The notes under the pieces are model-generated. The model searched no databases. It was not told the DNA's origin and worked only from the letters and a program-made list of their open reading frames with translations. A DNA stretch of 36,492 bases from Pseudomonadota bacterium (GTDB lineage: Bacteria > Pseudomonadota > Alphaproteobacteria > Micavibrionales > UBA2020), in NCBI GenBank assembly GCA_021805245.1, contig JAJZFS010000022.1:1-36492 (forward strand), given 5' to 3'. Within the stretch, counting starts at the first letter, position 1; each line of letters starts with the position of its first letter. The translations under genes were made by a program, and so were the position numbers. This document shows positions 1 to 36,492 of the stretch, piece after piece.

Positions 1-756
1 CAAAAGCGCGGCGAGCGGCGTTTTGCACGAGCCGTCCATGACGTCGAGGAACGCCCGCTCCGCCGTCACGCGCAGTTCCGTGACCTGGCAATGCACGGCG
101 GATAAAATGCCGCGGGTTTGCGCATCGCCTTCGCGCACCTCGATGCCGACCGCGCCTTGCGCCACGGCGGGCAGCATCACGTCGGGTTCGAGAATGTTTT
201 TGATCAAATCTTCCTGTCCGAGCCGTTTCAGCCCCGCCACGGCCAGCAGCGTCGCATCGACCACGCCGTCTTCGAGCTTTTTGAGCCGCGTGCCGACGTT
301 GCCGCGCAGCAGCGCGACCTTCACATCGGGGAGGCGCGCCAGCACGATCGCCTGACGGCGCAGGCTCGAGGTGCCCACGGTCGCGCCCGCGGGCAGATCG
401 TCGAGCGAGCCTGCGAAGCGGGAGAAAAACGCGTCGCGCGGATCTTCGCGCGGCAAGAGGCAGGGAATCACCAGACCGCCGGGCAATTTCGTCGGCATGT
501 CTTTCATCGAATGCACCGCGCAATCGATGCGGCCGTCGAGCAAGGCTTCCTCGATCTCCTTGGTGAACAGGCCCTTGCCGCCGGCTTCGCTGAGCGCGCG
601 GTCCTGAATGCGGTCGCCGCTGGTGGTGATTTTCACCACCTCGATCGCGACCTCCGGATGCGCGGCTTTCAGCGCCGCCGCCAACAACTCCACCTGGGCA
701 AGCGCGAGCGGACTCGCCCGGGTGCCGATTTTCAATGTCTTTGCGGTTCCCTTCAT
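1..756 (-). CDS. hemC: Hydroxymethylbilane synthase (porphobilinogen deaminase), 3' end cut by window
   Basis: Joins four porphobilinogen molecules into hydroxymethylbilane in cytoplasmic tetrapyrrole synthesis. The minus-strand protein begins MKGTAKTLKIGTRASPLALA, the classic HemC N-terminus. It continues with TTSGDR, GGKGLFTKEIEEALL, AVHSMKDMPT, TVGTSSLRRQA and LRGNVGTRL. The last visible residues contain DGSCKTPLAA, whose Cys should carry the dipyrromethane cofactor. 252 codons are visible; the family is about 310 residues, so roughly 55–60 residues lie beyond the left edge. The ATG at 756 is the first in-frame start; a GGGGAG lies about 15 nt upstream, a rather long spacing. Divergent from the SPFH gene across 231 nt. 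No confident promoter is seen on this strand, although the region is AT-rich. Confidence 0.97.
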   Translation of the reverse strand, partial: MKGTAKTLKIGTRASPLALAQVELLAAALKAAHPEVAIEVVKITTSGDRIQDRALSEAGGKGLFTKEIEEALLDGRIDCAVHSMKDMPTKLPGGLVIPCLLPREDPRDAFFSRFAGSLDDLPAGATVGTSSLRRQAIVLARLPDVKVALLRGNVGTRLKKLEDGVVDATLLAVAGLKRLGQEDLIKNILEPDVMLPAVAQGAVGIEVREGDAQTRGILSAVHCQVTELRVTAERAFLDVMDGSCKTPLAALL

Positions 757-907
757 AAAAAACAGTCATACTCCCCTTTGGCAGATGAGGAGATATAAAA
801 ATTGCCCGCCGCATATAATTTCTTTTTATGATTATCGATAAAAAATATTATGGATTTCTATTTTGGAAAATCCGCGCCGATTTTCGCCTGGCGCTTTCCG
901 ATATTGA

Positions 908-937
908 TTGACGTAAAATAAAAATCGGCGGTATTGA
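908..937 (+). promoter_or_regulatory. Weak candidate sigma-70 promoter for the SPFH gene
   Basis: TTGACG at 908–913 and TATTGA at 932–937 are separated by 18 nt in the AT-rich gap between divergent hemC and the SPFH gene. The -35 is good and the -10 poor (3 of 6). Prediction by eye only. Confidence 0.3.
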
Positions 938-987
938 TGACATAAGTTCACCGGGAGTTTACAAAACTAGAGAAGGAAATTTAAAAA

Positions 988-1842
988 ATGCCATATCTTT
1001 ACGAAGTCAAAGAAAAACAAGCCGTCATTCTCGAACGATTCGGAAAATTCAAAGCCATCCACGACCATGCGGGCATGCACGTCAAAGGGCCCTTTATGCA
1101 CGTCGCCGCCCGCGTGCCGCTGGACATCACCGAGCATCAGGTGCAGCTGGAAACGAAAACCAAGGACAACATGTTCGTCGCCGTGCCGACCGTTTTGCAC
1201 CTGCAGGTCTGCGACCCCAAGACCTTCCACTACAATTCCCCCAACCCCTATCAGCAGGCCGGCAACAAGATTACCGCCGCGATGAAGCAGCTCACCAACG
1301 ACATGGAACTCGATCACATCTATCAGGCGCGTGAAACGCTCGGCGACTCCGTGCGCGAAAAAGTCGGCGCCGAAATCGAGGAAAAATACGGCCTCAAGAT
1401 CGTCGACGTGATCATCGACCAGCCGGTCGTGCCGGAAGAAGTGCAGCGGCAATACAACAGCGCCAAGGCCAGCGAACAAACCGCCAAAGCCACGATGAAC
1501 GCCGCGCAAGCCAACAAGCAGGCGATGATTATGGACGCCGAAGCCCGCAAGGAAGCCCTGCGCCTCGACGGCGAAGGCGTTGCCGAACAGCGCGCCGCGA
1601 TGTTCCAGAACCTCACCAACCAGTTCAACACGCTGGTGCAGTCGGGCATGCCGGTGGCGACCGCCGAGAAGATCCTCATCAAGATGATGGAGCTCGACAC
1701 GCTGCGCGACGTCGCCAAGAGCGGCAACGTCATCGTCACCACCACGGCGGACAAGGACCCCATCACCGACATGCAAGCCGCCGTCCGCGCCGCCAGCGCG
1801 GACAAGAAGCCGCCGCAACAACCGCCCGCTCCGGGCCGCTAA
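988..1842 (+). CDS. SPFH/band-7 (stomatin-like) domain protein
   Basis: 284 residues, beginning MPYLYEVKEKQAVILERFGK, the typical first strand of an SPFH domain, which fills about residues 5–180 (including LETKTKDN, VREKVGAEIEEKYGL and IIDQPVVPEEV). It is followed by an Ala/Gln/Lys/Glu-rich helical segment at about 180–225, as in prohibitins and flotillins, and a Pro-rich tail. There is no hydrophobic N-terminal anchor, so membrane attachment, if any, is peripheral. SPFH proteins usually form oligomeric scaffolds at membranes; the client here is unknown. AGAAGGAAA about 10 nt upstream supports the ATG. A strong terminator follows, so it is probably monocistronic. In many alphaproteobacteria hemC is directly divergent from tsaD; here this gene sits between them. 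Confidence 0.88.
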   Translation: MPYLYEVKEKQAVILERFGKFKAIHDHAGMHVKGPFMHVAARVPLDITEHQVQLETKTKDNMFVAVPTVLHLQVCDPKTFHYNSPNPYQQAGNKITAAMKQLTNDMELDHIYQARETLGDSVREKVGAEIEEKYGLKIVDVIIDQPVVPEEVQRQYNSAKASEQTAKATMNAAQANKQAMIMDAEARKEALRLDGEGVAEQRAAMFQNLTNQFNTLVQSGMPVATAEKILIKMMELDTLRDVAKSGNVIVTTTADKDPITDMQAAVRAASADKKPPQQPPAPGR

Positions 1843-1861
1843 GGCTTGAATAACAACGCCG

Positions 1862-1904
1862 AACGGCCCGTCCGGGCATATGCCGGGACGGGCCGTTTCT
1901 TTTG
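1862..1904 (+). terminator. Rho-independent terminator after the SPFH gene
   Basis: A GC-rich inverted repeat (AACGGCCCGTCC at 1862–1873 pairing with a GGGACGGGCCGTT arm ending near 1897, centred on GGCATATGCC) runs into a T-rich tract TTTCTTTTG. It lies 20 nt after the SPFH stop and just before tsaD, so it separates the two units. Confidence 0.85.
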
Positions 1905-1919
1905 TGCTACAGTGAAAGA

Positions 1920-2975
1920 ATGAGAACAGTTTTAGGGATAGAGACCAGCTGCGACGAAACGGCCGCCGCCATCGTGACGGAAGACAAGCATCTTCTCGCC
2001 AACGTCGTCCTCAGCCAGCAGGAGCATAAAGAATTCGGCGGCGTGGTGCCGGAGATCGCGGCGCGCGCGCACCTCGTCCATATCGACACGCTGGTGAAGC
2101 AGGCGCTCGACGCGGCAAACCTCGCCTTCAAAGACCTCGACGCCGTGGCGGCGACGGCGGGGCCGGGGCTGATCGGCGGCGTGATGGTCGGCGCGATGAC
2201 GGCCAAGGCGATCGCCGCGGTGCGCGACATCCCGGTCATCGCCGTCAACCATCTCGAAGGCCACGCGCTCACCGTGCGGCTGGTCGAGGACGTTGCCTTC
2301 CCTTATTTATTATTGCTGGTTTCCGGCGGGCACTGCCAGCTCTTGATCGTCGAAGAGGTGGGGCAATACACCTGCCTTGGCACCACCCGCGACGACGCGG
2401 CGGGCGAATGCTTCGACAAGGCGGCCAAACTTCTCGGCCTCGGTTATCCCGGCGGGCCGGCGGTCGAAAAAATGGCCGCGGAATGCCAAGATCCCGCAAA
2501 AGCTTTGGAAAAATATCCCTTCCCGCAGCCGATGGCCGGCAAAGCGGGTTGCGATTTTTCCTTCTCCGGCCTCAAGACCGCCGTGCGCCGCGCGGTGGAC
2601 GATTTGCCGCAGGGCACGGTGGCGCGCAGCGATGCGGCGGACATCTCGGCCGCCTTCCAGCAGACCGTGGGGCTGATTATGACCGACCGCACGGCGCGCG
2701 CCATCAAAGAATACCTGAAGCTGGAGCCCGCAGCGCCGGCACTGGTCGTCGCGGGCGGCGTCGCCGCCAACAAGACGCTCCGCGCGGCTCTTGAAGCTTT
2801 GGCAAAACAATATAATATGCGCTTTGCAGCCCCGCCGCTGAAACTCTGCACCGACAACGCCGCGATGATCGCCTGGGCGGGCATGGAACGCCTGACGCGC
2901 GGCATGACCGACGCGCTGGATTTTTCCGTCCGTCCGCGCTGGCCGCTTGAAGAATTGAAAGGAAGAACAACATGA
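1920..2975 (+). CDS. tsaD: tRNA N6-threonylcarbamoyladenosine (t6A) synthase subunit TsaD
   Basis: Transfers the threonylcarbamoyl group from TC-AMP to A37 of ANN-decoding tRNAs, with TsaB/TsaE as partners. 351 residues, normal length. Hallmarks: MRTVLGIETSCDETAAA, GVVPEIAARAH, the metal-binding H111-L-E-G-H115 (same numbering as E. coli), LVSGGHCQLL, FSFSGLKTAVRR, VVAGGVAANKTLR and CTDNAAMIAWAG. The ATG at 1920 fits family N-termini; an upstream TTG would add six unlikely residues. First gene of a run reaching at least the EVE gene. Its TGA overlaps the next ATG by 4 nt (ATGA), suggesting translational coupling. Confidence 0.98.
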   Translation: MRTVLGIETSCDETAAAIVTEDKHLLANVVLSQQEHKEFGGVVPEIAARAHLVHIDTLVKQALDAANLAFKDLDAVAATAGPGLIGGVMVGAMTAKAIAAVRDIPVIAVNHLEGHALTVRLVEDVAFPYLLLLVSGGHCQLLIVEEVGQYTCLGTTRDDAAGECFDKAAKLLGLGYPGGPAVEKMAAECQDPAKALEKYPFPQPMAGKAGCDFSFSGLKTAVRRAVDDLPQGTVARSDAADISAAFQQTVGLIMTDRTARAIKEYLKLEPAAPALVVAGGVAANKTLRAALEALAKQYNMRFAAPPLKLCTDNAAMIAWAGMERLTRGMTDALDFSVRPRWPLEELKGRTT

Positions 2976-3337
2976 ATAACGTACCCTCCATCCCCGCCGC
3001 CGACATCCCCGCCATCGTCGCAGCGGGCGGGCTGATCCTCGACGTGCGCACGCGCTCCGAACACGTGCAGCAGCGCCTCGCCGCCGACCACGCCTTCCAG
3101 CCGCTCGCCGAACTCGACCCCGCGGCTTTCATGAAGGCGCAAGGCCTCGACAAGAACACGCCGGTCTTCATCCTCTGCCGCACCGACAACCGCGCGACCA
3201 ACGCCGCGAAAATGTTCGCCGATGCGGGCTATCCCAATGCCGTCGTCATCGAAGGCGGGATTCTCGCCGCCGCCGCCGCAGGCGTCGCGCTGGCCGGCAC
3301 GCTGGTGCGCAAAAAACCGCGCCCGCCGCGCCCCTGA
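2972..3337 (+). CDS. Single-domain rhodanese-like sulfurtransferase
   Basis: 121 residues with one rhodanese domain: LILDVRT at about 21–27 and active-site loop C69-R-T-D-N-R. The domain aligns without gaps to the first domain of the next gene, with shared LDP, GLDK, ILCR and VIEGGIL and both catalytic Cys at position 69, so the pair looks like a tandem duplicate. The copy ends soon after the fold with a basic Pro tail (RKKPRPPRP) and lacks the membrane domain of its neighbour. The loop CRTDNR departs from the usual CRxGxR, so specificity or activity may differ. Start set by the ATGA overlap with tsaD and AAAGGAAG just upstream. Likely moves sulfane sulfur with the downstream metallo-hydrolase. 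Confidence 0.88.
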   Translation: MNNVPSIPAADIPAIVAAGGLILDVRTRSEHVQQRLAADHAFQPLAELDPAAFMKAQGLDKNTPVFILCRTDNRATNAAKMFADAGYPNAVVIEGGILAAAAAGVALAGTLVRKKPRPPRP

Positions 3338-3360
3338 ACTTGAAAAAGGAAAACGTTGCC

Positions 3361-3966
3361 ATGGCCAACATCGCAAACATTCCCGCCGCCGCCGTCACCG
3401 CGCTCGCCAAAGCGGGCGCGACCATTCTCGACGTGCGCACCCCCGGCGAACACGCGGCGCAGCGTTTGGAGGCCAGGCACACGCTCGTGCCGCTCGACCG
3501 GCTCGACCCCGCCGACTTCATGCTGAAGCGCGGCCTCGACAAGGAAGCGCCCGTCTACATTCTCTGCCGCAGCGGCATGCGCGCGCGCACCGCGGCGGAA
3601 AAATTCGCGGCGGCCGGCTATAACAATGCCGCCGTCATCGAAGGCGGGATTCTCGCCTGCGCGGCGGGCGGCGTCGCCGTCATCGCAAGCGAAAGCGCGC
3701 CGCAAGTCATGTCGCTGGAGCGGCAGGTGCGCATCGCTGCGGGCGCGCTGGTGGCGGCGGGCACCCTGCTCGGCTTTTATGCCGGCCGCGGCTTTTATCT
3801 CCTGCCGTTTTTCGTCGGCCTCGGCCTCGTCTACGCCGGCATGACCGACCGCTGCGGCATGGCGCTTCTGCTGCTCAAAATGCCGTGGAATAAAGGCGCG
3901 GCGGCAAGCTGCGGTGCCAAACCGCCGGAAACGCCGGACGCGCCGACAGCGGGCGGCTGCGCATGA
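3361..3966 (+). CDS. Rhodanese fused to DUF2892 membrane domain (YgaP-like)
   Basis: 201 residues. Residues 1–105 form a rhodanese domain with canonical loop C69-R-S-G-M-R; about 118–185 are a DUF2892-type domain with two hydrophobic helices (IAAGALVAAGTLLGF and LLPFFVGLGLVYAGM) followed by DRCGM. This is the YgaP architecture: a membrane-tethered sulfurtransferase facing the cytoplasm. The ATG at 3361 has AAAAAGGA upstream; a TTG 21 nt earlier is less likely. The tail has extra Cys residues (SCGAK, GGCA) that may be metal or redox sites, which is speculative. Its TGA overlaps the next ATG by 4 nt. With its neighbours it suggests sulfide/persulfide handling; no sulfide:quinone oxidoreductase is visible in the window. 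Confidence 0.9.
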   Translation: MANIANIPAAAVTALAKAGATILDVRTPGEHAAQRLEARHTLVPLDRLDPADFMLKRGLDKEAPVYILCRSGMRARTAAEKFAAAGYNNAAVIEGGILACAAGGVAVIASESAPQVMSLERQVRIAAGALVAAGTLLGFYAGRGFYLLPFFVGLGLVYAGMTDRCGMALLLLKMPWNKGAAASCGAKPPETPDAPTAGGCA

Positions 3967-4820
3967 CGGCGATGCCCGCCCCAAAACCGCAAGTCCGCGG
4001 TTTTTTCGACCCCGCCACGGCCACCTGGACCTATGTCGTGTGGGGCGCGGGCGATAAAACCTGCGCCGTCATCGACAGCGTACTGGATTACGACGCCGCG
4101 TCCGGACATACGGCGACGGCAAGCGCGGACAAGGTCATCAGCTTTATCCAGGGCAACGGCCTTGCGGTGGAATGGATTTTGGAGACGCACATCCACGCCG
4201 ACCATTTGACCGCCGCGCAATACCTCAAAGAGAAGCTTGGCGGCAAAACCGCGATCAGCAAGCATATCCTTGCTGTCTTGAAAACATGGCAGCCGATTTT
4301 CAGCAACGCCGCCGACACGCCGCAAGACGGTGCGCAGTTCGACCATTTGTTCGACGACGACGAAGACTTCAAAATCGGCGCGCTTGAGGCGCGCATCATT
4401 CACACCCCGGGGCACACGCCCGCCGATACGACCTATATAATGGGAAATGCGGCCTTTGTCGGCGACACGATGTTTCTGCCCGACGTCGGCACGGGGCGCT
4501 GCGATTTTCCCGGCGGCAGCGCCGAGGATTCGTACGCCTCGACGCGCAAGCTGCTCGCCCTGCCGGACGACACGCGCCTCTACGTCGGGCACGACTACCC
4601 CCCCGAAGGGCGCGAGCCGCTGTGCATGGCGACGGTGGCCGAACAAAAAGCGGGCAATATCCGCGCCGGCGCCGGCATTCAAAAAGACGCTTTTGTCCTC
4701 CGGCGCAGGGAAGCCGACCGCGGCAAGCCCGTGCCCGATCTTCTTTTGCCGTCGCTGCAAGTCAACCTGCGCGCCGGAGACCTGACCGACTTCATCAAGA
4801 TTCCGGTGAACAGGATATGA
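3963..4820 (+). CDS. Metallo-beta-lactamase-fold hydrolase, persulfide dioxygenase (ETHE1/Blh) type
   Basis: 285 residues. Metal site: H76-I-H78-A-D80-H81, then HTPGHTP with H151, then GDT with D168, and a late YVGHDY. The segment DVGTGRCDFPGG is typical of the Blh/ETHE1-like persulfide dioxygenase branch rather than glyoxalase II. That branch oxidises glutathione persulfide to sulfite and GSH with a mononuclear iron. Position after two rhodaneses supports sulfur detoxification: rhodanese can combine persulfide and sulfite to thiosulfate. Both ends overlap neighbours by 4 nt (ATGA at 3963 and 4817). A second ATG nine nucleotides in is possible. Function is inferred from motif and context. Confidence 0.9.
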   Translation: MTAMPAPKPQVRGFFDPATATWTYVVWGAGDKTCAVIDSVLDYDAASGHTATASADKVISFIQGNGLAVEWILETHIHADHLTAAQYLKEKLGGKTAISKHILAVLKTWQPIFSNAADTPQDGAQFDHLFDDDEDFKIGALEARIIHTPGHTPADTTYIMGNAAFVGDTMFLPDVGTGRCDFPGGSAEDSYASTRKLLALPDDTRLYVGHDYPPEGREPLCMATVAEQKAGNIRAGAGIQKDAFVLRRREADRGKPVPDLLLPSLQVNLRAGDLTDFIKIPVNRI

Positions 4821-5845
4821 GTATGGACAAAATATCGATAATCGGCGCAGGCAAAATATCGATAATCGGCGCAGGCGCCTGGGGCACGGCCCTCGCGCAG
4901 GTTCTGACGGCGGCGGGCAATGCCGTCACGCTTTACATGCGCGAGCCGGATCTCGCGCGCACGCTCAATACCAGACACGAGAACAGCGTTTACCTTTCCG
5001 GCATTCCGCTTAACCCGGCGATTGCCGCCACCGCCGACATCGCGGCGGCGGTGGACGGCGCGGACATGGTGCTGCTCGCCACGCCGACGCAGTTCGCGCG
5101 CGCCGCCATGGCCAGCCTGAAACCCCATTTGCCGCAAGGCGCGGCGCTGGTCAATTGCGCCAAGGGCATCGAGATCAAAACCGGCAAGCTGCTCTCCGAA
5201 GCCGCGGCGGAAACGCTGCCCGATCATCCGTACGCCGTCCTTTCCGGCCCGACCTTCGCGCATGAAGTGGCGCGCGGCCTGCCCGCCGCCGTGACCTTCG
5301 CCACCACCGCGCCGGCGCAGCAGGCGGAGCGCTGGGCGCAGATGCTTTCCGGCAAAACCTTCCGCCCTTATCTTTCCAGCGACGTTGTCGGCGCGGAGAT
5401 CGCGGGCGCGGTGAAAAACGTCATCGCCATCGCCTGCGGCATCGTCGAGGGCAAGCAGCTCGGCCTCAACGCCCGCGCCGCGGTGATGACCCGCGGCATC
5501 GCCGAGATAAAACGCCTCGGCCTGAAGCACGGCGCGGATGCGGAGACGTTTCTCGGCCTCTCGGGGCTGGGCGACCTGGCGCTCACCTGCAACGCCATGG
5601 CGTCGCGCAACTTCTCGCTCGGGTTCGCGCTCGGCGAAGGCAAAAAGCTCGCCGATATTCTGGCGCGCCGCAGCTCGGTCGCCGAAGGCGTGACGACGGC
5701 CCAGGCGATCGCCGTCAATGCCGGCGCGATGGGCGTCGAGATGCCGATCTGCGCCGCCGTGGACCGCATCCTCCATCACGCCGCCGACATCGATCAAGTG
5801 ATCGCGGGGTTGATGGGCCGCGACCTCAAAGCGGAGAATATTTAA
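4817..5845 (+). CDS. gpsA: NAD(P)H-dependent glycerol-3-phosphate dehydrogenase, duplicated N-terminal motif
   Basis: Reduces dihydroxyacetone phosphate to sn-glycerol-3-phosphate for phospholipid synthesis. 342 residues. Family motifs: dinucleotide loop G18-A-G20-A-W-G23, VNCAKGIE, LSGPTFAHEVA, the catalytic-lysine region GAVKNVIAIACG, and LSGLGDLALTC. Odd: the peptide KISIIGAG occurs twice in a row (residues 5–12 and 13–20) through an exact 24-bp tandem duplication, placing an extra copy of the first Rossmann strand before the functional loop. No start codon lies inside the second copy, so initiation cannot skip it. ATG at 4817 overlaps the preceding TGA; the ATG at 4823 (MDK) is an alternative. 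The stop abuts the EVE gene. Confidence 0.96.
   Translation: MSMDKISIIGAGKISIIGAGAWGTALAQVLTAAGNAVTLYMREPDLARTLNTRHENSVYLSGIPLNPAIAATADIAAAVDGADMVLLATPTQFARAAMASLKPHLPQGAALVNCAKGIEIKTGKLLSEAAAETLPDHPYAVLSGPTFAHEVARGLPAAVTFATTAPAQQAERWAQMLSGKTFRPYLSSDVVGAEIAGAVKNVIAIACGIVEGKQLGLNARAAVMTRGIAEIKRLGLKHGADAETFLGLSGLGDLALTCNAMASRNFSLGFALGEGKKLADILARRSSVAEGVTTAQAIAVNAGAMGVEMPICAAVDRILHHAADIDQVIAGLMGRDLKAENI
4829..4876 (+). repeat. Exact 24-bp tandem duplication inside gpsA
   Basis: Two identical 24-nt units at 4829–4852 and 4853–4876, each encoding KISIIGAG. The duplication is in frame and perfect at DNA level, indicating a recent event or an assembly artefact. Confidence 0.95.
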
Positions 5846-6253
5846 ATGCAATACTGGCTGATGAAATCCGAACCCGCCGCCTATGCGTGGGATGAATTTC
5901 TCAAAGACAAAAAAACCGGCTGGACGGGGGTGCGCAACTTTCAGGCGCGCAACAACATGCAGGCGATGCAAAAGGGCGACCGCGCGTTCTTTTATCACTC
6001 CAACGATGGGCGCGAGATCGTCGGCATCATGGAGGTGGTCAAGGACTATCACCCCGACCCGACCGACGCGACGGGCAAGTTCGGCATGGTCGCCGTCGCG
6101 CCGCTCAAGGCCTTCAAAAATCCCGTCACGCTGGCGCAGATCAAGGCGCACCCGCAGTTGCGGGAGATGGCGCTGATCCGCCAGTCGCGCCTGTCCGTTT
6201 CACCGGTCACGGCGGAGGAGTGGAAGATCCTCTGCAAGATGGGCGGGGTCTGA
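5846..6253 (+). CDS. EVE domain protein (PUA-like, thymocyte nuclear protein 1 family)
   Basis: 135 residues, a complete EVE domain: MQYWLMKSEP start, the W-x-G-VRNFQARNN segment at about 26–37, KGDRAFFYHS at about 43–52, and a C-terminal RQSRLSVSPVT. EVE domains are PUA-related folds that bind modified bases in nucleic acid; the bacterial role of this stand-alone form is not settled. It begins on the base after the gpsA stop and is probably read by the same ribosomes. The tsaD–gpsA–EVE order is a recurrent alphaproteobacterial arrangement; the YciI gene often found there is absent. Confidence 0.93.
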   Translation: MQYWLMKSEPAAYAWDEFLKDKKTGWTGVRNFQARNNMQAMQKGDRAFFYHSNDGREIVGIMEVVKDYHPDPTDATGKFGMVAVAPLKAFKNPVTLAQIKAHPQLREMALIRQSRLSVSPVTAEEWKILCKMGGV

Positions 6254-6257
6254 CGCC

Positions 6258-6836
6258 ATGGACGATATCCTGCAGGACGGTTTTCAATACCATACCAACT
6301 GGTGCGTCATCACCGGCGCGCCGTCATCGGGCAAGACCTCGGTGATCAACGCGCTCAAGGCGCGCGGCTATGCGGCGGAAGACGAGGTGGCGCGGGAACT
6401 GATCGAAGAGGCCCTGAAGGACGGCCGCACCCTCACCCAGATCCGCAATCATCCGGTGCGCCTGCAGCACAACATCCTTTCCGTCTCCGTGGCGCGGGAG
6501 GAAGAGCTCGATCCCGCCGCGCTGGTGTTTCTCGACCGCGGCCTGCCCGACAGCCTGACCTACTTCCGCCTCGCCGGACACGCCCGCCCCGCGGGCGCGC
6601 TCGCCGCCGCGCGGCTCTTCCGTTACAAGGCGGTGTTCATCTTCGACCGCCTGCCGATCGTGAAGGACGACGTGCGCACCGAGGACGCGGCGCTGGCCGA
6701 CAGGATCGATAAAATGCTCGAAGAGGACTACCGCACGGTCGGCTACGATCCGATCCGCGTTCCCGTGCTCCCGATTGAAGAGCGGGCGGATTTCGTGCTC
6801 GCGCATATTCAAGGCGCGGCGCAAGCGCGCAGATAG
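6258..6836 (+). CDS. P-loop ATPase/kinase of the AAA_28 type
   Basis: 192 residues. Walker A GAPSSGKTS at 20–28, then an acidic helix (EDEVARELIEEAL), LVFLDRGLPDSLTYFRL as a Walker B-like segment with a following Asp/Arg, and FIFDRLPIVKDDVRTED. This matches the small AAA_28 ATP-binding family, often annotated as predicted nucleoside or nucleotide kinases; the substrate is unknown. Starts 4 nt after the EVE stop and is likely the last gene of the run. It is convergent with the Sel1-type gene, with about 50 nt between stops and no clear terminator. Confidence 0.8.
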   Translation: MDDILQDGFQYHTNWCVITGAPSSGKTSVINALKARGYAAEDEVARELIEEALKDGRTLTQIRNHPVRLQHNILSVSVAREEELDPAALVFLDRGLPDSLTYFRLAGHARPAGALAAARLFRYKAVFIFDRLPIVKDDVRTEDAALADRIDKMLEEDYRTVGYDPIRVPVLPIEERADFVLAHIQGAAQARR

Positions 6837-6886
6837 CGGCCGCCTTAATAACAGCGTTGTACAAAAAGTCGGCGGTTGGAGGAAGG

Positions 6887-7327
6887 TCAGAACTTCGGCT
6901 TGAATTTGCTGAAGAAGCCTTTCTTTTGCGGCTCCGCGGCCTGCCGGCGCAGTTCCTGCGTGGCCACGTTGCTGCCGCCCAGCGCTTCGGCCTTATCGAG
7001 CCATTTGCGCGCGGCGGCCTTGTCCGGTTCGCAGCCGAAGCCGTTCAGTCTGTTGTACGCCGCCATGAAGGCGCTCGGCGCGTGGCGTTCGGCCTGCTCT
7101 TCGAAAACCGCGAGGCAGGCTTTGAGCGTTGCCTTGTTGATCTCTTCGGTCTGGCCCGGCGCATAGAGGCCATAGGCCACGGTCTGTATGCCGAGCGCAA
7201 AATTGTACTTCTCGTCGTCGCCGCCGTTTTGCGCCTGCTCGAACGCGCGCATCGCGATCTCCACGCCGTCTTCCTTGTTTTCGCGCAGCAAGAGGTACAG
7301 CGGAAAGCTTTCTGCCTTGAAATCCAT
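6887..7327 (-). CDS. Small Sel1/TPR-like repeat protein
   Basis: 146 residues starting MDFKAESFPLYLLL. The C-terminal half carries a recognisable Sel1-like unit (FMAAYNRLNGFGCEPDKAAA, then RKWLDKAEALGG), preceded by helices that may form another. The tail is basic with repeated Phe/Lys (KKGFFSKFKPKF). No signal peptide, so probably a cytosolic scaffold; function unknown. The start at 7327 is set by AGAAAGGA 7 nt upstream (7335–7342); the frame stays open further upstream, but those codons cross the promoter-like palindrome region and are unlikely to be translated. Divergent from aroQ. Confidence 0.72.
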   Translation of the reverse strand: MDFKAESFPLYLLLRENKEDGVEIAMRAFEQAQNGGDDEKYNFALGIQTVAYGLYAPGQTEEINKATLKACLAVFEEQAERHAPSAFMAAYNRLNGFGCEPDKAAARKWLDKAEALGGSNVATQELRRQAAEPQKKGFFSKFKPKF

Positions 7328-7374
7328 AAAAAGATCCTTTCTGTTGATTATGTTATCGGTTATAGCCCATCTTT

Positions 7375-7390
7375 GCATTTTGCAAAATGC
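7375..7390. promoter_or_regulatory. Perfect 16-bp palindrome upstream of the Sel1-type gene
   Basis: GCATTTTGCAAAATGC is its own reverse complement across all 16 bases. It lies 48 nt upstream of the Sel1-type start and overlaps a possible -35 (TTGCAA), with TATAAC on the minus strand at 7359–7364. The 15-nt spacer is short. The form suits a dimeric repressor operator; the regulator is unknown. Confidence 0.45.
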
Positions 7391-7572
7391 TTTACTGGCC
7401 GGCGCATGAAAAAGAATCGCCCGGACGTGTCCGGCACCGTTCAAAAAGCCTGTTTCCATACAAAACCACCCTGCCGTTCTTCTGTTTTATGTAAATATAC
7501 TTTTCCATCGCCTCGCGAGTCCCTGCATGGTATAAGTGTCTACTCTGGAAAAGATATTTGCCGCGGCGCAGC

Positions 7573-8067
7573 ATGCATACCGCCCCGACCGATGGAAACA
7601 GTTTGACAAAACAACAACATAACATTCTTATTCTCAACGGCCCGAACCTGAATATGCTTGGCGTTCGCGAACCCGACGTGTATGGATTCAAGAACCTGAG
7701 CGCCATCGCGCTGGAGTGCGAGGAATACGCCAGCGAGCTGGGCTGCACCATCGACTTCCGCCAGACCAACATCGAGGGCGAGCTGGTGACGATTATTCAG
7801 GAGGCTGCCTCCCGCAACGGCGTTTCGGCGTGCGCGGGGGTCATTATAAACGGCGGAGCCTATGCGCATACGTCCATCGCGCTGGCCGACGCCTTGAGGA
7901 TACTGGAGGTACCGATTATAGAAGTGCATATCACCAACACGTACAAGCGCGAGCCGTACCGTCATCACTCCTATATCGCGGAAACGGCGCAGGGCGTCAT
8001 CTGCGGGTTCGGCGGCCACGGCTACCTGCTCGCGCTCGACGCGATGCGCGCGCTGTTAGAAGAATAA
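7573..8067 (+). CDS. aroQ: 3-dehydroquinate dehydratase, type II
   Basis: Dehydrates 3-dehydroquinate to 3-dehydroshikimate in the shikimate pathway; type II enzymes are dodecamers. The core begins [15 protein letters not shown], followed by REPDVYG (active-site Tyr/Arg loop), [26 protein letters not shown] with the catalytic His, and EVHITN. From the ATG at 7573 it has 164 residues, about 15–20 more than usual. A TTG at 7603 preceded by GATGGAAA gives 154 residues and a family-like N-terminus and may be the true start. First gene of an aroQ–accB–accC run. Confidence 0.95.
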
Positions 8068-8117
8068 CCTTGGAGAAAACAAAAAAAATGCCCACGAAAT
8101 CTGAGAGGAAATCGAAA

Positions 8118-8570
8118 ATGGCTCCCATGAAGATCGACCACGACGCCATCCGCAATCTGGCGACGCTGCTGACCGAGACCGACCTGACCGAAATCGAGAT
8201 CGCCGAGGGCGACAAGCGCATCCGTGTGACGCGCACCGTGACGGCGCAGGTCTTTTCCGCGCCCGCGAACATGCCGCAAACCGCGCCCGCCGCGAATGCC
8301 GCCGCCGCCGATGAGGGCATGGATCTCGAAAACCATCCGGGCGCCGTCAAATCGCCGATGGTCGGCACGGTTTACCTGCAGCCCGAGCCTTCCGCCCCCG
8401 CGTTCATCGCCAAGGGCCAGCCCGTGCAGGCGGGCGACACGCTGCTGATTATCGAGGCGATGAAGGTCATGAACCCGATCAAGGCCGACAGGGGCGGCAC
8501 GATCATGGAAATTCTCGTCGATGACAGCCAGCCGGTCGAATTCGGCCAGCCGCTGGTGATCATCGTTTAA
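8118..8570 (+). CDS. accB: Acetyl-CoA carboxylase biotin carboxyl carrier protein
   Basis: Carries the biotin that shuttles CO2 between biotin carboxylase and carboxyltransferase in the first step of fatty acid synthesis. 150 residues: an N-terminal helical part ([18 protein letters not shown]), an Ala/Pro-rich linker at about 45–65, and a biotinyl domain from about 76 ([10 protein letters not shown]) with E-A-M-K116-V-M-N, where K116 is biotinylated. The ATG at 8118 has AGAGGAA 7 nt upstream and matches family N-termini. An in-frame ATG at 8088 would add ten residues and also has a weaker TGGAGA upstream. accC follows after 15 nt. Confidence 0.97.
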
Positions 8571-8585
8571 AACCGGACGCATAGC

Positions 8586-9949
<1,364 letters not shown>

Positions 9950-9953
<4 letters not shown>

Positions 9954-10621
9954 GAAAACTCGTCGCATCCATCTTCAGCGTCTTCATGATTATCGGGCTC
10001 GTTCCCGCCCTGCTCATTCCCGCATTCCACGCCCGCGCCCTGTCAAAAACAGCGCCCGCCGGACCTGCGGGCGGGGCCTCCTCCGGGGCTTCGCCGGAGA
10101 CCTTCGCCTACGACCCGCTGCACACGCAGGTTTTCTTCACCATCAACCATATGGGGTTCACCACCGTGCGCGGCCGCTTCAACACGTTCCGCGGCACCTT
10201 CACGCTCGATGAAAAGACCCCCGCGCTGTCGCGCGCCGATTTTACCATCGACTCTGCCAGCGTCGACATGGCGTCGGACATCTGGGACAAGCACATCATG
10301 GATGATTTCCTTGATACCGCGCATTACCCGACGATCACTTTCGCAAGCACCAAAGTCGTGCAGACGGGACAGAAAACCGCGCTTCTGACCGGCAACCTCA
10401 CGCTCCACGGCGTGACCAAGCCGGTCACGCTCCATGTCACGCTCAACAAGGTCGGCCCCAACCCGTTCATGTCGGATCGCGTCGACGCCGGCTTTCAGGT
10501 CACCGGCGACATCAGGCGCTCGGACTTCGGCATGAGCAAATTCATCCCCGTCGTCGGGGACGATGTCGGCATCGACATCGCCGTCGATGGTTTCCGTCAG
10601 GACTTTAAACTCAATAAATAG
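9950..10621 (+). CDS. YceI-family periplasmic lipid-binding protein
   Basis: 223 residues. N-terminal export signal: basic MRKLVAS, a hydrophobic stretch (FSVFMIIGLVPALLIPAF) and small residues to about 30. The YceI lipocalin-like barrel then runs from about 52 (FAYDPLHTQVFFTINHMGF) and includes FTIDSASVDM, DDFLDTAHYPTITFAS, LTGNLTLHGVTKPVTL and RRSDFGM. YceI proteins bind polyisoprenoid or ubiquinone-like lipids in the periplasm. Starts with GTG overlapping the accC stop. The next gene fuses cytochrome b561 to a second YceI domain; yceI beside a b561 gene is a known pairing (yceI/yceJ in E. coli). Confidence 0.92.
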
Positions 10622-10636
10622 GGAGGCCTCAGACCC

Positions 10637-11872
10637 ATGACCCTCAAAAACACGCCCGAGACCTACGGCAGCGTCAGCAAATTCCTGCACTGGACGGTCG
10701 CCGCCATCGTCATCTTCCAGCTGATCGTCGGCTCGTGGATGGGCGACCTGCCGAAGGGCGACTTCAAGCTCGAAACCGTTCTCCTGCACAAATCGCTCGG
10801 CATCCTTGTGCTGTTTCTGATCGTGCTGCGCATCCTCTGGCATCTTTTCAGCCGCCGGCCGCAGCCCGTCCCGACCCTGACGAAGTGGGAACGCATCGGC
10901 GCCCGCGCGCTGCATGACAGCTTTTACATCCTGCTCATCGCCATGCCGCTGACCGGCTGGGCGATGTCGTCCGGCTACGGCGCGTCTGTGCACTTTTTCG
11001 GCCTCTTCACGCTGCCGGACTTCGTCGCCAAGAGCAAGGCCGCGGCGCATTTCTACCGCGAGGCGCACGGCTATATCAGCGACGTGCTGATCGCCGTCGT
11101 CTGCGCGCACGCGGGCGCGGCGCTGATGCACCACTTCTATAAAAAGGACAACGTGCTGAAGCGCATGCTGCCCGCGCTGTTCGGCCTCGCGCTGCTCGGC
11201 GGCGGCGCCCTCCACGCGCAGGCCGCGGTGCCGGCGGCAAAAGCAAATATTGCCGCGAACGCGGAAAAGGCAAGTATTGCCGCGAACGCGGAAAAGGCAA
11301 GTATTGCCGCGAACGCGGAAAAGGCAAGTATTGCCGCGAACGCGGCAGTGCAAAACTGGACGGTGGTGCACGACAAAAGCGCCATCACCTTCAAGCCGAC
11401 GCAGCTCGGCAGCGCCTTCACCGGACATTTCGGCGTTTTCGCCGCCACGATCGCCTTTTCGCCCGACGACCTCGCCCACAGCCATGTCATGATCGACGTG
11501 CATATGAGCACCGCCACGACCGGCGCGCCCGACCGCGACGCCAACCTGATGAGCGGCGAATGGTTCAATGTCGCGCAATTCCCCGACGCCGTATTCACCT
11601 CGACCGCCTTTCATAAAGTCGGCAAGGACGCCTTCGCCGCCGACGGCACCCTGACGATCAAAGGCGTCTCCGTTCCGGTGCGGCTGCCTTTCAGGCTCGA
11701 CATCAAGGCCGGCACGCACGGCGAACAGGTCGCCACCGCCGACGGCGCGGTGACGCTCGACCGCACCGCGTTCAACATCGGCACGGGGCGGTGGAAGAGT
11801 GCGGACGTTATCGCAAATCAGGTGCCGGTTCAATTTCACATCACCGCCATCAGCGCCCAATCGCATACATAA
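10637..11872 (+). CDS. Cytochrome b561 fused to a YceI domain
   Basis: 411 residues. Residues 1–175 are a four-helix cytochrome b561 of the CybB type, with candidate haem ligands H18, H51, H144 and H158 spaced as in E. coli CybB. Residues about 175–197 look like a signal peptide (KRMLPALFGLALLGGGALHA, then QA), giving either a fifth helix or an internal cleavage site. A low-complexity linker of SIAANAEKA repeats spans about 204–237. Residues about 240–411 are a YceI barrel (WTVVHDKSAITF, GHFGVF, EWFNVAQFPDAVFTSTAF, LTIKGVSVPVRLPF). Likely a quinone-linked haem protein with a periplasmic lipid-binding domain. GGGAGG lies 10 nt before the ATG. Confidence 0.92.
   Translation: MTLKNTPETYGSVSKFLHWTVAAIVIFQLIVGSWMGDLPKGDFKLETVLLHKSLGILVLFLIVLRILWHLFSRRPQPVPTLTKWERIGARALHDSFYILLIAMPLTGWAMSSGYGASVHFFGLFTLPDFVAKSKAAAHFYREAHGYISDVLIAVVCAHAGAALMHHFYKKDNVLKRMLPALFGLALLGGGALHAQAAVPAAKANIAANAEKASIAANAEKASIAANAEKASIAANAAVQNWTVVHDKSAITFKPTQLGSAFTGHFGVFAATIAFSPDDLAHSHVMIDVHMSTATTGAPDRDANLMSGEWFNVAQFPDAVFTSTAFHKVGKDAFAADGTLTIKGVSVPVRLPFRLDIKAGTHGEQVATADGAVTLDRTAFNIGTGRWKSADVIANQVPVQFHITAISAQSHT
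11248..11345 (+). repeat. 27-bp tandem repeat array (3 full plus 1 partial copy) in the b561–YceI linker
   Basis: Identical 27-nt units at 11248–11274, 11275–11301 and 11302–11328, then 17 nt of a fourth. Each encodes nine residues (SIAANAEKA) and contains the self-complementary CCGCGAACGCGG. The DNA identity of the copies indicates recent expansion, so copy number may vary between strains. Confidence 0.95.
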
Positions 11873-11910
11873 GGCCCGCCGCCTCTTTAATATGTCGATT
11901 CATGCCCCTG

Positions 11911-11932
11911 ATTTAACTATGATTTAGCTATA
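11911..11932 (+). repeat. Near-perfect 11-bp direct repeat upstream of the GST gene
   Basis: ATTTAACTATG is followed at once by ATTTAGCTATA (9 of 11 identical), one helical turn apart, 33 nt before the GST start. TTGTCCACA at 11939–11947 resembles a DnaA box with one mismatch. Could be an operator; weak evidence. Confidence 0.3.
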
Positions 11933-11965
11933 TGAGTTTTGTCCACAGTACGCTAGAGTCAGGTT

Positions 11966-12634
11966 ATGAGAACGCTCTACCATCTCTGGCTTCACCCTTT
12001 CTCGCGCAAGGTGCGTCTCGCCCTTGCCGAAAAGAAGCTCGACTTCGAGCTGAAGATCGAAAAAACCTGGGAGCGACGCACGGAGTTTCTCACCCTCAAT
12101 CCGGCGGGCGATGTGCCGGTGCTGGTCGAGCCGGACGGCACGACGCTCACCGACAGTCAGGTGATCTCGGAATATCTCAACGAAGTTTATAACACCGTCG
12201 ACCTGCTCGGCCACGATCCGCTGCAGCGCGCCGAGACGCGCCGCCTCACCGCGTGGTTCGACCAGAAATTCAACGGCGAGGTGACGGAAAATCTCGTCGG
12301 CGAAAAAATGATGAAGCGCTTCTTGAAGCAGGGCGAGCCTTCGGGCGCCAGCATCCGCGCCGGCCACGCCAACATCCACTATCATCTTGATTATATCGGC
12401 TTTCTGACCGAGCGCCGCCGCTGGCTGGCGGGCGAAAACATCTCTCTCGCCGATCTCGCCGCCGCGGCGCATCTCTCGACCATCGATTACATCGGCGACG
12501 TGCCGTGGGAAGAACATAAGGCCGCCAAGGACTGGTACGTGCGCATCAAGTCGCGCCCCAGCTTCAAGCCGCTGCTTGAAGACATGATTCCCGGTTTCTC
12601 GCCGCCAAGCCATTATCAGAATTTGGACTTTTAG
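11966..12634 (+). CDS. Glutathione S-transferase family protein
   Basis: 222 residues with GST architecture. The N-terminal thioredoxin-like domain (MRTLYHLWLHPFSRKVRLAL) has a Ser in the PFSRKV position that usually activates glutathione, and the cis-Pro GDVPVLVEPDGTTLTDSQVI segment binds the thiol. An all-helical C-terminal domain follows (about 90–205), including the N-capping box ISLADLAAAAHL. Catalytic substrate unknown. AGGTT just upstream is a weak ribosome site. It is followed after about 40 nt by an SDR-like gene in the same direction. In many alphaproteobacteria a GST gene neighbours queG and an SDR gene; queG is not here. Confidence 0.92.
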   Translation: MRTLYHLWLHPFSRKVRLALAEKKLDFELKIEKTWERRTEFLTLNPAGDVPVLVEPDGTTLTDSQVISEYLNEVYNTVDLLGHDPLQRAETRRLTAWFDQKFNGEVTENLVGEKMMKRFLKQGEPSGASIRAGHANIHYHLDYIGFLTERRRWLAGENISLADLAAAAHLSTIDYIGDVPWEEHKAAKDWYVRIKSRPSFKPLLEDMIPGFSPPSHYQNLDF

Positions 12635-12675
12635 GTTTTTTTGATTGAAGTCAATTTTTTAAAGGTATCAGCCCG

Positions 12676-13623
12676 TTGACGTCCGCGCCCGACACACCTG
12701 CAGCACAAAAGAAGCTCTTCTGTTTCGGATTCGGCTACACGGCGGGTTTTCTGGCCGGCCGGCTGATGGCCAGGGGCTGGCAGATCGCCGGCACGACGAC
12801 CTCCGCCAAAAAGCGCGATCTTCTCAGGAAAAGCGGCGTCGAGGCCATGCTGTTCGACCGCACCCATCCCATCGCCAACCCGGAAAGGGCCTTTGCGGAC
12901 GTGACGCACATGCTGTTCTCCGTGCCGCCGGATGCGGACGGCGACCCTGTGTTCAACATGCACGGCGCGGACATCGCGGCTTTGACCTCGCTGGAATGGG
13001 CGGGCTATCTTTCCACCACCGCCGTCTACGGCAATCAGGACGGCAACTGGGTGGATGAAACGACGCCGCCCGCGCCCGCCAGCAAACGCGGCAGCCAGCG
13101 CCTGAAAGCCGAAGAACAATGGCAGTCGCTGTATCTCAACGAAGGTTTGCCGCTGCATATCTTCCGCTGCGCCGGCATTTACGGGCCGGGCCGCAGCGCG
13201 CTCGACGTGGTGCGCGCGGGACAGGCGCGCTGCGTCGACAAGCCGGGGCATATGTTCAACCGCATTCATGTGGAGGATATCGCGCAAACGCTGCAGGCCT
13301 CCATCGCGCATCCCCGTCCCGGCGCGCTCTACAACCTCGCCGACGACGAGCCCTCGCCGAGCCACGCGGTGATCGGTTTTGCCTGCAACCTCATCGGCGC
13401 GGAAACGCCGCCGCTCGTGCCGTTCGAAAGCGCGGACATGGCGCCGATCGTGCGCAGCTTCTACAAGGACAACAAACGCGTGCGCAACGACATGATCAAG
13501 AACGAGCTCGGCGTGCAACTGCTCTATCCCGACTATCACAGCGGCCTCACGGCCTGCCTGGCCATCGAGCAGGAGACCTCGGACATGCTCAAACTTTCCG
13601 ACACGCCGCCCGAAGCGGAGTAG
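12676..13623 (+). CDS. NAD(P)-binding extended SDR (epimerase/dehydratase-like) protein
   Basis: 315 residues. Starts KLFCFGFGYTAGFLAGRL, a nucleotide-binding loop of the GxGYxA type found in atypical extended SDRs. YLSTTAVYGNQDGNWVDE supplies the Ser/Tyr region, RLKAEEQW takes the place of the usual YxxxK helix, and GIYGPGRSALDVV and FNRIHVEDIA follow. These resemble YeeZ-like sugar-epimerase relatives whose reaction is unknown. The only reasonable start is the TTG at 12676, with AAAGG 10 nt upstream; no ATG lies in frame before residue 30. No terminator seen before the AT-rich gap that follows. Confidence 0.85.
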   Translation: MTSAPDTPAAQKKLFCFGFGYTAGFLAGRLMARGWQIAGTTTSAKKRDLLRKSGVEAMLFDRTHPIANPERAFADVTHMLFSVPPDADGDPVFNMHGADIAALTSLEWAGYLSTTAVYGNQDGNWVDETTPPAPASKRGSQRLKAEEQWQSLYLNEGLPLHIFRCAGIYGPGRSALDVVRAGQARCVDKPGHMFNRIHVEDIAQTLQASIAHPRPGALYNLADDEPSPSHAVIGFACNLIGAETPPLVPFESADMAPIVRSFYKDNKRVRNDMIKNELGVQLLYPDYHSGLTACLAIEQETSDMLKLSDTPPEAE

Positions 13624-13700
13624 TTTTATATAGTATGGCGAAATAATCCTTTATTATTAACATATTATTGATATAAAGCGCACGCGTGACGGGGTAAAAA

Positions 13701-13714
13701 AAGAATCGATTCTT
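13701..13714. promoter_or_regulatory. Perfect 14-bp palindrome
   Basis: AAGAATCGATTCTT is fully self-complementary and lies 255 nt upstream of the ClpA-like start, beside CTTGAA. A candidate operator; no known binding factor is recognised. Confidence 0.35.
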
Positions 13715-13878
13715 GAAAAAAATAGGTTTTTCTAGAAATCCTGCGGACGCCCTGCCACACGCGCCCCCCATAAAAAAAACATAATATACTTTTGTTTTTC
13801 ATAATAATAATAATATTACATTTTTATATCTATATATGTAATTATATTTCCAAAAAACCATAATACATATAATTTTTC

Positions 13879-13907
13879 TTGATTAAAATAATCTTAATAG
13901 CTAATAC
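13879..13907 (+). promoter_or_regulatory. Candidate promoter of the ClpA-like gene
   Basis: TTGATT (13879–13884) and TAATAC (13902–13907) with a 17-nt spacer, giving a leader of about 55 nt. The -10 match is moderate. AGGAGA at 13957–13962, 6 nt before the ATG, is a strong ribosome-binding site. Confidence 0.4.
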
Positions 13908-13968
13908 TACGTAAACCGCAAGGACATAACTCTGATCCACCAAAAGACCTCTTATCAGGAGATATAAA

Positions 13969-16578
13969 ATGACAACAAACCCCGGCAACGAAGATTTCAC
14001 CGGCTTCCGCTTTCTGGTAGACGCCAAGACGAACAGACAATACGCTCTGGAATTCCAAGACGGCGCACCGACCCCGCCCTTGCACACCCATAACGGCGCG
14101 AAATTGACGCCGAACGAAACGATCGTCGCGTTCGACGACGCGCAGACCGTGACCACTTTCGGCGACCGCGCCACAATCACGACCGATGTGTACCAGATTA
14201 CCGACGAAAGCGACGCTACCGGCGCCCACTACGATATCCACATCGCCGCCGTGACCTACAAGGTTGTCAACGCCCCCGACGGCACGCTCGCTTTGGAACT
14301 CACCCCCGAATCCAAGCAGAACCTGATGGACGAAGGCTTCAACAGCTTCAAGGTGCCGACGCGCATCGAAGACGTCGGCACGCCCGTCGCGGGCGAGCCC
14401 GGCAAGTTCCACATTTCGCTGCCGCCGCAACACAAAAACGGCATCGCGGATGCCGCGCGCAAAGCACACAAGCAGCCCTCGACGCGTGAACTCGTCGAAG
14501 TCAGAAAACCCCGCCGCCCGCGCAAGGAATTCGACGCCGCCGCGCAGCGCAACTTCAAGATCAGCGACAGCCAGATCGAACAGGCCTTCGCCAAATACTG
14601 CCAGGACCTGACGGAACTGGCGCGCCAGGGCAAGCTCGACCCGATCGTCGGCCGCGATCAGGAAACCGATCAGGCCCTCAAAGTCCTGACCCGCCGCAAA
14701 CAGTCGAGCCTGTGCTTCACGGGCGAAGCCGGCGTCGGCAAAAGCGCCATGTTCTCGGGCATCGCCCAGCGAATCGTCGCCGAAGCCGACACGGGCAAGC
14801 TGCCGATCAGCCTGGAAGGCGCGCGCGTCATCCAGCTCGACCTGCAGTCCATGAACGCCGGCGCCCGCTACCGCGGCGACTTCGAAGAGCGCATCAAGCC
14901 GCTGATCGACGGTCTCGCGGAACGCGAAGGCACCTTCAAAGGCCAGAAGATCATCCTCGCCATCGACGAAATCCACTCGCAGCTGACGGCCGGCAAGGCC
15001 GAAGGCGGCTCCGACGCGGCGAACATGATGAAGCCGTTCCTCACCGCCAAGGGCGTGTCCGTCATGGGCACGACGACGGACAAGGAATACCGCAAGTTCA
15101 TCGAAAAAGATCCGGCCCTCTCGAGCCGCTTCGAAAAAATGCGCCTCGAACAACCCGATGAGGACACGACGCTGACCATTCTCAAGCGCCTGTGGCCGCT
15201 GACTGAAGAGCACAACGGCCTGACCGAAAAGCTCGCGGACGACGACTTCAAATACCTCATCACCATGACGAACCGCTACGCGCCGCAGGAAGCCCAGCCG
15301 CGCAAGGGTGAAAAGGCCATGAACATGGCCGCCACCTCGGCGGAATTCGAGGGCCGCACCGCCATCACGCGCAAAGACATCATCTCCGCCGTCTCGCAGA
15401 TGTCCGGCCTGTCGGTCGAATTCCTGTCGCAAAGCGACGCCCAGCACTTCGTCGAACTCAAGCAAAGACTGCCGCAGGAAGTCTTGGGTCAGCCCGACCT
15501 CAAGCACATCACCAGCGGCCTGGTCGGCGCGCGCGGCGGCCTCGCCAACCCGAAACAGCCCTGGGGCTGCTTCGTGCTGCAAGGCCCGACCGGTACCGGC
15601 AAGACGGAAACCGCCAAGGCGCTCGCCCGCTACCTGTTCGGCACGGAAGACGCGCTGATCACGGTCAACATGGCCGAGTACAGCGAGAAGCATTCCATCG
15701 CCCGTCTGATCGGCGCGCCTCCGGGCTACGTCGGCTTTGAAGACGCGGAGCCGGTGTTCGAAAAGGTCCGCCAGCGCCCCTACTCGATTCTCCTGCTGGA
15801 CGAAATCGAAAAGGCGCACCCGGACGTGTTCAACATCCTGCTGCCGATCCTCGAAGACGGCAAGACCAAGGACAACCACGAGAACATCATCATGTTCAAC
15901 AACGTCATCATCCTGATGACGACCAACGCCGGCGCGGCCGACGCCATGAATCTGATCGAAACAGGCGGCGCAACCGGCATGGGCTTTGATGATAACGTGC
16001 AGTCTCCGGCAGAGATGAAGCAGAAGCTCGAGAAGATCTACGAGAAGTCCCGCCAGAAGGCTAACGGCGGCCCGTTCGCGCCGGAAATGATCAACCGCAT
16101 CAACATGCTCGGCGGCTTCGTCACCTACATCCCGCTGGCGCAGGAAGTCGTTGCCAAGATCGCCAACAAGCAGATCAAGGACATCAGCAAGCGCCTCAGC
16201 AACGCCGACGGCCAGAACCTGCCGGGCGTGACGCTGTCGGTCACGGAAAAGGTGATGGATGAAATGTGCAAGCTGGGCTACAACCCCGCGATGGGCGCCC
16301 GCCCGATGCAGAAGGTCATCCGCGAGAAGATCATCAACCCGCTGACCGAATGGCTCATGATCAACCGCGAACAGGTCGAAAAGGCCGCGAAAGGCGGCGA
16401 CGTGAAACTGGTCATCAACTCGCTCGCGCTGGACGACATGGATAGCTACGTCGTTCCGCCGACGATCGAGAAGGCGACCCCGACCGCCAACGACAACGCC
16501 ACCACGGCGAAGATCACCGACACGCCGAAGCGCCGCCGCATAAAAAATGCGTCGCACGGCAAAGGCCCCTCGGCTTAA
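13969..16578 (+). CDS. ClpA-like double-AAA+ unfoldase with unfamiliar N-terminal region
   Basis: 869 residues. Residues 1 to about 190 resemble no Clp N-domain I know: they look strand-rich, with a basic stretch (RKPRRPRKEF) near the end. D1 follows: KLDPIVGRDQE, Walker A GEAGVGKS (252–259), pore loop AGARYRGDFEER, Walker B with D333-E334, and DPALSSRFEKM. D2: GPTGTGKT (539–546), pore loop GAPPGYVGFEDA, LLLDEIEKAHPDVFN with D611-E612, and Arg finger in MINRIN (R710). No coiled-coil M-domain lies between D1 and D2, so it is ClpA-like rather than a ClpB disaggregase. M671-G-F occupies the position of the ClpP-docking IGL/LGF loop. It probably unfolds proteins for ClpP; adaptor and substrates are unknown. 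A strong terminator follows. Confidence 0.88.
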   Translation: MTTNPGNEDFTGFRFLVDAKTNRQYALEFQDGAPTPPLHTHNGAKLTPNETIVAFDDAQTVTTFGDRATITTDVYQITDESDATGAHYDIHIAAVTYKVVNAPDGTLALELTPESKQNLMDEGFNSFKVPTRIEDVGTPVAGEPGKFHISLPPQHKNGIADAARKAHKQPSTRELVEVRKPRRPRKEFDAAAQRNFKISDSQIEQAFAKYCQDLTELARQGKLDPIVGRDQETDQALKVLTRRKQSSLCFTGEAGVGKSAMFSGIAQRIVAEADTGKLPISLEGARVIQLDLQSMNAGARYRGDFEERIKPLIDGLAEREGTFKGQKIILAIDEIHSQLTAGKAEGGSDAANMMKPFLTAKGVSVMGTTTDKEYRKFIEKDPALSSRFEKMRLEQPDEDTTLTILKRLWPLTEEHNGLTEKLADDDFKYLITMTNRYAPQEAQPRKGEKAMNMAATSAEFEGRTAITRKDIISAVSQMSGLSVEFLSQSDAQHFVELKQRLPQEVLGQPDLKHITSGLVGARGGLANPKQPWGCFVLQGPTGTGKTETAKALARYLFGTEDALITVNMAEYSEKHSIARLIGAPPGYVGFEDAEPVFEKVRQRPYSILLLDEIEKAHPDVFNILLPILEDGKTKDNHENIIMFNNVIILMTTNAGAADAMNLIETGGATGMGFDDNVQSPAEMKQKLEKIYEKSRQKANGGPFAPEMINRINMLGGFVTYIPLAQEVVAKIANKQIKDISKRLSNADGQNLPGVTLSVTEKVMDEMCKLGYNPAMGARPMQKVIREKIINPLTEWLMINREQVEKAAKGGDVKLVINSLALDDMDSYVVPPTIEKATPTANDNATTAKITDTPKRRRIKNASHGKGPSA

Positions 16579-16608
16579 ATCGCCGAGGGTTCACACCCGC
16601 TTTAAAAG

Positions 16609-16640
16609 AGACCCGGCTTTAAAAGGCCGGGTCTTTTTTT
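16609..16640. terminator. Strong rho-independent terminator, probably bidirectional
   Basis: GACCCGGC (16610–16617) and GCCGGGTC (16626–16633) form an 8-bp GC-rich stem with an 8-nt loop, followed by seven T on the plus strand. On the minus strand the hairpin is followed by TCTTTT, so it may also end the pilin transcript, whose stop codon lies in the T-tract. Confidence 0.9.
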
Positions 16641-16806
16641 AAAACCTGGCCACCATCGTGCCGATTGACTGGAACAATCCTTTGAGATCGCTGCCGACGG
16701 CAAACACGATCACGGAAATGGCGACGGCGATACCGCCGACGATCAGGCTGTATTCGATAGCCGTCGTCGCGCGCCTGTCCTGCAACAACAAGAGCAATTT
16801 ACGCAT
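16639..16806 (-). CDS. Flp/Fap-type pilin (type IVb)
   Basis: 55 residues. A short basic leader (MRKLLLLLQDRR) precedes ATTAIEYSLIVGGIAV, the Flp signature with Glu18-Tyr19 and a long hydrophobic helix, then GSDLKGLFQSIG. Flp pilins are cleaved by a TadV-type prepilin peptidase and assembled by the Tad machinery into adhesive pili. No tad/cpa genes are visible, so the gene is an orphan here. The ATG at 16806 has AAGGGGG 5 nt upstream; ATG and GTG codons slightly upstream (16821, 16827) are less likely. It is convergent with the ClpA-like gene and shares its terminator. Confidence 0.88.
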   Translation of the reverse strand: MRKLLLLLQDRRATTAIEYSLIVGGIAVAISVIVFAVGSDLKGLFQSIGTMVARF

Positions 16807-16968
16807 GGCCGCCCCCTTCATCTTCACCTTAACATTAATCCGGTTATTTATGCCTTAATTTATGTGAAATACTATGTAAATAACTGACTTGTCGCCCTTT
16901 TGCGCCGTTTGCTCTATATTCTTGCTTTGTATTTCTGTCAGTAGAATCAATGAGGAAAGCCAAAATCC

Positions 16969-18174
16969 ATGACACAGGTCCAGAAGAAAGAGACTTACGT
17001 TCCCAAGGCGCAGGATTTCCCGTCGCTGAACTTCGACCTCGGCGACATGGCGGACGCCCTGCGCGAAACGGTGCGCGATTTCGCGCAGAACGAGATCGCC
17101 CCGCGCGCGGCGCAGATCGACCACGACAACGCCTTCCCCAACGAGCTGTGGCCGGAGATGGGCCGGCTTGGCCTGCTCGGCCTCACTGCCGACCCCGCAT
17201 ACGGCGGCACCGGCATGGGCTATATCGAGCACATCGTGGCGATGGAGGAAATCTCCCGCGCAAGCGCGAGCGTCGGCTTGTCCTACGGCGCCTTTTCCAA
17301 CCTCTGCATCAACCAGATCAACCTCAACGGCTCGGCGGAACAAAAGAAAAAATACCTGCCCGGCCTGTGCGCCGGCACCAGGATCGGCGCGCTCGCCATG
17401 AGCGAGCCGGGCGCGGGCTCCGACGTCGTTTCAATGAAGCTCAAAGCCGAAAAGAAGGGCGACCGCTATATCCTCAACGGCACCAAGATGTGGATCACCA
17501 ACGGCCCCGACGCGCACACGCTGGTCGTCTACGCCAAGACCGACCCCGCCGCCGGCTCCAAAGGCATCACCGCCTTTCTGGTGGAAAGTTCATTCAAGGG
17601 CTTCTCGACCGCGCAAAAGCTCGACAAGCTCGGCATGCGCGGCTCCAACACCTGCGAACTGGTATTTGATAATTGCGAAGTGCCGGAAGAAAACGTGCTC
17701 GGCGAGGTCGGCAAGGGCGTGCGCGTGCTGATGAGCGGGCTTGATTACGAGCGCGCGGTGCTGTCCGGCGGGCCGCTCGGCATCATGCAGTCCTGCCTTG
17801 ATCTCGTGCTGCCCTATTTGCACGAGCGCCGGCAGTTCGGGCAAAGCATCGGCGAATTCCAGCTGATGCAGGGCAAGCTCGCCGACATGTACGTGATGAT
17901 GAACACCGCGCGCGCTTACGTTTATGCGGTGGGCAAAGCCTGCGACCGCGGCGAAGTCACCCGCAAGGACGCGGCGGGGGCGATCCTCTATTCCGCGGAA
18001 AAAGCCACCGCGATGGCGCTCGACGCCATCCAGTGCCTCGGCGGCAACGGCTACACCAACGATTATCCGGCAGGCCGCCTGCTGCGCGACGCGAAGCTCT
18101 ATGAAATCGGCGCCGGCACGTCAGAGATCAGGCGCATGCTGATCGGGCGGGAGCTGTTTAAAGAGACTGCTTAA
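16969..18174 (+). CDS. ivd: Isovaleryl-CoA dehydrogenase
   Basis: FAD enzyme oxidising isovaleryl-CoA to 3-methylcrotonyl-CoA in leucine degradation. 401 residues. Acyl-CoA dehydrogenase hallmarks: [50 protein letters not shown], and [15 protein letters not shown]. The Glu in [15 protein letters not shown] (E261) is at the isovaleryl-specific position, earlier in the chain than the catalytic Glu of most family members. Last residues [14 protein letters not shown] are typical. GAGGAAA about 10 nt before the ATG. The methylcrotonyl-CoA carboxylase genes that often follow are absent. Its last 17 nt overlap the end of dxs on the other strand. Confidence 0.95.
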
Positions 18175-20065
18175 GCTTGTCCGGCATGTCCAGCCAGATC
18201 GTTTCGCAGACCTTTTTCACGATGGCGGCGGCATCGAGCCCCGCCGCGGCATATTGCTTTTCCGCCGTGTCGTGATCGATAAAAGCGTCGGGCAGAACCA
18301 TGGTGCGGACTTTCAGGCCGCGATCGAGCGCGCCGCCGTCGGATAAATGCTGCAGCACGAACGACCCGAAGCCGCCGACCGCGCCTTCCTCGATCGTGAT
18401 CAGCACTTCGTGATTGTGCGCAAGATCGTTGACCAGCTGCGTGTCGAGCGGCTTGGCGAAGCGCGCATCGGCCACCGTCGCGCTCAAACCCAGCGCCGCC
18501 AGTTGCTCGGCCGCGTTCAAACATTCGGCCAGCCGCGCGCCGTAGCTCAACAGCGCGATCTTTTTGCCCGCGCGCACGATGCGGCCCTTGCCGACGGGCA
18601 GCACTTCGCCCCGCGCCTTCAGTTCCAGCCCCTGCCCGTTGCCGCGCGGATAACGCAGCGCGACCGGCCCGCCGTTGTAGGCGATCATCGTTGCCGTCAT
18701 GTCCTGCAATTCCCGCTCGTCCGCCGCCGCCATCAGCACGAAGTTGGGCAGGCAGCCGAGATAGGCGACATCGAACGCCCCGGCATGGGTCGCGCCGTCG
18801 GCGCCGACCAGGCCGGCGCGGTCGATGGCGAATTTCACCGGCAGGTTCTGCAGCGCGACGTCATGCACCACCTGATCGTAGGCGCGCTGCAGGAACGTCG
18901 AATAAATCGCGCAGACCGGCTTGAAGCCTTCGGTCGCCAGCCCCGCCGCGAAGGTCACGGCGTGCTGCTCGGCGATGCCGACGTCGAACATGCGGCAGGG
19001 AAATTCCTTTTCGAACAGGTCCAGCCCCGTGCCCGCCGGCATGGCGGCGGTGACGGCGACGACCGTGCCGTCTGCGCGCGCCTCGGCCATCAGGCTCTCG
19101 GCGAAAACTTTGGTGTAGCTCGGCGGCGCGTTTTTCGGCTTCTTCTGCGCGCCGGTAATCACGTCGAATTTGGACACGCCGTGCATCTTGTCGGCGGCGT
19201 CTTCGGCGGGCGCGTAGCCCTTGCCTTTTTTCGTCACCACGTGGACGAGGATCGGCCCCTTGTGGATGCTGTCGCGCACGTTCTCCAGCACCGGCAAAAG
19301 ATGCTCGAGGTTGTGCCCGTCGATCGGCCCGACGTAATAGAAGCCCAGTTCGCCGAACAGCGTGCCGCCCGTCCAGAAGCCGCGGGTATATTCCTCGGCC
19401 TTGCGCGCCGCCTCTTTGAGCGGCGGCGGCAGCTTGGCGACCGCCTTCTTGCCGATCTCGCGCATGCTGATGTAGGCCTTGCCGGAAATGAGGCGCGACA
19501 GATAGGCGCTCATCGCGCCGGTCGGCGGGGCGATCGACATGTCGTTGTCGTTCAAAATCACGATCAGGCGGTTTTTGAGATGCCCCGCGTTGTTCATCGC
19601 CTCGTAGGCCATGCCCGCGCTCATCGCCCCGTCGCCGATCACGGCGATAATTTTATTGTTTCCGCCGGTCAAGTCGCGCGCCACCGCCATGCCGAGACCC
19701 GCCGAAATGGAGGTCGAGCTGTGCGCCGCGCCGAACGGGTCGTATTCGCTCTCGGAGCGTTTGGTGAAACCGGACAGGCCGCCGCCCTGCCGCAGCGTAC
19801 GGATGCGGTCTTTACGCCCCGTCAAAATTTTATGCGGATAGGCCTGATGGCCGACGTCCCAGATGAGCTTGTCGTCCGGCGTGTTGAACACGTAATGGAG
19901 CGCGGTGGTGAGCTCGACCACGCCGAGGCCCGCGCCCAGATGCCCGCCCGTGACCGCGACGGCGGCGATCATCTCCTGCCGCACTTCGTCCGCCACCTGC
20001 TGCAGCTCCTCTTTGTCGAGGCGGCGGAGGTCTTCCGGCGTGTTGATGTGCGCGAGCAGGGACAA
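18158..20065 (-). CDS. dxs: 1-deoxy-D-xylulose-5-phosphate synthase
   Basis: Condenses pyruvate and glyceraldehyde 3-phosphate with thiamine diphosphate; first enzyme of the MEP isoprenoid pathway, also supplying thiamine and pyridoxal synthesis. 635 residues. Motifs: [13 protein letters not shown] (H42), [16 protein letters not shown] (H73), thiamine-diphosphate motif G144-D-G-A-M-S-A-G ending near [17 protein letters not shown] with the catalytic Glu, and [15 protein letters not shown]. Start is TTG at 20065, with AAAGGAAG 6 nt upstream; no in-frame ATG fits the family N-terminus. It follows ispA by 12 nt and is co-transcribed with it. Its 3' end overlaps ivd by 17 nt. Confidence 0.98.
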
Positions 20066-20077
20066 TTCAAGCTTCCT

Positions 20078-20986
20078 TTAAAGGCGGCGTTGCAAAACGT
20101 AGTAGGCGAGGTCTTTCAAGAGATCGACGCGCCCCTCGTCGAAGGCGCGCAGGTGGCCGACCGCCTGCTCCACCAGCATCTCGGCGCGGGTGCGCGCCTG
20201 TTCGCGGCCCATGGCGGTGACGAAGGTGGCTTTTTTGCCGTCCTGATTGGCGGGCTTGCCCATCTCCGCGGCGTTGCCCTCGGCGTCGAGCAGGTCGTCG
20301 GTGACCTGAAAGGCGAGGCCGAGATCATGCGCGTAGTTCCTGAGCGCCTGACGGTGCGCGGGATTGGCTTTGCCCAAAATCGCCCCCGCCTCGCAGCAGA
20401 AGGCGATCAGCTTGCCGGTCTTGAGGCGTTGCAGGCGGCTGATGGTGCCGACGTCGAATTCCTGTTTCTCGCCGATCATGTCGAGCATCTGCCCGCCGAC
20501 CATGCCGTGCGGCCCGATGGCCGAAGCCAGCAGCGCCACCAGTTCGATGCGCACGCGCGGGTCTTCGTGCGTCTCGGCGTTGGCGATGATGTCGAAGGCC
20601 AGCGCCTGCAGCCCGTCGCCCGCGAGGATGGCCGTCGCCTCGCCGTAGGCCTTGTGCAGCGAAGGCTTGCCGCGGCGGGTGTCGGAATTGTCCATCGCCG
20701 GCAGGTCGTCGTGGACCAGGGAATAGCTGTGGATAAACTCGACCGCCGCCGCCACGCGCCGCGCGCGCGCCGCGTCCACGCCGAAGATTCTCGCCCCCTC
20801 CATCACCATGAACGGGCGCAGCCTTTTCCCGCCCGACAGCACCGCATAGCGCATGCCGTCAAACAACGGCGCCTCGGCCAGCTCCGTCCCCGGCAGCAGG
20901 CTGGCGATCGTTTTATTGACGCTGTCGCGGCAGGCCTCCATGGCCTGTTGCAGTTTCGGCGATGCTTCGCGTGGAGAGGGAGCCAT
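20078..20986 (-). CDS. ispA: Farnesyl diphosphate synthase (short-chain polyprenyl synthetase)
   Basis: Adds isopentenyl diphosphate to dimethylallyl and geranyl diphosphate. 302 residues, the usual size. GGKRLRPFMV; first Asp-rich motif D93-D-L-P-A-M-D99, with the two-residue insertion typical of bacterial FPP synthases and an aromatic Tyr88 five residues before it; GDGLQALAF; GGQMLDM; KTGKLI; second motif DDLLD. Upstream of dxs in the widespread ispA–dxs order, but the usual xseB partner lies 3.5 kb away beyond three plus-strand ankyrin-type genes. A possible minus-strand -10 TATAAA lies at 21042–21047; its -35 is unclear. Confidence 0.96.
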   Translation of the reverse strand: MAPSPREASPKLQQAMEACRDSVNKTIASLLPGTELAEAPLFDGMRYAVLSGGKRLRPFMVMEGARIFGVDAARARRVAAAVEFIHSYSLVHDDLPAMDNSDTRRGKPSLHKAYGEATAILAGDGLQALAFDIIANAETHEDPRVRIELVALLASAIGPHGMVGGQMLDMIGEKQEFDVGTISRLQRLKTGKLIAFCCEAGAILGKANPAHRQALRNYAHDLGLAFQVTDDLLDAEGNAAEMGKPANQDGKKATFVTAMGREQARTRAEMLVEQAVGHLRAFDEGRVDLLKDLAYYVLQRRL

Positions 20987-21103
20987 GGTGAAAAAACTCT
21001 TTCAGTGTAAATGGTTGGAACGGGTCAAATAGAGGTGATTCTTTATAGCCCAAAGCATGTGAAAAAGTCATCTTTTTCGGGAATTTAAATTATGAAAAAA
21101 TTA

Positions 21104-21132
21104 TTGACTTTGCGCAATATGTAAATGATAAT
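21104..21132 (+). promoter_or_regulatory. Strong sigma-70-like promoter for the ankyrin-type trio
   Basis: TTGACT (21104–21109), a 17-nt spacer and GATAAT (21127–21132): five of six matches in each box with optimal spacing, inside an AT-rich gap. It is 45 nt upstream of the first gene, whose GTG start has AAAGGAG (21162–21168). Confidence 0.65.
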
Positions 21133-21177
21133 ACTCCCAAATTTCATGCCTGATTCGCCCGAAAGGAGCAGCGCCCC

Positions 21178-22323
21178 GTGTTTGGATATAAAAGCAAAAG
21201 GCAGCGCCGTGCAGAACGCATACAAAACCTGCTGGCCGCCGCCCGCAACAACGACGTCGAAGGCGTGGAAAAATACTTTATGCACCGCCCCGTCGTCTTC
21301 GACGCCTGCCTCGAAGCCGCCAAGGCCGGCGCGGCGGCAGCCCTGGAGGCCCTGCTGCAAAAAAACAAGGGGTTCGACTTCTCCCCCAACGAACACCATA
21401 TCAGCGATAGCGGCGGCGCCTGCCTCCTGATCGAAAAGGCGCGCCAGTTGCCCGATGCGGACGCGGCGGCCGCCCTGATGGCGGTGCTGCGCCGCGCCAA
21501 CAAGACGACAGGTTACGGTCAGCAGCCCGCAACGAACTTCCTCGCGCCCAACATCTCTTTTGACGATCTGCAAAGTATTCTGGAAGAAGCGCCGCGCCAG
21601 TTCGACAACGCCCTGAAAAGCGTCGGGCTGCACGCCACCGACAAGCTCAAGTTCGTCCTCTCCTTCACGCCCAAGGACGGCAGCGGGCAGCAGGCGCTGG
21701 ACAGCGCGCTGGTCACCGTCGCCGAAAGAGGGGATACGGACAAGGCCGCGCTGCTGCTCAAACACGGCGCGGACGCGAACTATGCCGCCGCGCGCGCGCT
21801 GCTCGGCGCGGCGCAGCGGGGACAGGTGGAGATGGCCGCGCTGCTGGTTCCCCATGTCGATCTCGCGCTCTACGGCATGGATATCGCCGCCAAGGTCGAG
21901 CCCGCCGATCCGGAAATGGCGCAGCTGATCACGCAACTGACGGAGGCCGCGCCGGAAGAGGGCGCCGCCGCGCAAACGGCGCGCGAAGCAAGGACGGATG
22001 CGGCGGACGGTCAAGCCGCGCCGGCCGCGGCCGCGCAAAGCGACACGCTCACGGAAACGCGCGCCCTGCCCGACGGCGGCCCGCTGACCTCCGTCTTCTG
22101 TTTCAGCGCGCAGCAGCAGCATAACATCGTGCGCACGCCGGACGGCGGCGTCGCCATGACGACCGTCGCTTTCAAAAACATCGACAAGGGCGTCATCGCC
22201 GTCATGAAAGAGAAATTCGGCGCCCGCGCGGCCAGGGCCGGACAGCCGGAACAAGCCGCCCCCGCGGACGACCAACCGGCGAAAGGCGTGGCGGCGCGCC
22301 TCAAAGGCACCGGCCTCACCTGA
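21178..22323 (+). CDS. Ankyrin-repeat-like paralogue 1 with shared C-terminal module
   Basis: 381 residues, GTG start with AAAGGAG 9 nt upstream. Basic N-terminus (MFGYKSKRQRRAERIQ), then LLAAARNNDVEGVEKYF, the start of ankyrin-like helices. At about 165–225 lies a clear ankyrin pair (ALVTVAERGDTDKAALLLKH, then GADANYAAARALLGAAQRG). After an Ala/Glu-rich linker (about 255–295), a conserved module spans 297–347 (LTSVFCFSAQQQHNI, MTTVAFKNIDKGVI), and the chain ends GVAARLKGTGLT. I do not recognise the module. No signal peptide or membrane helix. It shares order and motifs with the two following genes; function unknown, perhaps protein–protein contact. Confidence 0.75.
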   Translation: MFGYKSKRQRRAERIQNLLAAARNNDVEGVEKYFMHRPVVFDACLEAAKAGAAAALEALLQKNKGFDFSPNEHHISDSGGACLLIEKARQLPDADAAAALMAVLRRANKTTGYGQQPATNFLAPNISFDDLQSILEEAPRQFDNALKSVGLHATDKLKFVLSFTPKDGSGQQALDSALVTVAERGDTDKAALLLKHGADANYAAARALLGAAQRGQVEMAALLVPHVDLALYGMDIAAKVEPADPEMAQLITQLTEAAPEEGAAAQTAREARTDAADGQAAPAAAAQSDTLTETRALPDGGPLTSVFCFSAQQQHNIVRTPDGGVAMTTVAFKNIDKGVIAVMKEKFGARAARAGQPEQAAPADDQPAKGVAARLKGTGLT

Positions 22324-22338
22324 CAAGGAAAATTCTCC

Positions 22339-23316
22339 ATGTTCAACAGAAAAGCAAAAAAATTTGAAGCGCTCCGCCAGGCCATCGCCGCGGACGACCC
22401 CGCGCTGGCCGACATCGGATATTTCGGCGGAGACAAATGTTACGAGGCCGCGCACACCGCCATCCGCAACAACGCCCCGAAGGTTCTCGCCGCGCTGGTC
22501 AAAACCAAAAGCCGGGGCTTTAGCTCCGCGTTCGCTTTTGCGGACACCCGGGAAGATTCAAAACGCAACGCCCGCCGGCTGCTCGCGACCATTTCCGCCG
22601 CCGCCGATCCTCTGCGCCTGTGGACCATCCTGCACGAGGCCAACGCGGCGGCGCAGAACGAGGGGGTGCGGCTGGCCGACAGGGATTTCCTGACGCGCGC
22701 CGCACCGGCCGATTTCATACAGCAGCAGCTGGAGCGCGACCCGCTTCTCTTCAAGAGCTGCGTGGAAAACATCGGTCTGGCGGAAACCGAAAAGCTGAAA
22801 TTCATCCTCACCCTGACGCCCAAAACCGGGGATGCGCAAATTGCCCTGAGCGGCGCGCTGATCAAGACCGCGGGCGCGGGCGACGCTGAAAAGACCCGGC
22901 TTCTTCTCGACCACGGCGCGGACGCGCATTACGCGGGAGGCCTGGCGCTGACGCGCGCGGTTCAAAACGGACACACGCCGGTGGCCGCGATGATCCGCGC
23001 GGCGGCCGCAAAGGCCGCGCCGCCGCAAGCCGCAACGCCTGCGGCCGCGGCCGCCGCGGCGCTGGTCGAAAATGAAGCCCTGCCCGGCGGCGGCACGCTG
23101 ACGACGGTCTTCAACTTCCGCACCCGGCAGCAGCATAACGTGCTGGCCACGCCGGACGGCACGAAGCTGATGACGACCGTCAGCTTCAAAGATATCGACA
23201 AGGACGTCATCGCCGCCGCGCAGAAAAGATATGAAGAACAGGGCCGGCAAGGCGCCGCAGACGGCCTGGCCGCGAAAAGCATCGTGAAAAAACTCAAAGG
23301 CGCAGGGCTGGCCTGA
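22339..23316 (+). CDS. Ankyrin-repeat-like paralogue 2 with shared C-terminal module
   Basis: 325 residues. Same layout as its neighbours: MFNRKAKKFEALRQAI, a divergent N-terminal helical region, ENIGLAETEKLKFILTLTPK, an ankyrin unit (GAGDAEKTRLLLDHGADAHY), an Ala-rich linker, the module at 248–298 (LTTVFNFRTRQQHNV, MTTVSFKDIDKDVI), and a tail ending SIVKKLKGAGLA. The shortest of the three, mainly through fewer residues after the ankyrin units. AAGGAAAA precedes the ATG. 15 nt separate it from paralogue 1, so co-transcription is likely. Base composition does not stand out from the neighbours, so there is no obvious sign of recent transfer. Function unknown. Confidence 0.74.
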   Translation: MFNRKAKKFEALRQAIAADDPALADIGYFGGDKCYEAAHTAIRNNAPKVLAALVKTKSRGFSSAFAFADTREDSKRNARRLLATISAAADPLRLWTILHEANAAAQNEGVRLADRDFLTRAAPADFIQQQLERDPLLFKSCVENIGLAETEKLKFILTLTPKTGDAQIALSGALIKTAGAGDAEKTRLLLDHGADAHYAGGLALTRAVQNGHTPVAAMIRAAAAKAAPPQAATPAAAAAAALVENEALPGGGTLTTVFNFRTRQQHNVLATPDGTKLMTTVSFKDIDKDVIAAAQKRYEEQGRQGAADGLAAKSIVKKLKGAGLA

Positions 23317-23335
23317 CCCAAAAGGAGATTGCATT

Positions 23336-24460
23336 ATGTTCGGAAGAAAGAAAAAACTGCTCGAAGCCGCGCGCAACAACGACGCCGCGGGCGTGGACAC
23401 ATACTTCAGGCGGGGCAGCAGCTGCTATGAAGCCTGCCTCGAGGCCGTCGCGCACAACGCACCGGACGCACTGGAGAAGCTGCTGACAAAAAACAACGGC
23501 TATTACTTCTTCGATTCCTGGAGCCAAAATCAGGAGCTCGGCAAAGCGCTGTGGAAGGCGATGGAAGATGCGGGATCGCCGGACAGCCTTTTTCTGGCCG
23601 CCTATGCCTCGAACGGAGACAACATGTGGAGCTGCCTCGAGGAAAAGAACTTCATGACGAAAGGCGCGCCGCTCGACGTCATCCGCGCCGTTCTTGAAAA
23701 AGACCCTTCCCTGTTCGAAACCGGCGTCAACAATATCGGCCTGCTTGACACCGCCAAGCTGAAATTCGTCCTCACTTTCACGCCGAAAGACGGCAGCGCG
23801 CAGCAGGTCTTGAACGCGGCGCTGATCTCCGCCGCCGAAAAAGGCGATGCCGGTAAAGTTGCGGTCCTGCTGCAATACAACGCCGACCCCGACTATGCCG
23901 GCGGACGGGCGCTGGCCCGCGCGGCGGAAAAGGGCTACGACCGCACGGTCGGCTTGCTGCTGCCGCTGGTCAATCTCGCGGATCACGGCAAAGACATTAT
24001 CACGCAGCTGGAGCTCAAGGGCGCGAACCCGCGGATCATCGCCACGCTTGACAGCGCCACCCGTGACGCGCTGAAGAAAAACCCGTGCCGGACGGCGGCG
24101 GCGGAGACGCCCGCCGGGACGGACAGCGCGGAAAATTACGCGCGTCTCGACGGCCATACGCTCGCCGAAATACAAATCCTGCCCAATAACGCGACGCTGA
24201 CCACCCTCTTCAACTTCGCCACGGGACAGCAGCAAATCATTCTCACCGATGCGCAAAACAACGCGTCCGCGCCGGTCGTCGTGCCCTTCAGGGACATCGA
24301 TGAAAAACTTCTGGCCGCCTTGCGGGAAAAATTCGACGCGCTGGCGGTTTCAGCGGCGGCGGCCCCGCAGCAAGAGGCCGCCGCGAACGAAAGCCCGAAC
24401 GGCAAAAACAAGCTGGCGTCTTCCGGCGTCGCCGCGCGGCTTAAAAAAGCGGGGCTTTAA
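23336..24460 (+). CDS. Ankyrin-repeat-like paralogue 3 with diverged C-terminal module
   Basis: 374 residues. MFGRKKKLLEAARNNDAAGV at the start is very like paralogue 1. The middle has NNIGLLDTAKLKFVLTFTPK and an ankyrin pair (AEKGDAGKVAVLLQYNADPD, then GRALARAAEKGYDRTVGLLL). The module at 282–333 (LTTLFNFATGQQQII, VVVPFRDIDEKLL) has lost the TPDG and MTTV parts kept by the other two. The tail SSGVAARLKKAGL is conserved. AAAAGGAG is 8–10 nt upstream of the ATG. Its TAA overlaps the convergent xseB stop by 4 nt, so the trio fills the space between ispA and xseB completely. Function unknown. Confidence 0.74.
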   Translation: MFGRKKKLLEAARNNDAAGVDTYFRRGSSCYEACLEAVAHNAPDALEKLLTKNNGYYFFDSWSQNQELGKALWKAMEDAGSPDSLFLAAYASNGDNMWSCLEEKNFMTKGAPLDVIRAVLEKDPSLFETGVNNIGLLDTAKLKFVLTFTPKDGSAQQVLNAALISAAEKGDAGKVAVLLQYNADPDYAGGRALARAAEKGYDRTVGLLLPLVNLADHGKDIITQLELKGANPRIIATLDSATRDALKKNPCRTAAAETPAGTDSAENYARLDGHTLAEIQILPNNATLTTLFNFATGQQQIILTDAQNNASAPVVVPFRDIDEKLLAALREKFDALAVSAAAAPQQEAAANESPNGKNKLASSGVAARLKKAGL

Positions 24461-24705
24461 TCGGAAACGGGGAATGCCTCGGTTTTGGCGCTGCCGTCGG
24501 CGGCCAGCGTGATCTTTTCGATGCGCGTTTGCGCCTCTTTCAGCTTGTCCTCGCAGAGCTTCTTCAGGGCCATGCCGCGCTCGTAAGAGGTGATGGAGGC
24601 GTTGAGATCCGCGCCGCCCGATTCCAGCTGGCGGACGATTTTTTCCAGCTCGGATAAAGCCGCTTCAAACGTCAGGCTTTCATGTTCTTTTTTTACGGCG
24701 GTCAT
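24457..24705 (-). CDS. xseB: Exodeoxyribonuclease VII small subunit
   Basis: Small subunit of the ssDNA exonuclease that yields acid-soluble oligonucleotides; partner XseA is not in the window. 82 residues: LTFEAALSELEKIVRQLESG, then ADLNASITSYERGMAL, KKLCEDKLKEAQTRIEKI, the standard XseB helices, and an acidic tail. Start at 24705 is fixed by AGGAGAAGG 6 nt upstream; the frame stays open further upstream, but that part reads into uppP and is spurious. Last gene of a lipoprotein–gmhA–uppP–xseB run. In many proteobacteria xseB is followed by ispA and dxs. Confidence 0.95.
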   Translation of the reverse strand: MTAVKKEHESLTFEAALSELEKIVRQLESGGADLNASITSYERGMALKKLCEDKLKEAQTRIEKITLAADGSAKTEAFPVSD

Positions 24706-24718
24706 AAAAAACCTTCTC

Positions 24719-25594
24719 CTAAAGCATGAATTTGAAAACGGCGAGGCCGGCCAGCACGCGGTAAACGGCAAAGGGCATGAAGCCGCCCTGCCGGACCCAG
24801 CGCATCAGCAGCGCGACCGAAACATAAGCGACGACGAACGACACCGCAAACCCCTCGCCCATCATCGCCCACTGCGCGTGGGAGAGATGCGAGGTGCCGA
24901 TGGCGTTGCGCCCGTGGCCGAGCAGCGATTTGAGCAGCGTATAAAACACCGCCGCCGCCATCGTCGGCATGGACAGGAAAAACGAAAATTCCAGCGCCGC
25001 CGCGCGCGACAGGCCGACCAGCTGCCCGCCCGCGATGGTCGACATCGAGCGCGAGGTGCCGGGAAAAACTGCCGAGAAAATCTGGCAAAAGCCGATGAAA
25101 GCCGCCTGAAAAACCGTCATGTTCTCCATGTGCCATGTGTTGATGGTGCTGTTCCCGGCGCTTTCGCCGGCCTTTTCGGCCTTCGCCTTCATCAGATCCA
25201 CCGCGCCCATGATGACGCCGCCGACAATCAGCGACCAGGCCATCACCCGCGGATCGGCGAGATTGTGGCCGATCACCTTGATCAGCAGCAGCGACGGAAT
25301 GGCGGTGATGACGAAGGCCAGCATGATCAGCGTGAAAGGATGACGCAATTTGTCCTTGGTCGAAAAGAAGCTTTTCAAAAACGTCATGATGCGCGGCCAG
25401 AAGTAGACCGGCAGGCATAAAATCGCGCCGAGCTGGATGACGATGGAATACATCTTCCAGTAGCCGCTTTGCAGCGAAACTCCGAGGATTTTTTCAGCGA
25501 GACGCAGGTGCGCGGTCGAGCTGACGGGCAAAAACTCCGTAACGCCTTCGACGACGCCGAGCAGACCCGATAAGGTATAGCCGTGCAGCTGCAT
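24719..25594 (-). CDS. uppP: Undecaprenyl-diphosphate phosphatase (BacA family)
   Basis: Dephosphorylates undecaprenyl diphosphate so the lipid carrier can be reused for peptidoglycan and polysaccharide synthesis; also gives bacitracin tolerance. 291 residues, polytopic. Signature 1 EGVTEFLPVSSTAHL (about 16–30) holds the catalytic Glu/Ser; signature 2 VFPGTSRSMSTIAGG holds the conserved Arg. At least seven hydrophobic helices are visible (for example LIMLAFVITAIPSLLLI and SLIVGGVIMGAVDL). Starts 3 nt downstream of the gmhA stop and ends 13 nt before xseB, so it is in the same transcript. Confidence 0.97.
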   Translation of the reverse strand: MQLHGYTLSGLLGVVEGVTEFLPVSSTAHLRLAEKILGVSLQSGYWKMYSIVIQLGAILCLPVYFWPRIMTFLKSFFSTKDKLRHPFTLIMLAFVITAIPSLLLIKVIGHNLADPRVMAWSLIVGGVIMGAVDLMKAKAEKAGESAGNSTINTWHMENMTVFQAAFIGFCQIFSAVFPGTSRSMSTIAGGQLVGLSRAAALEFSFFLSMPTMAAAVFYTLLKSLLGHGRNAIGTSHLSHAQWAMMGEGFAVSFVVAYVSVALLMRWVRQGGFMPFAVYRVLAGLAVFKFML

Positions 25595-25597
25595 GTT

Positions 25598-26209
25598 TCA
25601 GGCGCTTTTTACGGCCGGCTCGCCGTCGACGAGGCCGAGGTTCATCTCCAGCGCGCCGCAGAGCATCTGCCCGAGCGTGATGTGCATCTCCTGAATGCGC
25701 GCCGTGGTGGTCGAGGGGACATTGAGCAGGATGTCGCAATGTTCGGCCATCGGGCCGCCGGTCTTGCCGGTGAAGCCGGCGGTGACGATGCCCAGCTTCT
25801 TGGCTTCGATGAGCGCGTTGATGACGTTCTGGCTCTTGCCCGAGGTGCTGATGCCGATGGCAAGGTCGCCCCTTTTGCCCAGCGCCGCGACCTGACGCGC
25901 AAACAGATGCTCGAAGCCGAAGTCGTTGCCGATGGCGGTGAGCGAGGAGGTGTCGGTGGTCAGCGCGATCGCGGCGATCGGCGCGCGGTCGGTCTTGTAG
26001 CGCACGGTCAGCTCGGTCGCGAGGTGCTGCGCGTCGCCGGCGCTGCCGCCGTTGCCGAAGAACAAAACCTTGCCGCCCGCCTTGATGGTGGCGGAGGCGG
26101 CGAGCAGCAGCTCCTCGAACGGCTCGAGCAGCGCCTCATGCGTCGCCTTTTGCACGGCATGGTGCTCGGCAAATTCGGACTCCCAGAATTTCTTGCAGAG
26201 AAAGGTCAT
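25598..26209 (-). CDS. gmhA: D-sedoheptulose-7-phosphate isomerase
   Basis: Converts sedoheptulose 7-phosphate to D-glycero-D-manno-heptose 7-phosphate, first step to ADP-heptose for the LPS inner core. 203 residues of the SIS fold. GKVLFFGNGGSAGDAQHLAT with the conserved Ser/His, ELTVRY, ALTTDTSSLTAIGNDFGF, GISTSGKSQNVINAL (SIS phosphosugar loop), and TARIQEMHITLGQMLC with catalytic Glu/His residues. The ATG overlaps the stop of the upstream lipoprotein by 4 nt (ATGA), so the two are coupled. Other hldE/gmhB genes are not in the window. Confidence 0.95.
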   Translation of the reverse strand: MTFLCKKFWESEFAEHHAVQKATHEALLEPFEELLLAASATIKAGGKVLFFGNGGSAGDAQHLATELTVRYKTDRAPIAAIALTTDTSSLTAIGNDFGFEHLFARQVAALGKRGDLAIGISTSGKSQNVINALIEAKKLGIVTAGFTGKTGGPMAEHCDILLNVPSTTTARIQEMHITLGQMLCGALEMNLGLVDGEPAVKSA

Positions 26210-26748
26210 TTTTTCCGCTCCTTGTTATACGCGTATTGCGCGTGGGTCAAAGCGAAGCCGACGATCACCTTATAGTCCGCCGCCCCGTGGCTGTTGTGCG
26301 GCAGGGGGATCTTGATGGCGTGGTCTTCGGTGTTTTCGCCGTTTTCGTTACTATCGAAATCAACGGTCGTGGTGAAGGCCTGCCGCTGCAAAATCTCGTT
26401 GGCTGGCGACAGCACGGCGATAAAATATGGAAATACCTGCTTTTTCAGGTGCGCGCCCGCAGGGCCCTTTTGCGCCACGAACGGCACCTTGAGGTCGACT
26501 TCCACGGCGTTCTTCTTCTTATCGAAGCTGCAGGAGCCGCGGTAGCCGTTGATGCTGCCGCGCACGACGACGTTTTTCTCGCCCGCGCCGAGAACGGGAT
26601 TGGCGGCAAGATAGGTGACGGTGTCGGTATTATCGATAAAACCGGTGGCCGGACAAATGCCCGTTGGCGGAAGCTTGTGGGCGCAGCCCGAAAGCATCAG
26701 GGCGAATAAAAGACCGCAGGCCAGATACGGCAGAAGGTACTTGCGCAT
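26206..26748 (-). CDS. Predicted lipoprotein of an uncharacterised alphaproteobacterial family
   Basis: 180 residues from the ATG at 26748 (GAGG about 6 nt upstream). Lipoprotein signal MRKYLLPYLACGLLFALMLS, then G-C22, giving a lipobox LSGC with lipidated Cys22. The mature part is one domain: GICPATGFIDN, VVVRGSINGYRGSCSFDKK, EVDLKVPFVAQKGPAG, FPYFIAVLSP and a late TVDFDSNENG. I recall similar unnamed lipoproteins in alphaproteobacteria, with the RGSCSFD core conserved; the role is unknown. An upstream extension starting MGLMRGIL is less plausible because it precedes the signal peptide. First gene of the gmhA–uppP–xseB run. Confidence 0.8.
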   Translation of the reverse strand: MRKYLLPYLACGLLFALMLSGCAHKLPPTGICPATGFIDNTDTVTYLAANPVLGAGEKNVVVRGSINGYRGSCSFDKKKNAVEVDLKVPFVAQKGPAGAHLKKQVFPYFIAVLSPANEILQRQAFTTTVDFDSNENGENTEDHAIKIPLPHNSHGAADYKVIVGFALTHAQYAYNKERKK

Positions 26749-26796
26749 GGGAAACCTCGATTCCAGAGCCAGCAGGATACCCCGCATAAGGCCCAA

Positions 26797-26806
26797 GGTC
26801 TAGACC
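26797..26806. promoter_or_regulatory. Perfect 10-bp palindrome between divergent lipoprotein and ispH
   Basis: GGTCTAGACC is self-complementary and is followed by CTAGACTC, giving two CTAGAC copies 7 nt apart. Candidate shared operator; weak evidence. Confidence 0.25.
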
Positions 26807-26822
26807 CTAGACTCAAGACGGC

Positions 26823-26851
26823 TTGCGCATGTATATTTCCCTATATATATT
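26823..26851 (+). promoter_or_regulatory. Candidate ispH promoter, possibly giving a leaderless mRNA
   Basis: TTGCGC (26823–26828), 17-nt spacer, TATATT (26846–26851). The expected start site, about 7 nt after the -10, falls on the A of the ispH ATG at 26858. No purine-rich ribosome site precedes that ATG. Confidence 0.4.
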
Positions 26852-26857
26852 CCCTTC

Positions 26858-27823
26858 ATGGCAACACCCAAAATGGTAAAAACGAAGCCTGGCCTTAAAA
26901 TCATCCTCGCCAGCCCGCGCGGCTTCTGCGCGGGGGTGGACCGCGCCATCGAGATCGTCGAGCGGGCGCTCGCCAGGTTCGGCGCGCCGGTCTACGTGCG
27001 CCACGAGATCGTCCACAACAAGGCGGTGCTGGAGGACCTGAAATCCAAAGGCGCGGTGTTCGTCGCCGACCTTGACGAGGTTCCCGAAAACCGCCCCGTG
27101 GTCTTTTCCGCCCACGGCGTGCCGAAAGCCGTGCCCGCCGCGGCGCAACAGCGCAACATGATCTACGTCGACGCCACCTGCCCGCTGGTCAGCAAGGTGC
27201 ATCACGAGGCGGAGGCGCTGCAACGCAACGGCAAGCAGATCATCCTCATCGGCCATGCGGGCCACCCCGAGGTCGTCGGCACGATGGGCCAGCTCCCCGC
27301 AGGCGACATTCTGCTGGTCGAGAAGATCGAGGACGTGGCGGAGATCAAGGTGCGCGACGCGCAAAGCCTCGCCTATCTGACGCAGACGACGCTCTCCGTC
27401 GACGACACCAAGCATATCGTCCGGGCCTTGAAAGCCCGCTTCCCCGCCATCTTCGCGCCGCAGAAGGAGGACATCTGCTACGCCACCACCAACCGGCAGG
27501 CGGCGGTGAAGGCGATCGCGCCGCGCGTCGAGGCCCTGGTCGTCATCGGCTCGAAAAACTCCTCCAACTCCAACCGCCTGGTCGAAGTGGCGCAGGCCCA
27601 CGGCTGCCCCGACGCTTTTCTGGTCGACTGCGCCGCCGACATCGACTGGAAAAAGCTCAAAAACATCCGCACCCTGGGCCTGACCGCGGGCGCCTCCGCG
27701 CCGGAACGGCTGGTGCAGGAGGTGATCGAGGCGGCGCGCGGCTATTTCGAGGTCGAGACGGAAACCGCAACGACCGCCGACGAGCGGGTCGTTTTCAACA
27801 TCCCGCGCATGCTGGCGGGATAA
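26858..27823 (+). CDS. ispH: 4-hydroxy-3-methylbut-2-enyl diphosphate reductase
   Basis: Last enzyme of the MEP pathway: reduces HMBPP to isopentenyl and dimethylallyl diphosphate using a 4Fe-4S cluster. 321 residues. Cluster cysteines are in [12 protein letters not shown] (C24), [12 protein letters not shown] and [11 protein letters not shown]; substrate residues in [21 protein letters not shown] and [10 protein letters not shown]. No Shine-Dalgarno before the ATG at 26858 or the in-frame ATG at 26873. First gene of the ispH–thrB–rnhA run known from many alphaproteobacteria. Together with dxs, ispA and uppP it places several isoprenoid genes within 10 kb. Confidence 0.98.
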
Positions 27824-28749
27824 TGGCCGTTTTCACCCACATCACGCAAGAGCAGGCGGCGGAGCACCTCGCCGCCTTCGACATCGGCGCCGTGACGGCG
27901 CTGGAGCCGATCAGCGCGGGCGTCGAGAACACCAACTACAAACTCGCGACGTCGGCGGGCAATTACATTCTGACGCTGGTCGAAAAGCGCACCCGCGCGG
28001 AAGACCTGCCGTTTATCGTCGCCTTCATGGCGCATTTGCAAAAGCGCGACATTCCCTGTCCCGCCGTCATCGCGGATAAGACCGGCCGCGCCATCGTGCC
28101 GCTGGCCGGCCGCCCCGCGGTCATCACGGATTTTCTCGCCGGCGCGGCAGCGAAGGAACTGACGCCAGCGCACGCCGGCGCGGCGGGCGCGCTGCTGGCG
28201 AAAATGCACAACGCGGCGGCGGATTTCAAACCGCGGCGCGAAAACCCCGTCGCGCTGCCGGCCTGGAAAAAGCTGATCGGCGATTGCGCCGCCGCGCCGG
28301 TTTTTGCGGAGCTGCAGGAAGAACTGGCCTTTCTTGCAAACAACCGCCCGTGGGGCCTGCCCGCCGGCGCGGTGCATGCGGATTTGTTTCCCGACAACGC
28401 GTTTTTCCAAGAGGAAAAAATCTCCGGCGTTTTCGATTTTTATTTTTCCTGCACCGACGCCTTCGCCTACGATTTCATGGCGACGCTCGACGCCTGGTGC
28501 TTTGACAATGGCGTTTTCGCGCCCGCACGGGCGCGGGCGTTCGCCGCCGCCTATCAGGCGCTGCGCCCGCTCTCGGGAGAGGAAAAAAAATCCCTGCCCT
28601 ATTTCGGCCGCGCCGCCGCCCTGCGTATCGTCGCCACGCGGCTCTACGACCAACTGCATCCCGCCCACGGCGCGCATATCGCGCCGCACGATCCTTACGA
28701 GCATGTGCGGATTTTGCAGTTTCACCAGACGGAAAAATTCTCATGTTGA
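27823..28749 (+). CDS. thrB: Homoserine kinase (ThrB, APH-fold type)
   Basis: Phosphorylates homoserine in threonine synthesis. 308 residues. [20 protein letters not shown] start; [14 protein letters not shown] as the nucleotide loop; [23 protein letters not shown] as the catalytic-Asp loop; [19 protein letters not shown] with metal ligands. This is the aminoglycoside-phosphotransferase-like ThrB common in alphaproteobacteria, not the GHMP kinase of E. coli. Its ATG shares one base with the ispH stop (TAATG), and it overlaps rnhA by 7 nt, so the three genes are translationally linked. Confidence 0.95.
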
Positions 28750-29177
28750 AGACGGTCGACCTTTTCACCGACGGCGCCTGCTCGGGCAATCCCGGCCCCG
28801 GCGGCTGGGGGGCGATTTTGCGCTACGGCGCGCATGAAAAAGAGTTCAGCGGCGGCGCGGCTGATACCACCAACAACCGCATGGAGCTGACCGCGGTGAT
28901 CGAAGGCCTCGCGGCGTTGAAATCGCCCTGCGCCGTCACCGTCCATACCGACAGCAAATACGTCATGGACGGCGTGACCAAATACCTCGCCCGCTGGAAG
29001 GAAAAAGGCTGGAAAACCGCCGACCGCAAACCGGTCAAAAACCCCGATCTGTGGCAAACGCTCGACGCCGCGCTGCAAAAGCACCGGGTCAGGTGGATCT
29101 GGGTCAAGGGCCATAACGGCCACCCCGAGAACGAGCGCGCCGACGCGCTCGCCCGCGCCGGAATTCCGCCCGCCTAA
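28743..29177 (+). CDS. rnhA: Ribonuclease HI
   Basis: Cuts the RNA strand of RNA–DNA hybrids. 144 residues. All catalytic residues sit at the E. coli numbers: D10 ([13 protein letters not shown]), E48 (NNRMELTAV), D70 ([11 protein letters not shown]) and D134 (NERADALA), with H124 in [10 protein letters not shown]. The basic helix ([17 protein letters not shown]) that binds hybrid is present. Third gene of ispH–thrB–rnhA, overlapping thrB by 7 nt. Its stop overlaps the convergent GNAT gene by 4 nt. Confidence 0.97.
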
Positions 29178-29932
29178 AGCCCGAAGCCGCCGCACGCCTT
29201 CTTCCGTTGCGCAAAGGTCAGCGTGTCTTTCGCGCGGTCATGGGCCACGCCCTTGTGGCCTTGCGCCAGCAGCTCTTTCTGCCGCGCAAGATCGCTCGTC
29301 GAAACGTCTTCCTGTTTTTTCGCGGCGGTGTTGAAGGCGGCTTTCAGGTCGGGGATATGCCCGTGCAGGTTATACAGCACGCTGTTGTCGGCGGGGTCGG
29401 TGCCGAGGCTTTCGATATGCAGCCCCTCCTTGAGAAAGACCGACCAGCTGAAAGCGTTTTCCACCGCCACTTCCGCGAGCGCTTCCGTCCGCCCGTTTTG
29501 CGCCGCCTGTCCGAGCCAGTGCCGCACCATGACGTCCATCAGCTTGTTGCCCCGATAGGCGGGATCGACGACCACCCCCTCCAGCACGGTGAGCTGTTCG
29601 GGCTGTGCGGATATGGCCATGTCCGTCATGCCGCTGGCGGGATGCGCCGCCGAAGGATTGAAAACGATGCTCTGGGCGACCAGCTTCCCGTCCGCGACGA
29701 CGCCGATCACCGCGCCGCCGTGCGCAAAATGGCGGGTGAAAAAACCCCTGTCTTTTTGCAAAAGGTAATGCTGCTCGTCGGCGGCGAGGCTTTTGAAGGC
29801 GGCCTCCTGCAGCGCGAGGATCTGCTCCATGTGCGCAGCGGTGAGCGCGACCAGCGCGAATTGGCCGCCGCTTTTCTTCAAAAGTCCGGTCTCGTGGACG
29901 GTGGTTTCTTTGATATCGATTTCGGTTGTCAT
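29174..29932 (-). CDS. GNAT-family acetyltransferase-like protein with C-terminal extension
   Basis: 252 residues. The N-terminal ~190 residues fit a GNAT fold: [40 protein letters not shown], then the acetyl-CoA motif [20 protein letters not shown] (V-x5-RGNKLM) and a following [15 protein letters not shown]. The last ~60 residues (from [14 protein letters not shown]) are polar, helix-prone and outside the usual domain. Substrate unknown. Convergent with rnhA with a 4-nt stop overlap; upstream lies a 240-nt gap with inverted repeats. Confidence 0.75.
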
Positions 29933-29975
29933 TTGTCAGGCGCCTTAAGTTGGGGAAATACGCCGCGGACTCTGC

Positions 29976-29997
29976 TTTTATCCCTTAAAGGATAAAA
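29976..29997. repeat. Inverted repeat upstream of the GNAT gene
   Basis: TTTTATCC and GGATAAAA flank CTTAAA, an 8-bp perfect inverted repeat 44 nt upstream of the GNAT start. Too AT-rich for a convincing terminator; could be an operator. A second GC-rich hairpin (CCGGCGGCTA with TAGCC/GCCGG, 30045–30071) lies further on. Confidence 0.35.
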
Positions 29998-30173
29998 TGT
30001 CGGGCGGTTTGGGGCTATGCCTGAAAAGAAACGAGGATGCGCGCCCGGCGGCTAGTCTATAGCCGCGCCGGTACGTCGGGAAATGCGGGCGGAAAGACCC
30101 GCGGATATGTTTTGCGCGTTGATCATGTTTTCAAGTGTCCATCGATTCTGCGATTCCGTCAAGCGATTTGGCG

Positions 30174-32165
30174 TTAATGATTGTAAACCGGCGTGTTGCT
30201 GCCTTTAAACCCGCTGATAAAATCGCCCCTGCCCGACGACCAGCGGTTCAGCATGTCGGCGAAGGAGTTGCCGGGCGGCACGAGGGACTGCGCCGTCTCC
30301 GGCACGAACTGCGGCAGGGTAAAGCCCTGCACCGCGCCCATATAGTCGTGCCACAGTTCCGCGGGATACATGCCGCCGGTCACATAGCGCATCGGCGTGT
30401 TGTCGTCGTTGCCCATCCAGACGCCGGTGACGAACTTGTCGGTATAGCCGACGAACCACGCGTCGCGGAAATCCTGCGACGTGCCGGTTTTGCCTGCGGC
30501 CGTCACGCCGGGGATCGCCGCGCGCACCCCCGTGCCGCCGGGGGCGACCACGCCCTGCAGCATGCCGTCGAGCGCGGCGATGTTGTCCGGCTGGAAGGTC
30601 TGCGCGCGCACCGGCGGCTGGCGCTGGTAGAGGAGGTTTCCGGCGCTGTCGGTGATCGAGAGGACGGCATAAGGCCAGGTTTCCTTGCCGCCGGAAGCGA
30701 AGGCGGCATAGGCGTTGGTCAACTCCAGCAAGTCCACGCTATCCGCGCCGAGCGCCGCCGACAGCTGCGGCTTGGGCAGATGGGTGAAGCCGGCGCGCCG
30801 CGCGACGTTGATGAACCGGCCGACGCCGATAGCGCGCAAGAGGCGCACCGTCGCGGTGTTGAGCGATTTTTGCAAAGCTTCGGCGAGCGTGACGGTGCCG
30901 TATTTTTCGCCGTCATAGTTCCCGGGATGGTAGTCGCCGCTCTTGATCGGCGCGGCGCTGATGGTGCTGTCCGGCGTATAGCCCGCCTCGAGCGCGGCGA
31001 GGTACACGAACGGCTTGACGGTCGAGCCGGGCTGGCGCAGGGCCTGCGTCGCGCGGTTGTACTGGCTTTTGGTGTAGCTGCGCCCGCCGATCATGGCGAG
31101 GATCGCGCCGGCGGGCGATTCCGTCACCAGCGCCATTTGCGTGACGTGGCGGCTTTGGGGGATCTGCTCGAAAATCCGCTCGGCCTTGGCTTCGGCCATC
31201 AGCTGCAGTTGCGGGCTGAGCGTCGTCTTGACGGTGAGGTCGTTGGTCGTCGAGGAGGTAAAGCCGTCGATCTGGCTCAAAATCCAGTCGGCGAAATAAT
31301 GATTGAGACTGCCGGCGGTGGAAAGATGCACCGGCAGCCGCGCGTCCTGATAGGCCGCGCGCGCGGCGGCGGGCGTGATGTAGCCCGCCGCGACCATCTC
31401 GTGCAGCACCATGTGCGTGCGCCCGAGCGAGCGTTTCGGGTGGAGCGTGGGCGAATAATGTTCCGGCGCGCGCAGCAGCCCCGCGAGCAGCGCCGACTGG
31501 AAGAGATCGAGCTGCGCTGCCGGCTTGTTGAAATAGGTCTCCGCCGCCGCGTCGACGCCATAGGCGCCGCCGCCGAAATAGACGCGGTTGAGATAGGCCA
31601 TCAAAATCTGGTCCTTGCTGTACTTGTGCGTCAGCTCGAGCGCGATGATCGCCTCCTGCGCCTTGCGGCGCAGCGTCTTGTCGGGGGTGAGGAAGAGGTT
31701 CTTCGCCAGCTGCTGGGTGATGGTGGAGGCGCCCTCGACCCAGCGCCCGTGGCGCACGTTCACCAGCGCGGCGCGCAAAATCGCCAGCGGCTCGATGCCG
31801 TAATCGGAATAGAAATCGCGGTTCTCGACCGACAACACCGCGTGCACCAGATCGGGCGGCACGTCGGCGATGGACAGGATGCGCCCCTGCAGGCCGCCGT
31901 AGCGCGCGATCGGCGTGCCGTCGTCGGCGAGGATGACGACGCTCGGGCGGGTGTTGATCGGCTTGGCGTTGCCGAGACTCGGCAGGCCGTGGAACAGATA
32001 CCAGCCGAGGCCGCCGGCGAAGATCGCCGCAACGGCGAGCAGCAGCTTGAGGCGGCCGTTTTTCCTGCGCGGCCGCCTTGTGCGGGAGGTTTTGCTTGTG
32101 CCCGCGCCGCCGCGCTTGCGCCCGCCGGTCTTTTTGGATGTCCGCTTCGGTTTTTTGGGAGCCAT
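30174..32165 (-). CDS. Class A penicillin-binding protein (PBP1 family, transglycosylase plus transpeptidase)
   Basis: Polymerises and cross-links peptidoglycan. 663 residues: a very basic cytoplasmic tail (1–39), a membrane helix (about 40–58), a glycosyltransferase GT51 domain with VENRDFYSDYG (catalytic Glu114), GASTITQQLAKNLFL, RRKAQEAIIALELTHKYSKD and ILMAYLNRVYFGGGAYG, then a transpeptidase domain with S381-T-V-K384, SLN and K559-T-G-T-S. Residues DYG replace the more usual HxG after FY. The ATG at 32165 lies downstream of a TATAAT promoter and a leader hairpin (GTGCCCG/CGGGCAC, 32191–32208). No strong terminator after the stop. Confidence 0.95.
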   Translation of the reverse strand: MAPKKPKRTSKKTGGRKRGGAGTSKTSRTRRPRRKNGRLKLLLAVAAIFAGGLGWYLFHGLPSLGNAKPINTRPSVVILADDGTPIARYGGLQGRILSIADVPPDLVHAVLSVENRDFYSDYGIEPLAILRAALVNVRHGRWVEGASTITQQLAKNLFLTPDKTLRRKAQEAIIALELTHKYSKDQILMAYLNRVYFGGGAYGVDAAAETYFNKPAAQLDLFQSALLAGLLRAPEHYSPTLHPKRSLGRTHMVLHEMVAAGYITPAAARAAYQDARLPVHLSTAGSLNHYFADWILSQIDGFTSSTTNDLTVKTTLSPQLQLMAEAKAERIFEQIPQSRHVTQMALVTESPAGAILAMIGGRSYTKSQYNRATQALRQPGSTVKPFVYLAALEAGYTPDSTISAAPIKSGDYHPGNYDGEKYGTVTLAEALQKSLNTATVRLLRAIGVGRFINVARRAGFTHLPKPQLSAALGADSVDLLELTNAYAAFASGGKETWPYAVLSITDSAGNLLYQRQPPVRAQTFQPDNIAALDGMLQGVVAPGGTGVRAAIPGVTAAGKTGTSQDFRDAWFVGYTDKFVTGVWMGNDDNTPMRYVTGGMYPAELWHDYMGAVQGFTLPQFVPETAQSLVPPGNSFADMLNRWSSGRGDFISGFKGSNTPVYNH

Positions 32166-32241
32166 CTACCCTCGCAGCCCGTTAATCCTTGTGCCCGCGC
32201 ACGGGCACGGGCGGCCTGCCGGCGCCGCTCCGGCCGCCTTC

Positions 32242-32270
32242 ATTATAGGGAGTCCTGCCGCGTAAATAAA
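32242..32270 (-). promoter_or_regulatory. Candidate promoter of the PBP gene
   Basis: On the minus strand TTTATT (32265–32270), 17-nt spacer, then a perfect TATAAT (32242–32247), 77 nt upstream of the PBP start in the 182-nt gap after the thiolase. Confidence 0.5.
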
Positions 32271-32347
32271 GACTGCGCCGCCGCTTCAGGCGCCATATTC
32301 TGCCGCGCGCGCCGGAGAAATACCGCACGGCGCGCTCCAGCAAAATA

Positions 32348-33538
32348 TTATGCGGCGCGCTCCAGCGCGACGGCCGTCGCCTCGCCGCCGCCGATGCACA
32401 GCGACGCGACGCCTTTTTTGAGGCCACGCTTCTCCATCGCGGCGAGCAGCGTGACGATGATGCGCGCGCCCGAGCAGCCGATCGGGTGGCCGAGGGCGCA
32501 GGCGCCGCCGTTGACGTTGACTTTGTCATGCGGCAGACCCAGCTCGCGCATCGCGGCGAGCGTCACCACGGCGAAGGCCTCGTTGATCTCGAACAATTCG
32601 ACGTCCTTCATCGTCCAGCCCGCTTTTTCGACGACCTTCCTGGTCGCGCCGATGGGCGCGATGGTGAATTCCGCGGGTTTTTGCGCGTGGGTCGCGTGGG
32701 CGCGGATCGCGGCAATGATTCTGAGGCCGCGCTTGTCGGCTTCGGACTTGCGCATCAGCAGCAGGGCCGCCGCGCCGTCGGAGATCGAGCTCGAGGTCGC
32801 CGCCGTCACCGTGCCGTCGGGCGTGAAAGCGGGCTTGAGCTGCGGGATCTTGTCGGGCTTGGCGCGGCTCGGGCCTTCGTCGTCGGCGACGACGGTGTCG
32901 CCCTTTTTGCTTTTGAGCGTCAGCGGCACGATTTCGGGCTTGAAGTCGCCGTCCTTGATCGCGCGCGTGGCGCGCTCCAGAGAGGCGAGCGCGAACTTGT
33001 CCTGATCGTCGCGGGTGATTTGCAGCTTGTGCGCCGTTTCGTCGGCGAAAACGCCCATCGCCTGACCTTTGTCGTAGGCGTCTTCCAGCCCGTCGAGGAA
33101 CATGTGGTCGTAGACCCTGCCGTGGCCCATGCGGTAGCCGCCGCGCGCCTTGTCGAGCAGGTAGGGCGCATTGGTCATGCTTTCCATGCCGCCGGCGATG
33201 GTGAGAGTGGTGGAGCCCGCGAGGATCTGGTCGTGGCCGATCATCACCGCGCGCATGCCCGAGCCGCAGACCTTGTTGACCGTGGTCGCGCCCGTGGCGT
33301 CCGGCAGACCGGCGCCGAGCGCGGCCTGACGCGCGGGCGCCTGACCGAGGCCGGCGGGCAGCACGCAGCCCATGATCACGTCGTCGACGTCGCCGGCGTT
33401 GAGGCCGCCGCGCTTCAGGGTTTCGGCAATCGCCGCGGAGCCGAGCTGGACGGCCGTGAAGCCGGACAGCTCGCCCTGAAACGCGCCCATGGGCGTGCGG
33501 GCCATGCTGACGATAACGACGGGATCATTGTTACTCAT
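32348..33538 (-). CDS. Thiolase, acetyl-CoA C-acetyltransferase type
   Basis: Reversibly condenses two acetyl-CoA to acetoacetyl-CoA, or cleaves 3-ketoacyl-CoA. 396 residues. Nucleophilic C91 in NKVCGSGMRA; GGMESMTNAPYLL; NEAFAV; GHPIGCSGARI with H351; general acid C381 in SLCIGGGEATA. The ATG at 33538 (MSNNDPVVIVSMARTPMG) has AAAGAGGTG upstream; a longer frame reaching further upstream is unlikely. The sequence fits the biosynthetic AtoB/PhaA group better than FadA. It could finish leucine or fatty acid breakdown together with the Ivd 15 kb away, or start polyhydroxybutyrate synthesis; phaB/phaC are not visible. Confidence 0.93.
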   Translation of the reverse strand: MSNNDPVVIVSMARTPMGAFQGELSGFTAVQLGSAAIAETLKRGGLNAGDVDDVIMGCVLPAGLGQAPARQAALGAGLPDATGATTVNKVCGSGMRAVMIGHDQILAGSTTLTIAGGMESMTNAPYLLDKARGGYRMGHGRVYDHMFLDGLEDAYDKGQAMGVFADETAHKLQITRDDQDKFALASLERATRAIKDGDFKPEIVPLTLKSKKGDTVVADDEGPSRAKPDKIPQLKPAFTPDGTVTAATSSSISDGAAALLLMRKSEADKRGLRIIAAIRAHATHAQKPAEFTIAPIGATRKVVEKAGWTMKDVELFEINEAFAVVTLAAMRELGLPHDKVNVNGGACALGHPIGCSGARIIVTLLAAMEKRGLKKGVASLCIGGGEATAVALERAA

Positions 33539-33644
33539 AATACACCTCTTTGAAAAATACCGATTTTTGTTGCGCTGCGATAAACTTAGGCCTGCGGCTG
33601 CCAAAGGACAACAGAAAAAGGGTGTCCATCAGGGCTTTATTTAC

Positions 33645-33650
33645 TATAAT
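33645..33650 (+). promoter_or_regulatory. Perfect -10 (TATAAT) before the small DUF1902-like gene
   Basis: TATAAT lies 32 nt upstream of the ATG at 33683. No good -35 at 16–18 nt, so an activator may be needed or the match may be chance. Confidence 0.35.
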
Positions 33651-33682
33651 AAGGTCATTGTTCGCTCATGTGAGGAGGGCCA

Positions 33683-33901
33683 ATGCGGCAGGTTAAAATC
33701 ATCATCGAACGGCAAATAGACATGGACGGGCCGGAGGACGTCTGGCTCGCCACCGCGGAGGAGCTGCCGGGCTTCACCGCCGAATCCAAAGACAAGGACG
33801 AAATTTTCGACCTCGCGCGCCGGCTGGCGTTCGCGTTTCTGCAGCTCGACGGCGAGGCCGCCGGAGACCGGATCGCCTTCGATTTCGAGGTGCGCGCATG
33901 A
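33683..33901 (+). CDS. Small DUF1902/HicB-like protein
   Basis: 72 residues: MRQVKIIIERQIDMDGPEDV, WLATAEELPGFTAESKDKDE, then a single helix (IFDLARRLAFAFLQLD). The pattern of two strands, W-x-A-T-x-E-x-L-P-G-x-x-x-E and one helix is that of DUF1902 and the N-terminal half of HicB antitoxins. No HicA toxin gene or DNA-binding C-terminal domain adjoins it, so an antitoxin role is not supported. GGAGG 4 nt before the ATG is a strong ribosome site. Located between divergent thiolase and convergent porin. Confidence 0.7.
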   Translation: MRQVKIIIERQIDMDGPEDVWLATAEELPGFTAESKDKDEIFDLARRLAFAFLQLDGEAAGDRIAFDFEVRA

Positions 33902-33943
33902 GCCGCGGGCAGCCTTAAAAAAATATACGCGCATCAAAAAAGA

Positions 33944-33978
33944 AGAGGCGCCCCCTTGCGGGAGCGCCTCTCTTTTAA
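33944..33978. terminator. Bidirectional terminator between the DUF1902-like gene and the porin gene
   Basis: AGAGGCGC (33944–33951) pairs with GCGCCTCT (33964–33971), extended inward by CCC/GGG around TTGC. On the minus strand it is followed by TTCTTTTTT, a good terminator for the porin; on the plus strand by CTTTT. Confidence 0.85.
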
Positions 33979-33981
33979 GTC

Positions 33982-33997
33982 TCAACAAGTTTGTTGA
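33982..33997. repeat. Inverted repeat in the porin 3' UTR
   Basis: TCAACAA-GT-TTGTTGA, 7-bp arms, 14 nt beyond the porin stop. The same heptamer recurs in the porin leader (see 35252–35347). Confidence 0.6.
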
Positions 33998-34010
33998 TCA
34001 GACGTCCGGA

Positions 34011-35228
34011 TTAGAACTGGATGTCGGTGCCCAACGTGACTTGTTCGAACTTGGTGTTGGTGGCAGCTCTGTACTGACCCCAATCGACCGCACCGCGGAA
34101 CGTCATGCCGGGGCCGAACGTGTAGCCGCCGCCGAGAGCGTAACGGTGAACGGTGGTGTTGGAAGCCGCACCGGTCAGGCCGTTATCAAACTTCTCGTGG
34201 AAGTAGCTGATACCGGCATGGTACGGGCCGTTGTCGTAACCAGCACCGACGTCATAGATCGACGTGTCGTAGCTGTTCGCACCGTTGCTCGAGATGCCGT
34301 TGTTGGAGTGCTTGTACGCACCGCCGAGGCTGAAGCCCTGCATGGCGACGTTAGCGCCAAAGTTGTAGGTCTTCAGAGCGGCAGAACCGACGAGACCCGC
34401 AGCAGTGGTGTTCTCGTCATACGCATAGGAGTAACCTGCGCCGAGGCTGATCGCGGTGCCTTGGAACTGGCCATCCCAACGGGCGGCGAGTTCCCAAGGA
34501 TTTTTGAACGTCCTGGTGAGCAGAACGCCAGCGGTGTCCGTTTGCAACGGGGCACCAACGCTGCTGCCGATAAAGGACGTGCCCGGACGCGGAGCGTAGG
34601 ACAGACCGGCCTGGAAGCCGTTGAATTTCGGCGTCAGGTAGGTCAGACGGTCGGTTTGGCGGAAGTCGGCTTGCTGGTAGTCAAGCACGACGCCGGCCAG
34701 AGCGGCGTTCCAAGCCGCCGTGGTGAGGTCTTGCACGTAAACGCGCATACCGTCGACGTTGCTGTCGGCCGAAGGAGCGGCGACTTGCAGCAGGTAGGCT
34801 GCGCCGTCTTCTTCACCGAAGTTGACGCGGCCCCAGCCGCCTTGACCGTAGATGTAGGCTTCGTCAACCACCGTGCCGTTCACCGCGTTTTGCGGGAACT
34901 GGTTGGAGGACATGGCGAGCATGTTGCCCGCCGTCAGAGCGCCGCCGTTGACGTTCACGCCGGCAGCGGCGTTGTCAGCAACGTACATTTGGTAGTGCGC
35001 GCCGACCGTCAGGCCGTTGTCGAGCGTGGTTTGACCGTTGACATGCACTTCGCTGTCGCGGGTGAATTCGTATTTGGCATACGTGTTGGTTGCCGTCGGG
35101 TGGTTGTTCGCATAGACGCCGTAGCCATCGAAATAGCCGCCGAGGTCCATCTTAAGCGCAGCGTGCGCGGACGTGGCCATAAATGCCACACCGACGAGCG
35201 CCGTGCTTGCAATAAGCAGTTTTTTCAT
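34011..35228 (-). CDS. Outer-membrane porin
   Basis: 405 residues. Signal peptide MKKLLIASTALVGVAFMATS, then AHA with cleavage after residue 23. The mature part is a beta-barrel: alternating aromatic and polar strands rich in Gly, Asn, Tyr (LKMDLGGYFDGYGVYANN, VNFGEEDGAAYLL, FGPGMTFRGAVDWGQYR) and a last strand ending VTLGTDIQF, with the C-terminal Phe needed by the BAM machine. This resembles the Gram-negative general-porin family. Codons differ from its neighbours (many ACC, AAC and GGC; less extreme GC), as expected for an abundant protein. The ATG at 35228 has GGAGAAAA 4 nt upstream; a longer in-frame reading upstream is non-coding leader. Confidence 0.93.
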   Translation of the reverse strand: MKKLLIASTALVGVAFMATSAHAALKMDLGGYFDGYGVYANNHPTATNTYAKYEFTRDSEVHVNGQTTLDNGLTVGAHYQMYVADNAAAGVNVNGGALTAGNMLAMSSNQFPQNAVNGTVVDEAYIYGQGGWGRVNFGEEDGAAYLLQVAAPSADSNVDGMRVYVQDLTTAAWNAALAGVVLDYQQADFRQTDRLTYLTPKFNGFQAGLSYAPRPGTSFIGSSVGAPLQTDTAGVLLTRTFKNPWELAARWDGQFQGTAISLGAGYSYAYDENTTAAGLVGSAALKTYNFGANVAMQGFSLGGAYKHSNNGISSNGANSYDTSIYDVGAGYDNGPYHAGISYFHEKFDNGLTGAASNTTVHRYALGGGYTFGPGMTFRGAVDWGQYRAATNTKFEQVTLGTDIQF

Positions 35229-35251
35229 TCTGTTTTCTCCGTTGGTGCCCC

Positions 35252-35347
35252 TTGTTGAATGCAGGGGCGTTTGTTGAAAGAAGTGCGGATACGGCCTGGA
35301 TGACCGTTTTGCACGTTCCTGTAAAGGATTAGGGCGGTTTGTTGAAA
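35252..35347 (-). repeat. Repeated UUCAACAA motif in the porin mRNA leader
   Basis: On the plus strand GTTTGTTGAAA occurs exactly at 35269–35279 and 35337–35347, and TTGTTGAA again at 35252–35259. In the mRNA these read UUUCAACAAAC and UUCAACAA. The 3' UTR carries both UCAACAAAC and its complement UUGUUGA. Confidence 0.6.
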
Positions 35348-35491
35348 CGGTCAACTCGCCCGTGGGCTTTCCCCCGATAATAGGAGGCCACTGTTGCAGG
35401 AACAGCACAGTTTTGGTCTTTTTTTGCCATAACAAGAAAAATTAATCTAGCCATAACGTCAGGCCAAACCCCCGCCGCGCCTTTAAAAGTA

Positions 35492-35521
35492 CCCCTTTTA
35501 GAAATGCCCCGTTTAAAAATG
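35492..35521. repeat. Adjacent 15-bp direct repeats upstream of the DUF3576 gene
   Basis: CCCCTTTTAGAAATG (35492–35506) is followed directly by CCCCGTTTAAAAATG (35507–35521), 13 of 15 identical; a degenerate third copy (CCTTTAAAAGTA) precedes them. Candidate regulatory sites for either divergent gene. Confidence 0.45.
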
Positions 35522-35578
35522 ATGGTCGTCATGCTAATCAGTGGTATTCTCGAACATCTTTCAAAGGGATACTAAATA

Positions 35579-36136
35579 ATGCAGCGTGCACCTCGTCTTT
35601 TCGCCCTCTTGTGCGGCCTTGGCCTGATGGCCGGCCTTTCCGCCTGCGCGCCCGGCGCGATCCAGACGCAGGCGAGCTACCCGACCCGCGCGCGCGGCAC
35701 CGACAATATTCAATATACCGACCAGCCGCGCACCACGATCTTCGGCAAAGGCGAGAGCCTCGGCAGCATGCTGTTCTCCAGCGGCAACAAGAACGCTTCG
35801 AAGAGCGGCATCGGCGTCAACAGCTACCTGTGGCGCGCCTCGCTCGACACCATCGCCTTTATGCCGGTCTCCTCGGCCGACCCGTTCGGCGGCACGATCC
35901 TCACCGACTGGTATGAAGATCCGTCGCATCCGGGCGAGCGCTTCAAGGTCGACATCTATATATTAGACCGGCAACTGCGCGCCGACGGCGTGCGCGTTTC
36001 CGTATTCCATCAAAAAATGGTCAAGAACCAGTGGCGCAACGAAAAAGTCAGCTCGGACATGGCGGGCAATATCGAAAACGCCATTCTCACCCGCGCGCGG
36101 TCTTTGCGCGTGACCGACATGTCTTTGCCGCAATAA
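35579..36136 (+). CDS. DUF3576 lipoprotein
   Basis: 185 residues. Lipoprotein signal MQRAPRLFALLCGLGLMAGL, then S-A-C23, with lipobox LSAC. The mature domain contains FGKGESLGSMLF, GIGVNSYLWRASLDTIAFMP, SADPFGGTILTDWYEDP, ERFKVDIYILDRQLRADGVR and VFHQKM, matching the DUF3576 family. That family is restricted largely to alphaproteobacteria and commonly lies just upstream of leuS, as here. Function unknown; a role in outer-membrane assembly is only a guess from its envelope location. AAAGGGA is about 9 nt before the ATG. Confidence 0.9.
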   Translation: MQRAPRLFALLCGLGLMAGLSACAPGAIQTQASYPTRARGTDNIQYTDQPRTTIFGKGESLGSMLFSSGNKNASKSGIGVNSYLWRASLDTIAFMPVSSADPFGGTILTDWYEDPSHPGERFKVDIYILDRQLRADGVRVSVFHQKMVKNQWRNEKVSSDMAGNIENAILTRARSLRVTDMSLPQ

Positions 36137-36145
36137 GGCAACAGA

Positions 36146-36492
36146 ATGGCGGGGCAGGACAGATACAACGTCAAGGAAACGGAAGCCCGCTGGCAAAAAA
36201 AGTGGGACGAGAGCGGTTGCTTTACCGCCGCCGCGGATGCTTCGAAGAAGAAATTCTACGCGCTGGCCATGTTTCCCTACCCGTCCGGCAAGCTGCACAT
36301 GGGACATGTGCGCAATTACTCCCTGAGCGACGTCGTCGCCCGCTTCAAGCGCGCGCAGGGATATAATGTCCTCAACCCGATGGGCTGGGACGCCTTCGGC
36401 CTGCCCGCCGAGAACGCGGCGCTGGAGCGCGGCGTGCATCCGAGAAAATGGACGCTCGAAAACATCGCGGTGATGAAAGGCCAGCTCAAATC
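36146..36492 (+). CDS. leuS: Leucyl-tRNA synthetase, N-terminal part (cut by window)
   Basis: Class I aminoacyl-tRNA synthetase charging tRNA-Leu. 115 complete codons are visible: [20 protein letters not shown], then [20 protein letters not shown] with the HIGH-type motif HMGH, and [20 protein letters not shown], all diagnostic of bacterial LeuRS. The rest of the protein, including the editing domain and KMSKS, lies beyond the right edge. Starts 9 nt after the DUF3576 stop, so the two are likely one transcript. Confidence 0.97.

What the first reader, a model, noticed from the sequence alone, without database searches (positions are those of the whole stretch)
21178..24460. Three tandem ankyrin-type paralogues separate xseB from ispA–dxs
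Directly visible: three plus-strand genes with the same layout (basic MF-x-x-K start, divergent helical part, ENIGL..KLKF.L..TPK, ankyrin unit, linker, conserved module, RLKxxGL tail) fill the space between ispA (-) and xseB (-). The xseB–ispA–dxs order is widespread in proteobacteria, so the trio probably entered or arose inside a housekeeping operon and expanded by duplication. The last stop overlaps the xseB stop by 4 nt, so the fit is exact, and no mobile-element remnant is seen. A self-contained, strongly promoted three-gene family of unknown function is the best candidate here for an undescribed system.
Basis: partly seen in the sequence, partly recalled or inferred. Interest (0 to 1): 0.7.

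Follow-up and report, generated by a model that had tools for sequence, protein, structure and literature searches.

The report
Fast-evolving ankyrin gene trio, undescribed domain
Three neighbouring genes in an uncultured relative of predatory bacteria are one small share of a large, fast-changing family of target-binding ankyrin proteins that all end in a small domain absent from the databases searched here; what they bind is unknown.

Summary
In detail: three plus-strand paralogues (37-38% identical to the first) fill the gap between ispA and xseB, follow one promoter, and end with a 4-nt stop overlap with xseB. xseB and ispA lie 40-150 nt apart in nine related genomes of the order (Micavibrionales/UBA2020-like); five genomes of the genus carry 1-3 such genes there, one carries none. 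So the array is a lineage-specific, copy-variable insertion, but it lies just outside ispA's own conserved promoter-like element, at a transcription-unit boundary.

The trio is not a self-contained three-gene system. Each protein is an ankyrin-type solenoid (AlphaFold2 pLDDT 88) followed by an undescribed ~75-residue C-terminal module (beta-meander plus helix, here 'FNF'). FNF occurs in 17 of 18 genomes of the family (2-39 copies each, often in tandem arrays), in 27 of 142 of the order, and in none of about 780 other sampled genomes of its class and phylum. No signal peptide, catalytic motif or mobile-element link was found. Positional orthologues have dN/dS 0.39-0.63 against 0.07-0.15 for flanking genes. 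Best reading: cytosolic, rapidly diversifying target-binding proteins, perhaps an immunity/self-protection array (0.35); rivals are adaptors and effectors.

The parts
21178..22323 (+). ankyrin-FNF paralogue 1 (381 aa, GTG start)
   Evidence: positional orthologues in G002 and G004
22339..23316 (+). ankyrin-FNF paralogue 2 (325 aa)
   Evidence: orthologue is the second gene in G004
23336..24460 (+). ankyrin-FNF paralogue 3 (374 aa); AF2 model: helical solenoid residues 1-248, beta-meander plus helix 268-342
22015..22248 (+). FNF C-terminal module of paralogue 1
   Evidence: profile match E 4.4e-21
23035..23259 (+). FNF C-terminal module of paralogue 2
   Evidence: profile match E 3.0e-23
24125..24364 (+). 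FNF C-terminal module of paralogue 3; predicted alone with core pLDDT 91-97
   Evidence: profile match E 1.6e-22; structure
21104..21132 (+). array promoter TTGACT-17-GATAAT
   Evidence: counterpart at the same relative place in G002, G003, G004, G007
21042..21071 (-). ispA promoter-like element ATGACT-18-TATAAA, overlapping the palindrome GAAAAAG-TCAT-CTTTTTC (21061-21078); conserved in occupied and empty sites
   Evidence: read from the alignment and sequences
20078..20986 (-). ispA (farnesyl diphosphate synthase), left flank
   Evidence: NF045485
24457..24705 (-). xseB (exodeoxyribonuclease VII small subunit), right flank; its stop overlaps that of paralogue 3

Best explanation
The trio is one array of a large, lineage-restricted family of cytosolic target-binding proteins. 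Shown or strongly predicted: each protein is a degenerate ankyrin solenoid followed by a shared, apparently non-catalytic FNF module; genes sit in same-strand tandem arrays, here behind one promoter; copy number varies between congeners; coding sequence diverges far faster than that of the neighbours. Inferred: the solenoid of each paralogue binds a different protein target and FNF is the common structural, dimerising or partner-binding part. Most likely mechanism (inferred): binding neutralises proteins of hostile or self-harming origin, so the array works like a homogeneous polyimmunity or self-protection locus in which duplication and divergence follow changing toxins or enzymes. The general claim (rapidly diversifying cytosolic binders) is about 0.8 likely; the immunity or self-protection role about 0.35.
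For: Architecture and fold. Of 69 full-length FNF proteins scanned, 43 have detectable ankyrins and none shows a consistent enzymatic Pfam domain; the module is C-terminal in all, tail 10-38 residues; only hydrophobic, core-type residues plus one Asn are near-invariant. Tandem arrays: 17 of 21 and 10 of 14 listed modules in two near-complete genomes lie within 2.5 kb of another, against about 0.5 and 0.3 expected. Variable copy number at one site. Fast evolution: dN/dS 0.39-0.63 at the trio site against 0.073-0.151 for ispA, uppP and xseB; 0.20-0.53 in the second array against 0.06-0.14 for its flanks. No hydrophobic N-terminus in 68 of 69. Published polyimmunity loci share tandem same-strand distant paralogues, short gaps, no intervening toxin and variable gene number, and ankyrin immunity proteins are listed there (PMC3482391). 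Bd3460 is an ankyrin self-protection protein of a bacterial predator (PMC4686830).
Against: No toxin partner or recognised immunity superfamily was identified; Pfam gave no immunity-family match. Published polyimmunity loci usually number one per organism (PMC3482391), whereas this family has up to 39 modules at many loci per genome. dN/dS stays below 1 over whole genes, so relaxed constraint could explain part of the speed; in the first gene only two overlapping windows exceed 1, where dS happens to be low. The genomes are mostly MAGs without expression or phenotype data.
Confidence: 0.35

Rival explanations
1. Intracellular adaptor family: the solenoid recognises different client proteins and the FNF module docks them on one common cellular machine (by analogy with eukaryotic ankyrin-SOCS-box or ankyrin-F-box substrate receptors).
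For: Constant C-terminal module on variable helical parts, 26 of 69 without detectable ankyrins; across the close set the module (mean column identity 49%) is more conserved than the whole protein (34%); both arrays of this genome end in a short basic tail (YDKLRDLGK / RLKKAGL); the structure comparison lists ASB7 and FEM1B among ankyrin matches, though all ankyrins score alike.
Against: In positional orthologues of paralogue 1 the module is no more conserved than the solenoid (51% vs 55%), unexpected for a docking surface on a fixed partner; no SOCS, F-box or PRANC Pfam match among 69 members; no partner known.
Confidence: 0.25
2. Neutral or weakly constrained duplications of an ordinary ankyrin scaffold with a mild housekeeping role.
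For: dN/dS raised but below 1; copy loss or absence tolerated (G006 empty site); the ankyrin repeats are degenerate.
Against: Frames stay open in nearly all copies listed, a strong promoter is kept at the site in five genomes, and the module persists in 17 of 18 genomes of the family.
Confidence: 0.18
3. Exported effectors delivered into prey or a eukaryotic host, like ankyrin effectors of intracellular bacteria.
For: Ankyrin effectors are known from host-associated bacteria (text of PMC4686830); the order includes predatory Micavibrio; short basic C-terminal tails.
Against: VirB4 is absent from this genome and most relatives (2 of 16 positive), the T6SS sheath protein VipB is absent in all 16; no signal peptides by hydropathy; Micavibrio aeruginosavorus is reported to lack type III and IV systems (PMC3189940). 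Dot/Icm, T3SS and T1SS export were not tested here.
Confidence: 0.12
4. Anti-phage defence or phage-protein sensing by variable ankyrin receptors.
For: Fast evolution and copy-number variation; weak ankyrin-region PADLOC similarity to candidate PDC-M72A.
Against: The PADLOC match covers only the ankyrin stretch; no nuclease, NADase or membrane effector domain; no phage or viral-contig relatives.
Confidence: 0.1

Closest known systems
Ankyrin-repeat proteins (Pfam Ank_2 PF12796 and relatives)
   Same: Predicted fold of residues 1-248 aligns to solved ankyrin domains, Z 12.0 over 223 residues; family profile hits them at 1.5e-34.
   Different: Repeats degenerate, all three proteins below Pfam's cut-off; carries a C-terminal module not in Pfam.
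Homogeneous polyimmunity loci, including Imm-ank (Zhang et al. 2012, PMC3482391)
   Same: Tandem, same-strand, closely spaced, distantly related paralogues, no intervening toxin, gene number differs between close relatives.
   Different: Many loci per genome instead of usually one; no recognised immunity superfamily; no toxin found; found only in one order so far.
Bd3460, ankyrin self-protection protein of Bdellovibrio (PMC4686830)
   Same: Ankyrin solenoid in a predatory-bacterium setting.
   Different: Bd3460 is periplasmic with a signal peptide and next to its target endopeptidase; the trio has neither.
Ankyrin-SOCS box / ankyrin-PRANC proteins
   Same: Variable ankyrin receptor plus constant C-terminal module (analogy only).
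   Different: FNF is a predicted beta-meander plus helix; no PRANC, F-box or SOCS match in Pfam.

Membership tests
Ankyrin-repeat proteins | Stacked helix-turn-helix ankyrin repeats | tested here: met
   AF2 pLDDT mostly above 90 over residues 1-248; VIA Z 12.0, 223 residues, with ankyrins filling the rows
Ankyrin-repeat proteins | Score above Pfam's curated cut-off | tested here: not met
   24.9, 22.9, 23.4 bits against 27.3; three FNF genes of the second array of this genome pass clearly, so kinship is not in doubt
Homogeneous polyimmunity locus | Tandem same-strand paralogues with short gaps and no toxin gene between | tested here: met
Homogeneous polyimmunity locus | Gene number differs between close relatives | tested here: met
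   0-3 genes at the same site
Homogeneous polyimmunity locus | Members belong to a recognised immunity superfamily | tested here: not met
   Pfam, NCBIfam and PADLOC give none
Homogeneous polyimmunity locus | Members neutralise toxins | not testable with these tools
   needs binding and toxicity assays
Bd3460-type self-protection protein | Signal peptide and periplasmic location | tested here: not met
   no hydrophobic N-terminus; hydropathy only, no dedicated predictor
Bd3460-type self-protection protein | Gene next to a peptidoglycan endopeptidase target | tested here: not met
   neighbours are ispA, dxs, xseB, uppP
Type IV or VI secreted ankyrin effector | VirB4 or VipB machinery in the genome | tested here: not met
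   no VirB4 match and no VipB match in G000, a 97% complete draft; Dot/Icm not tested
Ankyrin-PRANC / F-box proteins | C-terminal PRANC/F-box-like domain | tested here: not met
   no such Pfam match in 69 members at E<=0.01
Polo-box-like fold (for the FNF module) | Polo-box beta-sheet plus helix fold | tested here: inconclusive
   VIA Z 6.2 at most, below the level that means more than a common arrangement
Known anti-phage system | Match to a PADLOC system protein over its full domain set | tested here: not met
   only ankyrin-stretch similarity to the PDC-M72A and Ankyrin models

The most novel reading that the evidence does not exclude
FNF is a common recruitment module: the ankyrin-FNF proteins are a bacterial counterpart of eukaryotic ankyrin substrate receptors, in which up to tens of rapidly changing solenoids per genome deliver different foreign proteins to one shared machine for inactivation or degradation, giving families of the Micavibrionales their own expandable recognition repertoire.
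Probability: 0.12. Interest if true: 0.8.

Novelty: new variant of a known kind. Interest (0 to 1): 0.47.

Why it matters
A lineage-specific domain without a consistent match in Pfam, NCBIfam or PHROGs defines a multigene family of up to 39 members per genome in a family of the Micavibrionales, an order that includes obligate predators of bacteria; such fast-evolving families often mark an ongoing molecular conflict. The trio site, with empty, one-, two- and three-gene states in congeners behind a promoter at the same place, is a clean place to measure birth, loss and selection. If the proteins prove to neutralise toxins or prey enzymes, they would be a new type of ankyrin immunity repertoire.

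Tried and rejected
The full alignment had no stretch conserved enough for a collection scan; a single-protein scan of genome contigs found nothing; a closer subset found 7 loci, which match relatives already held under handles. The first IspA tree was built from wrongly oriented frames and discarded; redone. Automatic gene calling failed on the G001 contigs, so ORFs were read directly. Fold searches with the FNF module gave only weak matches (5hal, CdiI 6cp9, polo-box; best Z 6.2); no solved structure stood out, which does not prove a new fold. PDB sequence search with the module gave chance-level hits. A defence-system reading was ranked last for lack of effector domains. A mobile-element origin was dropped: no phage, plasmid or viral-contig relatives, though those scans were of limited sensitivity.

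Full report
Observation. Three plus-strand genes lie at 21178-22323, 22339-23316 and 23336-24460 between ispA (20078-20986, -) and xseB (24457-24705, -). The second and third proteins are 37% and 38% identical to the first. Pfam sees one ankyrin block in each, just below its cut-off; a profile of the family retrieves solved ankyrin structures at 1.5e-34. AlphaFold2 with 18 sequences gives a confident model of the third protein (mean pLDDT 87.6): a helical solenoid from residue 1 to about 248, a disordered linker, a beta-meander plus helix at 268-342, and a short terminal helix of low confidence. The solenoid aligns to ankyrin structures with Z 12.0 over 223 residues. The 4-nt TTAA stop overlap with xseB is real and also present in G002.

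The site in relatives. In the order, the xseB and ispA matches are only about 40-150 nt apart in G006, G008, G009, G018, G019, G020, G021, G022 and G023. In the same genus, one gene lies there in G002 and G003, two in G004, three in G007 and here. In G001 the two flanking genes are on different contigs with other neighbours (ispA next to recA). G005 gave no ispA or xseB match. So the genes are an addition to a formerly short spacer, with variable copy number. The site genes of G000, G002, G004 and G007, plus a second pair in G007, form one clade; the G003 site gene branches with members from other sites, so one old insertion or two separate insertions remain possible. The IspA tree puts G000, G002, G004 and G007 together, with G003, G006 and G001 unresolved.

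Regulation. The spacer next to ispA holds a conserved minus-strand promoter-like element and palindrome, present in occupied and empty sites alike, and the array promoter (TTGACT-17-GATAAT here) lies just beyond it, with counterparts at the same relative place in the other four occupied genomes. It is the only sigma-70-like site the consensus scan found in the region (0.6 expected by chance, so its support is the conservation, not the scan). The array therefore sits at a boundary between the xseB side and the ispA promoter rather than inside a transcription unit. Co-transcription of the trio is inferred from the 15- and 19-nt gaps.

A shared C-terminal module. An alignment of the C-terminal stretch and then a 62-row alignment define a module of about 75 residues with the signature L-T-x-x-F-N-F, then some 20-30 residues, then F-x-D, then L..A..KL..LGG. 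Pfam, NCBIfam and PHROGs have no consistent match. It is found in 17 of 18 genomes of the family, 2-39 copies each at E<=0.001, in 27 of 142 genomes of the order at E<=1e-4, and in none of the other 384 genomes of the class sample and 397 of the phylum sample at E<=1e-5 (the two samples overlap and include a few of the order). It sits 10-38 residues before the C-terminus in all 70 unique frames examined. Of 69 proteins scanned, 43 have detectable ankyrins and none shows a consistent enzymatic domain. Predicted alone, its core has pLDDT 91-97: four antiparallel strands, a short strand and a helix. Structure searches give only weak matches. The only near-invariant residues are F, N, F and a later F, which argues for a binding or structural module, not an enzyme (inference).

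Arrays. This genome has a second array on contig C111 (about 12927-16617, minus strand): three ankyrin-FNF genes beginning MFGKK or MRMFGKK and one ankyrin-only gene, with an orthologous array in G005. Its proteins end in YDKLRDLGK-like tails, resembling the RLKKAGL tails of the trio. In two near-complete genomes most listed modules lie within 2.5 kb of another, far above chance (which uses only the modules listed).

Evolution. Positional orthologues at the trio site are 41-53% identical while IspA is 94-95%; dN/dS is 0.62 and 0.39 (first gene) and 0.63 (second gene), against 0.073-0.077 for ispA, 0.128 for uppP and 0.151 for xseB. The C111 array shows 0.20-0.53 against 0.06-0.14 for its flanks. 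Synonymous distances are not saturated in most pairs (highest 1.26). Values below 1 show that the proteins are still constrained; two overlapping windows above 1 in the first gene coincide with low dS and are not proof of positive selection.

Mechanism. No hydrophobic N-terminus is evident in 68 of 69 members. VirB4 is absent here and in 14 of 16 genomes, VipB in all 16, and Micavibrio aeruginosavorus is reported to lack type III and IV systems (PMC3189940), so export is unlikely but not excluded. The remaining picture is of cytosolic, rapidly diversifying binders in tandem arrays. That pattern matches published homogeneous polyimmunity loci in gene order, spacing and variable number, and differs in having many loci per genome and no recognised immunity family (PMC3482391). 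I rank immunity or self-protection first (0.35), adaptor function second (0.25), weakly constrained expansion third (0.18), export fourth (0.12) and anti-phage sensing fifth (0.10). The target step is not shown for any of them.

Taxonomy. Contigs of the same length as those of some relatives are titled Micavibrio sp. UBA2020, Alphaproteobacteria, Rhodospirillales and Rhodospirillaceae MAGs, and a published survey lists UBA2020 under Micavibrionales (PMC10994693). The assignment to Micavibrionales/UBA2020 is an inference from these; predation by this organism itself is not shown.

Limits. Several genomes are incomplete MAGs; the dN/dS estimates use a simple counting method; family counts depend on the profile threshold; no expression or interaction data exist here.

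Noticed in passing
window 21061-21078: 18-bp palindrome GAAAAAG-TCAT-CTTTTTC overlapping the -35 side of the ispA promoter-like element, conserved or nearly so across the genus and family even in empty sites; a possible operator controlling ispA-dxs.
   Followed up: partly
L103 4928-8618 (G000:C111 about 12927-16617): Second ankyrin array of this genome, next to an ABC transporter operon, with ankyrins above Pfam cut-off; one of its three FNF genes (7854-8618) evolves much faster (dN/dS 0.53) than its sisters.
   Followed up: partly
L104 5822-7024: A DUF6782 putative metallopeptidase gene lies directly upstream of an FNF-gene array in G008; an unscanned gene of similar length precedes the G011 array (L108 4352-5524).
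   Followed up: no
L045 / G006:C239:2881-3786: ispA of G006 carries an in-frame TAA in an otherwise 87% identical frame; assembly error or pseudogene not resolved.
   Followed up: no
L117 590-1918 (G001): A long pentapeptide-repeat-like protein lies near recA and ispA in G001, the one congener without any FNF module.
   Followed up: no
L037 (G003:C30:2000-13208): Run of about nine plus-strand ankyrin-only open frames (178-273 codons), another tandem ankyrin expansion that lacks a detected FNF module.
   Followed up: no
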